From positions 62,001 to 126,000 of the forward strand of contig NZ_JAVHUY010000017.1 of NCBI RefSeq assembly GCF_031085175.1: a DNA stretch of 64,000 nucleotides, written 5' to 3'. The stretch comes from Phytohabitans maris (GTDB lineage Bacteria > Actinomycetota > Actinomycetes > Mycobacteriales > Micromonosporaceae). This document shows positions 1 to 64,000 of the stretch, piece by piece. The notes under the pieces were generated by a model, which searched no databases, was not told where the DNA came from, and was given only the letters and a program-made list of their open reading frames with translations. How positions within the stretch are numbered: the stretch's first letter is position 1; each line of letters opens with the position of its first letter. A program made the position numbers and the translations under genes.

Positions 1-11
1 GCTACGCGATG

Positions 12-989
12 TCACCTTGATGTAGCCGTGACCGGGTGAACAACCCGGCGGTAACTCACGTCCGTGGACCAACGGGCAAAGCCCAGCCGGCTGTAGAGCG
101 CCACCGCCCGTACGTTCGACTCGTCGACGTAGAGCATCGCCTGATCCAGTCCCCGCCCGCGCAGGTACCGCAGGCCGGCCACGGTCAGCGCGGAGCCGAG
201 GCCGGTGCCGTTGGCGTCCGGGTCGACGCCGAGCACGTACACCTCGCCGATCGGCTCGTGCTGATGCTCGTGGTGGTGCCCCAGGTCACCGTGCACCTTC
301 GTCCAGTGGAAGCCGAGCAGCCGCCTGTCCCGCGCGTCCACCGCGAGCAGGAAGCCGTCCGGGTCGAACCACGGCTCCGCCATCCGCAGGTGCAGGTCGC
401 GCAGCGTCCAGCGGCCCTGGTCCGGGTGGTCGGCGAAGGCCCGGGCGTTGACCGCGACCCACGCCTCGTCGTCCACGCCGGGCCGGAACGGGCGCAGCGC
501 CACTCCCTCGGGCAGCCGCGGTTCGAGCAGCGGGGCGAAGAGCGAGCGGCGCATCTGCAGGAGCACGCGGGCGCGGGTGAAACCGAGGCCGAGCGCGAGC
601 GCGCCCGCCGACGGGTGGTCGCCGTGCGCCCAGAGGCGCAGGCGCCCGCGCGGGTCGGTCTGGTCGGTCACGTCCATCGCCGCCCGCACAAGGGCCCGCC
701 CGAGCCCGTGGCGGCGGTGCAGCGGATGCACCACCAGCTCAGCGGCCGCACCCTCGACCTCGTCGGTGGTGTCCAGGTGGGCATAGCCGGCGAGCGCGCC
801 GTCGTGGTCCCGCGCCAGCAGGTGTACGGCCGGAGCGTCACCGCCGTGGCGAAGGTGGAGCACTACGTGCTCGGAGAGGGGGTACGCCCCGTCGGTGTCG
901 CCGGCCGCCTGGGCGAGGGCGAGCACCTCCCGTACCTCTTCCCCCGTCAGTTGATCGGTCCGTGCGGCGACGGGATGAACGGAGGTCAC
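12..989 (-). CDS. mshD: Mycothiol synthase MshD
   Basis: Acetyl-CoA:Cys-GlcN-Ins acetyltransferase, the last step of mycothiol synthesis, cytoplasmic. The 325-aa product has two tandem GNAT domains (about residues 10-150 and 160-320). The C-terminal one carries GEVYVLGVDP (about 248), the acetyl-CoA loop GTGLGSALT (about 261) and LYSRLGF (about 301), all typical of MshD. The GTG at 989 is chosen because GGTGAG lies just upstream and the protein then begins where homologues do; an open frame continues further upstream but looks non-coding. It lies 20 nt after the deacetylase gene and probably shares its transcript. glnR is the next gene upstream, as in M. tuberculosis glnR-mshD (Rv0818-Rv0819, recalled). 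Family assignment is confident. Confidence 0.93.
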   Translation of the reverse strand: MTSVHPVAARTDQLTGEEVREVLALAQAAGDTDGAYPLSEHVVLHLRHGGDAPAVHLLARDHDGALAGYAHLDTTDEVEGAAAELVVHPLHRRHGLGRALVRAAMDVTDQTDPRGRLRLWAHGDHPSAGALALGLGFTRARVLLQMRRSLFAPLLEPRLPEGVALRPFRPGVDDEAWVAVNARAFADHPDQGRWTLRDLHLRMAEPWFDPDGFLLAVDARDRRLLGFHWTKVHGDLGHHHEHQHEPIGEVYVLGVDPDANGTGLGSALTVAGLRYLRGRGLDQAMLYVDESNVRAVALYSRLGFARWSTDVSYRRVVHPVTATSR

Positions 990-1009
990 CAGCTCACCGT
1001 ATATCTGGA

Positions 1010-1972
1010 TCAGATCTGCCCTGGCTTGAGTGGCCACTCGCGGCCGTGCATGCGGGGCGGGTCGATGCCGGGCGGGAGCGCGCAGAGCTGGAAGCGGCGA
1101 CCCAGGTTGGGCAGGATCGAGCGGAGCGCCGCGAGCGTGCCGCGACGGTCGCCGCCGGCGTCGTGCAGCAGGATGATCGCGCCGCGGGTGGTGCCGGAGT
1201 TGACCGTGCTGGCGATGCTCCCCGCGCCGGGCTTGCGCCAGTCCTGCGGGTCCACGGTCCAGTGCAGCGGCGTCATGCCGAGCTCGCGGGAGACCGCCAC
1301 CACGGACGCGGTCCACGCGCCGCCCGGCTGCCGGTAGTACGACACCCGGGCGCCCGGGGCGGCCTTGCGGATCGCGTCGTTCGTGCGTACGAGGTCGGCC
1401 CGGATGCTGGCCCGGGAGCGCGCGCCCAGCCCCACGTCGTGCTCCCAGGAGTGGTTGCAGAGCGTGTGCCCCTCGCCGACGATCCGCCGTACCAGCGCGG
1501 GGAACGCCTTCACGTTGACGCCGACCAGGCAGAACGTCGCCTTCACGCCGTACCGCCGCAGCAGCGCGAGCGCCTGCGGGGTCTGCGAGGGGTCGGGGCC
1601 GTCGTCGAAGGTGAGCGCCACCTCGGGCGTACCCGTGGTGAGGCGGCTGCCGAACGGTCCACCCCGCTCGGCGGGCAGGGGCGGGCGGCCCGGGCCGGTG
1701 AACGGCTGTACGGCCATCGGAGGCGGTGGCGGCGCGTCCGGCGGTCGGGGCGCGGCCGCCACGTGCTGCGGCGCTCCGGCGGCCGGCTCGGCGGTCGGCT
1801 CGGCCCGCGGCTTTGCGGTGTCGCTGCCCAGGCGGTGCCCGATCAGGTAGGCGCTGGCCACGATCGCGGCGATCACACCGGCGACGATGACCACGGTACG
1901 CACGTTGGACAGTGCGGCACCGGTGCGCTCGCCGGCCTCGGCGGTCTCGTTTGCCTCCTGGATAACAGGCAC
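1010..1972 (-). CDS. Membrane-anchored polysaccharide deacetylase (NodB/CE4)
   Basis: Predicted metal-dependent deacetylase of an N-acetylated cell-surface glycan. The 320-aa product has a hydrophobic anchor at about residues 24-45, a Pro/Ala-rich linker to about 110, and a NodB domain with the CE4 motifs TFDDGP (121-126), HSWEH (174-178, the His-x3-His zinc ligands), RQPGG, DPQDW and LLHD. The catalytic domain should therefore face the cell exterior. The GTG at 1972 is chosen because TATCCT ends exactly 6 nt before it (leaderless pattern); a longer frame to 2047 would run into the glnR terminator. The substrate (peptidoglycan or other GlcNAc polymer) cannot be told from sequence. It is followed 20 nt later by mshD. 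Confidence 0.87.
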   Translation of the reverse strand: MPVIQEANETAEAGERTGAALSNVRTVVIVAGVIAAIVASAYLIGHRLGSDTAKPRAEPTAEPAAGAPQHVAAAPRPPDAPPPPPMAVQPFTGPGRPPLPAERGGPFGSRLTTGTPEVALTFDDGPDPSQTPQALALLRRYGVKATFCLVGVNVKAFPALVRRIVGEGHTLCNHSWEHDVGLGARSRASIRADLVRTNDAIRKAAPGARVSYYRQPGGAWTASVVAVSRELGMTPLHWTVDPQDWRKPGAGSIASTVNSGTTRGAIILLHDAGGDRRGTLAALRSILPNLGRRFQLCALPPGIDPPRMHGREWPLKPGQI

Positions 1973-1978
1973 GGCCTG

Positions 1979-1984
1979 AGGATA
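1979..1984 (-). promoter_or_regulatory. -10 box of the deacetylase-mshD unit
   Basis: On the minus strand TATCCT is followed by 6 nt and then the GTG at 1972, so transcription would start on the start codon. No good -35 is visible. The box lies downstream of the glnR terminator, which supports a separate transcript. Confidence 0.5.
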
Positions 1985-2037
1985 AAACTCACGTAAGACC
2001 CTTAAGGTCAAAATCACCCAAGTACCGCGCACAAGAC

Positions 2038-2071
2038 GAAGCGCCACCCAGCCTCAGCCGGATGGCGCTTC
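2038..2071 (-). terminator. Intrinsic terminator after glnR
   Basis: A perfect 9-bp inverted repeat (GAAGCGCCA / TGGCGCTTC) whose 16-nt interior can pair further with mismatches. It begins 16 nt past the glnR stop on the minus strand and is followed by GTCTTG, a weak U-tract. It separates glnR from the deacetylase-mshD unit. Confidence 0.6.
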
Positions 2072-2086
2072 GGGGCAGCTAGCGGA

Positions 2087-2800
2087 TCAGACGGGCAGCG
2101 GGGCCGGCTCGCTGTCGGGCAGCGGGCGGCTCGGCGGCACCACGAACTTGTAACCGACCTGGCGGACGGTGCCGATCATCGACTCGTACTCCGAGCCGAG
2201 CTTGGCCCGCAGGCGCCGGACGTGCACGTCGACCGTGCGGGTGCCGCCGAAGTAGTCGTAGCCCCAGACCTCGCGCAGCAGCTGGTCGCGGGTGAACACC
2301 CGGCCGGGGTGCTGGGCCAGGAACTTCAGCAGCTCGAACTCCTTGTAGGTCAGGTCGAGCGGGCGGCCCTTGAGCTTGGCCGCGTAGGTGTCCGGGTCGA
2401 TGCTCAGCTCGCCGGCCCGGATCAGGCCGCCGGCGCCGGAGGTGGCGTTGGTGAGCCGGCCGACCGCGAGGCGGAGGCGGGCCTCGACCTCGGCGGGACC
2501 GGCGCTGGCCAGGATCACGTCGTCGACGCCCCAGTCGGCGTTGAGCGCGATCAGGCCGGCCTCGGTGACCACCGCGACCAGCGGCACGCCCAGCCCGGTG
2601 GCGTGGAGCATGCGGCAGGTGGCGCGGGCCTCGGCCAGCTCCGAGCGGGCATCGACCATGACCGCGTCGGGGCTCGGGCCGGAGACGAGCGTGCGCACGT
2701 CGCGGGGGGCGGTGCGCACCGAGTGCGGGAGCAGGTCGAGCGCGGGGAGCACCGCGGACGGCTCACCGGCGCGGGCTGTCACCAGCAACAGGATTTCCAC
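2087..2800 (-). CDS. glnR: Global nitrogen regulator GlnR
   Basis: Atypical (orphan) OmpR/PhoB-family response regulator that controls nitrogen assimilation genes in actinobacteria; cytoplasmic DNA-binding dimer. 237 aa: a receiver-like domain (about 1-115; [20 protein letters not shown] is characteristic of GlnR) and a winged-helix domain (about 125-225) with [20 protein letters not shown] and [15 protein letters not shown], which match Streptomyces GlnR closely. The usual acidic pocket of a phosphorylated receiver is not clearly present, as known for the family. GTG start at 2800 with GGAGG 5-6 nt upstream. Its own terminator follows. Divergent from the membrane protein gene at 3059. Confident. 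Confidence 0.93.
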
Positions 2801-3058
2801 TCTGACCTCCGTCCTCGCGGCGCTTGGGCCGCGCGGTGACCGGCGGCAATCCGGATGACCGGCTTACCGTTGTGACTCTGCGTCGGTCCCGGCGTCGCTG
2901 ACGGGCGGGTGCTGTTGACTTCGGAAGAGCTTAACCGATGGTCAGTCGGAAACGCTCCCGTGCCCACCCGTTCATCTGTGTCATCGACCATAAAATCGAC
3001 GATTTCGATCGAGTTCCACTCTCCGGGCGGGGTGGCGGGGCGGCCTAGTATCGGTGGC

Positions 3059-3967
3059 GTGTTCCCGTCCGCTTCCGAGACCGCCCCGCGCGCCGCCGCC
3101 ACGGCCGACGACGAGGACGAGCTCGAAGAGGTCGAGGTCGTCCCGGTCCGCCCCGTGCTCTCGATCGCCATCGCCGGCTTCGCGGCGCTGCTCGCGATCG
3201 GGCTGGTCTTCGGCGCGCAGACGGCCGGCCCGGGGAGCGCACGGATTCCGTACGCGATAGTGATCTTCGGGGTGCAGCTCCTCTTCGTCCTCGCCTGGAC
3301 GATGGCCGTCCGGCCGCCCGCGCTGGCGGCCGTGGCCGGTGTCTGCGTGGCCGCGGCGCTGCTCGCCGACGTGACCGCGGTCTGGCCGCGGAGCGCGACG
3401 ATCGTCCCCCTGCTGTACGTGTCGGTCGGCGCCTTCGCGGTCGCCGTGCTGAGCCAGCTGATCCGCCCACCGGACCGCGCCCGGGCCAAGGACTCGCTCG
3501 GCTCGACGCTGCTCATCGTGGTCGGCGTGGTGTCGTTCGCGTCGCTGATCGTGCTCGGCCGCGAGCCGCTCGGCACCCAGACGATCTTCGTCTGCCTTAC
3601 CGCCACCGGCGTATCCCTGATCGTGGCCCGGCTGACCGACGCGGTGCTCGCCTGGCCGCGGCTCGCGCCGCAGGTGCCCCGCGGCGCCGCGGGCGTGGTC
3701 TTCGGGGCGATGGGCGGCACGCTCACCGCGGCGGTCATCGGCAGCTACGTGGTCGGCTTCACGCCCACCAGCGCCGCCATCGCCGGCCTGGTCGCGGCCG
3801 GCCTGGGCGCGCTCGCCGACCTCGCCGTGGGCTATGCCGAGGCCGGGCGCCAGATGGCCGGCGAGCCGCCGACCCTGTGGATCGCCCGGCACATGCAGGG
3901 GCCGCTCGGCGGGTTCGCGCTCGCCGCACCGGCCGCTTACACCATGTGCGTCCTGTTCCTGACCTGA
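3059..3967 (+). CDS. Integral membrane protein of unknown function
   Basis: 302-aa protein with an acidic N-terminal segment (an Asp/Glu-rich run around residues 19-28) followed by about nine hydrophobic segments from residue 32 to the C-terminus. The last third is Gly/Ala-rich with two strongly hydrophobic helices around GVVFGAMGGTLTAAVIGSYV. I recognise no enzymatic motif and assign no function. The GTG at 3059 is chosen because TAGTAT lies 7 nt upstream (near-leaderless) and because the upstream frame reads as non-coding. It is divergent from glnR across about 260 bp and is followed 41 nt later by a lipid-binding-type membrane protein gene, which may be a separate unit. Confidence 0.75.
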   Translation: MFPSASETAPRAAATADDEDELEEVEVVPVRPVLSIAIAGFAALLAIGLVFGAQTAGPGSARIPYAIVIFGVQLLFVLAWTMAVRPPALAAVAGVCVAAALLADVTAVWPRSATIVPLLYVSVGAFAVAVLSQLIRPPDRARAKDSLGSTLLIVVGVVSFASLIVLGREPLGTQTIFVCLTATGVSLIVARLTDAVLAWPRLAPQVPRGAAGVVFGAMGGTLTAAVIGSYVVGFTPTSAAIAGLVAAGLGALADLAVGYAEAGRQMAGEPPTLWIARHMQGPLGGFALAAPAAYTMCVLFLT

Positions 3968-4008
3968 ACGACGACTCGCGAGCTGGAGAGCGGGGTATAA
4001 GGGCCGCC

Positions 4009-4803
4009 GTGACGACGTACACGCATGAATATGAAGCGGCACCCCCGCGCCGCCGGCGCCGTTGGGGGCGGCGGCTCCTGATCGTCTTCATCGTCCTGCT
4101 GGTGATCCTCGGCGGGCTCCTCGTCGTCGCCGACCGGGTGGCCGCGAGCGTGGCCGAGCGCACGATCAGCGACGAGATCGCCAAGGAGCTCGTCGCGCAG
4201 GACATCAAGTCCTCCCCGCCGGAGGTCTCCGTAGGCGGCTTCCCGTTTCTGACCCAGGTCCTCTCCGGCGAGTACCAGTCGATCAAGATCAGCCTCCGCG
4301 ACCTGGAGGGCAACGTCGAGGGCGACGGCGTGCGCGTGCCCCGGCTCGACGTGGACGCCCGCGACGTCTCCGCGCCGCTCGACACGCTCCGCAGCGGCCA
4401 GGGCGAGGTCGTGGCGCAGACCCTCGACGGCACGGCCACCATCTCGTACGCGAGCGTCGTCGACCTGATGGACCAGCCCGGCCTGCGCCTCTCCGAGCGC
4501 GACGGCAAGCTCGTCGTCGACGCCCAACTCGACGTGGCGGGCCAGCGGGTCGACCTCAGCGGCACGGCCGACCTCAGCATCGCCAACGGGAGGGTGCAGA
4601 TCCGCGTCCGCGACCTGCAGGCCGAAGGGGTGTCCCAGCTGCCCGGCGTCCAGGCGCTCGTCAACCAGTTCGCCCGGCAGATCTCGATCAGCATCGCGCT
4701 GCCCGAGCTTCCGTTCAAGCTGGACGTTCGCGGTGTCCAGGCGCGGCCGGACGGGCTCGCCGTGGATGCGCAGGCCCTCGACGTCGCGCTCAACCAGTGG
4801 TAG
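4009..4803 (+). CDS. DUF2993 / LmeA-type lipid-binding membrane protein
   Basis: 264-aa protein: a basic N-terminus (RRRRRWGRR), one transmembrane anchor (about 22-42), then an extracytoplasmic domain of the DUF2993 family. Mycobacterial LmeA of this family binds phospholipid and affects mannan/lipomannan elongation; the exact role here is inference. Family features visible are the ADRVAASVAERTISDEIAKEL start of the domain, the GGFPFLTQVLSGEYQSI segment, and a C-terminal NLQ-like tail ending in DALNQW-type residues. The GTG at 4009 follows TATAAG by 7 nt. It is followed by a 67-nt gap and then the cysteine leader peptide, which belongs to the next transcription unit. Confidence 0.82.
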   Translation: MTTYTHEYEAAPPRRRRRWGRRLLIVFIVLLVILGGLLVVADRVAASVAERTISDEIAKELVAQDIKSSPPEVSVGGFPFLTQVLSGEYQSIKISLRDLEGNVEGDGVRVPRLDVDARDVSAPLDTLRSGQGEVVAQTLDGTATISYASVVDLMDQPGLRLSERDGKLVVDAQLDVAGQRVDLSGTADLSIANGRVQIRVRDLQAEGVSQLPGVQALVNQFARQISISIALPELPFKLDVRGVQARPDGLAVDAQALDVALNQW

Positions 4804-4832
4804 CCGTTCCGTCCCGGATGGTGAGTCGGCCC

Positions 4833-4862
4833 TGTCACGATCAGAAGAACGGCTGGTAAGCT
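4833..4862 (+). promoter_or_regulatory. Promoter of the Cys leader peptide
   Basis: TGTCAC (4833-4838), an 18-nt spacer, then TAAGCT (4857-4862). The predicted transcription start is about 4869, only 2 nt before the leader ATG at 4871, so the leader would be translated from an essentially leaderless mRNA. Confidence 0.5.
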
Positions 4863-4870
4863 GCCTGCTC

Positions 4871-4948
4871 ATGGGGACGCTCCTCACCAAACGGCGCGCG
4901 GTCGACCTGTGCCGCGTGGCCACGTGCCTGTGTCGCCCCGTCATCTGA
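4871..4948 (+). CDS. Cysteine-rich leader peptide (attenuator uORF)
   Basis: 25-codon ORF upstream of the sulfurtransferase gene. It begins MGTLLTKRRAVDLCR and ends in CLCRPVI. Three Cys codons lie within eight codons near the end (positions 14, 19 and 21). This RRxVDLCR pattern is the one annotated as 'putative leader peptide' before sulfur genes in many actinobacteria, and Cys-codon leaderless uORFs are known cysteine-responsive attenuators in mycobacteria. Its last codons and stop form the 5' arm and loop of a hairpin (4936-4956). The likely role is to report Cys-tRNA supply: ribosome stalling at the Cys codons would keep the hairpin from forming and let transcription continue into the sulfurtransferase-sseC genes. 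The mechanism here is inference; the peptide call is strong. Confidence 0.82.
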   Translation: MGTLLTKRRAVDLCRVATCLCRPVI

Positions 4949-4964
4949 CGGCGGGGCCGGTTTT
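4936..4964 (+). promoter_or_regulatory. Attenuator hairpin overlapping the leader stop
   Basis: CCCCGTC (4936-4942), a 7-nt loop and GGCGGGG (4950-4956) form a 7-bp stem with one G-U pair, followed by CCGGTTTT. The leader stop codon lies in the loop, so a ribosome finishing or stalling on the leader must affect the stem. The U-tract is short (four T), so Rho-dependent action is an alternative. Confidence 0.5.
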
Positions 4965-5108
4965 GCGTACCCTCTGATCCATTACGCCCGGCAGTGGCGC
5001 CGTCGCACGTACCCGTGATCCGTCCAAACCCATGGGTCGCGCGCTACGGCGAAAGTCTTGAGCGCCTGCGCGCCGACCTCGAATCAATCCTCACAAGGAG
5101 TTCATTCG

Positions 5109-5957
5109 ATGAGTCGCGACACTGCACTCGTATCAGCCGACTGGGCCGAAAAGAACCTGGACGCCCCGGGCGTCGTCTTCGTGGAGGTCGACGAAGACAC
5201 CACGGCGTATGACGCGGGCCACATCCCGGGCGCCATCAAGCTCGACTGGAAGACCGACCTGCAGGACCCGGTGCGCCGGGACTTCGTCAACAAGCAGCAG
5301 TTCGAGGCGCTCCTGTCCGAGCGTGGCATCGGCAACGACGACACCGTGATCCTGTACGGCGGCAACAACAACTGGTTCGCCGCCTACGCGTACTGGTACT
5401 TCAAGCTCTACGGCCACCGCGACGTCAAGCTGCTCGACGGCGGCCGCAAGAAGTGGGAGCTCGACGCCCGTACGCTCACCAAGGACCCGGTGACCCGCCC
5501 CGCCACCCAGTACGTGGCGCAGGAGCCCGACCTGACCATCCGCGCGTTCCGCGACGAGGCTGTCGCCGCGATCGGCACCAAGAACCTGGTCGACGTCCGC
5601 TCGCCCGACGAGTTCGCCGGCCGCCTCCTCGCCCCCGCCCACCTGCCGCAGGAGCAGGCGCAGCGGGCCGGCCACATCCCCACCGCGGTCAACGTGCCGT
5701 GGAGCAAGGCGGCCAACGAGGACGGCACCTTCAAGTCCGACGACGACCTGCGCCAGATCTACGGCGACGCCGGGCTCGACGACAGCAAGGCCACGATCGC
5801 GTACTGCCGGATCGGCGAGCGCTCCTCGCACACCTGGTTCGTGCTGAAGGAGCTGCTCGGACACCAGGACGTCAAGAACTACGACGGTTCGTGGACCGAG
5901 TACGGCTCGCTGGTCGGCGTGCCGGTGGTGCTCGGCGACGAGCCGGGGAAGGCGTGA
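5109..5957 (+). CDS. Thiosulfate sulfurtransferase (two-domain rhodanese, CysA2/SseA type)
   Basis: Transfers sulfane sulfur from thiosulfate to a thiophilic acceptor; cytoplasmic. The 282-aa product has two rhodanese domains: an N-terminal inactive one (about 1-140) and a C-terminal one (about 155-280) with the catalytic loop CRIGERSSHTW, Cys at about 234. Long stretches such as VFVEVDEDT, DTVILYGGNNNWFAAYAYW and VKNYDGSWTEYGSLVG match M. tuberculosis CysA2/CysA3 closely. ATG at 5109 has AAGGAG 8 nt upstream. It is preceded by a Cys leader peptide and attenuator and followed after 2 nt by sseC, so expression probably responds to cysteine supply. Confidence 0.93.
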   Translation: MSRDTALVSADWAEKNLDAPGVVFVEVDEDTTAYDAGHIPGAIKLDWKTDLQDPVRRDFVNKQQFEALLSERGIGNDDTVILYGGNNNWFAAYAYWYFKLYGHRDVKLLDGGRKKWELDARTLTKDPVTRPATQYVAQEPDLTIRAFRDEAVAAIGTKNLVDVRSPDEFAGRLLAPAHLPQEQAQRAGHIPTAVNVPWSKAANEDGTFKSDDDLRQIYGDAGLDDSKATIAYCRIGERSSHTWFVLKELLGHQDVKNYDGSWTEYGSLVGVPVVLGDEPGKA

Positions 5958-5959
5958 CC

Positions 5960-6292
5960 ATGACTGCCGTGACCTCCGCCAACACCGCTGCGGGCTGCGC
6001 CGCGCCGGACCAGTCGGCTCCCATCCCGGCCAGCGTCGACCTGGAGAAGGAGACCGTGATCACGGGTACCGTCGTGGCCGACTCGGGCGAGGCGGTGGCC
6101 GGGGCGTACGTGCGGCTGCTCGACTCGACCGGCGAGTTCACCGCCGAGGTCGTCACCTCCCCGGAGGGCCTGTTCCGCTTCTTCGCGGCGCCCGGCACCT
6201 GGACGCTGCGCGCCCTGTCCCGCCACGGCAACGGCGACGCCACCGTGACCGCCAGCCAGGGCATCAACCAGGTCGGCGTCACCGTCGCCTGA
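5960..6292 (+). CDS. sseC: SseC-like DUF1416 protein
   Basis: 110-aa protein of the DUF1416 family. It is found next to thiosulfate sulfurtransferase in actinobacteria (cysA2-sseC2 and cysA3-sseC1 in M. tuberculosis). After a variable N-terminus with one Cys (GCAAP, about residue 12) it forms a predicted beta-sandwich of the carboxypeptidase-regulatory type: KETVITGTVVADSG, AYVRLLDSTGEF, SPEGLFRFFAAPGTWTLRAL. The role in sulfur metabolism is inferred from partnership only. Start codon lies 2 nt after the sulfurtransferase stop, so the two are translationally linked. It is followed by a strong terminator. Confidence 0.87.
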   Translation: MTAVTSANTAAGCAAPDQSAPIPASVDLEKETVITGTVVADSGEAVAGAYVRLLDSTGEFTAEVVTSPEGLFRFFAAPGTWTLRALSRHGNGDATVTASQGINQVGVTVA

Positions 6293-6304
6293 CCGCGTCT
6301 CGAC

Positions 6305-6338
6305 GAAAGGCCGCCGGAGTCCGCTCCGGCGGCCTTTC
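6305..6338 (+). terminator. Strong intrinsic terminator after sseC
   Basis: Perfect 15-bp inverted repeat: GAAAGGCCGCCGGAG (6305-6319), loop TCCG, then the exact complement (6324-6338) ending in CCTTTC. It lies 13 nt after the sseC stop and closes the sulfur operon. The symmetric A/T flanks could let it work in both directions. Confidence 0.85.
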
Positions 6339-6434
6339 CGCGTTTGCGACGTTTCGGCGACATCCAGTTGACTTCGTCAATTTCGGGGCGTTGGCTGTGC
6401 TTCACGCGACACTGTGGGCCTGGGGAGGGATGCG

Positions 6435-6911
6435 GTGGTCAGCGGAGAGGTGCCGTTTGTCGTCTGCGTGTCGTCAGACGTGGCGGTGCGGGAGCGGGTG
6501 GTGCGGCGGCTGGATGACTGCGGAGCGGTGGTGCTCTGCGCCGACCTGTCCGAGCTGCGGGCGATGCTCTTTCCCGCGGTGGTCGCCGCGCCGGTGGCCG
6601 TGCCGGCCAACGGTCCGGTGCGCTTCGGCGAGCTTGTCGTCGACACCGCCGGCCACCTGGTCACCTGGCGGGAAAAGCCGCTGGCGCTGACCCGGCTCGA
6701 GCGTGAGCTGCTGGCTCGCCTGGCAAGCCCGCCCCTGGCCGTGTGGACGTACGAGCGGCTGTTCGACACGGTGTGGGGCGGCGCCTACCTGGGCGACACC
6801 TCGATCCTCCACTCCGCGGTGAAGCGGTTGCGCCGCAAGCTGCGCGCCGCGCCGGACGGCCCGTCGGTCGAGACGGTACGCGGCGTCGGCTACCGGCTGA
6901 CCCCCGTCTGA
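6435..6911 (+). CDS. OmpR-type winged-helix regulator without a full receiver
   Basis: 158-aa protein. The C-terminal half (about 65-155) is a Trans_reg_C winged helix: LTRLERELLARLASPP, then WGGAYLGDTSILHSAVKRLRRKL and ETVRGVGYRL. The N-terminal part (about 1-60, FVVCVSSDVAVRERVVRRLDD) looks like a shortened receiver with no phosphoacceptor Asp in the right place, so it probably acts without a kinase, somewhat like GlnR. The GTG at 6435 is preferred because GGGAGG lies 6 nt upstream; a GTG at 6414 is possible. It sits alone between the sseC terminator and a membrane-anchored protein gene. Targets are unknown. Confidence 0.78.
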   Translation: MVSGEVPFVVCVSSDVAVRERVVRRLDDCGAVVLCADLSELRAMLFPAVVAAPVAVPANGPVRFGELVVDTAGHLVTWREKPLALTRLERELLARLASPPLAVWTYERLFDTVWGGAYLGDTSILHSAVKRLRRKLRAAPDGPSVETVRGVGYRLTPV

Positions 6912-7030
6912 AAGCCACCAGGGCTCCGCGCCCGGGCCCGCGCAGCCCGCCGAAGCCCCAGGAGACAGGCCCAGGAGGCAGACCCAGGGTCGCGGGCCAT
7001 GGGCTGGCCGCCGCCTGGCACCATGACCGG

Positions 7031-7879
7031 GTGACCGGACCCGTCGCCGCGCCCCCGCGCACCCCGCCCAGCCGCCGCGGTCGATGGCTGGTGGCGGTCG
7101 CCGTGGCCTGGGCGGTGCTGCTCGGCGTCCTGGCGTACGTGTCGGTCCGAAACGACCCGCCGACCGTCCGCGACCAGCGCACCATCGGCGAGGCCAGGCC
7201 GCGGGTCGACCGCGCGGTGGGCGAGTTGGCCGTCGCCGCCGGCTCCGACGCGGTGCTCTCCATCTCCGGGTACGAGGTGACGGGCGGCTGCCGCATCACC
7301 CCGATGCGCTCGGGCGAGACGCTGGAGCGCGACGTCACCGCCTACACGAGCCAGACCGACGCGCCGGTCCTGCTCGACCGGATCGCCGACCGGCTGCCCC
7401 GCTCGTACCAGGCCGGCGTCCGCCACGGCCAGGAGCACGACACGCTGCGCGCGGACGCGGGCGAGTTCGTCTCGGTGCGCGGCGGGGTCACCGCGCCCGG
7501 CGTCGTGATCCTCACCGTCGGCACCGGCTGCCGCCCGCCCGCCCCGCTCGGCGTGGAGTTGCCGGCCCCCGGCGACGAGGACCGCCGGATCGCCGACCGC
7601 ATGCTGGTGGCCCTCGGCGGCACGCTCGACGGCGTCGCGGTGGCCGAGGCACCCTGCCCGTCCGGCGGCACGGTCCGTACGGTCGCCGCGTCCGGGTCCC
7701 GCTCCGGCTCCGGCAAGCCGCTCGGCGACGTGCTGGTGCCGGTCTTCGGCAGCGCGCAGGCCGGCCCACCCCTGGTCGACACCGTCGAGCGGTACGCCTA
7801 TCGCGGCGACGAGGCCATGGTCGCGGTCGACGCCGACAAGGACGGCACCCTCGACGCCCGGCTCACCACGCCCTGCTGA
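7031..7879 (+). CDS. Membrane-anchored extracytoplasmic protein, function unknown
   Basis: 282-aa protein with a Pro/Arg-rich cytoplasmic N-terminus, one transmembrane segment (about 18-38, WLVAVAVAWAVLLGVLAYV) and a soluble outer domain. The domain has three Cys (GGCRI, GTGCR and PCPSG regions) plus a C-terminal Cys as the last residue, which suggests disulfides. It ends with an Asp-rich DADKDGTLDARL segment that resembles a single calcium-binding loop. I recognise no family. GTG at 7031 follows CACCAT by exactly 6 nt, consistent with leaderless expression. It converges with the asparaginase gene across 76 nt. Confidence 0.72.
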   Translation: MTGPVAAPPRTPPSRRGRWLVAVAVAWAVLLGVLAYVSVRNDPPTVRDQRTIGEARPRVDRAVGELAVAAGSDAVLSISGYEVTGGCRITPMRSGETLERDVTAYTSQTDAPVLLDRIADRLPRSYQAGVRHGQEHDTLRADAGEFVSVRGGVTAPGVVILTVGTGCRPPAPLGVELPAPGDEDRRIADRMLVALGGTLDGVAVAEAPCPSGGTVRTVAASGSRSGSGKPLGDVLVPVFGSAQAGPPLVDTVERYAYRGDEAMVAVDADKDGTLDARLTTPC

Positions 7880-7955
7880 GCACGCGGGGCGAACGCGAAG
7901 CCGCGAGCATCGACCTTCGCCCGGCCCGGAGCAGGCGCCGCGCCGGGCAGGCCCC

Positions 7956-8900
7956 TCACCAGACCGGGCGGATCGCGCCGACCGGCTCGCCGCCGCCCAG
8001 GACCGGCACCTCGGCCACGCCGGCGGGTGCGTCGACGCCGAGCCGGCGCAGGGCCGAGAGCAGCACGGGCAGGCGCGGGCGCGGCGCACCGTCCTCGATC
8101 TTCATGGCCACCGCGCCAACGTCCGGGATCGCCACGGCCAGCACGCCTTCGGCGCCGCCCTTCGACAGCAGGCCCGGTACGGCCCGCATGATCCGGGTGT
8201 CCTCGGCGCCCGTACCGGCGACCACCTCCGGGTTGGCCCGCATCGCGTCGGCGACCGTCCGCTCGATCGAGCCCTGCCCGCCCGACACCAGTCGCAGGTA
8301 GGCGGAGGCGAGCCCGGCCAGCGACGCCGAGAGCACCGGCGCGCCGCACCCGTCCACACCCACCGCCGCGGCCGGCTCGCCGGTGAGTTGCTCGACCGTC
8401 GCCCGTATCCGGATCTGCAGCGGGTGCTCGGGCAGCCAGTACTCCTCCAGCGACCATCCGGACGCCACGCAGGTCAGGAGCATGCCGGTGTGCTTGCCGG
8501 AGCAGTTCATCTGCACCCGCGAGCGCCCACCCCCGGCCCGCAGCACCGCCTCGGCGGTCGGCTGGTGCAGCGGCAGGTCGGGCGGGCAGCGCAGCGCGCT
8601 CTCGTCGAGCCCGGCGCTGCGCAGCAGGGCGCGTACCCGGGCCACGTGAAAGTCCTCGCCGAAGTGGCTGGCGCAGACCAGCGCGAGGTCGGCCGGGTCG
8701 ACCAGGCGCAGCCCGGAGCGGAGCATGCCGATGGCCTGCAGCGGCTTGCTGGCGGAGCGCGGGAAGATCGGCGACTTTACGTCACCGGCCGAGTCGAGCA
8801 CCGCCCCGCCCGCGTCGAGCACCACCACCGAGCCGCGGTGCAGGCCCTCCACGAACCCCGATCGAACGACCTCGGCGAGCGGCACCCCGCCGCCGGTCAT
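7956..8900 (-). CDS. L-asparaginase II family protein
   Basis: 314-aa member of the asparaginase II family (PF06089), expected to hydrolyse L-asparagine to aspartate and ammonia. Visible family blocks: EVVRSGFVEGLHRGSVVVLD near the N-terminus, FPRSASKPLQAIGM (about 45-58), CASHFGED, MNCSGKHTGML (about 130) and VDGCGAPV (about 180). It is the last gene of a leftward set that starts at the nur-like gene; its ATG overlaps the BKACE stop by 4 nt (ATGA), so it is translationally coupled. No signal peptide is seen, so it is cytoplasmic. Function is from family; the physiological substrate is not proven. Confidence 0.88.
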   Translation of the reverse strand: MTGGGVPLAEVVRSGFVEGLHRGSVVVLDAGGAVLDSAGDVKSPIFPRSASKPLQAIGMLRSGLRLVDPADLALVCASHFGEDFHVARVRALLRSAGLDESALRCPPDLPLHQPTAEAVLRAGGGRSRVQMNCSGKHTGMLLTCVASGWSLEEYWLPEHPLQIRIRATVEQLTGEPAAAVGVDGCGAPVLSASLAGLASAYLRLVSGGQGSIERTVADAMRANPEVVAGTGAEDTRIMRAVPGLLSKGGAEGVLAVAIPDVGAVAMKIEDGAPRPRLPVLLSALRRLGVDAPAGVAEVPVLGGGEPVGAIRPVW

Positions 8901-9733
8901 GCCCGCCCCGGTACGCCGAGCAGGGCGCGGGCCTGCGCGGGGGTGAGCGGCGGGCGCTGGGCGAGCTGGGCGAAGCCGACGGCGCGGGCCACGAGCTGCA
9001 TGTTGGACTCGACCGGGCGGCCCTTCGCGTACGTGATCGTGTCTTCCATCCCGACTCGCAGGTGGCCGCCGGTCGAGAGCGAGGCGAGCATGACCGGGAC
9101 CGTCGAACGCCCGATGCCGGTGGCCGAAAACGTCGTGCCCTCCGGCAGGTCGCGCATCGCCTGGCGGCAGGCGACCAGCGCCTCGGTGGTGCCGGGCATC
9201 CCGCCGGGCACACCCATCACCAGGTCGACGTGCACGTGGCCGCCGGCCGGCAGGCCGTGCTTGTCGAGCAGGCGCTGGAGTGCGGTGAGGTGGCCGAGGT
9301 CGAAGATCTCGTACTCCGGCACGATGCCCCGATCGCGCATCCGCGTGTGCAGCTCGACGACGAACTCCCAGCGGTTCATGAAGACGTCGTCGCCGAAGTT
9401 GACGGTGCCCATCGTGCACGAGGCCATGTCCGGGTCGGCGTCGAGCACGGCGAGCCGGTCGGCCTCGGGATCGGTCACGGCGCCACCCGACGACAGCTGC
9501 ACGATCAGGTCGGAGGTGTCGCGCAGCGCCGCCACGGTGGCCCGCAGCCGCCCCAGGTCGAGCGTCGGGCGCGCCTCGTCGTCGCGGATGTGCACGTGGA
9601 TCACGCTCGCGCCGAGTGCCTCGCACTCTTTAGCCGTGACGACCAGCTCTTCCAGCGTCACCGGCAGCGCCGGTACATCCGCCTTGGACGACTCCGCGCC
9701 GGTGGGCGCGACCGTGATCAACGTTCCCGTCAT
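8897..9733 (-). CDS. BKACE (DUF849) beta-keto acid cleavage enzyme
   Basis: 278-aa TIM-barrel Zn enzyme of the 3-keto-5-aminohexanoate cleavage family, which condenses a beta-keto acid with acetyl-CoA to give acetoacetate and a CoA ester. Metal and catalytic residues line up with the characterised Kce enzyme: Glu14, His46 and His48 (IHVHIRDD) are at the same numbers; HVHVDLVMGVPGG and the MEDTITYAKGRP region follow. The actual beta-keto acid cannot be predicted. Start is 4 nt after the ygfZ stop and its stop overlaps the asparaginase ATG, so it belongs to a tight operon with both. Confidence 0.87.
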   Translation of the reverse strand: MTGTLITVAPTGAESSKADVPALPVTLEELVVTAKECEALGASVIHVHIRDDEARPTLDLGRLRATVAALRDTSDLIVQLSSGGAVTDPEADRLAVLDADPDMASCTMGTVNFGDDVFMNRWEFVVELHTRMRDRGIVPEYEIFDLGHLTALQRLLDKHGLPAGGHVHVDLVMGVPGGMPGTTEALVACRQAMRDLPEGTTFSATGIGRSTVPVMLASLSTGGHLRVGMEDTITYAKGRPVESNMQLVARAVGFAQLAQRPPLTPAQARALLGVPGRA

Positions 9734-9737
9734 CCGC

Positions 9738-10796
9738 TCACTCTAGGTCGATCGCGGCGACCGATTCGCCGATCCGCAGGACCGCGTCGTCGGGCACGTT
9801 TCGCTTCAACACGGCGAGGGCGATCATGCCGAGCTCGAAGTGGCGCAGCGCGGTGCCGACGAAGCCGACCGCGCGCCCCTCCTCGTTGGTCACGGCCGTG
9901 CCCGGCGCCGGCGGCTGGTCGGTGGCCACGCCATCCAGATGCAGGAGTACGAGCCGGCGCGGCGGCCGCCCCAGGTTGTGCACCCGGGCGACGGTCTCCT
10001 GCCCCCGGTAGCAGCCCTTGTCGAGGTGGACCGCCGGCGCGAGCAGGTCGATCTCGGCCGGGATCGTGCGGTGGTCGGTCTCCAGGCCGAGCCGCGGCAC
10101 CCGGGCGGCGACGCGCATCGCCTCGTACGCCCACAGGCCGGCGAGGGGCACGCCGAGCCGCTCGACCACATCGCCGACGGAGTCGCGCGGTACCAGCAGG
10201 TCGATGCCGAGGCGGCCGCGGCGGGCGAACCCGCCCTCGGGCAGCTCACGAACGTCGTACACCGTGGTGGGTGTGGCCGGCACGGAGCCGGCGCTGAACT
10301 TCGGGCCCGGCACCGCGCGGACCTCGGGCTCCTTGAGGTCGGGGACGACCTCGGCGGCGCGCGGCCCGACCAGCGTCAGCACCGCGAGCTCGGCGGTGGC
10401 GTCGCGCGGCTCGACCCGGGTGAGGAAGCGCATCCGGTCCAGGAACGTGAGCAGCTCGCCGGCCGCGCCCGGCTCGGTGTCGAGCCAGGTGGTGGTGCCG
10501 TCCTCGGCGACCTGGGCGTGGTGCTCGACGTGGCCGTGCGGGGAGAGGACGAGCAGCTCGGTGCCCTGTCCGGCGCGGAGGTCGGCGAGGTGCTGGGTGG
10601 TGATGCTGTGCAGCCAGCTGGCCCGCTCCGGCCCGGGTACGGCGACGACGCCCCGGTGCGAGCGGTCGACCAGCCCGACGTCGGTGGCGAGCGTACGCTG
10701 CTCGCGCATCGGGTCGCCGTAGTGCGCCGCCACGCCGGCGTCCCGCGACTCCGGCTCCAGCGCCTCGACGGCGACCGCCCCGGCAGTGTCGATCAT
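9738..10796 (-). CDS. ygfZ: Folate-binding protein YgfZ
   Basis: 352-aa member of the YgfZ/GcvT family, a tetrahydrofolate-dependent factor for iron-sulfur cluster enzyme assembly or repair. The signature KGCYRGQE (about residue 265) with its Cys is intact. An aminomethyltransferase-like N-terminal region (VDRSHRGVVAVPGPERASWLHS) precedes it. The length is typical of actinobacterial forms. The ATG at 10796 overlaps the stop of the Fur-family gene (ATGA), so it is co-translated with that regulator; a longer open frame upstream is only read-through of the regulator and is rejected. The BKACE gene follows after 4 nt. Confidence 0.9.
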   Translation of the reverse strand: MIDTAGAVAVEALEPESRDAGVAAHYGDPMREQRTLATDVGLVDRSHRGVVAVPGPERASWLHSITTQHLADLRAGQGTELLVLSPHGHVEHHAQVAEDGTTTWLDTEPGAAGELLTFLDRMRFLTRVEPRDATAELAVLTLVGPRAAEVVPDLKEPEVRAVPGPKFSAGSVPATPTTVYDVRELPEGGFARRGRLGIDLLVPRDSVGDVVERLGVPLAGLWAYEAMRVAARVPRLGLETDHRTIPAEIDLLAPAVHLDKGCYRGQETVARVHNLGRPPRRLVLLHLDGVATDQPPAPGTAVTNEEGRAVGFVGTALRHFELGMIALAVLKRNVPDDAVLRIGESVAAIDLE

Positions 10797-11215
10797 TTCG
10801 TCTCCCCACAATCCCCGCAGGTGCCAAATAGCGCCACGTGACCGATGTCCAGCCGGAACCCGCGCTCCTTGGCCAGCTCGCCGGCCAGCGGCGCGAGCAC
10901 CTCGGGCTCGATCTCGCTCACCGCACCGCAGTCCCGGCACACGAGGTGGGCGTGCTGGTCCTCGCCCACCGGGTGGTACGTCGGCGACCCGTGCGACAGG
11001 TGCGTATGGGTAACCAACCCGAGGTCCTCGAGTAGTTCCAAGGTGCGGTAGATCGTGGTGATGTTCACGCCGGCGGCCACCTCGCGCACGGCGGTGTGCA
11101 GCTGCTCGGGGGTGGCATGGCCCAGCTCGTGGACGGCCTCCAACACCAGTTGTCGCTGGGCGGTCAGCCGCAGTCCACGGGCCCGCAGGATCTCCGGGAG
11201 GGACGTTTCCGACAC
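10793..11215 (-). CDS. nur: Fur-family metalloregulator, Nur-like
   Basis: 140-aa Fur-family repressor. Winged helix at about 1-80 (RLTAQRQLVLEAV, NITTIYRTLELLEDLGLV) and a metal-binding dimerisation domain with HAHLVCRDCG and FGTCGDC, two CxxC pairs that form a structural zinc site. The order and wording are closest to Streptomyces Nur (nickel-responsive, SCO4180), recalled from memory; plain Fur or Zur is the alternative. The GTG at 11215 lies exactly 6 nt after TATTAT and inside the arm of an inverted repeat, so the transcript is leaderless and probably autoregulated. It heads a four-gene leftward operon (with ygfZ, BKACE and asparaginase). Confidence 0.75.
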   Translation of the reverse strand: MSETSLPEILRARGLRLTAQRQLVLEAVHELGHATPEQLHTAVREVAAGVNITTIYRTLELLEDLGLVTHTHLSHGSPTYHPVGEDQHAHLVCRDCGAVSEIEPEVLAPLAGELAKERGFRLDIGHVALFGTCGDCGETK

Positions 11216-11235
11216 CGCACGATAATAGTGCGGTG
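11213..11235. promoter_or_regulatory. Symmetric divergent leaderless promoter/operator
   Basis: Perfect 8-bp arms CACCGCAC (11213-11220) and GTGCGGTG (11228-11235) around a 7-nt AT-rich core. Read rightward the core gives GATAAT ending 6 nt before the GTG at 11233; read leftward it gives TATTAT ending 6 nt before the GTG at 11215. One core thus serves as the -10 box in both directions, and both start codons lie within the arms. The palindrome is the natural candidate operator for the Fur-family protein encoded to the left. Confidence 0.7.
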
Positions 11236-12000
11236 CAGGCTTCGGTCGTCGCCGTGCTCGGCCGGGGGGTCGTCCCCTCCGGCTCGCCGGTCATGCGTGC
11301 GGATGATCCAGGAGTCCTCGGCGAAGGGCTCTTCGAGACGATGCTCGTTCGCGGCGGGCGCCCCTGGTTGCTCGACGAGCACCTGGCGCGCCTCACCGCC
11401 TCCGCGCCGGCGCTCGGGCTGGCGGTGCCCACGAGCCTGGCCGAGTTCGTGCTCTCGGCCTGCGCCGAGTGGCCGGCCGAGGTCGAGGGCGCGCTGCGGC
11501 TGGTCTGTACGCCGATGACGGCGTTCTGCACGATCAGCCCGGTGCCGCCCCGGACGCTCTCGCTCCGGGTGCGGACCCTGCCGGCGTCGTCCGGGCTGCC
11601 GTTCAAGTCCCTCTCGTACGGCCCGAGCATCATCGCGCGCCGCCAGGCCGCCGCGAGCGGGGTGGACGACGCGCTGTGGATCTCCCCCGACGGGTACGCG
11701 CTGGAGGGGCCGACGGCCAGCCTGGTCTGGCTGGACCGCGACGTCCTCTGCACCGTGCCGCCCTCGGCCGGGGTGCTGCCTGGCGTGACCGCGGCCTGGC
11801 TGCTGGCTCAGGCGCCATCGCTGGGCTGGCGGGCCGAGCAGCGCGTGATCAGCCTCGCCGACCTGCACGCGATGTCCGGCGTCTGGCTGGCGTCGTCGGT
11901 GCGCGGGCTGGCCGAGATCCGGGTGCTGGACGGGATCGAGATGCTCCCGTCGCCGCACACCGAGCTGCTGCGCTCGCTGGTCAGCCACCCACCCGGATGA
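11233..12000 (+). CDS. pabC: Aminodeoxychorismate lyase-like PLP enzyme (class IV aminotransferase)
   Basis: 255-aa fold-type IV PLP enzyme. Likely 4-amino-4-deoxychorismate lyase (p-aminobenzoate, folate pathway), with branched-chain or D-amino acid aminotransferase as alternatives. Seen: GLFETMLVRGGRPWLLDEHLARL (about 31-53), catalytic Lys in PFKSLSYG (about 120), the EG-x-x-S PLP contact (ALEGPTASLVWL, about 157) and LPGVTAAWLL. The GTG at 11233 is leaderless from the shared divergent promoter. The folate theme fits the YgfZ gene on the other side of the promoter. It converges with and overlaps nitrobindin by 20 nt. Confidence 0.78.
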   Translation: MQASVVAVLGRGVVPSGSPVMRADDPGVLGEGLFETMLVRGGRPWLLDEHLARLTASAPALGLAVPTSLAEFVLSACAEWPAEVEGALRLVCTPMTAFCTISPVPPRTLSLRVRTLPASSGLPFKSLSYGPSIIARRQAAASGVDDALWISPDGYALEGPTASLVWLDRDVLCTVPPSAGVLPGVTAAWLLAQAPSLGWRAEQRVISLADLHAMSGVWLASSVRGLAEIRVLDGIEMLPSPHTELLRSLVSHPPG

Positions 12001-12571
12001 GCCGGGCGGACAGGTGCGGGGAGAGGCCGTGGCCGACGGCGGCCATGTCCTGGGCGTACAGCAGCGCGCCCTCGACGATGCCGTAGAGCCGGTGGCCGGC
12101 GGTGACCTCCTTGGCCGTGGAGGTGCGCAGCACCGCGTCGGTCGCCATCTCGAGCTGGGTGCCGTTGACCCGGCCCAGGTAGAGCTCCATGATCCCGGTG
12201 GGGTTGGTGATCAGCGCCTCGACCTCGTCGGTCGCGCGGCCGTCTTCGAGCACCGGCCGCAGCCAGCCGACCTCGCGCATCGCCGGGCGCACCGGCTTGC
12301 TCTGCTCGTCGAGGATCCAGGCCCGCGCCGCGTAGTGCAGGAACGGCCGCCCGTCGTGGCTGATCCGGATCTCCTGCGCGTAGTCGAAGTCTTCGATCGT
12401 CGGGAAGCCGCCCTTGCCGCGCCCGCGCCACTCGCCGACGTACGGCAGGAGGGCCAGCAGCGCGGGATGCAGATCGGGCCCGGTGCGCAGGTCGTGGGTG
12501 TCCTCGAACGGGTACGGGTCGACCGGTGGCGCGTTGAGCCAGGGCGGGGGTCCGAGCGGGTTGTCAGTCAC
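11981..12571 (-). CDS. Nitrobindin-family heme protein (FABP-like, THAP4 type)
   Basis: 196-aa ten-stranded beta-barrel of the nitrobindin family, a ferric-heme protein linked to peroxynitrite or NO chemistry. The family signature GEWRGRGKGGFPTIEDF (GxWxGxGxG) is at about residue 47, and the probable heme-ligand His lies near the C-terminal LYGIVEGALLYAQDM segment. GTG at 12571 overlaps the stop of a tiny upstream membrane-protein gene (GTGA), so translation is coupled. It overlaps the convergent pabC-like gene by 20 nt at the 3' end. Cytoplasmic; the physiological role is inferred from family only. Confidence 0.87.
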   Translation of the reverse strand: MTDNPLGPPPWLNAPPVDPYPFEDTHDLRTGPDLHPALLALLPYVGEWRGRGKGGFPTIEDFDYAQEIRISHDGRPFLHYAARAWILDEQSKPVRPAMREVGWLRPVLEDGRATDEVEALITNPTGIMELYLGRVNGTQLEMATDAVLRTSTAKEVTAGHRLYGIVEGALLYAQDMAAVGHGLSPHLSARLIRVGG

Positions 12572-12672
12572 CAGCGTCCTCTTGAGATGCGCACGGCCAG
12601 GTAGACGAGGCCACCGGCGAGCAGCCCCAAGCCCGCGACCAGCAGGCTGACGAACCCGATCTCGGTAACCAT
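12568..12672 (-). CDS. Small single-pass membrane protein (34 aa)
   Basis: 34-codon gene from the ATG at 12672 to a TGA that overlaps the nitrobindin GTG by 4 nt. The product starts MVTEIGFVSLLVAGLGLLAG, then VYLAVR, and ends ISRGRW: one transmembrane helix (about 5-27) with a basic C-terminal tail that should stay in the cytoplasm. On the minus strand TAAGAT lies 9 nt before the ATG, giving a near-leaderless start. The coupling and clean membrane-helix pattern make this a real gene rather than chance. Function is unknown; it may help express, or anchor, the heme protein encoded next to it (inference). Confidence 0.7.
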   Translation of the reverse strand: MVTEIGFVSLLVAGLGLLAGGLVYLAVRISRGRW

Positions 12673-12714
12673 GACTGGGCCATCTTATGACCAGCACTGC
12701 CTATGCTGATCGGC

Positions 12715-13077
12715 ATGGCTCGTTCTCTGGTCGTGAAAGTAACCGCGGGGACGGATTCGCCCGAGCGGTGCGCGCAGGCCTTTACGGTGGCGGCCACGGC
12801 GGTGGCGGCCGGGGTCGATGTCTCGCTCTGGCTGACCGGCGAGTCGGCGTGGTTCGCGCTGCCCCTGCGGGCGGCGGAGTTCACACTGCCGTATTCGGCG
12901 CCGCTGCCGGACCTGCTCGACACCGTGCTCGCCGGCGGCCGGGTGACGCTCTGCTCCCAGTGCGCCGCCCGGCGCGAGATCACCGAAGAGGACGTGCTGG
13001 ACGGCGTGCGGATCGCCGGCGCCGCGGTCTTCGTCGAGGAGGCGCTGGCCGAGGGGGCCCAGGCGCTCGTCTACTGA
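12715..13077 (+). CDS. DsrE/F-like family protein
   Basis: 120-aa protein of the DsrE/DsrF fold, a family used in sulfur relay and persulfide handling. Visible: RSLVVKVTAGTDSPERCAQAFTVA near the start (nucleotide-binding-like first strand and helix), VDVSLWLTGESAWFALP, and a Cys pair in LCSQCAARREI (about 82-90) that could carry persulfide. The ATG at 12715 is chosen because TATGCT ends 7 nt upstream; an in-frame ATG at 12703 is the alternative. It is divergent from the small membrane protein gene. The specific partner is unknown. Confidence 0.82.
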   Translation: MARSLVVKVTAGTDSPERCAQAFTVAATAVAAGVDVSLWLTGESAWFALPLRAAEFTLPYSAPLPDLLDTVLAGGRVTLCSQCAARREITEEDVLDGVRIAGAAVFVEEALAEGAQALVY

Positions 13078-13119
13078 ACGACTCCGCGCCCCGGTGAGTT
13101 AGCCCACAGTTAGCAGTTT

Positions 13120-13151
13120 GCTTGCAAAAGCAAGCGCGGCGGGCGTACGGT
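13120..13151 (+). promoter_or_regulatory. Palindrome overlapping the promoter of the HTH regulator
   Basis: GCTTGC (13120-13125), AAAA, GCAAGC (13130-13135) is a perfect palindrome. It overlaps a candidate -35 (TTGCAA, 13122-13127), which is followed after 18 nt by TACGGT (13146-13151) and, 7 nt later, the ATG at 13159. A repressor on the palindrome would block this promoter; the HTH protein encoded just downstream is the obvious candidate for autoregulation. Confidence 0.55.
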
Positions 13152-13158
13152 CGGGTGC

Positions 13159-13689
13159 ATGGCCACTCCGAAGGATCTGCCCCGCGACATCGGCGGGTTC
13201 ATCCGTGACCTGCGGCGCAATGCCAAGATTTCGCTGCGGCAGCTCGCCGACCAGGCCGGGGTCAGCAACCCTTACCTGAGCCAGGTCGAGCGCGGCCTGC
13301 GCAAGCCGAGCGCCGAGGTGCTCCAGCAGTTGGCCAGCGCCCTGCGCGTCTCCACCCCGGTGATGTACCTGCGGGCCGGGCTGCTCGACGCGCTGGACGC
13401 CAAGGAGGGGCAGGGCGTGCTCGCCGCGATCGCGGCGGACCCGGACCTCACGCTGTCGCAGAAGCAGTCGCTGAGCCAGATCTACGAGACGTTCCGCCGG
13501 GAGAACGCTCGCACCGCCGACGAGTCCGGGCCGGACGCGGCGGATTCGCCGACCGCCACCCCCGAGTCCGGCTCCGACTCGCCGATCGCCCCGCCCGCGC
13601 AGACCGCCACCCCCGAGCCCGCGAAGAAGACCGTGAAGAAAGCGGTCAAGAAGACGGTCGCAACCGCGGCCAAGGAGGAGAACCAATGA
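13159..13689 (+). CDS. XRE-family HTH regulator with Lys/Ala-rich tail
   Basis: 176-aa DNA-binding protein. N-terminal HTH_XRE domain (about 10-70: LRRNAKISLRQLADQAGVS, NPYLSQVERGLRKPS), a short helical middle part (about 75-115), then a low-complexity Ser/Pro/Thr stretch and a Lys-rich tail KKTVKKAVKKTVATAAK. The tail resembles the histone-H1-like C-terminus of HbhA, encoded just downstream. This is the counterpart of M. tuberculosis Rv0474 upstream of hbhA (recalled). It is near-leaderless (TACGGT 7 nt upstream) with a palindrome over the -35, so autoregulation is likely. Its stop overlaps the next ATG by 4 nt. Confidence 0.87.
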   Translation: MATPKDLPRDIGGFIRDLRRNAKISLRQLADQAGVSNPYLSQVERGLRKPSAEVLQQLASALRVSTPVMYLRAGLLDALDAKEGQGVLAAIAADPDLTLSQKQSLSQIYETFRRENARTADESGPDAADSPTATPESGSDSPIAPPAQTATPEPAKKTVKKAVKKTVATAAKEENQ

Positions 13690-14210
13690 CCGAGCAGACC
13701 AAGCAGACCCGCATCCCCGGGCCGCTCTACGCCGCCGCCGGCGCCGGTGACCTGGCGTACCAGCAGCTGCGCAAGCTGCCGGCCGTGGTCAACGAGCTGA
13801 GTGGCAAGGCCGCCGCCGGCAGCGTCGACCTGCGCGCCCGGGCGGTCGCCACGCTCCGGGCCGCCAACACCACCGCGACCAGCCTGCGTGACCGGGCCGC
13901 GACGACCGACTTCGACGCCGACCGCCTGCGCGCGGTCGCCCGCCGCAACGTCGCCGCCCTCGCGGCCGGTGCGCACGCCGCCCAGGAGCGCGCGATCGCG
14001 CTCTACGACCAGCTCGTCGCGCACGGCGAGCGCGTGGTCGGCACCGGCGTGGTCCGCACCGCCGACGCGGTCAACTCCGACATCGAGGCGACCGAGCCGC
14101 CGGCCGAGGTGACCGCCGCTCCGGCCAGCGAGCCCGCGGACGAGACCGAGGAGAAGCCGGCCGCCAAGGCGGCCAAGGCCACCAAGCGCACCCGCCCGGT
14201 CGCGAAGTAA
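13686..14210 (+). CDS. hbhA: HbhA-like protein
   Basis: 174-aa protein resembling mycobacterial heparin-binding hemagglutinin: a largely alpha-helical, probably coiled-coil body (about 15-120) and a Lys/Ala/Pro-rich C-terminus (KPAAKAAKATKRTRPVAK). Mycobacterial HbhA binds glycans and is also linked to lipid inclusions and to intermediate filament-like structures. In a free-living actinomycete the role is open. The N-terminus (RIPGPLYAAAGAGDLAYQQL) matches the conserved start of the family. Coupled to the HTH gene by an ATGA overlap. The Lys-rich tail is shorter than in M. tuberculosis HbhA (199 aa). Confidence 0.8.
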   Translation: MTEQTKQTRIPGPLYAAAGAGDLAYQQLRKLPAVVNELSGKAAAGSVDLRARAVATLRAANTTATSLRDRAATTDFDADRLRAVARRNVAALAAGAHAAQERAIALYDQLVAHGERVVGTGVVRTADAVNSDIEATEPPAEVTAAPASEPADETEEKPAAKAAKATKRTRPVAK

Positions 14211-14279
14211 CTCAGCGCAACGTTCGACGGGCGCCGGCAGGGCATGGCCCGGCCGGCGCCCGCGGCTAAGCTTTGACTC

Positions 14280-14594
14280 ATGGCCATCACCGCGCCGCTG
14301 TTCTACCTCGACGTTCGGTACGTCATCGACATGGCGCTGCTCATCTTCGCCCTGGTGATCGAGGGCGTGGCGCTCGTGCACTGCCTCACCCAGCGGTCCG
14401 ACGCGTTCCCGGCGATCGGCACGATCCCGAAGGGTGCCTGGCTGGCCATCCTCGGCGTGTCCCTCCTGCTGACACTCTTCTTCTTCAGCGCGGTCAACAT
14501 CTTCGGCCTGATCGGCATCGCCGCCGCCTCCGTCTACCTGCTCGACGTACGTGTCGGCCTGCGTGACCTGACGGACGGTAAGGGCTTCTGGTGA
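14280..14594 (+). CDS. DUF2516 membrane protein
   Basis: 104-aa protein of the DUF2516 family (Rv0476 counterpart, recalled). It has three predicted transmembrane helices (about 12-35, 52-72 and 75-95). The ATG at 14280 follows TAAGCT by 7 nt, so it is likely transcribed from its own near-leaderless promoter rather than only from the hbhA unit. The last codons TGG TGA overlap the GTG of the following hydrolase gene by 4 nt. Function is unknown. Confidence 0.88.
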   Translation: MAITAPLFYLDVRYVIDMALLIFALVIEGVALVHCLTQRSDAFPAIGTIPKGAWLAILGVSLLLTLFFFSAVNIFGLIGIAAASVYLLDVRVGLRDLTDGKGFW

Positions 14595-15478
14595 GAGACT
14601 TCCGCTGGCCGCCGCCGCCCGACGGTGGCCCGCGGACGTACGGTCCGGGGCCCTCGGCGCCGCGCACCGGCCGCCCCGCCCTGCCCGAGCCGGCGACCGA
14701 GCTGGTCACCACCCCGCACGGCGTACGGCTGGAGCGGCTCGTATCGGGCTCGGGCGACCCGGCGACCGTCTTCGCGCACGGGTTCGCCACCGGCATCGGG
14801 GCCACCCGGCCGCTCGGCAGCGCGGTCAACGGGCGCAAGGTCTTCTTCCAGTTTCGTGGCCACGGGCGGTCAGATCCGCCGAGCGCCCCACTGACGTACG
14901 GCGACCTGGCGCGCGACCTGCGGGCGATCGCCGACCTCTCCGGCGCGACCCGTGCGGTGGGAGCCAGCCTCGGCGCCGGCGCGCTGTGTCACCTGCTGGC
15001 GCAGAGCCCGGAGCGCTTCGAGCGGGTCGTGTTCTTCCTCCCGGCCGTACTCGACGAGCCCCGGACCACAGCGGCGCGCGAGCGGCTGACGGCGCTGGTG
15101 GAGGCGGTGCAGTCGGGCGATGTGTCCACTGTGGCCGACGCGGTCTCGGCCGAGACGCCGCCGGCCGTGCGCAACACCCCCGCCGGCTGGGCCTACCTGC
15201 GGCAGCGCATCGACCAGCTGATGCGCGACGGCCTGGCGCCGGAGCTGGCCGGCCTGGCCGACCAGGCCGCGGTCGCCGACCGGGCCGACCTCGGCGCGGT
15301 GACCGCCCGCGCGCTGGTCATCGGCAGCGGCGGTGACGACCTCCATCCGGCCGCCGTCGCCGAGCAGCTGGCCGCCGCGCTGCCCCGTGCCGAGCTGCAC
15401 CTCTACGACCGGCCCGGCATCCTCTGGACCGAGCGGGCCGACCTGCGCGACCGGATATCAACGTTCCTGAACGACTAG
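14591..15478 (+). CDS. Alpha/beta hydrolase
   Basis: 295-aa alpha/beta-hydrolase fold protein. After a Pro-rich N-terminus (about 1-35) come the oxyanion strand FAHGFATG (about 56-63), the FRGHGRSDPP block (about 82-91) and the nucleophile elbow GASLGAGA with Ser at about 120. An acid in the VIGSGGDDLHP region and a C-terminal His candidate (ELHLYDRPG) could complete the triad. No signal peptide, so cytoplasmic. The GTG at 14591 overlaps the DUF2516 stop. The substrate cannot be inferred; the position corresponds to the Rv0477-area hydrolases only loosely. Confidence 0.85.
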   Translation: MRDFRWPPPPDGGPRTYGPGPSAPRTGRPALPEPATELVTTPHGVRLERLVSGSGDPATVFAHGFATGIGATRPLGSAVNGRKVFFQFRGHGRSDPPSAPLTYGDLARDLRAIADLSGATRAVGASLGAGALCHLLAQSPERFERVVFFLPAVLDEPRTTAARERLTALVEAVQSGDVSTVADAVSAETPPAVRNTPAGWAYLRQRIDQLMRDGLAPELAGLADQAAVADRADLGAVTARALVIGSGGDDLHPAAVAEQLAAALPRAELHLYDRPGILWTERADLRDRISTFLND

Positions 15479-15504
15479 GGTCTGTATCGAAGAGGGACCG
15501 CATC

Positions 15505-16242
15505 ATGGGCGTCACGCATCACGGCCGCACGCAGCGGCTCGACCTGGCCGACCCGACCCTGCGCGAGTGGGAGTGCACGGTGCTGGCCGCCGACCCCGAG
15601 CAGGGCATCGTGCTGGACCGCTCGGCCTTCTACCCGGGCGGTGGCGGGCAGCCGCCGGACCACGGGGTGCTGCTCTGGCAGGGCGTGCAGACCCGCATCG
15701 TCGGCACCCGCAAGGGCGACGACCTCTACCTCCTGCCCGCCGAGGGCGACCCGCTGCCGCCGCCCGGCACTGCGGTCACCGGCGCGCTGGAAGACGAGCG
15801 GCGCAGCCTGCTGATGCGCACCCACAGCGGCCTGCACGTGCTGTGCGGCGTGGTCTTCCGCGACTTCGGGGCGCTGGTGACCGGCGGCAACATGGAGCCC
15901 GGCGAGGCCCGCATGGACTTCAACCTCCCGCAGGTCCCGCCCGACTTCAAGGCGTCGCTGGAAGACCTCGTAAACGCCGAGGTCGTGGCCGACCGTGCGA
16001 TCGAGGTGCGGGTGCTGCCCCGCGCGGAGGCGCTCGCCATCCCGGACATCGTGCGCACCCAGACCAACCTGATCCCGCCGGACGAGCAAGAGGTCCGCAT
16101 CGTCGACATCACCGGCCTGGACGTACAGGCTGACGGCGGCACCCACGTGGCCGCGACGGCGCAGATCGGCAAGGTCCAGGTCGTCAAGGTCGAGAGCAAG
16201 GGCAAAGCCAACCGGCGGGTGAGGATCCGGCTCATGGCGTAA
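15505..16242 (+). CDS. AlaX-type trans-editing / metal-dependent hydrolase
   Basis: 245-aa protein like the free-standing editing domain of alanyl-tRNA synthetase (AlaX-M), which deacylates mischarged Ser- or Gly-tRNA(Ala). Seen: a small N-terminal barrel with FYPGGGGQPPDHG (about 34-46), the metal motif RTHSGLHVL (about 109, two His) and GGTHVAATAQIGKV (about 212) with the third His. The usual Cys before GGTHV is Asp here (QADGGTHV), so one metal ligand is altered. ATG at 15505 has GAGGGA upstream. It stands alone after the hydrolase gene. Confidence 0.83.
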   Translation: MGVTHHGRTQRLDLADPTLREWECTVLAADPEQGIVLDRSAFYPGGGGQPPDHGVLLWQGVQTRIVGTRKGDDLYLLPAEGDPLPPPGTAVTGALEDERRSLLMRTHSGLHVLCGVVFRDFGALVTGGNMEPGEARMDFNLPQVPPDFKASLEDLVNAEVVADRAIEVRVLPRAEALAIPDIVRTQTNLIPPDEQEVRIVDITGLDVQADGGTHVAATAQIGKVQVVKVESKGKANRRVRIRLMA

Positions 16243-16271
16243 CCTTTTTGCCGTTTGCGCGGTGAAAAGGC

Positions 16272-16658
16272 GTGGACAAGACGCCGAAGGTGGTTTTTGC
16301 GGCAATCGTGGTACTTGGGCTGCCGATCGCCATCTTGGCGGGGTGGCGCCTCGCCGCCGGTGCACCCCCGCCGGCCCTGCGGCCCGAAGGGGCGGCCAAC
16401 TTCGGCACCGCCGCGCCCGACGCGTCGGCGCCCGCCCGTGGCCTGCCGGGCCGGGGACCCGCCTCGCTGCCCGTGGCCGCGAGCCAGTCGGTGACCCCGT
16501 CGCCGTCCGCGCCCGCCTCGGCGGAGCCGTCCGCGACGCCTACCGCCGAGCCCTCGCCCACGCCCACCCCGACGGCGACTCCCGAGGCGACCGCCGAACC
16601 CACCCCGCCGGCCTCCACCTCGCCGTCCGCCAGCCCGGATCCCACCCCGACCGCATAG
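16272..16658 (+). CDS. Anchored Pro/Ser/Thr-rich low-complexity protein
   Basis: 128-aa protein with one hydrophobic segment (about 8-28, VVFAAIVVLGLPIAILAGW) and then only Pro/Ala/Ser/Thr-rich sequence to the end (SPTPTPTATPEATAEPTPP and the like). The outer part is probably disordered and may be glycosylated. No domain is recognisable. GTG at 16272 has AAAAGG just upstream. The length and start are less certain than for its neighbours because composition alone can keep this frame open in GC-rich DNA. Confidence 0.6.
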   Translation: MDKTPKVVFAAIVVLGLPIAILAGWRLAAGAPPPALRPEGAANFGTAAPDASAPARGLPGRGPASLPVAASQSVTPSPSAPASAEPSATPTAEPSPTPTPTATPEATAEPTPPASTSPSASPDPTPTA

Positions 16659-16688
16659 CGCCGCTGAGCGGTACTGGGCGGGGTGTTC

Positions 16689-16694
16689 TACGCT
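16689..16694 (+). promoter_or_regulatory. -10 box of the EI24 gene
   Basis: TACGCT followed by exactly 6 nt and the GTG at 16701; predicts a leaderless mRNA and decides the start over the in-frame GTG at 16683. Confidence 0.45.
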
Positions 16695-16700
16695 CCCGGC

Positions 16701-17495
16701 GTGGTTGGTGAGTTCCTCGCGGGCGTCGGGCTGCTCGGTCGGGGCATCGGCATGTACGCCCGCAGCCCTCGCCTGGTCGTCCTCGGCATCATCCCGGCGC
16801 TCATCTCAGGACTGGTGTTCCTCGCGGCGTTCGCCACGCTGATCTACTTCGTCTCCGACCTCGCCGAGCTCGCCACCTGGTTCGCCGACGACTGGTCCGA
16901 GGGGCTGCGCGACGCGGTGCAGTTTCTCGCCGCGATCGGCATCCTCGGGCTCGGCGGCCTCATCGGGGTGCTGACCTTCACCGCGGTCACGCTGCTCATC
17001 GGCGACCCGTTCTACGAGAAGATCTCGGAGATGATCGAGGAGCGCTTCGGTGGCGTGCCCGGCGAGGTCGAGGTGCCCTGGTGGCGCTCCCTGCGGCGCA
17101 GCCTGTGGGACTCGATCCGGCTGATCGCCCTCTCGCTGGCCATCGGCATCCCGCTCTTCTTCCTCGGCCTGCTGCCGCTGGTCGGCCAGACCGTCGTCCC
17201 GGTGATCGGCGCGCTCGTCGGAGGCTGGTTCCTGGCGCTGGAACTGGTCGGCGTGCCATTCTTCCGCCGCGGCCTCCGCCTGCCCGACCGGCGCCGGATC
17301 CTCGCCGCCCACCGCCCCGTCGCGCTCGGCTTCGGCGTGAGCGTCTTCGTCTGCTTCCTCATCCCGCTCGGCGCCGTGCTCGTCATGCCGGCCGCCGTCG
17401 CGGGCGGCACGCTTCTCGCCCGCAAGGTGCTCGGTCTGCCCGTCGACGTGCCAGCCCCGACCGCGCAGCCCGCCAAGGACCTGAGGCCGCGATAG
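16701..17495 (+). CDS. EI24/CysZ-like membrane protein
   Basis: 264-aa integral membrane protein of the EI24 domain family (PF07264), which includes the sulfate permease CysZ; actinobacterial members are uncharacterised. It has an N-terminal amphipathic region then four or five hydrophobic helices (about 25-55, 75-105, 140-170, 200-240). The family's FYEKISEMIEERFGG after GDP and a conserved WRSLRRSLWDSIRL are present. The GTG at 16701 is chosen from the leaderless pattern and because homologues begin with a similar VGEFLAG. It is the last gene before the 1.26-kb gene-free stretch. Substrate is unknown. Confidence 0.85.
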   Translation: MVGEFLAGVGLLGRGIGMYARSPRLVVLGIIPALISGLVFLAAFATLIYFVSDLAELATWFADDWSEGLRDAVQFLAAIGILGLGGLIGVLTFTAVTLLIGDPFYEKISEMIEERFGGVPGEVEVPWWRSLRRSLWDSIRLIALSLAIGIPLFFLGLLPLVGQTVVPVIGALVGGWFLALELVGVPFFRRGLRLPDRRRILAAHRPVALGFGVSVFVCFLIPLGAVLVMPAAVAGGTLLARKVLGLPVDVPAPTAQPAKDLRPR

Positions 17496-17640
17496 ATATG
17501 CCCCGGCCCGCCTCACCCGCGGACCGCACGCGCACCGCTCCGGCCGGCGGCTCGCAGCGCTCGCCGAGACCCGGCCTCCACTGCCATGCCCGCGGCCACA
17601 AGCCCCACCGCGCCCGCTTCCGACGCGCGGAGGCACGCGT

Positions 17641-17737
17641 GGTGCGGTGGCCGGTAACCCTTGCCGGCTTTGCCAGCGCCGGTGACCAGCGGCCGAAGGC
17701 CGCCGGTCACCCGGCGAACGTTAGTGGCCACCGCACC
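17641..17737. repeat. Palindromic element, copy 1
   Basis: 97-bp unit with perfect 12-bp outer arms GGTGCGGTGGCC and GGCCACCGCACC, and a central hairpin GGTGACC-a-GCGGCC / GGCCGC-c-GGTCACC with a GAA loop. A second copy lies about 424 bp downstream. No coding potential. It looks like a REP- or MITE-like unit. Confidence 0.7.
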
Positions 17738-18064
17738 AGCGACAGCGCGGAAGCTCTCAAGCTGCACGCACAGACGGGGCACTCGCCGGAGCCCATCGGC
17801 CGGCCGCCTTCCTGGTGGAGGCCCCGCGCCTATCCGCACTGGCCGGCCAACGACGCCGCCCTTCGCTGGTGCCCCCGTGTGGAGCGCCATCGTCGCGAGC
17901 GCCCTGATCCGGGCGGGCCTTGGTGGTCCCGCGCCACAATCTCGGTCATGCGCCGCAACCGGCCGACCGGCCGGCCTGTGCGGTCGGGCTTGAGGGCGGG
18001 TGCGGGGGTGCCTGCCTGGCGCGGCCGTCGTTGCCTGCTGCCGGACCGCGACGTGGGCGTCATC

Positions 18065-18161
18065 AGTGCGGTGGCCACTAACCTTTGCCGGCTTCGCCGG
18101 CGCCGGGTGACCAGCGGTCGAAGGTCGCCGGTCACCCGGTGAACGTTGGGGCCACCGCACT
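18065..18161. repeat. Palindromic element, copy 2
   Basis: Second copy of the 97-bp palindromic element in the same orientation. Outer arms AGTGCGGTGGCC and GGCCACCGCACT: relative to copy 1 the outermost pair changed from G:C to A:T on both arms. The central stem is GCGGTC-gaa-GGTCGC, which keeps pairing in RNA through two G-U pairs. Confidence 0.7.
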
Positions 18162-18603
18162 AGCGTCGGGTTGGGATGTGCGGCACGGATGGGCGCGGCA
18201 GCTCAAGACTCGTCTGCGGGATCGCGGGCGCTCTCCCACCGCCTTGTCCTCCGTCGCAGGGCTGGCCCCTCAGGCGCAGCGGCCGGGTCTCTCGTCGCAG
18301 CGGCCGGGTCCTTCCCAGGCTCTGGGGGTCCGAGAGCGCCTCGGGTCCTTGATCGAGGAGTAGCTGAGCCGTCCGTGGCGAATACCTGCCCCTCGGGGGG
18401 CGGCTCTTCGCCACGGACGCGCCGCGATCCGCGCTCCTACGCGTCGATCAAGGAAACGGCCTACGGCGCGGTTTCGGGCGGTCCCGGGCGGGAACGCCAA
18501 GATCGATCTCAAACTCGCAGTCGGGGTGATGGGCGGTGATCGAAGCTCCCCCCCCGAGGGGGGAGCGCCTTGGGGGGGGGGGGGAGCACCCCCCGGGGGT
18601 TCC

Positions 18604-18659
18604 GGTGATCGAAGCTCCCTCCAAGTCGTTAGAACGACTTGGGGGGAGCTTCGATCACC
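18604..18659. terminator. 27-bp near-perfect hairpin, probable bidirectional terminator
   Basis: Arms 18604-18630 and 18633-18659 are complementary at 26 of 27 positions with a 2-nt AG centre. It lies 100 nt past the lacI-type stop (minus strand) and between convergent genes, so a terminator is plausible. There is no U-tract, and the outer part of the left arm is duplicated at about 18533-18550. Confidence 0.5.
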
Positions 18660-18758
18660 GCCGTGGGGAGGTGCAGCGAGCTACCACGATCGCGGGCCTG
18701 AGCCCGCGCGAGCCGGGTTCTGCCCAGGCCGGACCCCCAGCGCGGGCGACGCAGCGGC

Positions 18759-19775
18759 TTAGGCGCTCTGGCGGATCACCAGCTCGGTCGGGAGGATCAG
18801 CGCCTCCTCGACCTCCTCGCCCTGGGCGATACGCAGGAGCTGGCGCACCATCTCGCGGCCGATCTCGATGATCGGCTGGCGCACGGTGGTGAGCGGCGGG
18901 TCGGTGTAGCGGGCGATCTCCACGTCGTCGAAGCCGACCACCGCTACGTCGTCGGGCACCCGGCGGCCGGCTTCGCGCAGGGTGCGCAGCGCGCCGTGTG
19001 CCATCAGGTCGGACGCCACGAAGACCGCGTCGAGCGCCGGGTCGTCGTCCAGGAGCTGGCGCATCGCGACCGCGCCGGACTCGCGGGTGAAGTCGCCGTT
19101 GGCCACGATCGAACGCCGGCGCGAGCCCTTGAGCTCGCTGCGGTAGCCGGCCAGCCGGTCGACGCCGGCCACCATGTCCTGCGGGCCGGCGATCGTCGCG
19201 ATCCGCTGCCGCCCGGCGTCGAGCAGGTGGCGTACCGCGTTGGCCGCCCCACCCACCGAGTCGACGTCCACGTACGGCACGGGGGGTGTGCTCCGCCCCA
19301 TCGGGCGGCCGCTGCACACGACCGGGATGCCGATGCGGGCGAGCGTGCCGGGCAGCGGGTCGACGCCATGCATCGAGGCGAACATGACGCCGTCGACGTG
19401 CCGGCCGGTCGTGTACCGCTCGACCCGGTCGTAGCTGGCTGCCGAGCCCGCCATGATGAGCACCAGCTGCTTGTCGGCCGCCTCCAGCTCCTGGCTGACG
19501 CCCCGCACGATGCCGGGGAAGAACTGGTCGTCGGAGAAGACCCGGGTCGCCGACTCGGGCAGGATCAGCGCGATCGAGTCGGTGCGCTGGGTGACCAGGC
19601 TGCGGGCGGCGAGGTTGGGCACGTACCCGAGCTCGCGCACCGCCTGCCGCACCGCCTCCTGGATCGGCCCGGCCACGGTGGTGGAGCCGTTGACGACGCG
19701 CGACACCGTAGCGCGGGAGACCCCGGCACGGCGCGCGACCGCTTCCAGGGTGGGGCGTTCCCGCGCGATGGTCAT
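18759..19775 (-). CDS. LacI-family transcriptional regulator
   Basis: 338-aa repressor: LacI HTH at about 8-55 (TLEAVARRAGVSRATVSRVVNG, then LGYVPNLAARSLVTQRT hinge) and a periplasmic-binding-protein-like sensor domain (about 60-335) with VDGVMFASMHG, IPVVCSGRPMG and VVGFDDVEIARYTDPPLTTVRQP. ATG at 19775 has AGGAGA 5 nt upstream. It follows the GH1 glycosidase gene after 76 nt on the same strand, so it most likely controls that gene in response to a beta-glucoside-derived sugar. The conserved Leu and Ala of the DNA-binding hinge (NLAARSL) are present. Confidence 0.92.
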   Translation of the reverse strand: MTIARERPTLEAVARRAGVSRATVSRVVNGSTTVAGPIQEAVRQAVRELGYVPNLAARSLVTQRTDSIALILPESATRVFSDDQFFPGIVRGVSQELEAADKQLVLIMAGSAASYDRVERYTTGRHVDGVMFASMHGVDPLPGTLARIGIPVVCSGRPMGRSTPPVPYVDVDSVGGAANAVRHLLDAGRQRIATIAGPQDMVAGVDRLAGYRSELKGSRRRSIVANGDFTRESGAVAMRQLLDDDPALDAVFVASDLMAHGALRTLREAGRRVPDDVAVVGFDDVEIARYTDPPLTTVRQPIIEIGREMVRQLLRIAQGEEVEEALILPTELVIRQSA

Positions 19776-19805
19776 GGCTTCTCCTCGTTCGCACGGCTCA
19801 CGAAG

Positions 19806-19821
19806 GGAAGCCATGCCTTCC
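19806..19821 (-). promoter_or_regulatory. Candidate LacI-type operator
   Basis: GGAAGCCATGCCTTCC is a 16-bp near-palindrome (one symmetric mismatch pair) in the 76-nt gap between the glycosidase stop and the regulator start. Position and symmetry suit an operator, but there is no independent evidence. Confidence 0.3.
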
Positions 19822-19851
19822 TGCCTGCTGTGCCCTCACGCAAGCGCTCGG

Positions 19852-21225
19852 TCATGACGGCAGTCCGTTGCGGGCGATGACGTCCCGGTACCAGAGCGCG
19901 CTGTCCTTGGGTGTGCGCCGCTGGGTCTGGTAGTCGACGTGGATGATGCCGAACCGCTTGCGGTACCCCTCCGCCCACTCGAAGTTGTCCATCAGCGACC
20001 ACACCAGGTAGCCGCGCACGTCGACGCCGCGCTCGATCGCGGTGTGCACCGCACGGAGGTGGCCGTCCAGGTAGGAGATCCGGTCGGCGTCGGCCACCTG
20101 CCCGTCCGGCCCGGCCTTGTCGTCGAAGGCGGCGCCGTTCTCCGTGATGTACAGCGGGGTGCCGGGGTAGTCGCGGCCGATCCGCTCCAGCAGCGCGGTG
20201 AGGCCGGCGGGCTCGATCTGCCAGCCCATCTCGGTGAGCGGGCCGGCCGGCGGCAGGAAGAGGATGCCCTCGGTGCCGGGGTGGGCGGGGCCGCCGCCGG
20301 GCGCGCCGGGGCGACCCGCGACGTACGTGGGGGAGTAGTAGTTGATGCCGAGCAGGTCGATCGGCGCGGCGATGGCCTTTTCGTCGCCGTCCTGCAGGAA
20401 CGCCAGGTCGGTGAAGCGGCGCATGTGCTCCAGCACGTCGGGCGGGTAGCCACCGGCCAGGATCGGGTCGAGGAAGATGCGGTTGGAGAGGCCGTCCACG
20501 ATCCGTACCGCCTCGGCGTCGGCGGCGCTCTGCGGGTCGGCGGGCAGCACCGCCGCCGGGTTGAGCGTGATCCCCACCTTTTCCGCGCCCGCCGCGCGCA
20601 GCGCTCGCGTGGCCAGGCCGTGTCCGAGCAGCAGGTGGTGCACGGCGGCGAACGCGTCCGCCGGGTCCCGCCGCCCGGGCGCGTGGACACCCGCGGCGTA
20701 GCCGAGGTAGGCCGAGCACCACGGCTCGTTGAGCGTGGTCCAGGTGGAGACCCGGTCGCCCAGCCGGGTGTACGCGGCCGCCGCGTACTCGGCGAACCAG
20801 GAGGCGGTGTCGCGGCTGGCCCAGCCACCCCGGTCTTCCAGCGTCTGCGGCAGGTCCCAGTGGTAGAGCGTGACGATGGGGTCGATGCCCCGGCCGATCA
20901 ACTCGTCGACCAGGCGGTCGTAGAAGTCGAGGCCGCGCGGGTTGACCGGGCCGGTGCCGTCGGGCCGCAGCCGTGGCCACGAGATCGAGAACCGGTAGGC
21001 GTGCAGCCCCAGGTCGGCCATGAGCCGCACGTCGTCGGGGTAGCGGTGGTAGTGGTCGCAGGCCACGTCACCGGTGTGGCCGGCGAAGACCTTTCCCGGC
21101 GTACGGGAGAAGGTGTCCCAGATGGAGGCACCCCGCCCGTCGTCGTGGGCCGCCCCCTCGATCTGGTACGCCGCGGTGGCCGCACCCCACACGAAGCCGT
21201 CTGGAAACTGCAAGCCCACCGTCAT
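19852..21225 (-). CDS. GH1 beta-glucosidase
   Basis: 457-aa glycoside hydrolase family 1 enzyme, expected to release glucose from beta-glucosides or cellobiose; cytoplasmic (no signal peptide). Seen: FPDGFVWGAATAAYQIEGAA at the N-terminus, acid/base Glu in TTLNEPW (about 165), NYYSPTYV, nucleophile Glu in YITENGAAF (about 360), and SLMDNFEWAEGY, which contacts the sugar. The ATG at 21225 is preferred to an upstream GTG at 21246 that lies inside an inverted repeat. It is probably regulated by the LacI-family gene immediately downstream. Substrate breadth is not predictable. Confidence 0.93.
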   Translation of the reverse strand: MTVGLQFPDGFVWGAATAAYQIEGAAHDDGRGASIWDTFSRTPGKVFAGHTGDVACDHYHRYPDDVRLMADLGLHAYRFSISWPRLRPDGTGPVNPRGLDFYDRLVDELIGRGIDPIVTLYHWDLPQTLEDRGGWASRDTASWFAEYAAAAYTRLGDRVSTWTTLNEPWCSAYLGYAAGVHAPGRRDPADAFAAVHHLLLGHGLATRALRAAGAEKVGITLNPAAVLPADPQSAADAEAVRIVDGLSNRIFLDPILAGGYPPDVLEHMRRFTDLAFLQDGDEKAIAAPIDLLGINYYSPTYVAGRPGAPGGGPAHPGTEGILFLPPAGPLTEMGWQIEPAGLTALLERIGRDYPGTPLYITENGAAFDDKAGPDGQVADADRISYLDGHLRAVHTAIERGVDVRGYLVWSLMDNFEWAEGYRKRFGIIHVDYQTQRRTPKDSALWYRDVIARNGLPS

Positions 21226-21240
21226 CCCCTTACCACTCCC

Positions 21241-21267
21241 TGGCACGGTCCTTACGATTATGTGCCA
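21241..21267 (-). promoter_or_regulatory. Inverted repeat at the glycosidase promoter
   Basis: TGGCAC (21241-21246) and GTGCCA (21262-21267) flank 15 nt that on the minus strand contain CATAAT, a good -10 box. The repeat overlaps the promoter of the GH1 gene and is a candidate binding site for the LacI-family regulator. Confidence 0.4.
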
Positions 21268-21292
21268 AGTGGCGGGTGGGCGCGGACCGGCG

Positions 21293-22063
21293 TCAGCCCG
21301 TGCGGAGGCAGTCGAGCAGCGTCGGGTCGCCGGTGACCTCGAGGACGTCGAAGCCCACCCGGCCGTAGAGGGCCAGCAGGAGGTCGCTCGCCGTGCCCGC
21401 CGCGTACACCCGGGCGGGGTGCTCGTCGGTGTCCAGGAGCGTGCCGGTGTCGAGCAGCGCGACGCCCTCGCCCCGCAGCCGCAGAAACCACTCCTGCGCC
21501 GCGTCGGTGGCCACGAGGTGCACCACGCCCTGCCGGGAGGTGGGGTTGTGCCGGCGGCCGGCGGGCAGCCAGGTGTCGAGCACCTCGCTCACCCCGTCGA
21601 CCGCGAGCTTGGCCTCGACCGGCTCGCCGGCGCCGATCGCCATCTGCGCGTCCCACCGGTGCACGGCGGTCTCGTGCGCCATGCGGCGGTGCCAGAAGCC
21701 GGCCTTCTTGGCCTGGGGCGCCCAGTTCCACGCGGGAAGCTCGGGGTCGAGGGCCTCGAGCGTGTCGACGAGCGCCGTGAACTCGTCGTGCCACCACTGC
21801 GCGGCGGCCGGCCCGCTGGGGAGTCCCTCGGGAATGGGCGCGTGGCGGGGCTCGGGCGGACTGGTGACGCCGCGGGTGGCGTGGCCGCGCACCCAGCGGT
21901 AGATCGAGCCCAGGTGGTGGACGAGGTGGGTGACGGTCCACTCGGGGCAGGAGGGCACTGGCGTGTCCGGAGGGGCCTGGGTGACGGCGTCGCGAAACTG
22001 CGGTCCCTCGGCTCGGAGCCCCGCGATCCAGAAGTCTTTCGACCCGTGCAATCTGCTGCTCAT
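21293..22063 (-). CDS. Mycothiol-dependent maleylpyruvate isomerase-family enzyme
   Basis: 256-aa protein with an MDMPI N-terminal domain of the DinB fold (about 5-150) and a C-terminal domain typical of this family in actinobacteria. Metal-binding residues are visible: His in HLVHHLGSIYRW (about 45) and HETAVHRWDAQM (about 133-139). Characterised relatives use mycothiol as a cofactor, which fits mshA and mshD in this window. The real substrate is unknown; many members are stress- or detox-linked. ATG at 22063; upstream frame is rejected. It is divergent from murB. Confidence 0.82.
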   Translation of the reverse strand: MSSRLHGSKDFWIAGLRAEGPQFRDAVTQAPPDTPVPSCPEWTVTHLVHHLGSIYRWVRGHATRGVTSPPEPRHAPIPEGLPSGPAAAQWWHDEFTALVDTLEALDPELPAWNWAPQAKKAGFWHRRMAHETAVHRWDAQMAIGAGEPVEAKLAVDGVSEVLDTWLPAGRRHNPTSRQGVVHLVATDAAQEWFLRLRGEGVALLDTGTLLDTDEHPARVYAAGTASDLLLALYGRVGFDVLEVTGDPTLLDCLRTG

Positions 22064-22211
22064 GCCCGTCCTCGCTTCACTGCGAGCGGCCCCGCGGCTC
22101 CACCCGGACTGTGCCCGATGGTTCGCTCGCTTCGCCCGCTCATGACACCCTCCCGACGTGGCCGGGCGGCCCTTGGGTTGCCCCCGTGCAGTCCAGCCTA
22201 GGGTGATTAAC

Positions 22212-23276
22212 GTGCCCGACGTTAGCGCCGAACTGCCTATCACCGCCCAACCGTCCGTGCCCGATTCGCTCTCGGCGTACACCACTTTGCGTCTTGGCGG
22301 CCGAGCGCAGCGAGTATTGATTGCCACGAATGCGGATGAGCTGGCCCAAAGTCCCGCGAACTCGTTCATCCTTGCGGGTGGCAGCAACGTCGTCGTCGGC
22401 GACGGCGACTACCCCGGCACCGTGGTCCTGGTCCGCTCGACCGGCGTGACGGTGCGCGGGTCCGACGCCGAGACGGTCACCGTGACGGTCGAGGCCGGCG
22501 AGCCCTGGGACGCCGTGGTCGCCCAGGCCGTGGAGGCGGGCTGGTCGGGCATCGAGTGCCTGTCCGGCATCCCCGGGTCGGCCGGGGCCACCCCGATCCA
22601 GAACGTCGGGGCGTACGGCCAGGAGGTCGCCGAGACCATCACGGCGGTACGGGTCCTGGACCGGACCACCGGCGAGCGGCTGGTGCTGACGCCCGAGGAG
22701 TGCGGCTTCGCGTACCGGGCCAGCGTCTTCAAGCACAGCGACCGGTGGGTGGTGCTCTCCGTCGACTTCCGCCTGGTCCGCTCGGCCGAGTCGGCACCCG
22801 TGCGCTACGCCGAGCTGGCCCGGGCGCTGGGCGTGGAGGTCGGCCACCGGGTGCCGCTGGCGGACGCGCGGGCGGCGGTGCTGGCGCTGCGGGCCGGCAA
22901 GGGCATGGTGCTCGACCCGGCCGACCCGGACACCCGTTCGGTCGGCTCCTTCTTCACCAACCCGGTGCTGGAGGCCGCGGCGTACTCGGCGCTCCGTGAG
23001 CGCGCCGCCGAGCTGGGCGAGCCGCCGTCGTGGCCGAGCCCCGACGGCGTCGTCAAGGTCAGCGCGGCGTGGCTCATCGACAAAGCGGGGTTCGCCAAGG
23101 GGTACGGCTCCGGCCCGGTCGGCATCTCCACGAAGCACACGCTCGCCCTCACCCACCGCGGCGGCGGCTCCACGTCCGATCTGCTCGACCTGGCGCGGGA
23201 GATCCGGGACGGGGTGCGGGAGCGGTTCGGCGTCACGCTCCACCCCGAGCCGGTCCTGGTCAACTGCGAGTTGTAG
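22212..23276 (+). CDS. murB: UDP-N-acetylenolpyruvoylglucosamine reductase MurB
   Basis: FAD enzyme that reduces UDP-GlcNAc-enolpyruvate to UDP-MurNAc in peptidoglycan synthesis; cytoplasmic. 354 aa: FAD-binding domain (ILAGGSNVVVGD; GIPGSAGATPIQNVGAYGQE) and the C-terminal MurB domain with catalytic Ser in GSFFTNPV (about 257), AWLIDKAGFAKGYGSGPVGIS and the final Glu in HPEPVLVNCEL. It is the long, E. coli-like (type I) form. The GTG at 22212 follows TAGGGT by 7 nt; GTG at 22203 is an alternative. It overlaps the convergent methyltransferase by 17 nt. Confidence 0.94.
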   Translation: MPDVSAELPITAQPSVPDSLSAYTTLRLGGRAQRVLIATNADELAQSPANSFILAGGSNVVVGDGDYPGTVVLVRSTGVTVRGSDAETVTVTVEAGEPWDAVVAQAVEAGWSGIECLSGIPGSAGATPIQNVGAYGQEVAETITAVRVLDRTTGERLVLTPEECGFAYRASVFKHSDRWVVLSVDFRLVRSAESAPVRYAELARALGVEVGHRVPLADARAAVLALRAGKGMVLDPADPDTRSVGSFFTNPVLEAAAYSALRERAAELGEPPSWPSPDGVVKVSAAWLIDKAGFAKGYGSGPVGISTKHTLALTHRGGGSTSDLLDLAREIRDGVRERFGVTLHPEPVLVNCEL

Positions 23277-24054
23277 CCGGCGCGACGGCGGACCACCCGA
23301 CCGTCACCTCGCCGAGGCGCCAGCGCGCGGGCCGGTCCAGTACCGGCCAGCCGCCCGCCCGTACCGCGGACACGGCCCGTAGCCACCGCTGCCGCGGGCC
23401 GAACGTGGCGTACGGCGCGGCGTCCCGCCAGGCCCCGTCCAGCGCGGACACGAACGCGTGGATCGGCTCGCCCGGCACGTTTCGGTGGATGAGGGCCTTG
23501 GGCAGCCGTTCCGCGAGTGTGGCCGGCGTGTCCAGGGTGGCGAGCCGGGCGGCGAGCGTGAGCGTACGCGGGCCGGCGGCGTCGAGCAGCACCCATGTGG
23601 AGAGGCGGCCCAGCTCGTCGCACGTACCCTCGACCACCGCTCCGCCCGGGGCGAGCGCGGCGGTCATCGTCTGCCAGGCGGCTGCCACGGCCCCCTCCTC
23701 GTACTGGCGCAGCACGTTGAACGCGCGTACGACGGCGGGGCGCAGGCCGGCCAGCTCGAAGCCGCCGCGCGCGAACGTGAGCCCCGGCGGGTCGGCCATC
23801 GGCGCGGCGGCGGCCACCCGGGCGAGGTCGATCTCCAGCCCCACCACGCGCACGTCCGGGCGTACGGCGCTCAGCCGGGCGCGCAGCTCGACGGCGGTCA
23901 CCGGGCTCTCGCCGTACCCGAGGTCGACCACCAGCGGGTCGGCCGCGTCGCCCAGCGTGTCGCCCAGCGTGGCCGCGATCCAGTTGTCCACCCGGCGCAG
24001 GCGGTTGGGGTTGGTGGTCCCGCGGGTGATCTCACCCTGCGGCCGGGCGGCCAT
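23260..24054 (-). CDS. Class I SAM-dependent methyltransferase
   Basis: 264-aa protein with a Rossmann-type methyltransferase pattern: motif I VVDLGYGESPVTAVEL (about 41-56), a second strand VRVVGLEIDLARV (acidic residue for the ribose), and GLTFARGGFELAGLRP. The central Gly-rich loop is less canonical than usual (GYGESP instead of GxGxG). Its ATG shares one base with the SDR stop (TGATG), so it is translated with the SDR. The target molecule is unknown; it could act on the SDR product, but that is inference. Confidence 0.78.
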   Translation of the reverse strand: MAARPQGEITRGTTNPNRLRRVDNWIAATLGDTLGDAADPLVVDLGYGESPVTAVELRARLSAVRPDVRVVGLEIDLARVAAAAPMADPPGLTFARGGFELAGLRPAVVRAFNVLRQYEEGAVAAAWQTMTAALAPGGAVVEGTCDELGRLSTWVLLDAAGPRTLTLAARLATLDTPATLAERLPKALIHRNVPGEPIHAFVSALDGAWRDAAPYATFGPRQRWLRAVSAVRAGGWPVLDRPARWRLGEVTVGWSAVAPATTRS

Positions 24055-24821
24055 CAGAGCGCCCGGTGCACCTTGTGCTGGGCGGCCTGGGCGAGCGGGC
24101 GTACCACGATGCGGTCGATGTTGACGTAGTGCGGGCGGGTCACGGTCCACGCGACGCAGTCGGCGATGTCGTCGGCGACCAGCGGCTCGGCCACGCCCGC
24201 GTACACCGCGTCGGCCCGCTGCGCGTCGCCGGCGAAGCGGGTCAGCCCGAACTCCTCGGTGCGCACCATGCCCGGGTCGATCTCGATGACCCGGATCGGC
24301 CGGCCGCTGAGCTCCAGCCGCAGCGTCTCGGCGACCGCGGTCTGGGCGTGCTTTGCCGCGGTGTAGCCGCCCCCACCCTCGTACACGATGAGGCCGGCCG
24401 TGGAGCTGAGCACCACGACGGAGCCGGCGCCCGACGCGTCCAGGGCGGGCAGGAAGGCCTGCGTCACGCGGACGGTGCCCAACACGTTCACGTCGAACAT
24501 CCACTGCCAGTCGGGGATCGACCCGGTCTCCACCGGGTCGAGGCCGCGGGCGCCGCCGGCGTTGTTGACCAGGACCGTGACCGGCCGGCCGAGCGCGCCC
24601 ACCGCCTCCGCCAGCGCCGCCACCGACTCGTCGGAGGTGACGTCGCAGGTCAGGGCCGTGGCCTCGCCACCGGCCGCGGCGATCTCCTTGACCAGCGCGT
24701 CCAGCCGCTCGGCCCGGCGGGCGGCGGCGACGACGTGGAAGCCCTCGGCGGCCAGCCGGCGGGCGGTGGCGGCGCCGATCCCGCTGGAGGCACCGGTCAC
24801 GATCGCGATCGAGGAGGTCAT
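24054..24821 (-). CDS. Short-chain dehydrogenase/reductase
   Basis: 255-aa classical SDR. Cofactor loop TGASSGIG (about 9-16) with AARRAERL after it (NADP preference likely from the Arg residues), NNAG (about 87), catalytic Ser in VVLSSTAG (about 137) and Tyr/Lys in YTAAKHAQ (about 152-156), then DPGMVRTEEF. Very similar to the SDRs next to mshA in mycobacteria (Rv0484c, recalled). ATG at 24821. Coupled to the downstream methyltransferase. Substrate unknown. Confidence 0.92.
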   Translation of the reverse strand: MTSSIAIVTGASSGIGAATARRLAAEGFHVVAAARRAERLDALVKEIAAAGGEATALTCDVTSDESVAALAEAVGALGRPVTVLVNNAGGARGLDPVETGSIPDWQWMFDVNVLGTVRVTQAFLPALDASGAGSVVVLSSTAGLIVYEGGGGYTAAKHAQTAVAETLRLELSGRPIRVIEIDPGMVRTEEFGLTRFAGDAQRADAVYAGVAEPLVADDIADCVAWTVTRPHYVNIDRIVVRPLAQAAQHKVHRAL

Positions 24822-25066
24822 GCGGCGATTCTTCCCTATGGCGGGCGGGGGAGCGGGGGGTTGCGGACCCCGGCACCCGCGGCCGCGCGCCCCCGGGCCG
24901 GTCCGGAGATGAGAACCCGGGCCCGGAAGAGAGGTGGATCACGTCTGGTGCCGCGTTAGGTGCGCGCTCAACTGGTGATCGGGAAGATGAGTCCGGCGAC
25001 GGGGGTTGCAATGCCGGGGGCGTAGAGACCCGGGCGTAGAGATCCGCCGTCGTGGAAGGAGCACGC

Positions 25067-26383
25067 GTGTCGCACTGGCCGACGCCGCGGCGCATCGCCA
25101 CCCTGTCCGTGCACACATCACCGCTGGACCAGCCGGGCACCGGCGACGCCGGCGGCCTCAACGTGTACGTGGTGGAGGTCGCCCGCCGGCTCGCCGACGC
25201 CGGGGTCGAGGTGGAGATCTTCACCCGGGCCACCACGAGGGAGCTGCCGGGGTGCGTGGAGATGTCACCAGGGGTGACGGTCCGGCACATCATCTCGGGG
25301 CCGCTCGAAGGGCTGGCCAAGGAAGACCTGCCGGGTCAGATGTGCGCGTTCACCAACGGGGTGCTGCGCGCCGAGGCCGCGCACCCGCCGGGCTACTACG
25401 ACCTCATCCACTCGCACTACTGGCTCTCCGGGCAGGTCGGCTGGCTGGCCAAGGAGCGGTGGGGCGTGCCGCTGGTGCACACCGCGCACACGCTCGCCAA
25501 GGTCAAGAACGCCCAGCTCGCCGCGGGCGACCGCCCCGAGCCGCTCGCCCGGGTCGTCGGCGAGGAGCAGGTGGTCGCCGTCGCCGACCGGCTGGTCGCC
25601 AACACCCAGGTCGAGGCCCGCGACCTCATCAGCCGGTACGGGGCCGACCCGGCCCACGTCTCGGTGGTCCAGCCCGGCGTCGACCTCGACCGCTTCCGTC
25701 CCGCCCCCGGTGGCCGGGCTGCCGCGCGGCGCCGCCTCGGGCTGCCCGAGCGGGGACACATCGTCGCGTTCGTCGGCCGGATCCAGCCGCTCAAGGCGCC
25801 CGACGTGCTGCTCCGCGCGCTGGCCGCGCTGCGCGACCGGGAGCCGGAGATGGCCGAGCAGGTCACGGTCGTGATCTGCGGCGGCCCGAGCGGGAGCGGC
25901 CTCGACCAGCCGACCGCGCTCATCGACCTCGCCAACTCGCTCGGCGTCGCCGACTCGGCCCGGTTCATGGCACCCTGTACCGGCGAGGACCTGCCGGCGC
26001 TCTACCGCGCGGCCGACCTCGTGGCGGTGCCGTCGCACAACGAGTCGTTCGGGCTCGTCGCGCTGGAGGCGCAGGCCTGCGGCACGCCGGTGGTGGCGGC
26101 CGCGGTCGGTGGCCTGGTGACCGCGGTGCGCGACGGCGTGAGCGGCGTACTCGTCGATGGGCACTCCGCGGCCGATTGGGCGATCGTGCTCGGCAAGCTG
26201 CTGGCCTGCCCCGGGCGGCGCGAGGAGCTGGCCGCCGGCGCGGTCGGACACGCCCGCAACTTCTCCTGGACCCGCACGGCGTCCGGCCTGCTCGCGGTCT
26301 ACCGTGAGGCGGTGACCGAGCATCGCGAGCGGCTGACCTCGTCGCTGGGTGGCGCCGCCGAGGCGTTGCGGGCCCTGGCGTGA
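25067..26383 (+). CDS. mshA: D-inositol-3-phosphate glycosyltransferase MshA
   Basis: First committed step of mycothiol synthesis: GlcNAc transfer from UDP-GlcNAc to 1-L-Ins-1-P. 438-aa GT-B glycosyltransferase (GT4). N-terminal domain with [22 protein letters not shown] (the MshA-specific loop), [11 protein letters not shown] and [12 protein letters not shown]-terminal domain with [15 protein letters not shown] (about 240) and the nucleotide-sugar motif [20 protein letters not shown] (about 325). The GTG at 25067 has AAGGAG 6 nt upstream. It is coupled to a YbjN gene, as in M. tuberculosis Rv0486-Rv0487. A 13-bp direct repeat (GGCGTAGAGAYCC) lies just upstream. Confidence 0.95.
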
Positions 26384-26916
26384 GCGCATCCCGGGCCGAG
26401 GTCGGCGCGCTCATCGAGCGGGTCTGCGCGGAGCGGGAGCTGCCCTGCGAGGCGACCGGCGAGCTGTCGTACGCGGTGACGCTGCCCGGCACCCACAAGC
26501 TCAAGACGGTCTGCAACCTCATCGTGGGCGAGCACGCGCTGCGCGTCGAGGCGTTCGTGATGCGCCAGCCGGACGAGCGGCGCGAGGAGCTGTGGGCCTG
26601 GCTGCTGCGGCGCAACGCCCGCATGTACGGGGTGGCCTTCTCCATCGACACCGTCGGCGACGTCTACCTGACCGGCCGGGTGGGACTGTCCGGACTCGAC
26701 GAGGACGAGCTCGACCGGCTGCTCGGATCCGTCCTGACGTACGCGGACGAGTCGTTCGACACGATGCTCGAAATCGGCTTCGGCACGGCGATCCGGCGCG
26801 AATGGGAGTGGCGGGTGAAGCGCGGGGAGTCACTGGCAAACCTGCGCGCCTTTGCCCACATGTTCCCTGCTGGCCAGCAGCCGGACCTTCCCGACAACCG
26901 GCCGCGAAACGTGTGA
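26380..26916 (+). CDS. YbjN domain protein
   Basis: 178-aa protein of the YbjN family (PF10722), which has a type III secretion chaperone-like alpha/beta fold. Seen: [42 protein letters not shown] and [23 protein letters not shown], the conserved core. GTG overlaps the mshA stop by 4 nt. The same mshA-YbjN pair is conserved in actinobacteria, but its role is not known. The family is sometimes linked to stress sensing or protein folding. Confidence 0.87.
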
Positions 26917-27184
26917 CGGGCGAGACAACGTAATCGCCTTGTGTCAAGAAAGTGTTGCGCCGTAACGTGATCTACACGCGCCACACCTGGCAAAGCAGTT
27001 CGGGGGAACTCTGGTCCGTCGTCGGGACCCGCCAGGATCGGTGCTGGGGGATGGGTGGCAATCAAACGCCGTTGGGGGACGGCGCCACCTAAAGACCGGC
27101 GGCGAGAGCGGGCGACGCTTACGGGGGTGAGTGTCGTCCGCCGCCGCCGGGCCGAAGACCCCGTCCCAGCCTAGAGTCGACACC

Positions 27185-28342
27185 ATGACCGGTCCGCTCG
27201 CTGGGTTGCGCGTCATCGAGATGGCCGGGCTCGGCCCCGCTCCCTTCGCCGGCATGGTCTTCGCCGACCTCGGCGCCACCGTGGTCCGCGTCGACCGCCC
27301 CGGTCAGTCCGCGGTGCCGCTCCCACCCCGCGACGACCTGCAGGGCCGGGGCAAGCGCTCGATCGCCGTCGACCTCAAGCGGCCCGAGGGCGCGGCCCTG
27401 GTACGCGCGCTCGCGGCCCGCGCCGACGTGCTCGTCGAGGGCTTCCGGCCGGGCGTCGCCGAGCGGCTCGGCATCGGGCCGGGCGAGTGCCACGCGGTCA
27501 ACCCCCGCCTCGTCTACGGCCGGGTCACCGGCTGGGGGCAGGAGGGTCCGCTCGCCGGCACCGCTGGGCACGACATCACGTACCTGGCGCGCACCGGTGT
27601 ACTCCACGCGATCGGCCCGGCGGGCGGCCCACCCGTGCCACCCCTGAACCTGCTCGGCGACTACGGCGGCGGCGGGATGCTGCTCGTGGCCGGGGTGCTG
27701 GCCGCGCTGTGGCAGGCCCAGCGCACCGGCGAGGGACAGGTGGTGGACGCCGCGATCGTAGACGGCACAACGCTTCTGGCCACCCAGCTGTACGGCCTGC
27801 TCCACAGTGGAGCCTGGCAGGACCGGCGCGGCGCCAACCTCCTCGACGGCGGCGCCCCCTTCTACGGCGTGTACGAGACCGCCGACGGCCGTCACCTCGC
27901 GGTGGGTCCGCTGGAGCCCAAGTTCTACGCGGAGTTCACCGCCCGGCTCGGCCTGGACCCGGCGCTCGCCCCGGACCAGCTCGACATCGCCTCCTGGCCC
28001 CGCCTCCGCACGCTCATCGCGGCCCGCCTCGCCACCCGTACCCGTGCCGAGTGGGTCGAGGCGTTTGCCGACGGCGACGCCTGCGTGGCCCCGGTGCTGT
28101 CGCTGGCGGAGGCGCCCGAGGACCCGCACCTGCGAGCCCGCGGCACCTTCGTCGAGGCACACGGCGCCCGGCAGCCGGCGCCGGCCCCGCGCTTTTCGGC
28201 CACGCCCGCTGCCGCGCCGTCGCTGCCACCGCCGCTCCCCGGCGAACACACCCGCGCGGTGCTGGCCGACTGGTCCATCCCCGACGCCGAGGCCCTCCTC
28301 GCCGCGGGCGTGGCCCACCAGGCCGACCCACCGCCGGCGTAG
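27185..28342 (+). CDS. CaiB/BaiF CoA-transferase family protein (AMACR-like)
   Basis: 385-aa class III CoA-transferase-fold protein, closest in wording to alpha-methylacyl-CoA racemase: GLRVIEMAGLGPAPFAGMVF at the start, RVDRPG, DLKRPEG, EGFRPGVAERLG, the His/Asp pair of the racemase active site in GHDITYLARTG (about 127) and LLGDYGGGGMLL (about 156), and HPLAVG-like GRHLAVG. Likely role is epimerisation of 2-methyl-branched acyl-CoA for fatty acid or sterol side-chain oxidation. ATG at 27185 follows TAGAGT by 7 nt. No other beta-oxidation gene is adjacent. Confidence 0.88.
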   Translation: MTGPLAGLRVIEMAGLGPAPFAGMVFADLGATVVRVDRPGQSAVPLPPRDDLQGRGKRSIAVDLKRPEGAALVRALAARADVLVEGFRPGVAERLGIGPGECHAVNPRLVYGRVTGWGQEGPLAGTAGHDITYLARTGVLHAIGPAGGPPVPPLNLLGDYGGGGMLLVAGVLAALWQAQRTGEGQVVDAAIVDGTTLLATQLYGLLHSGAWQDRRGANLLDGGAPFYGVYETADGRHLAVGPLEPKFYAEFTARLGLDPALAPDQLDIASWPRLRTLIAARLATRTRAEWVEAFADGDACVAPVLSLAEAPEDPHLRARGTFVEAHGARQPAPAPRFSATPAAAPSLPPPLPGEHTRAVLADWSIPDAEALLAAGVAHQADPPPA

Positions 28343-28537
28343 CGCCGCGTCCAGCCCTGACGATCCAATCCAAAAGACAGATCCGAGCTACCGCTCTGTC
28401 CGCCGTGGTCCCGACCGTCGCGAATCGCTGCCCCCGGAGAGCCGAGCGGCCGGCGATAGAGAGACGTCGACGTACGGACGTGATCGGATGCCAGCCTTGC
28501 CCGATATGTCCGCTGGTGAATGTAGACCTAGATCTGA

Positions 28538-28580
28538 TCTAGAACGTTTAGGGCTCTATATCAGCCCTAGATGTTCTAGA
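28538..28580. repeat. AT-rich inverted repeat (hairpin)
   Basis: Arms of 18 bp (28538-28555 and 28563-28580, 16 of 18 complementary; TCTAGAAC and AGGGCT are conserved parts) with a 7-nt loop CTATATC. It may terminate transcription from either convergent gene, but its low GC suggests an imported piece. Confidence 0.55.
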
Positions 28581-28680
28581 TCTACTTCGATCCGGTCCTA
28601 CGACCAAGCCGGCGGAGCTGACGAACAGCGCACCGCCAATTATGCGAGCGGCTCTGGAGGGGCGGTGTTTCGCCACGGAC

Positions 28681-28718
28681 GCGCGCGAACCGCGCTTTCG
28701 CGCGCGAACCGCGCCTTC
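28681..28718. repeat. 19-bp tandem repeat, two units
   Basis: GCGCGCGAACCGCGCTTTC followed directly by the same 19 bp with one T to C change. It lies inside the repeat segment that is shared with the 18.4-kb region. Confidence 0.75.
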
Positions 28719-28772
28719 GCGCGTCGATCAAGAAACGGCGCGCGGGGACGTCGCGATCCTCGATGGGTCTTT

Positions 28773-30068
28773 CTAGGCCCTGACCCGGGCGCGCTCCTCG
28801 GGCATGGGTGGGGCCCCGTCCGGCGCGGGGGTGCGCGGCGCGGGAGATGGGGGAGCCGTGGTGAGGGCGGCCACGCGGCGTTCGCGGGAGGGGCCGGAGA
28901 GGAGCTGGCCAACCGAGACGGTGGCGGCGACGGCCGCGGCGCCGAGCCAGAGGGCGGCGTTGCCGACGTGCTGCATCACGTATCCGCCCAGCGTCGGCGC
29001 CAGGAACGCGGCGGCCGACCAGGAGAGCGAGAAGACGCCCTGGTAGCGGCCGCGGGTGGCGGCCGGCGACAGCTCGGCGATCAGGGTGGCGTTGGAGGGC
29101 GAGGTGAGCATCTCGCCGACGGTCCAGATCAGGACGGTGACCGCGTACAGCCAGGGGACGTCGGCCACGGCGGTCAGGCCGAAGCCCAGGCCGGTGACGA
29201 GCGAGGCGACCGCGAGCGTGCGGGAGCGGTCGCGGCCGTGGATCAGGCGGGGGACGAAGAGCTGGCCGGCGACGATGAGCACGCCGTTGAGCGCGATGAT
29301 CCAGCCGAACGTCGACGGTGACAGGCCGTCCTGCCCCATCGCGATCGGCAGCATCGAGATGTGCTGCAGGAAGACCAGGGCGGTGAGCAGGTTGAGCAGC
29401 AGGAAGCCGAGGAACACGCGGTCGGCGAAGACGGTGTGCAGGCCGGTCGCCGGCGCGCCGGTGTCGCGGCGGCGGGCGAAGCCCTGCGGGCGCCGCGTCT
29501 CCCGCACCTTGACGAAGACGATCCCGGCTGTGATCAGCGTGGTGGTCGCGTCGACCACGAAGAGCAGCAGGAAGTCGGCCTGTGCGGCGAGGCCGGCGAG
29601 CACCGCCGCGAAGGCGAAGCCGAGGTTGATCGCCCAGTAGTTGAGCGAGAAGGCGCGCAGCCGGTCGCGCTCCGGCACGACGTCGACCATCATCGCCTGG
29701 AACGCGGGGCGGGTCGCGTCCATGAAGAAGCCGAGCACCAGCGCGCCCAGCGTGATCGTCCACCGGTCGCGGGCGAAGCCCATCACCAGCAGCATGGTCG
29801 CCGCGCCGAGGTGGGCGGTGAGCAGCGTCGGGCGGCGTCCCCAGCGGTCGGCCAGGACGCCGCCGACCGTCACGCCCATCGCGCTGCCCACGCCGAAGAG
29901 CCCGATCACCAGGCCGGCCTCGGTCTGGGTGAAGTGCCGCTCGCTGGTGAGGTAGATCGCCATGAAGATCATGACGAACGAGCCGAGGCGGTTTACCAGG
30001 GTGCCGGTCCAGAGGTACCAGAAGGTGGTGGGTAGCCCGCCCGCGGTCTCCCGTAACCAGCTCCGCAC
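28773..30068 (-). CDS. MFS transporter (drug exporter type)
   Basis: 431-aa major facilitator protein with 12 predicted helices in two halves. The cytoplasmic loop 2-3 motif is [17 protein letters not shown] (about 66-82), the motif-A signature. Other helices are evident at [21 protein letters not shown] and [16 protein letters not shown]. It ends in a Pro/Ala/Arg-rich cytoplasmic tail. The GTG at 30068 has GGGGGAGG 8 nt upstream, which beats the longer frame. Family members export drugs or small hydrophobic molecules; the substrate is unknown. No regulator gene is adjacent. Confidence 0.9.
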
Positions 30069-30188
30069 GCCCGATACCTCCCCCGTAACGGCTGTCGCGC
30101 TAAGCAACCCTTACACGCTAGTCCGGCGTACGAGCGGCACGCATCCCGATTTCAATGTGGCGGCGGTCACGGTGGCAGGATGAGGGGC

Positions 30189-30938
30189 ATGACTCTGGGG
30201 ACACTCGTGCTGCTGCGGCACGGTGAGAGCGAGTGGAACGCGAAGAACCTCTTCACCGGGTGGGTCGACGTCGACCTGTCCGCCAAGGGCGAGGCCGAGG
30301 CGCGGCGCGGCGGCGAGCTGCTCCGCGAGCACGAGCTGCTGCCCGACGTGGTGCACACCAGCGTGCTGCGCCGCGCCATCCGCACAGCCGACCTCGCGCT
30401 CAACGCCGCCGACCGGCACTGGATCGCCGTGCGCCGGTCGTGGCGGCTCAACGAGCGCCACTACGGCGCCCTTCAGGGAAAGAACAAGAAGCAGACCCTG
30501 GAGCAGTACGGCGAGGAGCAGTTCATGCTCTGGCGCCGGTCGTACGACACGCCGCCCCCGCCGATCGACGACAACGACGAGTGGTCGCAGGCCGGAGACC
30601 CGCGCTACGCCACGCTCCCGCCGGAGCTGATGCCGCGCAGCGAGTGCCTCAAGGACGTGCTCGAGCGGGCCCTGCCGTACTGGTACGACGCGATCGTGCC
30701 GGACCTGCTCGCCGGCCGCACCGTGCTGGTCGCCGCCCACGGCAACTCGCTGCGTGCCCTGGTCAAGCACCTCGACGGCGTCTCCGACGAGGCGATCGCC
30801 AAGCTCAACATCCCCACTGGCATCCCGCTGCGCTACGACCTGGACGCCACGCTGCGCCCGGTGACGGTCGGCGGCACCTACCTCGACCCGGAAGCGGCCA
30901 AGGAAGCCGCCGCCGCGGTCGCCAACCAGGGGCGCTAG
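30189..30938 (+). CDS. gpmA: 2,3-bisphosphoglycerate-dependent phosphoglycerate mutase
   Basis: Interconverts 3- and 2-phosphoglycerate in glycolysis and gluconeogenesis. 249 aa: the phosphohistidine motif [11 protein letters not shown] (His at about 11), [30 protein letters not shown], and the second catalytic His in [15 protein letters not shown] (about 184), all intact. ATG at 30189 is chosen (homologues begin [12 protein letters not shown]); an in-frame ATG at 30180 is possible. It is upstream of the phoU/senX3/regX3 group, as gpm1 is in M. tuberculosis. It converges with phoU, leaving only 3 nt between stops. Confidence 0.95.
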
Positions 30939-30941
30939 CGG

Positions 30942-31601
30942 TTACGCGAGGCCGGGCGGCTCGGTCGGCTCACCCGTGACCAGGTAGACGACCTGCTGCC
31001 CGGCGTTGACCGCGTGGTCCGCGTACCGCTCGTAGAAGCGGCCCAGCAGTGCGCCGTCGATCGCCGCCTCGGCGCCGTGCGGCCAGTGCCGGTCCAGCAG
31101 GATGTTGAAGAGCTGCCGCTGCAGCTCGTCCATCGCGTCGTCGTCGCTCTCCAACTCGGCACCGAGGAGCGCGTTTTGCGTGGTGAGCACCAGACCCACC
31201 TTGCCCGCCATCCGGTCGGCCACCGAGCCCATCGAGGTGATCACCTCGCGCAACTCGGGCGGAACGGCCGGTGCGGGGTAGCGCCGCAGCGCGGTCTTGG
31301 CCACGTGCTCGGCGAGGTCGCCCATCCGCTCCAGGTCGGCGGCGATCTGGATGCCGGTGACCACGAGCCGCAGGTCGGTGGCGACCGGCGCCTGGCGGGC
31401 CAGCGTGTCGTACACCTGCTGGTCAACCTGCCGGCGCAGGTCATCGACCTCGTTGTCGCGGGCGATGACCGCCTCGCAGATCTCACGGTCGGCGGTGAGC
31501 AGCGCCTGGGTGGCATGCACCATCGCGGTGCGCACGGCTTCGGCCATGGACACCAGGAGGCGGCCCACCTCGAGGAGGTCTGCCCGCAGATCGTCACGCA
31601 T
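30942..31601 (-). CDS. phoU: Phosphate signalling protein PhoU
   Basis: 219-aa all-helical protein with two PhoU repeats (about 7-95 and 115-205); each contains the acidic/His metal-contact segments (AADLERMGDLAEHVAKTA and RFYERYADHAVNAGQQ). It links phosphate transporter state to the SenX3/PhoR-type kinase and keeps it in phosphatase mode when phosphate is ample. It is encoded divergently from senX3-regX3, with PHO-box-like repeats between, so its own expression probably depends on RegX3/PhoP. ATG at 31601. Confidence 0.94.
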   Translation of the reverse strand: MRDDLRADLLEVGRLLVSMAEAVRTAMVHATQALLTADREICEAVIARDNEVDDLRRQVDQQVYDTLARQAPVATDLRLVVTGIQIAADLERMGDLAEHVAKTALRRYPAPAVPPELREVITSMGSVADRMAGKVGLVLTTQNALLGAELESDDDAMDELQRQLFNILLDRHWPHGAEAAIDGALLGRFYERYADHAVNAGQQVVYLVTGEPTEPPGLA

Positions 31602-31643
31602 CGCGTCGATGCTAGCGATGTTTCACGATCTCCGGCGTACCGG

Positions 31644-31672
31644 GGTGAACGACGCTCGGCCGGGCGGTGAAC
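31644..31672 (-). promoter_or_regulatory. PHO-box-like direct repeats between phoU and senX3
   Basis: On the minus strand GTTCACC occurs twice (31672-31666 and 31650-31644), exactly 22 nt apart, which is two 11-nt PHO-box units with a degenerate unit between. GTTCACC repeats of 11 nt are the known PhoP/RegX3 site. The site is 43 nt upstream of the phoU start, and about 73 nt from senX3 on the other side. Confidence 0.6.
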
Positions 31673-31732
31673 TCTATTGGAAGGCGGCCGGGTTTGTCCT
31701 ATTCTGCGAATCAGTTGGGTTAACAATGACCC

Positions 31733-31738
31733 TACGAT
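31733..31738 (+). promoter_or_regulatory. -10 box of senX3
   Basis: TACGAT followed by exactly 6 nt and the GTG at 31745, so senX3 should be leaderless. Confidence 0.5.
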
Positions 31739-31744
31739 CGCGAC

Positions 31745-33079
31745 GTGGAGTGGGCGGTCGGAGCCGGGGTGGTCGGCAGCGTTCTCGGCCTGGTGGCCGG
31801 GGCTGCCGCGCTGCTAGCCGTGCGCGGCCGCGCGGGGATCCGTAGTCTGCTCGTCCCAGTCGGCGGTCGACCGCCGCGGGGCGAGGCCGCGACTGCCGGG
31901 GGCTTCGGAGGAGCCGCCCGCGACAACGGGAGGCCGGCTATCGCCAAAGAGCAGCAGGGCCAGGTCTCCGGGCTGGGCCGCAAGAGCCTCGACGCGCTGC
32001 GGGTCGGGGTGGTCGTGCTCGACCAGGACGACGTCCCCGTGCTGGTCAACCCGGCGGCCCGCGCGATGGGGCTCCTGCGCGCCGGACCCCAGCCCGGCAC
32101 CATCGCCGCGCACCCCATCGTGCGTACCCTGGCCGGCCAGGTCCGCCGCACCGGCGTGCGCCGGGAGGTCGAGCTCGACCTGCCCCGGGGGCGCGAGGGC
32201 GGGCCGCAGTCGCCGCTCGGCGTCCACCTGCGGGCCGTCGCGCTGGGCGGCAACTTCGTCTCCGTCGAGGCCGCCGACGTGACCGAGTCGCACCGGGTCG
32301 ACCGGGTGCGGCGTGACTTCGTGGCCAACGTCAGCCACGAGCTGAAGACCCCGATCGGTGCGCTGCAGCTGCTGGCCGAGGCGCTGCTCGACGCCACCGA
32401 CCCGGACAGCGTCACCACCGACCCGGCCGAAGACGTGGCGGCCGCCCGGCGGTTCGCCGAGCGGATCCAGTCCGAGTCCACCCGCCTCGGCCGCCTCGTC
32501 AACGAGCTGCTGGAGCTGACCCGCCTGCAGGGCGCCGAGCCGCTGCCCGCGCCCGAGCCGGTCGCGGTCGACTGGGTCGTGGCCGAGGTGATCGACCGCA
32601 CCCGTACGGCCGCGTCCGCCCGGAGCATCGAGGTCGACGTGAGCGGCGCCCGCGGCCTGACCGTGTACGGCAGCGACAGCCAGATCGCCACCGCCGTCGC
32701 CAACCTCGTGGAGAACGCGATCGCCTACTCGGCCGAGCACACGAAGGTGGACGTGGTCACGCGCGGTGACGACGAGTACGTTGAAATCGCGGTGACCGAC
32801 CAGGGCATCGGGATCGGGCCGAGCGACCTCGACCGGATCTTCGAGCGGTTCTACCGGGCCGACCAGGCACGCTCCCGGGCGACCGGCGGCACCGGCCTCG
32901 GCCTGGCGATTGTCAAGCACATCGCGACGAATCACGGTGGCCGTGTGGAGGTGACGAGCAGGCTGGGTGGAGGGTCGACGTTCACCATCCGGCTGCCCGC
33001 CCGTCCGCCGGACGCCGTACTGCCGCTACCACCGTCGGTTGAGATCGAGGCCGGTCCGGCCGAGCTTCGACAGGCCTGA
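31745..33079 (+). CDS. senX3: Phosphate-sensing histidine kinase SenX3 (PhoR)
   Basis: 444-aa membrane histidine kinase. One or two N-terminal membrane segments (about 3-30), a PAS-like domain (about 80-190, LDALRVGVVVLDQDDVPVLVNPAARAMG), HisKA with phosphoacceptor His in FVANVSHELKTPIGAL (about 200), and a HATPase domain (NLVENAIAYS; DQGIGIG; GGTGLGLAIVKHIA). It senses phosphate limitation through PhoU and the Pst transporter and phosphorylates RegX3. Leaderless GTG at 31745. regX3 follows after 23 nt. Divergent from phoU. Confident from sequence and neighbourhood. Confidence 0.94.
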   Translation: MEWAVGAGVVGSVLGLVAGAAALLAVRGRAGIRSLLVPVGGRPPRGEAATAGGFGGAARDNGRPAIAKEQQGQVSGLGRKSLDALRVGVVVLDQDDVPVLVNPAARAMGLLRAGPQPGTIAAHPIVRTLAGQVRRTGVRREVELDLPRGREGGPQSPLGVHLRAVALGGNFVSVEAADVTESHRVDRVRRDFVANVSHELKTPIGALQLLAEALLDATDPDSVTTDPAEDVAAARRFAERIQSESTRLGRLVNELLELTRLQGAEPLPAPEPVAVDWVVAEVIDRTRTAASARSIEVDVSGARGLTVYGSDSQIATAVANLVENAIAYSAEHTKVDVVTRGDDEYVEIAVTDQGIGIGPSDLDRIFERFYRADQARSRATGGTGLGLAIVKHIATNHGGRVEVTSRLGGGSTFTIRLPARPPDAVLPLPPSVEIEAGPAELRQA

Positions 33080-33102
33080 CGAGCAATAGGAAGGAAAGTC
33101 TG

Positions 33103-33786
33103 TTGGCCCGCGTGCTCGTGGTCGAGGATGAGGAGTCGTTCTCCGACGCCTTGTCCTACATGCTCCGCAAGGAGGGTTTCGAGGTCTCGGTCGCCGCGAC
33201 CGGCACCTCCGCCCTCACCGAGTTTGACCGGACCGGTGCGGACATCGTCCTACTCGACCTGATGCTGCCCGAGATGTCGGGCACCGAGGTCTGCCGCCAG
33301 CTGCGCCAGCGTTCGCACGTCCCGATCATCATGGTGACCGCGCGAGACAGTGAGATCGACAAGGTCGTCGGGCTGGAAATAGGAGCCGACGACTACGTGA
33401 CCAAGCCGTACTCCCCGCGTGAGCTGGTCGCCCGCATCCGGGCGGTCCTGCGCCGGCAGAGCGTCGACGCGGTCGAGCTCTCCGCGCCCACGCTGGCCGC
33501 CGGCCCGGTGCGGATGGACGTGGAGCGCCACGTGGTGACCGTGGCCGGTGCCGCCGTCCAGCTGCCGCTCAAGGAGTTCGAGCTGCTGGAGCTGTTGCTG
33601 CGCAACGCCGGCCGGGTGCTCACCCGGGGCCAGCTGATCGACCGGGTGTGGGGCGCCGACTACGTCGGTGACACGAAGACGCTCGACGTGCACGTCAAGC
33701 GCCTGCGCTCCAAGGTCGAGCCCGAGCCGAGCACGCCGCGCTACATCGTCACGGTCCGCGGCCTGGGCTACAAGTTCGAGCCCTAG
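33103..33786 (+). CDS. regX3: Phosphate response regulator RegX3 (PhoP)
   Basis: 227-aa OmpR-family response regulator: receiver (about 1-115) with phosphoacceptor Asp in [14 protein letters not shown] (about 52), [13 protein letters not shown] and the switch Lys in [13 protein letters not shown] (about 101); winged helix (about 130-225) with [37 protein letters not shown] and [10 protein letters not shown]. It activates phosphate starvation genes. The start is a TTG at 33103 with AAGGAAAG about 6 nt upstream, the only good start at this position. Co-transcribed with senX3. The stop overlaps that of the convergent Cys-rich gene by 4 nt. Confidence 0.94.
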
Positions 33787-34625
33787 GGCTGCTGGCGTTG
33801 CCGCCTCGCGGCCTTCGGAGGCGCAGCGGCCGTCGTCGCCGGGTGCGGCGCGACCAGGCCGCTCTTGAGGCGTGCCGCGCACAGCTCGGCCAGCTTCGCG
33901 TACGCCGCCTTGCCGACCAGCGCGGTCAGCTCCGGCTCGTACGACAGGTACATCGCCTCGGTGCCGACGTGTGCCTCGGGCGACGAGGTGCACCACCAGT
34001 CGAGGTCGTGCCCGCCCGAGCCCCAGCCCCGCCGGTCGAACTCGGTCAGCGTCGTCACCAGCACCTTGGTGCCATCTGGCCGCTTCGACCACTCCTGCTC
34101 GCGCCGCACTGGGAGCTGCCAGCAGACATCCGGCTTGTACTCCAACGGGTGCACGCCGTCGCGGATCGCCTGGGCGTGCAGCGCGCAGCCGCCACCGCCG
34201 GGAAAGTCGGCGTCGTTGAGAAACACGCACGGCCCGTCTTCGCCCTGCGTGGCGGTGCGGCGGGCCGGGCTCTTGCCGTCGATGGTGTCCATCTCGGTGT
34301 ACTGCTTGAACCCGCGCCGGTAGTGCTGCCAGGTCTCCGGCGTCAGGCGCTTGACCGCCGCCTTGACCCGGGTCTCGTCGTCGGAGTCGGTGAAGAAAGC
34401 GCCGTGCGAGCAGCACCCGTCGGATGCGCGGCCGGCGATGATCCCGTGACACGCCTTTCCGAAGACGCAGGTCCAGCGGGACAGCAGCCAGGTGAGATCG
34501 GCACGTACGACGTGCTTGGGGTCCTCCGGGTCGACGAACTCGATCCACTCGCGGGGGAAGTCGAGCGCGACTTCCTTGCTCCGCGGGTCCTGAGGGTCGT
34601 CGACGAGGACGTGCAGGCTTGCCAC
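33783..34625 (-). CDS. Cys-rich conserved protein (Rv0495c-like)
   Basis: 280-aa conserved actinobacterial protein of unknown function, next to regX3 and ppx as Rv0495c is in M. tuberculosis. It has Cys clustered in the first half ([11 protein letters not shown] at about 52-60, GCCSHGAFF at about 69) and further Cys in [22 protein letters not shown] and WWCTSS. The CxxxxxC...CC pattern resembles metal-chelating YkgJ-type proteins, so a metal or Fe-S site is plausible but not shown. A Pro/Ala/Arg-rich tail ends the protein. GTG at 34625. Confidence 0.82.
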
Positions 34626-34717
34626 CCGGCCAGCTTACGCGCGCGGTACGCGTTCCCGGCGCTGGTCGCCGTGTCGCGAAGGCGTGACATAGCGGCCACT
34701 CATCCCCGTCCCCGACT

Positions 34718-34723
34718 TAAGGT
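34718..34723 (+). promoter_or_regulatory. -10 box of the ppx-like gene
   Basis: TAAGGT followed by exactly 6 nt (TTTGGT) and the ATG at 34730; predicted leaderless mRNA. Confidence 0.5.
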
Positions 34724-34729
34724 TTTGGT

Positions 34730-35674
34730 ATGCGCCTCGGTGTCCTTGACGTCGGTTCCAACACCGTGCACCTCCTGGTCGTGGATGCCCACCACGGCGC
34801 ACACCCCTGGCCGGCCCACTCGGAAAAGGCCGTGCTCCGCCTGGCTGAGCAGATCGGCAAGGACGGCGCGCTCACCAAATCGGGCGCCGACGCGCTGGTC
34901 AAGGCGGCCGCGGACGCCATGACCGCCGCGGCCCGGCTGGTCACCGAAGACCTGCTGGCCTTCGCGACCTCCGCGGTCCGCGACGCCACCAACTCCGCCG
35001 CCGTGCTCGCGCGGGTCCGGGAGGAGACCGGGGTACGGCTGCAGGTGCTCTCCGGCGCCGACGAGGCGCGGGCCACCTTCCTCGCGGTACGCCGGTGGTT
35101 CGGCTGGTCCGCCGGGCGCCTGCTGGTGATGGACATCGGCGGCGGCTCGCTGGAGCTCGCGGCCGGCATCGACGAAGATCCGGACCTGGCGATGTCGCTG
35201 CCGCTCGGCGCCGGGCGGCTGACCCGCGACCGGCTGCACATCGACGGCAGCACGGCCACGCCGCCCTCCGCGCACCGGGTCGACGAGCTGATCGAGTACG
35301 TGGACGAGATGCTCGACCCGGCCGTGCGAAAGCTCTCCGAGGTCGGCTGGGACCGGCCGGTGGCCACCTCCAAGACGTTCCGCACGCTCGCCCGCCTCGC
35401 CGGCGCCGCCCCCTCGACGGCCGGGCTGTGGGCACCCCGGCGCCTGCACCGCGACGGGCTCCGCCAGGTGATCGGATTCATCCGCCACATCTCGCCCCGC
35501 GAACTGTCCGGTTTGGAGGGTGTGAGCGCGCGCCGGGCCCACCAGCTGCTCGCCGGCGCGGTGGTGGCCGAGGCGACCATGCGCCGGCTCGACATCGACG
35601 CGGTGGACATCTGTCCCTGGGCGCTGCGCGAAGGGGTCATTCTTCGCCGCCTCGACCAGTTGGAGCCGGCGTAG
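34730..35674 (+). CDS. ppx: Ppx/GppA-family phosphatase
   Basis: 314-aa member of the exopolyphosphatase / pppGpp phosphatase family with the ASKHA fold: [19 protein letters not shown] (phosphate 1 loop, about 3-21), [13 protein letters not shown], and [13 protein letters not shown] (phosphate 2 loop, about 134). M. tuberculosis has the counterpart Rv0496, an exopolyphosphatase-like short form. Location after the phosphate two-component system fits polyphosphate turnover. It lacks the C-terminal HD-like domain of the E. coli enzymes. ATG at 34730 is leaderless. Which substrate is preferred cannot be told. Confidence 0.88.
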
Positions 35675-35715
35675 CGCCAAAGCGCATTTACCACCGTGGC
35701 GATACCCTGGCAAAC

Positions 35716-36525
35716 GTGAGTTCCCGCGTTCCAGTGCTCCTGTCCAGCTCCTCCGTCTTTCCGGAGCCGACGGCGGCGGCGTTCGAGATGGCCGCCACCC
35801 TGGGCTACGACGGCATCGAGGTCATGGTCTGGACCGACGCGGTCAGCCAGGACGCCGGTGCCCTGCGCGGCCTGGCCGCGCATTATGGCGTGCCGGTGCT
35901 CTCCGTGCACGCACCATGCCTCCTGGTCACCCAGCGGGTGTGGAGCTCCGACCCGTGGGAGCGGCTGCGCCGGGCGGCCGTGCTCGCCGAGACGCTGGGC
36001 GCGCCCACGGTGGTGGTGCATCCGCCGTTCACCTGGCAGCGCGACTACGCCAGGGGTTTCGGCACCGGATTGGCGCGCTTGGCCGCTAAGCACCCGGATG
36101 TCACGTTCGCGGTTGAAAACATGTACCCGGTGCGGATGGCCGGCCGCGAGTTCGTGCCGTACGTGCCGGGTTGGGATCCCACCGTGACCGGCTACGACGC
36201 CTACACGCTCGACCTGTCGCACTGCGCCGCCTCGCGCAGCGACCCGCTGGCCATGGCCGACACGATGGGCGCCCAGCTCGCCCACGTGCACCTGGGTGAC
36301 GGCACCGGCGAGGGGCGCGACGAGCACCTGGTGCCCGGGCGCGGTAACCAGCCCTGCGGCGAGCTGCTGGCCTCACTGGCCGGGCGCGGCTTCACCGGGT
36401 CGGTGGCGGTCGAGGTGGCGACGCGCAAGGCGAGCAGCCGCGCGGTCCGCGAGGCCGACCTGCGCGAGTCTCTCGCGTTCGCCCGGGAGCATCTCGCCAC
36501 CCCGACGCCGGTCACACCGCGGTAA
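35716..36525 (+). CDS. Sugar phosphate isomerase/epimerase-like TIM-barrel protein
   Basis: 269-aa AP-endonuclease-2-type TIM barrel (Rv0498 counterpart, recalled). Seen: [14 protein letters not shown] (about 28-41), [11 protein letters not shown] (His ligand), [19 protein letters not shown] (Glu ligand, about 135), LDLSHCAAS and [17 protein letters not shown] (His/Asp ligands), which together form the usual divalent-metal site. The family includes xylose isomerase-like enzymes and hydroxypyruvate isomerase; no substrate can be named. GTG at 35716 follows TACCCT by 7 nt. It overlaps the convergent CGNR gene by 14 nt. Confidence 0.85.
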
Positions 36526-37048
36526 GCAGCTTTTCCTTCTTGCGCGCGCGGTGGGCGGCCACGTGGGAGCGGGTGGCGCACCGCTCCGAGCAAAACCGCC
36601 GGCAGTTGTTTGACGAGGTGTCCAGGTAGACGTTGCCGCAGCGCTCGTCGGCACAGACCCCGAAGCGGGCGCTGCCGTACTCACACAGCCACACGGCCAG
36701 ACCCCAGACGGCGCCGGCGAGGTACTCGGCGCTGACGGACGCGCCCCGGCTGGTCACGTGCATGTGCCAGTCGTTGGCGTCGTGGCCGGAGATCCGCGGC
36801 TGGACCGGGAAGGTCTCCAGCAGCGCGTTGAGCTCGGCGACAGCCTCGATGTCGCGGCCGGACGTGCCGAACTCGAAGACATCTCGCAGGCGCTTTTGCG
36901 CCCGGCGGAAGATGGCCAGGTCGCGCTCCACGACCTCGCCGCCCATCCAGGAGTGTTCCTCGTTGAAGAGGCCCCGGAGGCCGTCGAGGTCGTCCAGCGA
37001 CGCGTTGACAAGGTCAACGGCGGTCCTGGCGTACGCGTCGAAGTTCAC
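36512..37048 (-). CDS. CGNR zinc-finger / ABATE-domain regulator
   Basis: 178-aa protein with an ABATE domain (about 1-125) and a C-terminal CGNR zinc finger: [22 protein letters not shown], then [17 protein letters not shown]. Four Cys bind zinc and the basic tail likely contacts nucleic acid. This family is assumed to regulate transcription in actinobacteria, often of stress genes. ATG at 37048. It is divergent from proline dehydrogenase across 95 nt, so it may regulate that gene (inference only). Confidence 0.87.
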
Positions 37049-37131
37049 TCGACAACCGTAGACGACCGGGGCCCTCCGTGGCGCGTCGCGCTCGTGCGGA
37101 CGGTAACCGGGTCACTCCGGGAGGCGGGCGT

Positions 37132-37137
37132 TACGCT
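37132..37137 (+). promoter_or_regulatory. -10 box of the proline dehydrogenase gene
   Basis: TACGCT, then exactly 6 nt and the ATG at 37144; leaderless pattern that fixes the start against a longer open frame. Confidence 0.5.
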
Positions 37138-37143
37138 CGCCTC

Positions 37144-38064
37144 ATGCTGCGATCGGTCATCCTCGCCGCCTCCCGGTCGTCCGGGCTGGAGCGGCTCGTC
37201 GAGACTGCGCCGCTCACGCGTGGTGTGGTGCGGCGGTTCGTCGCCGGCACGTCGCCCGACGACGCGCTCCGCGCGACCGGTGAGCTGGTCGCCGACGGCC
37301 TCGCGGTGAGCCTGGACGTGCTGGGTGAGGACACCGAGACGGCTGAGCAGGCCGTGGCGACCCGCGAGGCGTACGTGTCGCTGCTGGCCGCCCTCCGCGA
37401 CTCCGCGCTGACCCCGGCCGCGGAGGTGAGCGTCAAGCTCTCCGCGCTGGGCCAGAAGTTCGACGAGCAGCTGGCGTACGAGCAGGCCCGGGCGATCTGC
37501 GCGGCCGCGTCCGAGGCGGGCACCACGGTCACGCTGGACGCCGAGGACCACACCACCACCGACTCCACCCTCGACATCCTGACCAAGCTGCGCACCGACT
37601 TTCCGACCACGGGCGCGGTGCTCCAGGCGTACCTGCGGCGCACCGAGGCCGACTGCCGGGAGCTGGCGACCGCGGGCTCGCGGGTGCGGCTCTGCAAGGG
37701 GGCGTACAAGGAGCCCGAGTCGGTCGCCTACCAGTCCACTCTGGACGTCGACAAGTCGTTCGTGCGCTGCCTCAACATCCTCATGTCCGGCGAGGGCTAC
37801 CCGATGCTGGCCACCCACGACCCGCGCCTGATCGCGATCGGCGAAGACCGGGCCCGGTGGTTCGACCGCTCGCCGGACGAGTTCGAGTTCCAGCTGCTGT
37901 ACGGGGTGCGCCCGGAGGAGCAGGCCCGCCTGGCCGCCGAGGGGTACACGGTGCGTGTCTACGTCCCCTACGGCACGCAGTGGTACCCGTACCTGATGCG
38001 CCGCCTGGCCGAGCGGCCGGCCAACATGGGCTTCTTCCTCAAGGCAGTGAGCCGGAAGAGCTGA
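37144..38064 (+). CDS. Proline dehydrogenase
   Basis: 306-aa monofunctional FAD-dependent proline dehydrogenase (TIM barrel), which oxidises proline to pyrroline-5-carboxylate. Seen: EVSVKLSALGQKFD (about 97-110), TLDAEDHTTTDSTLD (about 138), VLQAYLRRTEADC, VRLCKGAYKEPE (about 182), LATHDPRLI and the C-terminal YVPYGTQWYPYLMRRLAERPAN, whose Arg pair binds the substrate carboxylate. A partner pyrroline-5-carboxylate dehydrogenase gene is not in this window. ATG at 37144. The 24-nt gap to the metallopeptidase gene contains that gene's own -10 box. Confidence 0.94.
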   Translation: MLRSVILAASRSSGLERLVETAPLTRGVVRRFVAGTSPDDALRATGELVADGLAVSLDVLGEDTETAEQAVATREAYVSLLAALRDSALTPAAEVSVKLSALGQKFDEQLAYEQARAICAAASEAGTTVTLDAEDHTTTDSTLDILTKLRTDFPTTGAVLQAYLRRTEADCRELATAGSRVRLCKGAYKEPESVAYQSTLDVDKSFVRCLNILMSGEGYPMLATHDPRLIAIGEDRARWFDRSPDEFEFQLLYGVRPEEQARLAAEGYTVRVYVPYGTQWYPYLMRRLAERPANMGFFLKAVSRKS

Positions 38065-38076
38065 GAAGAGCTGAGC

Positions 38077-38082
38077 TAGTCT
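38077..38082 (+). promoter_or_regulatory. -10 box of the metallopeptidase gene
   Basis: TAGTCT followed by exactly 6 nt and the GTG at 38089. The box falls between the proline dehydrogenase stop and the next start, so the peptidase gene has its own leaderless promoter. Confidence 0.5.
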
Positions 38083-38088
38083 CCGCGT

Positions 38089-39372
38089 GTGACGGAGGCA
38101 CCCGGACCGCGCCGGTGGCCGCTCTGGGTAGTCCTCGGGGTGGTCGGCGCACTGCTGTCCTGCGGGGTGCCCACGGCCGTCATCGTCGCGCTTCGCGAGC
38201 AGGGGCCGGGCGCGGCGGCCAGCGCCAGCCCGGTCGCGATCCACAGTCCCGAGCCGGGCGACCCGGAGCAGGTGACCCAGCTCTGGCTGCGCGAGCGGAT
38301 CGCGGAGGTGCTCACCCAGCAGGCAGGGGCGCTGCTCCGCGGCGACGAGCGGGGCTTCCTCGCGGTCGCCGAGCCGAAGTCGGCGGCGGTGGCCGCGCTG
38401 CGCCGGCAGTTCCGGTCGCTGCGCGCGCTGAAGGTCACCGCCTGGCAGGTGCGGATCACCGACATCCCGGACCGCGTCGGCTCGCAGTGGCGGGTCACCG
38501 TGACGTACGAGCACTGCTTCGTCGACCCCGGCTGCCTCACCGGTCCGGTGTCGATCGAGACGACCTGGGCGGACCGCGCCGGCGTACCCCGCATGGTGGC
38601 GCTGGCGCCCTCGCCCTCGGGGCAGGACGGGCCGCGGCCGTGGGAGGCCAGCGATCTGGTGGTGGCCGTGGGCCAGCGGGCGGTGGTCGCGACGACCGCC
38701 AAGCAGAAGGGCCGCCTCACCGAGGTGCTGCGCGAGGCCGAGCGGGCGGCCGAGGTCGCCGACCGGTACGCGGTGGACGGCACGCCGCCCCGGCACTACC
38801 AGATCTTCTACGCGGGTGAGGCGGAGTGGCGCCGCTGGTACGGCGGTGACCGCCCGGAGTGGACCGCCGGCTACGCGGTGCCGGTCGGCGGCGGCCGCTT
38901 CGACGTCGTGCTCAACGGCAAGGACCTGCACGTGAGCGTCCTCGACGACCTGCTGCGGCACGAGATGACGCACGCCGCCTCGCTGCCCGGCGGCGGCTAC
39001 CGCACCGGCGACAACTGGTGGCTGGTCGAGGGCGTCGCCGACCTGGCCGCGGCGGGCGGGCGCCCGGTCGGCCGGTACGAGAGCCTGCCCGACGTGCGGC
39101 GGCTCGTCTCCAGCGGGTGGAACGGGCCGCTGAGCGCCGCCGAGCCGGGCGCGCGGGCCACGGACTGGCAGGTCAGCGCCGCCTACGGGATCGGGTACCT
39201 CGCCGTGCGGCACCTGGTCGACCGCTTCGGCGAGCAGGCGATGCTGGCGTTCTTCAAGGCGGTCGTGCACGAGCGGAAGTCGCCGGACGAGGCGTCCCCA
39301 CTGGTCTTCGGCGAGCCCTGGCAGTCCCTCCAGGACGACTGCGTGTCGTACGTCCGGACCGCCGCCTCGTAA
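38089..39372 (+). CDS. Membrane-anchored zinc metallopeptidase-like protein
   Basis: 427-aa protein with one N-terminal membrane anchor (about 12-36) and an outer region. The C-terminal half (about 240-420) resembles gluzincin peptidases of the MA clan: HEMTH (about 289-293) gives the HExxH zinc motif, and WWLVEGVADLAA (about 305-316) supplies the third-ligand Glu. The middle part (about 60-220) is NTF2-like with two Cys (HCFVDPGC) that may form a disulfide. Probably an outer-surface protease, target unknown. GTG at 38089 is leaderless. It is followed by the MacAB-like exporter genes, which have their own promoter. Confidence 0.82.
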   Translation: MTEAPGPRRWPLWVVLGVVGALLSCGVPTAVIVALREQGPGAAASASPVAIHSPEPGDPEQVTQLWLRERIAEVLTQQAGALLRGDERGFLAVAEPKSAAVAALRRQFRSLRALKVTAWQVRITDIPDRVGSQWRVTVTYEHCFVDPGCLTGPVSIETTWADRAGVPRMVALAPSPSGQDGPRPWEASDLVVAVGQRAVVATTAKQKGRLTEVLREAERAAEVADRYAVDGTPPRHYQIFYAGEAEWRRWYGGDRPEWTAGYAVPVGGGRFDVVLNGKDLHVSVLDDLLRHEMTHAASLPGGGYRTGDNWWLVEGVADLAAAGGRPVGRYESLPDVRRLVSSGWNGPLSAAEPGARATDWQVSAAYGIGYLAVRHLVDRFGEQAMLAFFKAVVHERKSPDEASPLVFGEPWQSLQDDCVSYVRTAAS

Positions 39373-39375
39373 CAT
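39370..39375 (+). promoter_or_regulatory. -10 box of the MacAB-like operon
   Basis: TAACAT, exactly 6 nt, then the GTG at 39382. The box overlaps the stop codon of the metallopeptidase gene. Predicts leaderless expression of the adaptor-ATPase-permease operon. Confidence 0.5.
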
Positions 39376-39381
39376 GACTGC

Positions 39382-40755
39382 GTGTCTGGCGTCCCCCCGC
39401 CACGAAGACTGATCCTGCTCGCCGGCGCCGCCCTCGTCGCGCTCGGCGCGACAGCCGCGTCCTGTGGCGACGGCGAGTCGGCCGTGGCACTCGGCAGTGC
39501 GTCCCGCGGCGAGGTGACCGAGGTGGTCGACGCGCCCGCCTCGGTAACCGCGAAGGCGGCCGCCACGCTCACCTCCCCGGCCGACGGCACGCTCGCCTCG
39601 CTGCGGGTGCGGCCGGGCGACTCCGTGCGGCGCGGGCAGGTGCTCGCGGTGATCGACTCGCCCGGCGCCAGGCAGCGGCTCGCCCAGGCCAAGGCGGCGC
39701 TCGACGCGGCCAAGCGGGCGGGTGGCGGCTTCGGCGGCGGCGTCGACCTCACGACCGTGCAGCGCAACACCGACAAGGCCGCCGCGGCCGCCTTCGACGC
39801 CGCCCGCGTCGCCGCTGGCAAGATCACAGACCAGCGGGTACGCGGCGCGCTGCTCGCCCACGTCGACGCCGCGCAGAAGCAGTACGAGGCCGCCGCCCGT
39901 GCCGCTGGGCAGGCGGTCCGCGCGGTGCAGCGGGGCGTGGCGGGACTGAGCTCGGCGGTCAGCGCGCTCTCCGCCGCCCAGCGCCTCCAGGCACAGCAGG
40001 CGTACGACCTGGCGAAGTCCACAGTAGACGCGTTGACGCTGCGGGCGCCGATACCCGGCGTGGTGCAGCTCGGCGGCGCGGCCTCGCCGGCCGGTGGTGC
40101 CTCGGCCGAGGCGCTGGCCGGGCTGCTCGGGGGTGCCGGTGCGCAGCTCCCCGCCGGCACGCTCACCCCGCCCGCGGCGGCTCCCGGCCCGGCCGCCGGC
40201 GTCGATGTGGCCGTGCCGGTCGGCGGGCTGGTCACCGCGGGCGCCGCGATCCTCACCGTGGTGGACGTCTCCGCGCTCGGGGTGGTCGCCGAGGTCGACG
40301 AGACCGACGTGCTGCTGGTGCGCCCGGGGCTCGCCGCGACCGTTGAGCTGGACGCGGCGACCGGCGCCACGTACTCGGGGGAGGTCCGCTCGGTCGACGT
40401 GCTCCCGACCTCCTCGGCGCGCGGCGGCGTCGCCTACCGGGTGCGGCTCGCCCTCGGCACCGGAGAGTTCGGCGACGGGCGGGACGCGCCACCGCCCCGC
40501 CCGGGCATGAGCGCGGTCGTCCACCTCCAGGTGCGCGAGGCGGCCGACGCGGTCACGGTGCCCGCGGCAGCGGTCTTCTCGGCCGGCGGGCGCGACGCGG
40601 TCTGGGTGGTACGCGGCGGGCGCGCCGAGCGGGTCGAGGTGACCGTCGGCGTGCAAGGGCAGGACGTCGTGCAGATCGTCACCGGGGTGGCGCCCGGCGA
40701 CAGCGTGGTCGTACGCGGCACCGACCAGGTCAGCGCCGGCCAAGAGGTGCCGTGA
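39382..40755 (+). CDS. MacA-like adaptor (membrane-fusion) lipoprotein
   Basis: 457-aa HlyD/MacA-family adaptor. N-terminus is a lipoprotein-like signal (LVALGATAASC, lipid Cys at about 31). Then a split biotinyl-lipoyl domain (SPADGTLASLRVRPGDSVRRGQVLAVID), a long Ala-rich coiled-coil hairpin (about 85-215), the second lipoyl half (APIPGVVQLG; VPVGGLVTAGAAILTVVD), and beta-barrel and membrane-proximal domains. It partners the ATPase and permease encoded next, forming a tripartite-like exporter. In a single-membrane actinomycete it would work outside the membrane. Cargo unknown. Confidence 0.87.
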   Translation: MSGVPPPRRLILLAGAALVALGATAASCGDGESAVALGSASRGEVTEVVDAPASVTAKAAATLTSPADGTLASLRVRPGDSVRRGQVLAVIDSPGARQRLAQAKAALDAAKRAGGGFGGGVDLTTVQRNTDKAAAAAFDAARVAAGKITDQRVRGALLAHVDAAQKQYEAAARAAGQAVRAVQRGVAGLSSAVSALSAAQRLQAQQAYDLAKSTVDALTLRAPIPGVVQLGGAASPAGGASAEALAGLLGGAGAQLPAGTLTPPAAAPGPAAGVDVAVPVGGLVTAGAAILTVVDVSALGVVAEVDETDVLLVRPGLAATVELDAATGATYSGEVRSVDVLPTSSARGGVAYRVRLALGTGEFGDGRDAPPPRPGMSAVVHLQVREAADAVTVPAAAVFSAGGRDAVWVVRGGRAERVEVTVGVQGQDVVQIVTGVAPGDSVVVRGTDQVSAGQEVP

Positions 40756-41480
40756 GCGAGGCGCTGGCGGTCGAGGCCACCGACGTCACGCGGACGTACG
40801 AGCTGGACGGCGTCTCCGTGCCGGCCCTGCGCGGCGTCTCGCTGGTCGTCGAGCCGGGCGACTACCTGGCGATCGTCGGGCCGTCCGGCTCCGGCAAGTC
40901 CACGCTGATGCACCTGCTCGGCGGGTTGGACCGGCCGAGCGGCGGCCGCCTGGTCATCGGCGGGCGGGACGTGTCGACGCTCTCCCCGCCCGAGATGGCG
41001 CGGCTGCGCAACGAGACGATCGGCTTCGTCTTCCAGGCGTTCCACCTGCTGCCCCGGACCTCCGCGGTGGACAACGTCGCGCTGCCGCTGGTGTACCGCG
41101 GCGTGGGTGCCCGGCAGCGGCGGGCGCGGGCGGCGGAGGTGCTGGAGCGGGTGGGGCTCGGCCACCGCCTGCACCACCGTCCCAACCAGCTCTCCGGCGG
41201 CGAGCAGCAGCGGGTGGCGATCGCCCGTGCGCTGGTCACCGATCCCGCCGTGCTCCTCGCCGACGAGCCCACCGGCAACCTCGACACCGCGACCGGCGCC
41301 GCCGTGCTGGCCCTGCTGGAGGAGCTGAACACCACCGCCGGTGTGGCCCTCGTCCTGGTCACCCACGACCGCGACGTGGCGGCCCGGGCCCGCCGCCAGA
41401 TCGTGATGCGCGACGGCCTCGTCGTGCCGCCGGCGGGGCAGTCGATCCCCGGCCAGCGGCGGCCGGAGGAGGAGTCGTGA
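40752..41480 (+). CDS. ABC transporter ATP-binding protein (MacB/LolD type)
   Basis: 242-aa ATPase: Walker A GPSGSGKST (about 41-49), Q-loop VFQAFHLLPRTSAVDN, signature LSGGEQQRVAIARAL (about 148), Walker B VLLADEPTGNLD (about 170) and the switch His in VLVTHDRDVA. The wording is that of MacB/LolD-type export ATPases. GTG overlaps the adaptor stop by 4 nt, and its own stop overlaps the permease start, so the three proteins are made together. Energises the exporter; cytoplasmic face of the membrane. Confidence 0.94.
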   Translation: MSEALAVEATDVTRTYELDGVSVPALRGVSLVVEPGDYLAIVGPSGSGKSTLMHLLGGLDRPSGGRLVIGGRDVSTLSPPEMARLRNETIGFVFQAFHLLPRTSAVDNVALPLVYRGVGARQRRARAAEVLERVGLGHRLHHRPNQLSGGEQQRVAIARALVTDPAVLLADEPTGNLDTATGAAVLALLEELNTTAGVALVLVTHDRDVAARARRQIVMRDGLVVPPAGQSIPGQRRPEEES

Positions 41481-42661
41481 GGCTCGCGGAGGCCTGGCGG
41501 GTGGCCCTCGACGCCCTGCGCGCCAACCGGTTGCGCAGCGCGCTGACCATGCTCGGCGTGGTGATCGGTGTCGCCGCGGTGGTGGTGCTCGTCGCGATCG
41601 GCACCGGCGCCAAGCGCGAGGTGGAGCAGCAGGTGGAGGGGCTCGGCTCCAACCTGCTGGTGGTCGTGCCGGGGCGGCTGGAGTTCAACTCGGCGCCCTC
41701 CGTCTCCCGCCTCTCACTGTCTGATGTGGACGCTGTCGGCCGGGTGGTCGGTGACCCGTCGCGGGTGGCGGTCACGGTGACCTCGGGCGAGACGGTCCGC
41801 GCCGGCAACCGCTCCACGTTCACCACCGTGCAAGGGGTACTCGAGACGACGCCGCAGGTCTTCGTCCGGAACGTGGCGCGCGGCAGCTACCTCACATCGT
41901 CCGATGTGGACACAGCGCGCCGGGTCGCGGTGCTCGGGGCCACCGTCGCCCGTACCCTCTTCGGCGACCGTGACCCGGTGGGGCAGCAGGTGTCGGTCGC
42001 GGGCGTACGGTTTCGCGTGATCGGCGTCTTCGCCCCGCTGGGCCAGAGCCTCGGGGTCGACCGGGACGACGAGGTGCACATCCCGGTGACCACCGCCCAC
42101 CGGTTGTACGGCACCAACCGGATCGACGGCATCGCGGTCAAGGCGCCCGACCGGGAGCGGATCGACGTGCTCGGCGAGCGGATCGTGGCCGAGCTCAGCG
42201 AACGCCACCCGGACACCGAGTTCAGCGCGGTGACGCAGGAGCAGATCCTCGGGGTACTCGGCGACATTCTGGGCGTGCTGACCGGTGTACTCGCCGCGAT
42301 CGCGGGCATCTCGCTGCTCGTGGGTGGAGTGGGGGTCTCCAACATCATGCTGGTCTCGGTCCGCGAGCGGACCCGGGAGATCGGGCTGCGCAAGGCGGTC
42401 GGCGCCCGGCCGCGCGACATCGGCGTGCAGTTTCTGCTGGAGGCGGTGCTGCTCACGACGATCGGCGGGGTCACCGGCATGGCGCTCGGCGTGGGCGGGG
42501 CGCTGCTGGTGGGTGAGCTCTCCCCGGTACCGGCGGCGATCACCTGGTGGTCGCTGGCGCTCGCGTTCGGGGTATCGGCGGCCGTGGGCATCGTCTTCGG
42601 CGTGGTGCCCGCCCAGCGCGCCGGCCGCCTCGACCCGGTGGTCGCACTCCGCACCGAGTAG
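41477..42661 (+). CDS. ABC transporter permease (MacB/FtsX type)
   Basis: 394-aa permease with the MacB layout: helix 1 (about 20-42, RSALTMLGVVIGVAAVVVLV), a large periplasm-like outer domain (about 45-260), then three helices in the FtsX domain (GISLLVGGVGVSNIMLVSVRERTREIGLRKAVGA, with the coupling helix; about 275-390). It matches the adaptor and ATPase encoded upstream. Function is ATP-driven export or mechanotransmission of an unknown substrate (peptide, lipid or antibiotic). GTG overlaps the ATPase stop. Confidence 0.93.
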   Translation: MRLAEAWRVALDALRANRLRSALTMLGVVIGVAAVVVLVAIGTGAKREVEQQVEGLGSNLLVVVPGRLEFNSAPSVSRLSLSDVDAVGRVVGDPSRVAVTVTSGETVRAGNRSTFTTVQGVLETTPQVFVRNVARGSYLTSSDVDTARRVAVLGATVARTLFGDRDPVGQQVSVAGVRFRVIGVFAPLGQSLGVDRDDEVHIPVTTAHRLYGTNRIDGIAVKAPDRERIDVLGERIVAELSERHPDTEFSAVTQEQILGVLGDILGVLTGVLAAIAGISLLVGGVGVSNIMLVSVRERTREIGLRKAVGARPRDIGVQFLLEAVLLTTIGGVTGMALGVGGALLVGELSPVPAAITWWSLALAFGVSAAVGIVFGVVPAQRAGRLDPVVALRTE

Positions 42662-42884
42662 CGGTTCTCGCACTGGTCGACCGAGTCGGCAAACGTCCGA
42701 TATACCCCCTTGGGGTGAATTATGCTTATCGCCCGGAGTGGCGACTTGACTGATCATGATCATCTGGCTGAAGGGATCGCGTGGGTCACAGCCGTCCCGG
42801 TACCGTACTAGTTACACGCGCGTTGCCCGCCGCGGCGCATCCCGCCCGGCGGCGCGCGCCGGGGATGGGATGGGTTGGTGAGCC

Positions 42885-43097
42885 ATGGCAGGATCACCAC
42901 AGTCCGAGAGCAGACTGTCGGAGGTCAAGTTCCTGACCGTCGCGGAGGTGGCGACACTGATGCGGGTCTCGAAGATGACCGTTTACCGGCTGGTGCACTC
43001 AGGCGAGTTGACGGCGGTCCGGGTCGGCCGGTCCTTCCGGGTCCCGGAGCACGCGGTGCACGAATACCTTCGGGGGGCGTTCCAAGAGTCGGCGTAA
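42885..43097 (+). CDS. Excisionase-family HTH protein (Rv0500A-like)
   Basis: 70-aa DNA-binding protein of the MerR/excisionase-like winged helix type: [22 protein letters not shown], then [21 protein letters not shown]. The sequence is nearly the same as mycobacterial Rv0500A, which sits in the same place before the bS22 gene (recalled). It is a chromosomal regulator, not a sign of a mobile element. ATG at 42885 with GGTGAG close upstream. A perfect 12-bp palindrome (42751-42762, TGATCATGATCA) lies in the upstream gap and may be a regulatory site. Targets unknown. Confidence 0.9.
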
Positions 43098-43108
43098 CAG
43101 GGGCTACC

Positions 43109-43151
43109 CTGGTGGGCGACCGTGAGTCCGACGGGCGTCGGCGCCCACCAG
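43109..43151 (+). promoter_or_regulatory. Hairpin in the 5' leader of the bS22 gene
   Basis: CTGGTGGGCG (43109-43118) and CGCCCACCAG (43142-43151) form a perfect 10-bp stem with a 23-nt loop. TACCCT (43105-43110) just before would start a transcript at about 43117, within the left arm, so the element can be either the terminator of the HTH gene or part of a structured bS22 leader. Confidence 0.45.
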
Positions 43152-43231
43152 GCAGCTCCGGTCCGCTGTCCAGATTGGTCGCCGGTTGGCGACCGGCTGT
43201 AGCCGAGGAATCGCAACGGGAAGGCTTTCGT

Positions 43232-43333
43232 ATGGGCTCGGTCGTCAAGAAGCGCCGCAAGCGCATGGCTAAGAAGAAGCACCGCAAGCTGCTGCGCAAG
43301 ACCCGCGTCCAGCGTCGTCGTCTCGGCAAGTAG
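43232..43333 (+). CDS. Ribosomal protein bS22 (AURKAIP1/COX24 domain)
   Basis: 33-aa extremely basic protein; starts [19 protein letters not shown] and ends RVQRRRLGK. It is the actinobacterial small-subunit protein bS22 (Rv0500B in M. tuberculosis), seen in mycobacterial ribosome structures near the decoding site. ATG at 43232 has GGGAAGG about 8 nt upstream. The length, composition and position between the HTH gene and the epimerase gene all match, so confidence is high despite the small size. Confidence 0.93.
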
Positions 43334-43381
43334 CCACGTCCGGTCCTCCACGCCGGACGAGCATCGAAACGTGAGGTGGCG

Positions 43382-44533
43382 GTGACTGCCGCCTTGAGCG
43401 TCGTCGTGGTAACCGGCATCAGCCGGTTCCTCGGCGCGAACGTCGCCGCCCGCCTCGCCGCCGACGATCGCGTCGGCCGCGTGGTGGGCCTCGACCCCAA
43501 CGAGCCCGCCGCCGAGATCCAGGAGCTGCTCGGCGGCGTCGAGCAGGTGCGCGCCGACGCCGGTTCGGCCCCGACCGTGGTGGCCGAGCTCGACGCCGAG
43601 GTCGTGGTGCACCTCGCGCTGATCACATCGCCAGAGCCGGGCGGCCGGTCGGCGATGAAAGAGCAAAACGTCATCGGCACGATGCAGCTCCTCGCCGCCT
43701 GCCAGCAGGCACCCCACCTGCGCAAGCTGGTGATGCGCTCGTCCACCGCGGCATACGGCGCCTCCTTCCGCGACCCCGCCGTCTTCACCGAGGAGACCGA
43801 GCCGCGCCAGGTGCCCCGGGGCGGGTTCGCGCGCGACATCCTCGACATCGAGGGCTACCTGCGCGGCTTCCGCCGCCGGCGGCCCGACATCAGCGCGACC
43901 GTGCTCCGTTTCGCGCCGTTCATCGGCTCCACGGCCGACACCACCCTGACCCGGTACTTCGCCCAGCCGATCGTGCCCACCGTGCTCGGGCGCGACCCGC
44001 GGCTGCAGTTCCTGCACGTCGATGACGCGCTCGAGGTGGTGCACCGCTCGGTGGTGGAGGATCACCCCGGCACCTACAACGTGGCCGGCGCCGGCGTGCT
44101 CGCGCTCTCCCAGGCGATCCGGCGGGCGGGGCGGCTCGCCGTACCGGTCTTCGAGCCCGGCCTCTCCGCCGCCGCGACGCTCGCCGGCGGGCTGCGCCTC
44201 GGTCGCTACGGCCTCGACCAGCTCGACCTCTTCGTGCACGGCCGGGTGGTCGACACCACCCGCCTGGTCGAGGAGTTCGGCTTCGAGCCGCGCACCACGG
44301 CGGCCGCCTTCGACGACTTCATCCGCCGGCACGCCGACCGCGCGCTGGTGTCCGCCGACCACCTGGCGGCTGCCGAGCGGACCATCCTCGACGGCATCCG
44401 GCGAGTCCGGGCCGCCACCGCGAAAGAACTCCCGCTTGGAGCCTCGTGGCCGCCCGCGGCGAGGGAGTCATTGGGCTCAGCGCGTGCGGAGCCTCGCGGC
44501 CGCCCGCAGCGAAGTGAGGACGGCCATGAGTGA
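43382..44533 (+). CDS. NAD-dependent epimerase/dehydratase (GalE2-like, extended SDR)
   Basis: 383-aa extended SDR. The nucleotide loop is VVTGISRFLGANVAARL (about 8-24; less Gly-rich than the usual TGxxGxxG). VVVHLAL, MRSSTAAYG (catalytic Ser region, about 118) and TVLRFAPFIGS follow. The Tyr-x3-Lys motif is not where expected (the region reads FARDILDIEGYLRGF), so catalytic activity may be altered or lost. Counterpart of Rv0501 (galE2) by position. The C-terminal about 25 residues are encoded by a 25-bp repeat pair. GTG at 43382 with GTGAGG 5 nt upstream; GTG at 43376 is possible. Overlaps the acyltransferase start by 8 nt. Confidence 0.82.
   Translation: MTAALSVVVVTGISRFLGANVAARLAADDRVGRVVGLDPNEPAAEIQELLGGVEQVRADAGSAPTVVAELDAEVVVHLALITSPEPGGRSAMKEQNVIGTMQLLAACQQAPHLRKLVMRSSTAAYGASFRDPAVFTEETEPRQVPRGGFARDILDIEGYLRGFRRRRPDISATVLRFAPFIGSTADTTLTRYFAQPIVPTVLGRDPRLQFLHVDDALEVVHRSVVEDHPGTYNVAGAGVLALSQAIRRAGRLAVPVFEPGLSAAATLAGGLRLGRYGLDQLDLFVHGRVVDTTRLVEEFGFEPRTTAAAFDDFIRRHADRALVSADHLAAAERTILDGIRRVRAATAKELPLGASWPPAARESLGSARAEPRGRPQRSEDGHE
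44438..44512. repeat. 25-bp direct repeat at the epimerase 3' end
   Basis: Copies at 44438-44462 and 44488-44512 share GGAGCCTCG, GGCCGCCCGC and GCGA with two differences, 50 nt apart. They encode the tail of the epimerase and reach to just before the acyltransferase start, and they look like inserted intergenic repeat material. Confidence 0.6.
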
Positions 44534-45398
44534 CCCGGCTGTCCAGGACGTGCCCGGCGACCCGTGGGACAAGCGGGTGGCCTCGGCCCTGTCGTTCCTG
44601 CGCCGCCGCCTCTCCGGGCAGTACGAGGTGGACGAGTTCGGCTTCGACCCGGAGCTGACCGACCACGTCTTCTACCCGGTCCTGCGCCGGCTTTATCACG
44701 ACTGGTTCCGCACCGAGGTGTTCGGCCTGGAGAATCTCCCCGACGACGGCGCCGGCCTGGTGGTCGGCAACCACTCGGGCACCGTCGCGATGGACGCGCT
44801 GATGCTCTCGATCGCCATCCACGACGGCCATCCCAAGGCGCGCCACCTGCGGCTGCTCGGCGCCGACCTGGTCTTCCGCGTGCCGGTGCTCTCCGAGCTG
44901 ACCCGCAAGTCAGGCGGCACCGTGGCCTGCAACCCGGACGCCGAGCGGCTGCTGAGCGGCGGCGAGCTGGTCGGCGTCTTCCCCGAGGGCTTCAAGGGCG
45001 TCGGCAAGCACTACCGCGACCGGTACAAGCTGCAACGCTTCGGCCGCGGCGGCTTCGTCTCGGCCGCGCTCCGCACCGGCACTCCGATCGTGCCGGTGGC
45101 GATCGTCGGCGCCGAGGAGATCTACCCGATCCTGGGCGACCTCAAGCCGGTGGCCCGCCTGCTCAAGCTGCCGTACTTTCCGGTCACGCCGACCTTCCCC
45201 TGGCTGGGGCCGCTCGGCCTGGTGCCGCTGCCGAGCAAGTGGCTGATCGAGTTCTGCCCGCCGATCCCCACCGCCGACCTGGTCGACCAGGCCGACGACC
45301 CGATGGTCATCTTCAACCTCGCCGACCAGGTGCGCGAGACGATCCAGCACACCCTGCACCGCCTGCTGGCAAAGCGCCCAGACCCCTTCGGCCGCTAG
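44526..45398 (+). CDS. Lysophospholipid acyltransferase-family protein (PlsC type)
   Basis: 290-aa acyltransferase of the PlsC/LPLAT fold: motif I VVGNHSGTVAMDALML (HSGTVAMD as the NHx4D form, about 76-90), motif III FPEGFKGVGKHYRDRYKL (about 158) and motif IV IVPVAIVGAEEIYP. One N-terminal amphipathic part, no clear membrane anchor. The family transfers acyl groups to glycerolipids. Rv0502 is the positional counterpart (recalled). ATG at 44526 overlaps the epimerase end, so the genes are translationally coupled. Confidence 0.88.
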   Translation: MSDPAVQDVPGDPWDKRVASALSFLRRRLSGQYEVDEFGFDPELTDHVFYPVLRRLYHDWFRTEVFGLENLPDDGAGLVVGNHSGTVAMDALMLSIAIHDGHPKARHLRLLGADLVFRVPVLSELTRKSGGTVACNPDAERLLSGGELVGVFPEGFKGVGKHYRDRYKLQRFGRGGFVSAALRTGTPIVPVAIVGAEEIYPILGDLKPVARLLKLPYFPVTPTFPWLGPLGLVPLPSKWLIEFCPPIPTADLVDQADDPMVIFNLADQVRETIQHTLHRLLAKRPDPFGR

Positions 45399-45401
45399 TC
45401 C

Positions 45402-45515
45402 CTGTTTCGAAAATCCTTGCCGGGCTGCGCCGGGCCCAGACGACGACCGGCTGCGCCCGCCACCACCTGACGCCGCCTGGACTCCGGCTCGCACCGACAA
45501 TCCCTTTGAAACAGG
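45402..45515. repeat. Short inverted-repeat-bounded element (MITE-like)
   Basis: CCTGTTTC (45402-45409) and GAAACAGG (45508-45515) bound 98 bp between convergent genes. The arms extend outward as TAG-nn-CCTGTTTC on both sides. A related CTGTTTCAAAA motif recurs at 47800. No coding potential. It may be a small relic element; the short arms allow chance. Confidence 0.4.
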
Positions 45516-45648
45516 CCCTAACGCCCGGCCGCGACGGTTCGGATCCGGTCCGAACCTGATGATCGTTCACCCGAAACCCGCGTCCTTCCCGGCGTTTCAC
45601 GCGGAAACCGGGCGAACGATCACCACCACCAGGGTGGGGCGGTGCGGG

Positions 45649-46809
45649 CTACTTCAGGGTGCGGAGGTCCAGGGTGTGCCAGGCGGTGGTTTCGTTGTCG
45701 CCGGTCGACCACCAGAGCAGGCCGCCGCGGCTCTGGACTATCCCGACGCCGTCGGCCACCGCGACCACGCGCTTTTCCTTCAGGTCGTAGAGGAGCAGCT
45801 GCTGGGAGCTGATCGGGGCGCTCTGGTCGCCGCCGCTCTGGGAGAGCACCTCGAACCGGTCGAGCAGCGCCACGTCGATCACCGAGGCGGTGGCGGCGCC
45901 ACCGGCCACGCGGCGGCGGTCGCTGCCGTCCGGGCGCATCAGGTCGATGCGGGACGGGCCGTCGCCGGCCAGCACCAGTACGCGGCACCAGGTCGGGCCG
46001 CAGGTGGCCAGCTCGGTGGCGGAGGCCCCGACGGTAGTGACCTGCCGGGTGTCCAGGTTGCGGAGCTGGACCGGGCCGGTCTGCCCGCTGCCCGCGCTGA
46101 CCAGCCACGGCCAGGCCGACAGCGCCCAGGCGCCCGGTTCGGTGCGGACCGATACCGTGCCGCCGCTGAGCGGGACCGAGCGGACCTCGGTCGAGGTCTC
46201 GTCCTGCGGTGATACCGACACCCAGTGCAGGCGACCGCCGGCGATCACCATGTCGTACTCGGAGTTGAAGAGCACCACGTCGCCGGTGTCTTCGGTGAGG
46301 AGTCGGGCCGGTCCGCCGCTGGCGACGTCGGCGATCCACATCCGGGTGCGGGCGATGCCCTCGGCGTCGCTCACCGACTCGGCCCAGGCGACCTCGTCGC
46401 CGGACCGGACGAACCCACCGAACTGCGGGGTCCCGTCGACCGGCAGGCGGCGCAGCTCCCGTACCGAGCCGTCGGCCGCGCGCAACACCAGCCGCTGGTG
46501 GGTGCCGCCGGGCTCGGGCGCGGTGCCGAGCGAGGTCTTGGCGTCCAGGAAGTAGACCGGGCTGTACAGCGGGCCTTCCGGCAGCCCGCCCGTCAGGTCG
46601 GCGCGCTCGGCGTCCGGCCACACCTCGGCGACGGTACGTGGCTGCTGCGGGCCCGTGGGCTGCTGCTTCTGGCCGGGGGAGAGCGCGAGGAGCGTGCCGG
46701 CGGCCGCCAGCGCGACGCCGAGCGCGGCCAGTCCGACCGTCCGCCGGGGGCGTGGGTGCCGGCCGGGTCGCGGCGCGGGCACCACCGGTCGCCCGGCGGT
46801 GAGGGTCAT
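45649..46809 (-). CDS. Membrane-anchored beta-propeller-like protein
   Basis: 386-aa protein: basic N-terminus, one membrane helix (about 25-44, VGLAALGVALAAAGTLLAL), then an outer domain rich in beta-strand repeats of TolB/WD-like type: LVLRAADGSVRELRRLP, MWIADVASGGPARLL, PVQLRNLDTRQVTTV, IDLMRPDGSDRRRVAGG, LLLYDLKEKRVVAVADG and WHTLDLRTL, about six blades. Two Cys (ATCGPTWCRV) may form a disulfide. No catalytic motif, so likely a binding or scaffold protein. ATG overlaps the HAD stop by 4 nt. Confidence 0.78.
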   Translation of the reverse strand: MTLTAGRPVVPAPRPGRHPRPRRTVGLAALGVALAAAGTLLALSPGQKQQPTGPQQPRTVAEVWPDAERADLTGGLPEGPLYSPVYFLDAKTSLGTAPEPGGTHQRLVLRAADGSVRELRRLPVDGTPQFGGFVRSGDEVAWAESVSDAEGIARTRMWIADVASGGPARLLTEDTGDVVLFNSEYDMVIAGGRLHWVSVSPQDETSTEVRSVPLSGGTVSVRTEPGAWALSAWPWLVSAGSGQTGPVQLRNLDTRQVTTVGASATELATCGPTWCRVLVLAGDGPSRIDLMRPDGSDRRRVAGGAATASVIDVALLDRFEVLSQSGGDQSAPISSQQLLLYDLKEKRVVAVADGVGIVQSRGGLLWWSTGDNETTAWHTLDLRTLK

Positions 46810-47702
46810 CGGCGAGACCTGCGGCGGCGCAGGGCCATCCCGGCGGCGACGGCACCGATCAGCACCGCCGTGGCGGCGGTCGTGGGTACGGCGATCTTGG
46901 CGGCCTTGCGTCCGGTGCGGAAGTCGCGGACCTCCCAGCCACGCTCGCGGGCCTCGGCGCGCAGCGCGCTGTCCGGGTTGACCGCCACGGCGTTGCCCAC
47001 GATCGACAGCATCGGGATGTCGTTGGACGAATCGCTGTACGCCGTACAGCGGGACAGGTCGAGCCCTTCGACCTTGGCGAGCTGCTGGATCGCGTCGGCC
47101 TTGGCCGGGCCGTGCATGAGGTCGCCGACCAGGCGTCCGGTGTACGCACCGTCCCTGACCTCGGCGACCGTGCCGACCGCCCCGGTCAGGCCGAGCCGCC
47201 CGGCGATCACCCGGCCGAGCTCGACCGGCGCCGCGCTGACCAGCCAGACCCGCTGGCCGGCGTCGAGGTGCAGCTGGGCGAGCGCCCGCGTGCCGGCCCA
47301 GATCCGCTCGGCCATCAGCTCGTCGAAGATCTCCTCGCTGAGCCGCTCCATGTCTTCGACCCGCCAGCCCTCGACGAACGCGAGCGCGGTGGCCTTGGCC
47401 CGGGACATGTCGCCGGCGTGCTCGCGGGAGAGCAGCCGGAAGCGCGCCTGCTGCCAGGCGAAACGGGCCAGGTCGCCGGTCGTCAGGTACTTGCGGGCGG
47501 CCAGCCCACGGGCGAACCAGTAGATCGACGCGCCCTGCATCATCGTGTTGTCGACGTCGAAGAACGCCGCCGCCGCGCTGTCTGGAGGAACGGCCAGGGC
47601 CGCCTCCAGGTCGGTGGCGGCCCAGCCAGCGGTGTGGCCGTAGGCGTCGGTGCTGACAGTCACCTTCTTGGACTTTCCGCCGACCCTGCGGGTGCGCGCC
47701 AC
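46806..47702 (-). CDS. HAD-IB family hydrolase (SerB1-like)
   Basis: 298-aa HAD-IB phosphatase with motif I FFDVDNTMMQG (Asp nucleophile, DxDxT form; about 47-57), motif II WLVSAAP (about 165) and motif III/IV KADAIQQLA and YSDSSNDIPML (about 227). A C-terminal hydrophobic helix (about 272-292) and basic tail likely anchor it to the membrane. Rv0505c (serB1), a phosphoserine-phosphatase-like protein, is the positional counterpart; the true substrate (phosphoserine or a phosphorylated lipid/sugar) is open. GTG at 47702 has GGAGG 7 nt upstream. Confidence 0.88.
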   Translation of the reverse strand: MARTRRVGGKSKKVTVSTDAYGHTAGWAATDLEAALAVPPDSAAAAFFDVDNTMMQGASIYWFARGLAARKYLTTGDLARFAWQQARFRLLSREHAGDMSRAKATALAFVEGWRVEDMERLSEEIFDELMAERIWAGTRALAQLHLDAGQRVWLVSAAPVELGRVIAGRLGLTGAVGTVAEVRDGAYTGRLVGDLMHGPAKADAIQQLAKVEGLDLSRCTAYSDSSNDIPMLSIVGNAVAVNPDSALRAEARERGWEVRDFRTGRKAAKIAVPTTAATAVLIGAVAAGMALRRRRSRR

Positions 47703-47805
47703 GCGTGGACCTCCCTCTGGCTCCCTCCTAGGGAGGGTAGCCAACGAGGCCCTGAATGACCCCTAAAGCGGAGGCCGCTCCGGGCGCGCGTGCCAAGCGC
47801 TGTTT

Positions 47806-47825
47806 CAAAACTGGGCTTAACCCAG
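47806..47825 (-). terminator. Short terminator hairpin at the rsbN stop
   Basis: On the minus strand CTGGG-ttaag-CCCAG (47825-47811) is followed by TTTTG. The rsbN stop codon lies in the loop. The stem is only 5 bp, so strength is doubtful. Confidence 0.4.
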
Positions 47826-48917
47826 CAGGTCACCGAGGATGCGTCCCAGACCATCGAGAAGACCGCCCTCCGTACTGGTCGGTGTCGGCGCGGGCTGGTC
47901 GGCCGGCGTCGATCCGTCCGGTGCGGGAGTGCCCGGGGGCGTGGTCGTACCGGCGCTACCGGCCGGCTTGGGGTCGGTGCCCTCGGTGCGCTCCGGCGCC
48001 GGCTTGGCGTCCGTCCGCTGCGAGGAGTCGGGGTCGGACGCCGGACCCGAGCGCCCTTGGCTCGGTGCCGACCAGCAGGTGCCCGGCTTCGGGCCCAAGA
48101 CGTCGGCGCCAACGGTCGCCGCGTCGCCGCAGTCGAGCGTAGCGCGCAGGGACTTGGAGCGCTGGCTCACCTGGTCGAGCACCGCGAGCGACGCCACCGC
48201 GCGGTCGCGGCTGGCAGCCGGCAGGCGGTCGAGCATCTTGGTGATCTGCTGGCGCTGCCCGCTCACGAACGTGTCGACCGCGTCCAGCGGGGTCGCGTCG
48301 CGTCGCGCCACGGCGGCCGTGTGCAGCAGCTTCGCGCCCTCGCGGGTGTCGCTGTCCATGTCGTCGAGCACGCCGGAGAACCCGGTGGTGTCGCCTACCG
48401 CGCCGGCCTCGGCGAGCCGGGTGCGGGCGAAGTCGAGGAAGAGCTGCCCCCGGGTGACGTCCGAGCTGGCGAGCGCGAGCTGGGCCCGCTCGGTGGAGCG
48501 CTTGACCCCGTACAGAGCGTCGCCGGGCATCGCGTTTTCGCTGGCCGCGGACATGCCGGAGACGGCGATCGCGCCGACCGCCACACCGACGATCACGGCG
48601 CCGCGGGCGCGGATCCGGCGGCCGGTGAACCGCGGGCGCGACTCGGACGCGAAGCCAGGCTCGGGTGCCTCGACCGCGGTCGCGCCGATCCCGTCCCGCT
48701 CGGCCTTCGCCACGAGCATCGCGCGCAGGCCGGTACGGAAGTCCGGGTCGATCTCGACCTGCGGCTTCACGGCGGTCAGATGGTCACTGACCGCGATGAA
48801 CTCGGCCAGCTCCTCCTCGGCACGGTCGCGCACGTGGTGCCGGCGACCGCCGCTGGCCTCGTCGAGGAGCTGCGCGAAGCGCTCGGCGCGCCGGCGGTAG
48901 AAGACGTTCGTGGTCAC
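47817..48917 (-). CDS. rsbN: RsbN-like anti-sigma factor of BldN (DUF5667)
   Basis: 366-aa membrane protein. Cytoplasmic N-terminal part (about 1-95: NVFYRRRAERFAQLLDEASGGRR, VSDHLTAVKPQVEIDPDFRTGLRAML) that should bind the sigma factor, one transmembrane helix (about 102-122, AVIVGVAVGAIAVSGMSAA), then a DUF5667 outer domain (ENAMPGDALYGVKRSTERAQLAL) and a long Pro/Ser/Thr-rich tail. In Streptomyces RsbN, encoded beside bldN, anchors and inhibits sigma-BldN; the pairing here matches. GTG at 48917 has GGAGG 8 nt upstream. The 190-nt gap to bldN may hold its own promoter. Confidence 0.83.
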   Translation of the reverse strand: MTTNVFYRRRAERFAQLLDEASGGRRHHVRDRAEEELAEFIAVSDHLTAVKPQVEIDPDFRTGLRAMLVAKAERDGIGATAVEAPEPGFASESRPRFTGRRIRARGAVIVGVAVGAIAVSGMSAASENAMPGDALYGVKRSTERAQLALASSDVTRGQLFLDFARTRLAEAGAVGDTTGFSGVLDDMDSDTREGAKLLHTAAVARRDATPLDAVDTFVSGQRQQITKMLDRLPAASRDRAVASLAVLDQVSQRSKSLRATLDCGDAATVGADVLGPKPGTCWSAPSQGRSGPASDPDSSQRTDAKPAPERTEGTDPKPAGSAGTTTPPGTPAPDGSTPADQPAPTPTSTEGGLLDGLGRILGDLLG

Positions 48918-49107
48918 CGCGGGCACCTCCCTTCGCTGGTCACGGCTGTGCGGTCGGCGTCCTCGCCGACCGGTGCGACGGCAGCGGAAACCGCGGGATG
49001 AGCCAGGGGGGATGCCAGGGCCACCGCCGGTCGCACCAATACAAACGGTCGGTGGGCACGACCGGTTACGGGTAGGCGGGAGGCGTAATTACGAAGAGTG
49101 AGGAGTG

Positions 49108-50070
49108 TCACGGTTGGAACCCGTCCGGCAGGAGCCGGGCGAGTGCGCGTACCGCACGGTACTGGAGGGCCTTGATGGCCCCTTCGTTCTTGCCCATCGC
49201 CTGGGCGGTCTCGGCGACGGAGAAGCCTTGCAGGAAGCGCAGGACGATGCACTCCTGCTGCTCGGGGTTGAGCTGCTTGACGGCGCTCAGGAGGGCCACG
49301 TTCGTGATGTGGTCGACGACGGCGGCTTCGGGGCTGCCCTCGGGCCCGCGGTCTTCACGGTCGGCGTCCAGGACGTCGCCGGTGGTGACCTCGAGGCGGT
49401 AGCGGCCGGACTTGAAGTGGTCGGCGACCAGGTTGCGGGCGATGGTGACGAGCCAGGCGCCGAGGTCGCGGCCCTGCCAGGTGAAGCTGCCGATGCGCTT
49501 GAGCGCGCGCAGGAAGGTGTCGGAGGTGAGGTCTTCGGCGAGCTGGCGGTTGCCGACCCGGAAGTAGACGAACCGGAAGACCGTGTCGACGTACCGGTCG
49601 TAGATCAGCCCGAACGCCTCGGCCTCGCCGGCCTGGGCCCGCTCGACCAGTGCCCACACCTCGGCGGCCGCGTCGGTCGGGTCGGGGCGGCTCGCGTGTC
49701 TGGTGGGTGGCGCGCTGCTCGGGCCTGGTGGCCCGGACTGGACGACCGGCAGTACCGCCGTGTCGGTGTCGCCACCCGTGCGTAAGCCCGGGTCGGCCGG
49801 GTTGTGCCCCGGGGCCGGCTGGGCCGGCATGGACGGGCGCCCGGGCGCGACGACGCGGCCACCGACCGGCTTGGCGTTGGAGCCCGGCACGTGGCGGGCC
49901 GGCGCCGGCGCCTCGTTGACGTGGGGCGTCCGGTTGCGGGTGTGGCGGGTGCTCATGTCGTTCATGGCGAAGCGCCATGTCCGCATCTCGTTCATGGCCT
50001 GGCGCAGGGCTCGCAGACCGTCGGCGAGTGCCACCCGCGCGTACAGCTCCTGGTACGTGTAGGCCGTCAC
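49108..50070 (-). CDS. bldN: Developmental ECF sigma factor BldN
   Basis: 320-aa ECF sigma factor. An N-terminal extension of about 145 residues (Pro/Ala/Arg-rich, with the two segments RQAMNEMRTWRFAMNDMS) precedes sigma2 (about 150-215: LVERAQAGEAEAFGLIYDRY, FLRALKRIGSFTWQGRDLGAW) and sigma4 (about 255-315: LNPEQQECIVLRFLQGFSVAE, MGKNEGAIKALQYRAVRAL). The core is close to Streptomyces sigma-BldN, which drives aerial-mycelium genes and whose precursor extension is removed by proteolysis. The extension here differs in sequence. GTG at 50070 has GGAGGAGG upstream. rsbN lies downstream. Confidence 0.9.
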   Translation of the reverse strand: MTAYTYQELYARVALADGLRALRQAMNEMRTWRFAMNDMSTRHTRNRTPHVNEAPAPARHVPGSNAKPVGGRVVAPGRPSMPAQPAPGHNPADPGLRTGGDTDTAVLPVVQSGPPGPSSAPPTRHASRPDPTDAAAEVWALVERAQAGEAEAFGLIYDRYVDTVFRFVYFRVGNRQLAEDLTSDTFLRALKRIGSFTWQGRDLGAWLVTIARNLVADHFKSGRYRLEVTTGDVLDADREDRGPEGSPEAAVVDHITNVALLSAVKQLNPEQQECIVLRFLQGFSVAETAQAMGKNEGAIKALQYRAVRALARLLPDGFQP

Positions 50071-50535
50071 TGCCCCTCCTCCGTGACCCCGCGCAGCGCC
50101 AACATCGGGTATGTGCCGGGTCTGGCACGCTCCCCTACCAGCCGGACAGGGCGCGCCATCTGGCGACACACACCCTTGAGGTGCTGGTGCGGTGCGTTAT
50201 CGGGCACGGCGGCCTCCTCGGGGTGAGGGGTGTCGACTCACGGCAAAAGGGGTGAGCCGACCCAGAGATAATAGGGCCAACATCACCCACGTGTGCGGAG
50301 TCCGTTACACAGAGCCGAATTATTTACCGATCGTGGGCGAATCTGTCGCACACCGTGTGCGGCGTCGGACACCCGACAGGGGTAACGCCAACCCCCATTC
50401 GAGTGACACGGGTGCGACACGCCGCACCGAGCCCAGGAAAGCGTTCGGCGCTCGAACAGCGGCATCGTACGCAGGTGGGGACGAACTGAACATCAGGCGA
50501 CACCGAAGTAAGGCGCGTCACACTAACCTGTGACC
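50071..50535. other. Long divergent promoter region of bldN and an acyl-CoA ligase
   Basis: 465 bp between bldN (leftward) and the ligase gene (rightward) with no coding signal. It contains a 15-bp palindrome CGCACAC-C-GTGTGCG (50347-50361), a related half CGTGTGCGG near 50290, and a GC-poorer stretch around 50310-50340. Long upstream regions with several sites are usual for bld genes. I cannot assign the binding protein. Confidence 0.6.
50524..50529 (+). promoter_or_regulatory. -10 box of the acyl-CoA ligase gene
   Basis: TAACCT, then exactly 6 nt (GTGACC) and the GTG at 50536. The in-frame GTG at 50530 lies inside the spacer and is therefore rejected as the start. Confidence 0.5.
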
Positions 50536-52104
50536 GTGCACGAACCAGCCGCCGTCGACGAGCCCGCCCGCAACCTGGCCGACTACGTGCGCCGTGCGGC
50601 GCGGGCCGGCGCCGACCGTCCCGCGCTGCTCTGGCGGGACGGGGTCGTGACCTGGGGGCAGCTCGACGCGCGCGTGGACGCCGCCGCCCGGGGCCTGGGC
50701 GGCCTCGCCGCGGATACGGCGGGACATCCGGCCCGCGTGGCGGTCGCGCTGGGCAACACACCCGACTTCGCGGTCGCGTTCTTCGGCGCGTTGCGCGCGG
50801 GGCTGGCCGCGGTGCCGGTCAACCCGGAGTACACGGCCCGCGAGCTGCGCCACGTGCTCGCCGACTCGGCGGCCACCGCACTCGTCTGCACCGAGCGGGT
50901 GCGAGACACCGTCGACGGGATCCGGGGCGAGCTGCCCGCGCTCTCGGCCGTACACGTGGATCTGCTGGACCTGGATGGCCCGCCGCCGGCCGGCGAGACC
51001 GGCGGTGAAGACCTGGCCGTGCTGCTCTACACCTCGGGCACCGAGGGGAGCCCGAAGGGCGCGATGCTCTCCCACCGCGCGCTGATCGCCAACCACGTGC
51101 AGGTCGCCCGCGTGCCCTCGGTGCTCGGGCCGGACGACGTGCTGCTGCTGGCGGTGCCGCTCTTCCACGCCTACGGGCTCAACTCGGGGCTGGGCGCGGT
51201 GGCCTTCCACGCCGCGTGCGGGGTGCTGGTGGAGCGCTTCGACCCGGCCGCCACGCTGGAGACCATCGCCCGGCACTCGGTCACCGCGGTGGTCGGCGTC
51301 CCGTCCATGTACGTGGGCTGGGCCGCGCGCCCGGAGTTGGACGGCGCGTTCGGCTCGGTGCGGCTGGCGGTCTGCGGGGCGGCGCCGCTGGAGCCGGCCA
51401 CCGCCGCCCGCGTCGGCGCCGCGACGGGACGCCAGGTCTTCGTCGGGTACGGGTTGACCGAGACCGCCCCGGTCCTCACCTCCACGCTGCTGAGCAGTGC
51501 GCCGAAAATGGGCTCGATCGGGCAGCCGCTCCCCGGCGTGGAGCTGCGGCTCGTGGCGGCCGACGGCGGTGACATCTGGCGCGACGGCACGGTCGACCCG
51601 GACGCCGAAGACGAGCTGCTGGTCGAGCTGGAGTCGCCGGGCACCGACCCCGGCGAGATCGTGGTGCGCGGCGACAACCTCTTCTCCGGGTACTGGCCGG
51701 ACGGGCACGACGGACCCGACCCGGCCGGCTGGTGGGCCACCGGCGACGTGGCGTACGCGGACGCGGACGGCGACCTCTTCCTGGTCGACCGCCTGGGTGA
51801 GCTGATCCTGGTCTCCGGCTTCAACGTCTACCCTCACGAGGTGGAGTTGGTGATCGAGGCCTGCCCCGGCGTGGTCGAGGCCGCCGTGCTCGGCGCGCCG
51901 CACCCGCAGACCGGCCAGACCGTCCGGGCGTACGTGGTGCGCGAGCCGGGCAGCGAGCTGACCGTGGCCGAGCTGCAGCGGCACTGCGAGCGCAACCTGG
52001 CCCGGTTCAAGTGCCCGACCGCGATCGAGTTCGTACCGTCGCTGCCGCACTCGCCGACCGGCAAGGTGCGCAAGACCCTGCTGCGTTCGGAGGCGGTCCA
52101 GTGA
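50536..52104 (+). CDS. AMP-dependent acyl-CoA synthetase/ligase
   Basis: 522-aa member of the ANL superfamily; activates a carboxylic acid (probably a fatty acid) as acyl-AMP and then acyl-CoA. Seen: P-loop LLYTSGTEGSPKGAML (about 161-176), GYGLTETAPVLTS (about 304), the hinge region WWATGDVAYADADGDLFLVD (about 400) and GRLGE-like DRLGELILVSGFNVYPHEVE, and the catalytic Lys in SPTGKVRKTLLR (about 511). No signal or membrane segment. Acid specificity is unknown. Leaderless GTG at 50536. Coupled to the glutaredoxin-like gene by a 4-nt overlap. Confidence 0.92.
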   Translation: MHEPAAVDEPARNLADYVRRAARAGADRPALLWRDGVVTWGQLDARVDAAARGLGGLAADTAGHPARVAVALGNTPDFAVAFFGALRAGLAAVPVNPEYTARELRHVLADSAATALVCTERVRDTVDGIRGELPALSAVHVDLLDLDGPPPAGETGGEDLAVLLYTSGTEGSPKGAMLSHRALIANHVQVARVPSVLGPDDVLLLAVPLFHAYGLNSGLGAVAFHAACGVLVERFDPAATLETIARHSVTAVVGVPSMYVGWAARPELDGAFGSVRLAVCGAAPLEPATAARVGAATGRQVFVGYGLTETAPVLTSTLLSSAPKMGSIGQPLPGVELRLVAADGGDIWRDGTVDPDAEDELLVELESPGTDPGEIVVRGDNLFSGYWPDGHDGPDPAGWWATGDVAYADADGDLFLVDRLGELILVSGFNVYPHEVELVIEACPGVVEAAVLGAPHPQTGQTVRAYVVREPGSELTVAELQRHCERNLARFKCPTAIEFVPSLPHSPTGKVRKTLLRSEAVQ

Positions 52105-52349
52105 GCGACGCCCGGCTGACGCTGATCACCCGGCCCGGCTGCCACCTCTGCGACGTGGCCAAGGAGGCGATCGCACGGGTCGCGGCGGCCACCGGCGAGC
52201 GGTGGGTCGAGGTCGACGTGGAGTCCGACCGCGAGCTCGAGGCGGAGTACGGCGACCGGGTGCCGGTGACCCTGCTCGACGGCAAGGAGCACGGCTACTG
52301 GCGGGTGGAGGAGCAGCGACTTCTCCGCGATCTGGGAGCCGCCAAGTAG
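52101..52349 (+). CDS. Glutaredoxin-like protein
   Basis: 82-aa thioredoxin-fold protein with CxxC in ITRPGCHLCDVAKEAI (Cys at about 14 and 17), a cis-Pro in VPVTLLDGKEH and a helix at the C-terminus. It is a DUF836-type glutaredoxin-like protein; Rv0508 is the positional counterpart (recalled). It could reduce disulfides using mycothiol, consistent with the thiol genes in this window (inference). GTG overlaps the ligase stop. Confidence 0.88.
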   Translation: MSDARLTLITRPGCHLCDVAKEAIARVAAATGERWVEVDVESDRELEAEYGDRVPVTLLDGKEHGYWRVEEQRLLRDLGAAK

Positions 52350-52352
52350 AGT
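52347..52352 (+). promoter_or_regulatory. -10 box of the HAD gene
   Basis: TAGAGT overlaps the stop of the glutaredoxin-like gene; 6 nt later comes the GTG at 52359, a leaderless start. Confidence 0.5.
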
Positions 52353-52358
52353 TCCCGC

Positions 52359-53000
52359 GTGGTGAGCAAGCACCTTGTCTGGGACTGGAACGGCACTCTT
52401 CTCGACGACCTGCCCCTGGTCGTCTCCTCGACCAACGCGGCGTTCGCCAGCGTCGCCGCGCCGGCGTTGACCGCCGAGGCGCACCGCCGCGCGTTCCGCC
52501 GCCCGGTCGCGGAGTTCTACGCCGAGGTGCTGGGGCGGGCGCTGGAGGAGGGCGAGTTCGGCCGCCTCGACAAGATCTTCCACGACGCGTACCGGCTGGG
52601 CCTGGCCACCTGCGGGCTGGCGGCCGACGCGCAGACCGCCATGTCCAGCTGGCTGGGGAGCCAGTCGCTGCTCTCGATGTGGTTTCACCACGAGCTCGTG
52701 CCGGAGGTCGAGCGGCGCGGCCTGACCGCCCGGCTGGCCCGGGTCGACGGGCTGCGCGGCACGGTCGGCGGCGACCTCAAGGCCGAGCACCTCGCTCGGC
52801 ACCTCACCGAGCTCGGCGTCGAGGGCTCCGCCACGGTCCTGATCGGCGACTCGGTCGACGACGCCGACGCGGCCGCCTCGGTCGGCGCCCGCTGCGTGCT
52901 GTACACCGGTGGCTTCACCGATCCGGCCCGGCTGCGCGCGGTCGGCGTACCGGTGGCGGACTCCCTGGTCGAGGCCGTGCGCCTCGCCGCGGACGCCTAG
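52359..53000 (+). CDS. HAD-superfamily hydrolase (phosphoglycolate phosphatase-like)
   Basis: 213-aa HAD hydrolase: motif I LVWDWNGTLLDD (Asp nucleophile at about 9; the W between the Asp residues is common in this subgroup), a helical cap with PVAEFYAEVLG, motif II weakly seen, Lys in GGDLKAEHL (about 145) and motif IV VLIGDSVDDADAA (about 163). Likely a small-molecule phosphatase; substrate not predictable. Leaderless GTG at 52359. Its last 19 bp, stop included, are duplicated in tandem right after the gene. Confidence 0.88.
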   Translation: MVSKHLVWDWNGTLLDDLPLVVSSTNAAFASVAAPALTAEAHRRAFRRPVAEFYAEVLGRALEEGEFGRLDKIFHDAYRLGLATCGLAADAQTAMSSWLGSQSLLSMWFHHELVPEVERRGLTARLARVDGLRGTVGGDLKAEHLARHLTELGVEGSATVLIGDSVDDADAAASVGARCVLYTGGFTDPARLRAVGVPVADSLVEAVRLAADA

Positions 53001-53019
53001 CCTCGCCGCGGACGCCTAG
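52982..53019. repeat. 19-bp tandem duplication over a stop codon
   Basis: CCTCGCCGCGGACGCCTAG at 52982-53000 is repeated exactly at 53001-53019. The first copy encodes the HAD C-terminus and its TAG; the second is non-coding and gives a second in-line stop. Confidence 0.9.
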
Positions 53020-53204
53020 CCCCGCCGCCGCGCCGGGCTTCGCGGCGCCGCGCTGATCTCTCGCCGCGCCGGCGTGGCGGGTGCGGTCGCGATCGGGCTG
53101 GGCCCCGCCCGCGGCGCTGGTCCGCGATAGTAGGGAAAGCCCTACCGCCAAGAGGCCAGCCGACGGGATGGGAGCCAGCCGGCCCGATGCCTAGCGTCGA
53201 TGAC

Positions 53205-54500
53205 ATGACCACCACCACCGCGCCAGCGAGCCTCGGCGCCGAGCCGAGCGCCCGCCGTCCCATGCTCCGCCAGCTGGCGGTCGACTCCGCCTACGTACTG
53301 CTGGGCTTCCCGATCGCGGTGGCGTCGTTCATCGTCCTGATCACCGGTTTGGCGGCCGGTGTCGGTCTCGGCATCACCGTCATCGGCCTGCCGATCCTGG
53401 CCGGGGCGCTCTACGCGGCTCGCGCGTTCGCCGACATGGAGCGGCTGCGCATGCCGATGGTGCTGCGGCAGGCCCGGGTCCGGCCGCACTACCGGACCGC
53501 TGACGAGGGCGCCGGCGTGTGGCGCCGGGTGATCACACCGATCGCTGACACCCAGTCCTGGCTCGACCTCGCCCACGGCATCATCAAGTTTCCGATCACG
53601 ATCTTCTCGTTCGTCGTCACGCTCGTCTGGTGGGCCGGCGCGATCGGTGGCTGCCTCTACTGGTCCTACGCGTGGGCGATCCCCAACGGCCCCGACGACC
53701 AGGACCTGAGCGAGCTGCTCGGCCTCGGTGACTCGATCGGGGCGCGCATCGCGATGTACAGCGCGTTCGGCATCTTCTTCCTGATCACGCTCCCGGTCGT
53801 GGTGCGCGGCTGCGCGCTGCTGGAGGCGAGCTTCGGCAAGGCGCTGCTGACCGGCGTGGCCGAGATGCGCAACCGGATCACCGTGCTGGAGGAGCAGAAG
53901 GCGGCGGCCGTCTCCGCCGAGGCCAACGCGCTGCGCCGGCTGGAGCGCGACATCCACGACGGCCCGCAGCAGCGGCTGGTGCGGCTGGCCATGGACCTGG
54001 GCCGGGCACAGCAGCAGATGGAGACCGACCCGGAGGCGGCCCGGCGCACGCTGGACGAGGCGCTCACCCAGACCCGAGACACGCTGGCCGAGCTCCGCGC
54101 GCTCTCCCGGGGTATCGCGCCGCCGATCCTGGTCGACCGCGGCCTGCCGAGCGCGCTCGCCGCCCTCGCGGCCCGCGGCGTGATCCCGGTCGACCTCACC
54201 GTCGATCCCAAGCTGGGGCGGCTGGAGCCGTCGGTGGAGACCACGGCGTACTTCGTGGTGGCCGAGGCGCTCACCAACGTGGCCAAGCACAGCCGGGCCA
54301 GCGAGTGCTGGGTGGTCGTCTCCCGCACCGGAGACCGGCTGAAGATCGACATCATCGACGACGGCGAGGGTGGCGCGCACGTCTCCAAGGGCCACGGCCT
54401 GGCCGGGATCGCCGACCGGCTGCGGTCCAACGGCGGCACGCTCGAAGTGTTGAGCCCGTCCGGCGGCCCGACCGAGGTGCGCGCCGAGCTGCCATGCTGA
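53205..54500 (+). CDS. NarL-type sensor histidine kinase
   Basis: 431-aa kinase: an N-terminal sensor domain with about four membrane helices (about 25-60, 120-155 and 180-205), then HisKA_3 with the phosphoacceptor His in LERDIHDGPQQRLVRLAMDLG (about 245-265) and a HATPase domain (FVVAEALTNVAKHS; IDIIDDGEGGA; GHGLAGIADRLRS). The signal is not known. ATG at 53205 is chosen because TAGCGT lies 7 nt upstream; ATG at 53187 is the alternative. It is followed by its response regulator gene, but with a 47-bp tandem duplication at the joint. Confidence 0.9.
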   Translation: MTTTTAPASLGAEPSARRPMLRQLAVDSAYVLLGFPIAVASFIVLITGLAAGVGLGITVIGLPILAGALYAARAFADMERLRMPMVLRQARVRPHYRTADEGAGVWRRVITPIADTQSWLDLAHGIIKFPITIFSFVVTLVWWAGAIGGCLYWSYAWAIPNGPDDQDLSELLGLGDSIGARIAMYSAFGIFFLITLPVVVRGCALLEASFGKALLTGVAEMRNRITVLEEQKAAAVSAEANALRRLERDIHDGPQQRLVRLAMDLGRAQQQMETDPEAARRTLDEALTQTRDTLAELRALSRGIAPPILVDRGLPSALAALAARGVIPVDLTVDPKLGRLEPSVETTAYFVVAEALTNVAKHSRASECWVVVSRTGDRLKIDIIDDGEGGAHVSKGHGLAGIADRLRSNGGTLEVLSPSGGPTEVRAELPC

Positions 54501-54549
54501 GCCAGTTCGGTGGCCCGGCCGAGGTGCGCGCCGAGTTGCCATGCTGAGC
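54454..54549. repeat. 47-bp tandem duplication at the kinase/regulator joint
   Basis: The end of the kinase gene, including ATGCTGA (54494-54500), is repeated 47 bp later (54541-54547). The aligned 41-bp core (54462-54502 against 54509-54549) has three differences. The period is not a multiple of 3, so the second copy is in a different frame. Confidence 0.85.
54494..54547 (+). CDS. 17-aa relay micro-ORF made by the duplication
   Basis: An ATG that overlaps the kinase stop (ATGCTGA) opens a 17-codon frame MLSQFGGPAEVRAELPC. Its stop in turn overlaps the ATG of the response regulator at 54541 (ATGCTGA). It repeats the last residues of the kinase (GGPTEVRAELPC). Likely its value is to hand ribosomes on from kinase to regulator; a peptide function is not expected. 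Confidence 0.5.
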   Translation: MLSQFGGPAEVRAELPC

Positions 54550-55215
54550 GACGCCGCGCTACAAAGCCCCATGCGCGTCGTGATAGCCGATGACGCGGTC
54601 CTCCTCCGGGAGGGCCTCGTCCGGTTGCTGACGGAAAACGGCCACGATGTCGTCGCCGCCGTGGGTGACGGCGACAGCCTGGTCGAGGCGATCGAGGAGC
54701 ACCGCCCAGACATCTCGATCGTGGACGTGCGGATGCCGCCCACCCACACCGACGAGGGGCTCCGGGCGGCGGTCGCCGCCCGCGAGCGGGTGCCGCGTAC
54801 CCCGATCCTGGTCCTCTCCCAGTACGTCGAGGTGTCGTACGCGGACGACCTGCTCGCCGACCGGGCCGGTGCGGTGGGCTACCTGCTCAAGGACCGGGTG
54901 GCAGCCATCGCCGAGTTCCTCGACGCGGTCGCCCGGGTGGCCGCCGGCGGCACCGTGCTCGACCCCGAGGTGGTGAGCCAGCTTCTGGTGCGGCGGCGCC
55001 GCGACGACCCGCTGCGCGAGCTGACCCCGCGCGAGCGCGAAGTGCTGTCGCTGATGGCCGAGGGCCGGTCGAATACGGCGATCGCGCGCATTCTCGTCGT
55101 GAGCGACGGTGCGGTGGAAAAGCACGTACGCAACATCTTCACCAAGCTTCAACTCCCTCCCGACGAGGAGCAGCACCGGCGGGTATTGGCCGTCCTCGCG
55201 TACCTCGGCACCTGA
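54541..55215 (+). CDS. NarL/LuxR-type response regulator
   Basis: 224-aa response regulator: receiver (about 10-130) with MRVVIADDAVLLREGL (acidic pair), phosphoacceptor Asp in DISIVDVRMPP (about 62) and the switch Lys in AVGYLLKDRV (about 113); C-terminal LuxR HTH (about 155-215, ELTPREREVLSLMAEGRSNTAIA, VEKHVRNIFTKL). It is the partner of the kinase encoded upstream. ATG at 54541 overlaps the stop of the micro-ORF; an internal ATG at 54571 would also leave a complete receiver. Targets are unknown. Confidence 0.92.
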   Translation: MLSDAALQSPMRVVIADDAVLLREGLVRLLTENGHDVVAAVGDGDSLVEAIEEHRPDISIVDVRMPPTHTDEGLRAAVAARERVPRTPILVLSQYVEVSYADDLLADRAGAVGYLLKDRVAAIAEFLDAVARVAAGGTVLDPEVVSQLLVRRRRDDPLRELTPREREVLSLMAEGRSNTAIARILVVSDGAVEKHVRNIFTKLQLPPDEEQHRRVLAVLAYLGT

Positions 55216-55247
55216 GTCGCTTGACGTCGCTTGATCAAGATCGCGAT

Positions 55248-55276
55248 TTGTGCACGACTTCACAAGCGCCTAGTCT
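55248..55276 (+). promoter_or_regulatory. Rex operator (ROP) over the rex-hem promoter
   Basis: TTGTGCACGACTTCACAA (55248-55265) is an 18-bp inverted repeat matching the known ROP site TTGTGAAnnnnTTCACAA at all but one fixed position. Its left end doubles as a -35 (TTGTGC); TAGTCT (55271-55276) is a -10 at 17-nt spacing. Rex bound here would block the promoter, so rex and the hem genes should be induced when NADH is high. Confidence 0.8.
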
Positions 55277-55351
55277 GTAAAGCCGTAGCGCCCCGCTAGC
55301 ACAGCCCTCCGGGGCAGTCGACGGTGGGTTCCCCACGGAGCACGGAGTCAC

Positions 55352-56125
55352 ATGAGTCAGCAGCGCCCCGGTGGTCAATCCGGGCAGCCCGGTGCCGTCC
55401 CGGCCCTTCCGGATCTGCCGGAGGCCACGGTGGCCCGCCTTCCGGAGTACCTGCGTGCGCTGCACAACCTCGCCGAGACCGGCCACGACACCGTCTCCAG
55501 CGAGGGCCTGGCCAGCGCGGCCGGGGTCAATTCCGCAAAGCTCCGCAAAGACCTGTCCCACCTCGGGTCATACGGGACGCGTGGCGTCGGTTACGACGTG
55601 GCCCTGCTGATCGAGCAGATCGAGTACGTGTTGGGTCTCACTCAGCGCCGGGCGGTGGCCCTGGTCGGCGTGGGTAACCTCGGTCATGCGCTGGCTGGTT
55701 ACGCGGGCTTCGCCACTCGTGGTTTCCGCATCGCCGCCCTTTTCGACGCCGATCCGTCCCGTGTGGGCGAGCGGATAAACGGGCTGGTCGTGCACCATAT
55801 CGACGACCTCACGCAGATCGCCGCCGCCGAGTCGATCGCCATTGGCGTGATCGCGACTCCGGCCCCGGCCGCGCAGAGCGTCGCTGATCAGTTGGTCGCC
55901 GCGGGTGTTACGAGCATTCTCAACTTCGCTCCTTGCGTACTCTCGGTACCCGAGGGGGTTGACGTCCGCAAGGTCGATCTCGCGATCGAGCTGCAGATCC
56001 TCTCGTTCCACGAGCACCGCAAGGCATCGCTCACCTCGTTGCCGGCCACCGGCCCCGCGGGTGGCCTCACGGCGTTGCCGGGTGGGCTCTCCGCTACCGG
56101 CACGGAGGAGGCGGTCGGCACGTGA
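55352..56125 (+). CDS. rex: Redox-sensing transcriptional repressor Rex
   Basis: 257-aa NADH/NAD-sensing repressor: winged helix (about 20-90: ATVARLPEYLRALHNL, SAAGVNSAKLRKDLSHLGSYGTRGVGY) and a Rossmann domain with VALVGVGNLGHALAGY (about 105-120), plus ATPAPAAQSVADQLVAAGV and NFAPCVLSVPEGV. A Pro/Gly/Ala extension at the C-terminus is usual in actinobacteria. ATG at 55352 follows GGAG. Binds the ROP site upstream and controls the hem operon and probably respiratory genes elsewhere. hemA overlaps the stop by 4 nt. Confidence 0.96.
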   Translation: MSQQRPGGQSGQPGAVPALPDLPEATVARLPEYLRALHNLAETGHDTVSSEGLASAAGVNSAKLRKDLSHLGSYGTRGVGYDVALLIEQIEYVLGLTQRRAVALVGVGNLGHALAGYAGFATRGFRIAALFDADPSRVGERINGLVVHHIDDLTQIAAAESIAIGVIATPAPAAQSVADQLVAAGVTSILNFAPCVLSVPEGVDVRKVDLAIELQILSFHEHRKASLTSLPATGPAGGLTALPGGLSATGTEEAVGT

Positions 56126-57474
56126 ACCTGATAGTCGTTGGCGCGTCGTACCGCACCGCGCCGGTGTCGATCCTCGAGCAGATCGCGGTGGCCCCGACCG
56201 ACCTCGCCACGGTGCACGACCGGCTCCTCGCCCAGTCGTACGTGAGCGAGGCCGTCGTGCTCTCCACCTGCAACCGCGTAGAGGTGTACGCGGCGGTCAA
56301 CGGCTTCCACGGCGGCCTCGGCGAGATCTGCACCGTGCTCGGCGAGCGGGCCGGGTGCAGCTCCACCGACCTCGCCGAGCACCTGTACGTGCACTACGAC
56401 TCCGCCGCCGTCCAGCACGCGTTCCGGGTGGCCAGCGGGCTCGACTCGATGGTGGTCGGCGAGGCGCAGATCCTCGGGCAGCTCCGCGAGGCGTACCAGG
56501 CGGCGATCGACCACGAGAGCGCCGGCCGGCTGCTGCACGAGCTGATGCAGCAGGCCCTGCGCGTGGGCAAGCGGGCGCACGCGGAGACCGGCATCGACCG
56601 CGCCGGCCAGAGCGTGGTGACCGCCGCGCTCGGCGTGGCCGCGTCCGCGTTCGCCGTCGACCACGAGTGCCTGCTCGGCGTCGACTGCGAGCACCCGCCC
56701 ACCGACCTGGCCGGCCGCCCGGCGCTGGTGATCGGCGCCGGCGCGATGGGTTCGCTCTCGCTGGCCACGCTGGCGCGTTCCGGCGCCGGCCCGCTGACCG
56801 TGACCAACCGCGGTGCCGGGCGCGCCGAGCGGCTCGCCGCGGCGTACGGCGCGACGGCCGTGCCCTTCGACGACCTGCCCGCCGCGCTGGCCGGCGTCGA
56901 CGTGGTGGCCACCGCCACGGCCTCGACCGAGCACGTGCTGACCCGCGAGGCCGTGTCCCGCGCGGTCGAAGGGCGCGACCGGCCCCTGGTCATCCTCGAC
57001 CTGGCCGTGCCGCGCGACGTCGAGCCGGAGGCCGCCGCGGTGCCCGGCGTCGTGGTGATCGACATCGACCGCCTCGCCGCCAGCCTGCGCACCGGCCCGG
57101 CCGCCGTCGACGAGGCCGCGGTCGAGGAGATCGTGGGCGCCGAGGTGGAGGCGTTTCTCGGCTGGCTGCGCGGCGCCGACGTCGCACCGACCGTCGCCGC
57201 GCTGCGCACCCGCGCCGACGACGTGGTGAGCGCCGAGCTGCGCCGGCTGGCCCAGCGCCGCCCTGACCTGACCGACGAGCAGCGCGCCGACGTGGCACAC
57301 ACCGTGCACCGGGTCGTGCAGCGGCTGCTCCACTCGCCGACCGTACGGGTGCGGCAGCTCGCCGCGGAGCCCGGCGGCGACCAGTACACCGCGCTGCTGC
57401 GCGAGCTGTTCGACCTCGAGGTGCCGCGGAGCGCCCAGGCCGGCGAGGTGCCCGATCTGGAGGAGCACTCGTGA
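56122..57474 (+). CDS. hemA: Glutamyl-tRNA reductase HemA
   Basis: First step of the C5 heme pathway: reduces Glu-tRNA(Glu) to glutamate-1-semialdehyde with NADPH. 450 aa; catalytic domain with [17 protein letters not shown] and the nucleophile Cys in [12 protein letters not shown] (about 50), then [18 protein letters not shown], the NADPH domain [19 protein letters not shown] (about 200) and a helical dimerisation domain. GTG at 56122 overlaps the rex stop; the hemC start overlaps its own stop, so rex-hemA-hemC are translationally coupled. Regulated through Rex. Confidence 0.97.
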
Positions 57475-58403
57475 GCTTGCGGCTCGGCACCCGGGGTAGC
57501 GCGCTCGCCCTGGCCCAGTCCCAGCACGTCGCCGACAGCCTGCGCGCGGCGACCGGGCGCGACGTGGAGCTGGTCGAGATCGTGACGGCCGGCGACCGGT
57601 CGAGCGCGCCGGTGCAGCAGCTCGGCGTGGGCGTCTTCGTGTCGGCGCTGCGCGACGCGCTGCTCGCCAAGGAGATCGACTTCGCCGTCCACTCGTACAA
57701 GGACCTGCCCACCGCACCCGCCGACGGGCTGCACATCGCCGCCGTACCGCCGCGGGAGGACCCGCGCGATGCGCTCGTGGCCAGCGGTGGCCGCACCCTC
57801 GCGGAGCTGCCACCGGGGTCCCGGGTGGGCACCGGCGCGCTGCGGCGGATGGCCCAGCTGCGCGCGCTCGGGCTGCAGCTCGAGGTGGTGCCGATCCGGG
57901 GCAATGTCGACACCCGGCTGCGCAAGGTGAGCGAGGGCGAGCTCGACGCCGTCGTGCTGGCCCGCGCCGGCATCGCACGCCTCGGCCGCACCGCCGAGAT
58001 CACCGAGACTCTCGATCCGATGCTGATGCTGCCCGCCCCGGCTCAGGGTGCGCTGGCGGTGGAGTGCCGGATCGACGACGAAGACCTGGTCGGGCTGCTG
58101 GGGAGGCTCGACCACGCACCGACCCGGGCCGCGGTCACCGCGGAGCGGGCGTTGCTGGCCACGCTGGAGGCCGGGTGCAGTGCTCCGGTGGCCGCCTTCG
58201 CCGAGGTCGCCGAGGGCGACGACGGTGAAGAGATCTACCTGCGCGGTGCGGTGATCAGTCCGGATGGCACCCGAGACATCCGGCTGTCCCGCACCGGTAC
58301 GCCCGCCGCCGCGGCGGAGATCGGACGCGCTCTCGCCGCCGATCTTGTCGAGAGCGGCGCCGAGACCCTACTTGGGAGCACAGAAAATGAGCCGCACCCG
58401 TAA
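57471..58403 (+). CDS. hemC: Porphobilinogen deaminase HemC
   Basis: Condenses four porphobilinogen into hydroxymethylbilane. 310 aa: [20 protein letters not shown] at the start, [14 protein letters not shown] (Lys and Asp contacts, about 65-78), [27 protein letters not shown], and the Cys that holds the dipyrromethane cofactor in [12 protein letters not shown] (about 227). Starts by a 4-nt overlap with hemA and overlaps the hemD start by 17 nt. Cytoplasmic. Confidence 0.96.
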
Positions 58404-59967
58404 GCCCGCAGGCCGGATTGCCTTCGTCGGGGCTGGTCCCGGCGATCCCGGTCTGCTGACCCGCCGGGCGCACGCCGCGCTTACCGAGGCCGACCAGGTC
58501 GTCTACGACCGGGGCGTCTCCGAGCCGCTGCTCGACGCGATCCGGGCGGAAGCCAAGAGCGACACCCAGTTCAGCCCGGCCGAGGGGGCCCCGGGCGACG
58601 TGGCCAAGGTCCTGCTCTCCGCGGCCCGTTCCGGCCTGCAGGCGGTGCACCTGGTCGCCGGCGACCCGTTCGGCCACGACTCGGTCGTCAAGGAGGTGCA
58701 GGCGGTGGCGCGCACCGCCGTGCACTTCGAGGTGGTGCCCGGCGTCGGCCAGGCCGAGGGCGTCGCCACGTACGCCGGCGTGCCGCTGCCCGGCGTCCGC
58801 ACGGCCGCCGACGTCGACGATGTGTCCACGTTGGACTTCGAGGCGCTCGCCGCGGCCATCTCCCGCGGTTCGCTCGCGCTCGCGGTCGACGCGGGCGACC
58901 TCGCCGCCGTACGCGACGGCCTGCTCGCCGTCGGGGTGGACGGCGAGACGGCGGTGGGCGTGACCGGCGACGGCACCGGCGAGACGCAGTACACCACGTC
59001 GTCCACTGTGGAGAGCTTCGTCGCCGCCGCGCTCGGTTTCACCGGCCGCGTCGTACTCACCCTGGGCCAGGGCGTCGCCCACCGCGACAAGCTGAGCTGG
59101 TGGGAAAACCGCCCGTTGTACGGGTGGAAGGTGCTCGTGCCGCGCACCAAGGAGCAGGCCGGCGTGATGAGCGAGGCCCTGCGCGCGTACGGTGCGATCC
59201 CGTGCGAGGTGCCGACCATCGCGGTCGAGCCGCCACGCACCCCGGCCCAGATGGAGCGCGCGGTCAAGGGCCTGGTCGACGGCAGGTACGCCTGGGTCAT
59301 CTTCACCTCCGTCAACGCGGTGCGGGCCGTCTGGGAGAAGTTCGCCGAGCACGGCCTCGACGCCCGTCACTTCGGCGGCGTGAAGATCGCCTGCATCGGC
59401 GACGCGACGGCGGACGCGGTGCGCGCGTTCGGCATCCAGCCCGAGCTCGTACCGTCGGGTGAGCAGTCGAGCGAGGGCCTGCTGGCCGAGTTCTCGCCGC
59501 ACGACGAGGTGCTCGACCCGGTCGGCCGGGTGCTGCTGCCGCGCGCCGACATCGCCACTGAGACGCTCGCCGCCGGCCTGGGTGAGCGCGGGTGGGAGGT
59601 CGACGACGTCACCGCGTATCGCACGGTCCGCGCGGCACCGCCACCCGCGGAAATCAGGGACGCCATCAAGTCGGGTGGCTTCGACGCGGTCCTCTTCACG
59701 TCGTCATCCACCGTGCGTAACCTGGTGGGCATCGCCGGTAAGCCACACACCCGCACCGTGGTCGCCGTGATCGGTCCGAAGACGGCCGAGACGGCGACGG
59801 AGTTCGGCCTCCGGGTCGACGTCCAGCCCACTCACGCGTCCGTGCCAGACCTGGTCGAGGCCCTCGCCGGATACGCCGTGGAGTTGCGCGAAAAGCTGGC
59901 TGCCATGCCGGCCAAGCAGCGCCGCGGTTCAAAGGTGCAGGGGCCCACTGCCCTTAGGTTCCGCTGA
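58387..59967 (+). CDS. hemD: Uroporphyrinogen-III synthase fused to a degenerate CobA-type domain
   Basis: 526-aa two-domain protein. N-terminal domain (about 1-235) is SUMT/CobA-like: [31 protein letters not shown] and [19 protein letters not shown]. The usual GGDPFVFGRGGEE loop is only AGDPFGHDS and the LTHR segment is missing, so methyltransferase activity may be lost. C-terminal domain (about 255-505) is Hem[65 protein letters not shown]. It closes hydroxymethylbilane to uroporphyrinogen III. ATG at 58387 with GGGAG upstream. Such fusions are common in actinobacteria. Confidence 0.93.
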
Positions 59968-60956
59968 TGCCCTTTCCCGATGTGCGGCCGCGGCGCCTGC
60001 GCCGCACGCCAGCCATGCGCCGGCTGGTCGAGGAGACCAAGCTGGCCCCGTCCGAGCTGATCCTCCCGATGTTCGTCAAGGAGGGTCTGACCGAGCCGCG
60101 CCCGATCGCGTCCATGCCCGGCGTCGTGCAGCACACCCGCGACTCGCTGCGCAAGGCCGCGGTCGAGGCGGCCCAGGCCGGCATCGGCGGCATCATGCTC
60201 TTCGGCGTGCCAGCGCCGGAAAACAAGGACGAGACCGGCTCGGCGGGCATCGACCCCGACGGCATCCTCAACGTCGCGCTGCGCGACGTGGCCGCCGAGG
60301 TCGGTGACGCCACCGTCGTGATGAGCGACCTGTGCCTGGACGAGTTCACCTCGCACGGCCACTGTGGAGTGCTGGCCGCCGACGGCACGGTCGACAACGA
60401 CGCCACGCTGGCCCTCTACGCCGAGATGGCGGTGGCCCAGGTCGCCGCCGGCGCCGCCGTGGTCGGCCCGTCCGGGATGATGGACGGCCAGGTCGGCGTG
60501 GTGCGCAAGGCACTCGACGCCGCCGGCCACCAGGACGTGGCCATCCTCGCCTACGCCGCCAAGTACGCCTCGGCGCTCTACGGCCCCTTCCGCGACGCGG
60601 TGGAGTCTTCGCTGGTCGGCGACCGCCGCACGTACCAGCAGGACCCGCCCAACGTGCGCGAAGCCCTGCGCGAGGTCGCCCTGGACGTCGACGAGGGCGC
60701 CGACATCGTGATGGTCAAGCCGGCACTGCCGTACCTGGACGTGATCGCCGCCGTCCACGCCAGCTTCGACGTGCCGGTCGCCGCCTACCAGATCTCCGGC
60801 GAGTACGCGATGGTCGAGGCCGCCGCCGCCAACGGCTGGCTCGACCGCGACCGCACCATGCTGGAGACGCTGACCTCCATCCGCCGGGCCGGCGCCCAGA
60901 TCATCCTCACCTACTGGGCCCTCGACGCGGCCGCCGCCCTCCGCGCCCGCTACTGA
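59967..60956 (+). CDS. hemB: Delta-aminolevulinic acid dehydratase HemB
   Basis: Joins two 5-aminolevulinate to porphobilinogen. 329-aa TIM barrel: [19 protein letters not shown] at the start, [10 protein letters not shown], metal region [14 protein letters not shown] (about 118-131), first active-site Lys in [17 protein letters not shown] (about 196) and Schiff-base Lys in [13 protein letters not shown] (about 250). The Cys are fewer than in Zn-type enzymes of animals, and an Mg-activated type is possible. ATG shares a base with the hemD stop (TGATG). Last gene of the rex-hem operon. Confidence 0.96.
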
Positions 60957-61391
60957 TTCGCTACCCCGGTCCGCATGCGCGCGGCGTCCCCGGGGAAGAG
61001 CGGAGCGTTTTCTTGAGTGCTTTCCTGCGGGCACCGCTGCGGTCGGCGGCTCGCTTGGCGCCCGCCGAACCCCCGACCTCCGCTGCCAGGCCCGCGGCTC
61101 AAGCCCACCCCTCACCTGGCCCGTTTCGGTCGGGGCCGACGCCCCAGGTCGGTGCCTGGGGCGGATCCCAAGATCGAGGTCGGCGGCGGGAGATCGTGGT
61201 ACTTCGCTGCCCCTCCAGGGGCACCAAACGTCCACGATCGCAAGCCTGACCCGCTCGACCGCCGTCGATCACAGCGTGCGGTTCGCAGCTGGCGCGGAGC
61301 GGTCAGGAATCGAGAAGCACGGGGCTTGGGGCGCACCTAGCGTGGTTGTCGGGACAGAAACCGACCGTAACCACGACCTTCAGGAGTGACC
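60957..61391. other. Gene-free region after hemB with several hairpins
   Basis: 435 bp with no supported gene. It holds an approximately 80-bp segment (61030-61110) related to 17531-17610; a hairpin GCCCCAGG-6-CCTGGGGC (61141-61162); nested inverted repeats GATCGTGG (61192-61199) / CCACGATC (61232-61239) around TGCCCCT-cc-AGGGGCA (61208-61223). One of these may terminate the hem operon; none has a U-tract. Confidence 0.65.
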
Positions 61392-61748
61392 ATGACTGGC
61401 TCGTCCACGCAGGGAATCAAGACCGTGCTGCACCCCGTCTCCGACCTCGACAAGGCCAAAGCGGTCTACACCGCCCTGCTCGGCGTAGCGCCGCAGACCG
61501 ACGCGCCCTACTACGCCGGCTTCGACGTCGAGGGCCAGCACATCGGGCTGGTGCCGGACGGGGGACCGCAGGGGATGACCTCGCCGGTGGCGTACTGGCA
61601 CGTGCCGGACATCGAGGCGAAGCTGGCCGAGGTGACCGCCGCCGGTGCCACGCTGAAGGAGGCCGCGCACGACGTCGGCGGCGGCCGTCTGGTGGCGACG
61701 GTCACCGACCCCGACGGCAACGTCCTCGGGCTGCTCCAGGACCGATGA
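61392..61748 (+). CDS. VOC-family (glyoxalase-like) protein
   Basis: 118-aa vicinal-oxygen-chelate fold protein with two beta-alpha-beta-beta-beta modules: GIKTVLHPVSDLDKAKAVYTALLG (about 8-31) and VAYWHVPDIEAKLAEVTAAGA, ending VTDPDGNVLGLLQD (metal ligand Glu/Gln area). Metal residues are only partly obvious, so the reaction (lyase, dioxygenase or resistance protein) cannot be stated. ATG at 61392 has CAGGAG 5 nt upstream. A tandem repeat follows the gene. It stands alone. Confidence 0.85.
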   Translation: MTGSSTQGIKTVLHPVSDLDKAKAVYTALLGVAPQTDAPYYAGFDVEGQHIGLVPDGGPQGMTSPVAYWHVPDIEAKLAEVTAAGATLKEAAHDVGGGRLVATVTDPDGNVLGLLQDR

Positions 61749-61763
61749 CCGAAAGCGGGCCGC

Positions 61764-61845
61764 GACCGCGAGGCCGGGCCGCGACCGCGAGGCCGGGCCG
61801 CGACCGCGAGGCCGGGCCGCGACCGCGAGGCCGGGCCGCGACCGC
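61764..61845. repeat. 19-bp tandem repeat array (about 4.5 units)
   Basis: GACCGCGAGGCCGGGCCGC repeats exactly with starts at 61764, 61783, 61802, 61821 and 61840; the last unit is broken (GACCGCATAGG). It lies between the VOC gene and the secreted nuclease gene. The units are adjacent, with no spacers, so it is not a CRISPR array. Variants of the unit continue loosely to about 61920. Confidence 0.9.
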
Positions 61846-61964
61846 ATAGGCCGAGCGGAGCCGCGACCGTCAAGGAAAGAGCCAGGCCACGACCGGCGAA
61901 GCCGAGCGAGCCGGGCCGCGTCTGAAGGCGCAGCCCGGCTCGGGTCTCTCAGGGCGAGCGATGA

Positions 61965-64000
61965 TCAGTCGTCGTCGACGATCGTGCCGTAGGCGATCGG
62001 GTCGCCGGACCACTGGCCGGGCAGTGAGCCGACCAGCAGGGCGAGCTTTTCGTCGGGCTCGCGCTTGCGGTCGCCGTTGACCGACACGGTGAACGTGGCC
62101 GTGCTGGCGCCGGCCGGCATCACCGTGCAGCGGACCAAGGTGTCGAAGTCCGAGCCGGGCAGCGCGGTGACGCCCAGCGTGGCGGCGCAGAGCACGATCG
62201 GCTGGGGCACGGGGCGGGAGGCCGTCACCGTGAAGGTCATCGGCGTCTCGCCGCGGTTGCCTTCCACCACCGACACGTCGGCGATGGAGAGTGTCGGCCG
62301 CGAACGGAAGCGAGCGACCTGCGGATCGTGGTCGCTGGAGCCGCGCGAGCCGTCGCCGGCGTAGTCGGCCGCCCAGTCGGCGTTGACGTGGGCCGCCCGC
62401 ATCTGCACCAGGTCGGCGCGGAGCGTGGGGCTGACGAAGAGGTGGTCCAGCGTCTGCGCCTGGCCCTCGAAGACGTACGAGTACGCCGACTCGGGCACCT
62501 GCGCCGCGAGGTCCTCCCAGAGGTTGTGCAGCCCGGCGTCGTAGAGCGGGGCGAGCTGGTCGGAGACGGGCTGCACCGGGTCGTCGGGGCGGGGGAAGAC
62601 GTTGAGGTCACCGCCGTACACGACGCGGGCACCGGCCCCGATCGCGGTCACGATGGCCGCGCCGTACCTGGCCTGCTCGCGGCGCTGCCCGATCCGACCG
62701 TCCGGAGTGGACGAGTAGTGGTTGCTGACCGCCCACACCGTAAACCTGTCGGACGAGCCGGGCGAGGCCGCCACCGTGAACTTGCCGACCTGCGGCGCCC
62801 GGGTGAAGACGTCCGAGCCGTCCACGCCGGTGGAGGTGTCCACGTCGGCGGGGAGGTCGGCGTTGAGCGCCTTCGGGTTCTGCACGTCCGCGTTGTACGC
62901 CAGCCCGGGCGCCCGGTACGACACGGTGGGCGCCGAGCCCAGCACCGGATCGTTCGCGGCGGCCGGGGCGAGCGACACCCGGTCGGTGCGGTAGAGGAAC
63001 GCGGCCGTGATGCCCCGGTCGTCCGCGCCGTCCCGGTCGTACGCCGCGGCGTAGGCGGGACCCCGGGCCGCCCGGATGCGCAGCGCGAGCTCCTGGAGCG
63101 TGTCCGGTGCACCGTCGGCGTCGTCGGCCGTGCCGCAGACCAGCGACCCGCCGGATACCGAGCAGATGTCCTGGTCCTCGGCCTCCTGCACCAGGATCAG
63201 GTCCGGCGCGTGCAGGTCGTTGACGATCTGGTCGGCGAGGTTGCCGAGCTGCGCCTGGTACTCCTCTTCGGAGAGCGGCACGTAGTCGAACGGCGGGCTC
63301 ACCCCGGGGCAGCCGGAGTTGCCCAGGAAGTCGCAGCCGTCGAACGGGTCGTCGCGGAAGTCGTACAGGTTCTCCACGTTGTACGTCGCCACCGCGAACT
63401 CGCGATCCCGCGCGGCCGGCTTCGGCGGTGCGTTGCCCGCCGGCGAGGTGCCGGCGGCGGTCGAGGCCGACGCCGCCTGCACGCCGTACTTCTCGAAGGA
63501 GAAGTAGAGGCCGCCCACCGCGTCGGCGGTCAGCGTGTCGAAGGTGTGCGCCGGCGGGAGCAGCGTCGTGCTGTCCTGCGCGGCCCACTTCACGCCCATG
63601 CTGCCGAGCATGATGCGCTCGCCGTTGCCGTCGTCGAAGAGCTGGCCGGGCACGTTGTCGCTGGGGTGCGCGTCGCGGAAGACCCGCCGGCCGAACTTGT
63701 CGCGCCGGTCGAGCAGCGCCGAGTCCTTGTCGACCAGCCACACCTCGGAGTCGGCGGTCGAGGCGAAGACGTCCCGCCCGCTGACCACGCCGCTGCCGGC
63801 GCGTACCCGGATCTGCTCGCCCTCGTGCCGCTCCCAGAAGCGGTCGGCGGCGGCCAGGTCGAGCGGCGGCCGGGCGTCCGTGACCGCCACGTCGGTCACG
63901 CCGCTGTCGAGCACGCGGACGAGCGAGGCGCTGGAGAGCTGGGTGAGGTTGAAGAACTCGGACACCCGCGCCCGGAGCACGACCTCGTCGCCGACGACCG
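61965..64000 (-). CDS. Secreted ExeM/NucH-type endonuclease-phosphatase with Calx-beta domain (partial)
   Basis: 5' end lies beyond the window; 678 codons are visible. Order from the visible N-terminal side: an OB-fold/lamin-tail-like region (FFNLTQLSS, VTDARPPLDLAAADRFWERHEGE), then an endonuclease/exonuclease/phosphatase domain with ATYNVENLYDF, DLILVQEAED (metal Glu), WAVSNHYSS, VVYGGDLNVFP and SSDHDPQ (catalytic His/Asp), and a C-terminal Calx-beta module (PTLSIADVSVVEGNRGETPMTFTV) ending VDDD. This layout is typical of extracellular nucleases such as ExeM and NucH. Four or more Cys in the EEP domain suggest disulfides, as for a secreted protein. Confidence 0.88.
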   Translation of the reverse strand, partial: VVGDEVVLRARVSEFFNLTQLSSASLVRVLDSGVTDVAVTDARPPLDLAAADRFWERHEGEQIRVRAGSGVVSGRDVFASTADSEVWLVDKDSALLDRRDKFGRRVFRDAHPSDNVPGQLFDDGNGERIMLGSMGVKWAAQDSTTLLPPAHTFDTLTADAVGGLYFSFEKYGVQAASASTAAGTSPAGNAPPKPAARDREFAVATYNVENLYDFRDDPFDGCDFLGNSGCPGVSPPFDYVPLSEEEYQAQLGNLADQIVNDLHAPDLILVQEAEDQDICSVSGGSLVCGTADDADGAPDTLQELALRIRAARGPAYAAAYDRDGADDRGITAAFLYRTDRVSLAPAAANDPVLGSAPTVSYRAPGLAYNADVQNPKALNADLPADVDTSTGVDGSDVFTRAPQVGKFTVAASPGSSDRFTVWAVSNHYSSTPDGRIGQRREQARYGAAIVTAIGAGARVVYGGDLNVFPRPDDPVQPVSDQLAPLYDAGLHNLWEDLAAQVPESAYSYVFEGQAQTLDHLFVSPTLRADLVQMRAAHVNADWAADYAGDGSRGSSDHDPQVARFRSRPTLSIADVSVVEGNRGETPMTFTVTASRPVPQPIVLCAATLGVTALPGSDFDTLVRCTVMPAGASTATFTVSVNGDRKREPDEKLALLVGSLPGQWSGDPIAYGTIVDDD

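Follow-up and report, generated by a model that had tools for sequence, protein, structure and literature searches.

The closest described counterparts of the locus analysed here are the bidirectional promoters of bacteria and the leaderless genes of actinobacteria, among them those of Actinoplanes, a genus of the same family as Phytohabitans. In bacterial bidirectional promoters, the opposite starts are reported to lie most often 18 bp apart, separations of 10 and 23 bp being also common, and positions -7 and -11 of the two directions are described as coinciding reciprocally in a symmetric -10 element (PMC10268837, PMC12825309). A T at -18, with the initiating A opposite, is described as most frequent in such promoters and not as required (PMC10268837). 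In actinobacteria, a TANNNT located some 12 bp upstream of the start codon is reported to mark leaderless genes (PMC3160421). In the case of Actinoplanes, 14.03% of the coding sequences were described as leaderless, and 98% of the sequences examined contained TAnnnT (PMC7682106). For Nur of S. coelicolor, the structure 3eyy is available (PMC7055735), and the proposed Nur box is tTGCaa-N5-ttGCAA (PMC3919588).

In the window, the whole stretch of 64,000 nucleotides of Phytohabitans maris that was analysed, two genes diverge from the site at 11213-11235. The left one (10793-11215, minus strand) encodes a Fur-family regulator of 140 aa, which matched Pfam FUR (PF01475) at 6.3e-23. Its best solved relative was 3eyy at 5.6e-43, and the next best structure scored 1.5e-24. 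In an ungapped alignment, His 33, 70, 72, 88, 90 and 126 are common to both proteins, whereas residue 86 is Asp where S. coelicolor Nur has His. These matches uphold the assignment of the gene as a Nur-like Fur-family regulator made in an earlier note on this DNA, with nickel binding and repression predicted, and we call it nur. It is directly followed by a ygfZ-like gene (9738-10796, minus strand), the ATG of which overlaps the TGA of nur (ATGA). This gene matched TIGR03317 at 5.6e-28, above the cut-off, and Pfam GCV_T; both searches used 9738-10793, and the start at 10796 comes from the sequence. In S. coelicolor and some Frankia, nur and ygfZ are likewise reported as neighbours (PMC4531530). 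The right gene (11233-12000, plus strand), predicted to be leaderless, encodes a class IV aminotransferase of 255 aa (Pfam Aminotran_4, 1.1e-40). Its best NCBIfam models were those of aminodeoxychorismate lyase, all below their cut-offs, which counts against the reading favoured below; 'pabC-like' is therefore the safe name. This gene shares its last 20 bp (11981-12000) with the end of a convergent nitrobindin-like gene (11981-12697, minus strand).

The site at 11213-11235 reads CACCGCAC-GATAATA-GTGCGGTG. The left arm (11213-11220) includes the GTG start of nur (11215-11213 on the minus strand), the right arm (11228-11235) includes that of the pabC-like gene (11233-11235 on the plus strand), and the arms pair perfectly at 8/8 positions. 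The core between them (11221-11227) reads GATAATA on one strand and TATTATC on the other. It contains a candidate -10 hexamer for each direction: GATAAT (11221-11226), followed by 6 nt and the GTG at 11233, and, on the minus strand, TATTAT (11227-11222), followed by 6 nt and the GTG at 11215. This leaves 17 nt (11216-11232) as the spacer between the genes. The coordinates, the perfect 8-bp arms, the core, the 6-nt distances and the length of the spacer had been given in the earlier note, and all of them were correct when checked on the sequence. As the GTG starts are 18 bp apart, the two directions share base pairs 11222 (A) and 11226 (T), each of which is -11 of one direction and -7 of the other. 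When the starts are taken as GTG 11215 and GTG 11233, the -7T and -11A of both directions thus coincide at 18 bp, the geometry reported in PMC10268837. On the nur side, TATTAT fits TANNNT at -12 to -7. On the pabC side, GATAAT stands at the right position and lacks T-12, which counts against the promoter reading. Two further features weigh in the same direction: a -35 element was not evident by eye for either orientation, and each strand has C at -18 in place of T, because both starts are GTG. No Shine-Dalgarno-like stretch was seen by eye in the 17-nt spacer, which speaks for leaderless genes. Taken together, the 18-bp rule of bidirectional promoters and the TANNNT rule of leaderless genes make each GTG the probable +1 of its own gene.

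The conservation of the nur box was examined in upstream regions from 150 loci (the window and L011-L159), in which some genomes were present twice. The aligned start was not NTG in 25 of these, which were dropped, and 125 were usable. TANNNT was found at -12 to -7 of the nur start in 113/125 and out of register in the remaining 12. Loci of the same genome from two collections were collapsed by identical sequence only, which left 66 distinct 23-mers. In this set, T-12, A-11 and T-7 are invariant because the filter selects them. Strong conservation was also observed at unselected positions, namely C at -17 (57/66), G at -16 (58/66), A at -14 (59/66), C at -13 (57/66) and T at -10 (58/66). The register in 113/125 regions shows that the fixed distance between the -10 core and the nur start is not due to chance. 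The box was kept in relatives with and without pabC. In two congeners (G005 and G001), a nitrobindin-like gene lies next upstream of nur, and pabC was not found there within 1.5 kb (2.5 kb in L042). Both keep CGCACTATTATC before the nur start, which indicates that the -10 box and its upstream flank belong to nur.

The distance between the starts of nur and a divergent pabC was determined for 126 usable loci, with starts chosen by script. It was 30-79 bp in 77 loci, at least 80 bp in 35 and below 30 bp in 14 (12 genomes). The 18-bp distance was found in four of the six genomes of the genus (the window, G002, G003 and G004), in which the pabC product begins with VQAS(V/L)VAVLGRG; elsewhere, most spacers are longer. 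The loci L033, L153, L027 and L037 have script-chosen distances of 19-25 bp (19 bp in L033). In three other genera (L132, L134 and L145), the script had chosen an ATG inside the box region, and we moved the pabC start by eye to a GTG three codons in. After this adjustment, the two boxes overlap and the starts are 22-23 bp apart, near the 23-bp spacing reported in PMC10268837 and PMC12825309. At 27 bp (L158), two adjacent boxes are seen, with 6 nt between each and its own start (by eye), and in many of the spacers of at least 27 bp the pabC side has a TA-rich box of its own, as judged by eye among the 35 of the 126 loci with spacers below 60 bp. Two boxes at 27 bp and overlapping ones at 22-23 bp indicate that shorter spacers merge the boxes.

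On these data, 11213-11235 is likely to be a bidirectional promoter in which a single symmetric -10 element serves two leaderless mRNAs. The placement of one symmetric core for two divergent, leaderless-looking genes, the central claim of the earlier note, is supported by the sequence, its geometry and the register of the nur box. We infer the start points, the sigma factor, the activity in both directions, the leaderless translation and the order of events as follows. RNA polymerase with the housekeeping sigma factor would bind the site in either orientation. Initiation at the G of GTG 11215 would give a leaderless nur-ygfZ mRNA, and initiation at the G of GTG 11233 a leaderless pabC-like mRNA. 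Owing to the 18-bp separation, the same two base pairs would serve as -11A one way and -7T the other way. The nur promoter is probably the older one; the pabC start of Phytohabitans would have come to lie at the mirror distance and to use the same box. The earlier note had also stated that RNA polymerase can occupy only one direction at a time. This is right in principle, but competition should not be assumed, as the basal activity of five E. coli bidirectional promoters was reported to be too low for the directions to compete (PMC12825309).

The same note had read the arms as a palindromic operator. We counted inverted repeats without mismatch whose arms measured 8 bp or more and whose loops spanned 3-12 nt. 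The window had 33 of them, and five sequences simulated with a first-order Markov model had 26, 30, 31, 31 and 37, which makes a palindrome of these dimensions unremarkable. Two larger repeats were noticed in the window: a 28-bp inverted repeat at 18603-18660 (96% complementary, 2-nt loop) and a perfect 15-bp one at 6305-6338 (4-nt loop), possibly a terminator. The mirrored GTG codons fix 3/8 arm pairs. For the other five, the chance of matching is about 0.0025 at this composition; such a match would be rare at a single spot chosen beforehand, but this one was picked because it looked symmetric. In the 66 distinct nur upstream sequences, the complementarity of all eight arm pairs was close to the expectation for independent columns (observed versus expected, for example, 0.30 vs 0.30, 0.50 vs 0.50 and 0.15 vs 0.15, with the largest gap at 0.73 vs 0.64). 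All eight pairs were found in the window only, seven in G002 and G003, six in G005 (where pabC is missing) and G008, and five in P. flavus. The counterpart of the right arm is GGGCGGTG in two congeners and AGGCAGTG in P. flavus. Paired changes were not seen in the relatives, and the arms differ even between members of the genus. The comparison of the spacer in related genomes, which the earlier note had proposed as a check, thus showed that the palindrome is not preserved in close relatives, and the arms do not stay paired in homologous loci as those of a dyad operator would. Selection on the arms as arms was not apparent in these sequences. They probably consist of the two mirrored GTG codons, the own flank of the nur promoter and chance. 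A palindrome at a divergent leaderless pair should not be taken for an operator, because mirrored starts and a symmetric -10 element create part of the dyad.

A genome search with both arms around any 7-nt core gave one mismatch-free occurrence in the 9.87-Mb assembly, at 11213-11235 itself. With up to 3 mismatches, 209 sites were found versus 171 in the reversed control. The two 1-mismatch sites both lie within long reading frames, and a regulon sharing the same dyad was rejected on these grounds.

The possibility that only nur starts here has to be weighed against the shared promoter. The pabC-like gene would then be transcribed from elsewhere or start further inside, and the mirror GTG would be a coincidence. 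The missing T-12 on the pabC side agrees with this, as does the retention of the box at nur loci where pabC is missing, and the match to PF01063 begins at residue 32 of the pabC-like protein, so that this model allows a later start. On the other hand, four genomes share the pabC GTG, the distance of 18 bp and the N-terminus, many homologues from other genera start close to the equivalent residue (among the 35/126 loci with spacers below 60 bp), and no in-frame ATG, GTG or TTG precedes the pabC-like start before the preceding stop. We regard this possibility as unlikely. Quite unlikely, in our judgement, is that the dyad, or the conserved block CG(A/C)AC-TAT(G/T)ATC upstream of nur, serves a different regulator or forms an extended -10 motif specific to nur. 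The conservation at -17, -16, -14 and -13 and the presence of the block in both congeners without pabC there are in its favour. So is the search with CGMACTATKATCGG in five genomes: exact matches were confined to nur, in three genomes, and the other two had a 1-mismatch match at nur, with 11 further 1-mismatch sites elsewhere in the five. However, a motif with an exact match at a single locus in each genome does not define a regulon, and none based on the conserved nur block was seen in the five genomes searched. The block is also asymmetric, with pairs -15/-3 and -14/-4 fitting in 14-15% of the sequences, and its conservation may partly reflect shared ancestry.

The remaining explanation is that the palindrome is the operator of the adjacent Nur-like repressor, so that nur, ygfZ and pabC are repressed together when nickel is plentiful. 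The regulator gene adjoins the palindrome, and a comparable arrangement is reported for E. coli acrA/acrR, where the repressor AcrR acts on a bidirectional promoter in both orientations (PMC12825309). The search with the Nur box points the other way. No match with up to 3 mismatches was found at 11213-11235, and the only two such matches in the window lie at 13111 and 35697. In the genome, perfect Nur boxes were absent and two had 1 mismatch. One of these (L201, 1501-1517) precedes a nikA-like reading frame by about 70 bp; this frame matched TIGR02294 at 7.7e-85, below the family cut-off. Beside the other (L202), no metal gene was recognised by eye among the frames. As boxes with up to 2 mismatches numbered 21 in the genome versus 32 in the reversed control, only the nikA-like context lends the first box weight. 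With neither a Nur box nor conserved arms, and with no second perfect copy of the dyad in the genome, a Nur operator at the palindrome was rejected, and we consider the explanation very improbable. The metal switch of pabC and the ygfZ operon suggested in the earlier note is unsupported, since the spacer has no Nur box within 3 mismatches; Nur control through an unusual site there is a slight possibility, and nickel control of pabC is a conjecture.

Returning to the proposed shared bidirectional promoter, we searched for the same layout elsewhere with the strict pattern CAYN5TANNNTAN5RTG, which places starts 18 bp apart over TANNNTA and which the site in the window does not fit. It gave 11 sites in the six genomes of the genus versus 9 for the reversed control, which counts against the favoured reading. 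At several sites (G000, G001, G002 and G005), the same pair was found, encoding a protein of 50-55 aa and one with a weak match to the YiiX family; it was also present in another genus (L171). An NTP transferase gene and an epoxide-hydrolase-like gene diverge over an 18-bp site in G000, G001 and G003, the epoxide-hydrolase-like frame of G003 departing after a dozen residues. For these two pairs, protein families were searched for the G000 copies only. Glutamine-synthetase-like and amidohydrolase-like genes of another genus keep the layout in 4/4 genomes read (L189, L190, L192 and L193; families searched for L189 only). Among 150 genomes of the family, the layout occurred at 18 bp in 98, at 16 bp in 46 and at 20 bp in 73, counts in which sites shared by descent are counted anew in each genome. 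The reversed control was as high as or above the forward count in many of the 150 genomes (tables read down, not summed). For both reasons, recurrence rests on the conserved pairs and not on the counts. Of the 41 sites read, 20 were flanked on each side by a frame of 50 aa or more, with doubts about some (L162, L197-L199); the remaining 21 were not counted as pairs. The 18-bp layout thus appears to recur at other conserved divergent gene pairs, with pattern counts not clearly above the reversed control.

Two other arrangements were noted among these sites. Response-regulator-like and long sensor-kinase-like frames (named by eye) diverge from one 18-bp site in G002 (L166, 1501-1523). At nine loci (L175, L176, L178, L179 and L181-L185), LysR-type genes are accompanied by a TANNNTA element opposite a frame of eight codons that ends in MH (IMH in eight), perhaps an operator or a tiny peptide.

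We tentatively propose, at somewhat less than even chances, that Micromonosporaceae have a recurrent arrangement in which the start codons of two protein genes are the two +1 sites and flank a single symmetric -10 element at a distance of exactly 18 bp from each other. It would arise repeatedly by spacer loss between divergent leaderless genes, and pabC/nur would represent the step from two boxes to one. As relatives have longer two-box spacers beside the one-box state, the origin of a bidirectional promoter could be traced base by base. A literature search found no title on the combination of leaderless genes and bidirectional promoters among the matches listed, of which one mentions both, once each; this leaves its absence in print unproven.

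The nur/pabC site shares the 18-bp opposite starts and the -7/-11 coincidence with the bidirectional promoters described by Warman, Grainger and colleagues. It differs from them in that the starts are deduced from GTG codons and both messages would be leaderless; in addition, those promoters often have -18T, which neither side has here. As in E. coli acrA/acrR, a repressor gene stands on one side. In comparison with the reported TANNNT leaderless genes of actinobacteria, both nur and pabC fit in position and the nur side fits the motif, whereas here two genes use one box on opposite strands and the pabC side reads GATAAT. The S. coelicolor Nur system has a Nur box, in contrast to the nur/pabC spacer of Phytohabitans. 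With one -10 box, no leaders and 17 nt between the genes, two promoters could hardly be arranged more tightly. Changes to the box would therefore be expected to affect both mRNAs, and there would be no 5′ untranslated region to regulate. The promoter type is already known, and nur/pabC appears to be a neat further example of it.
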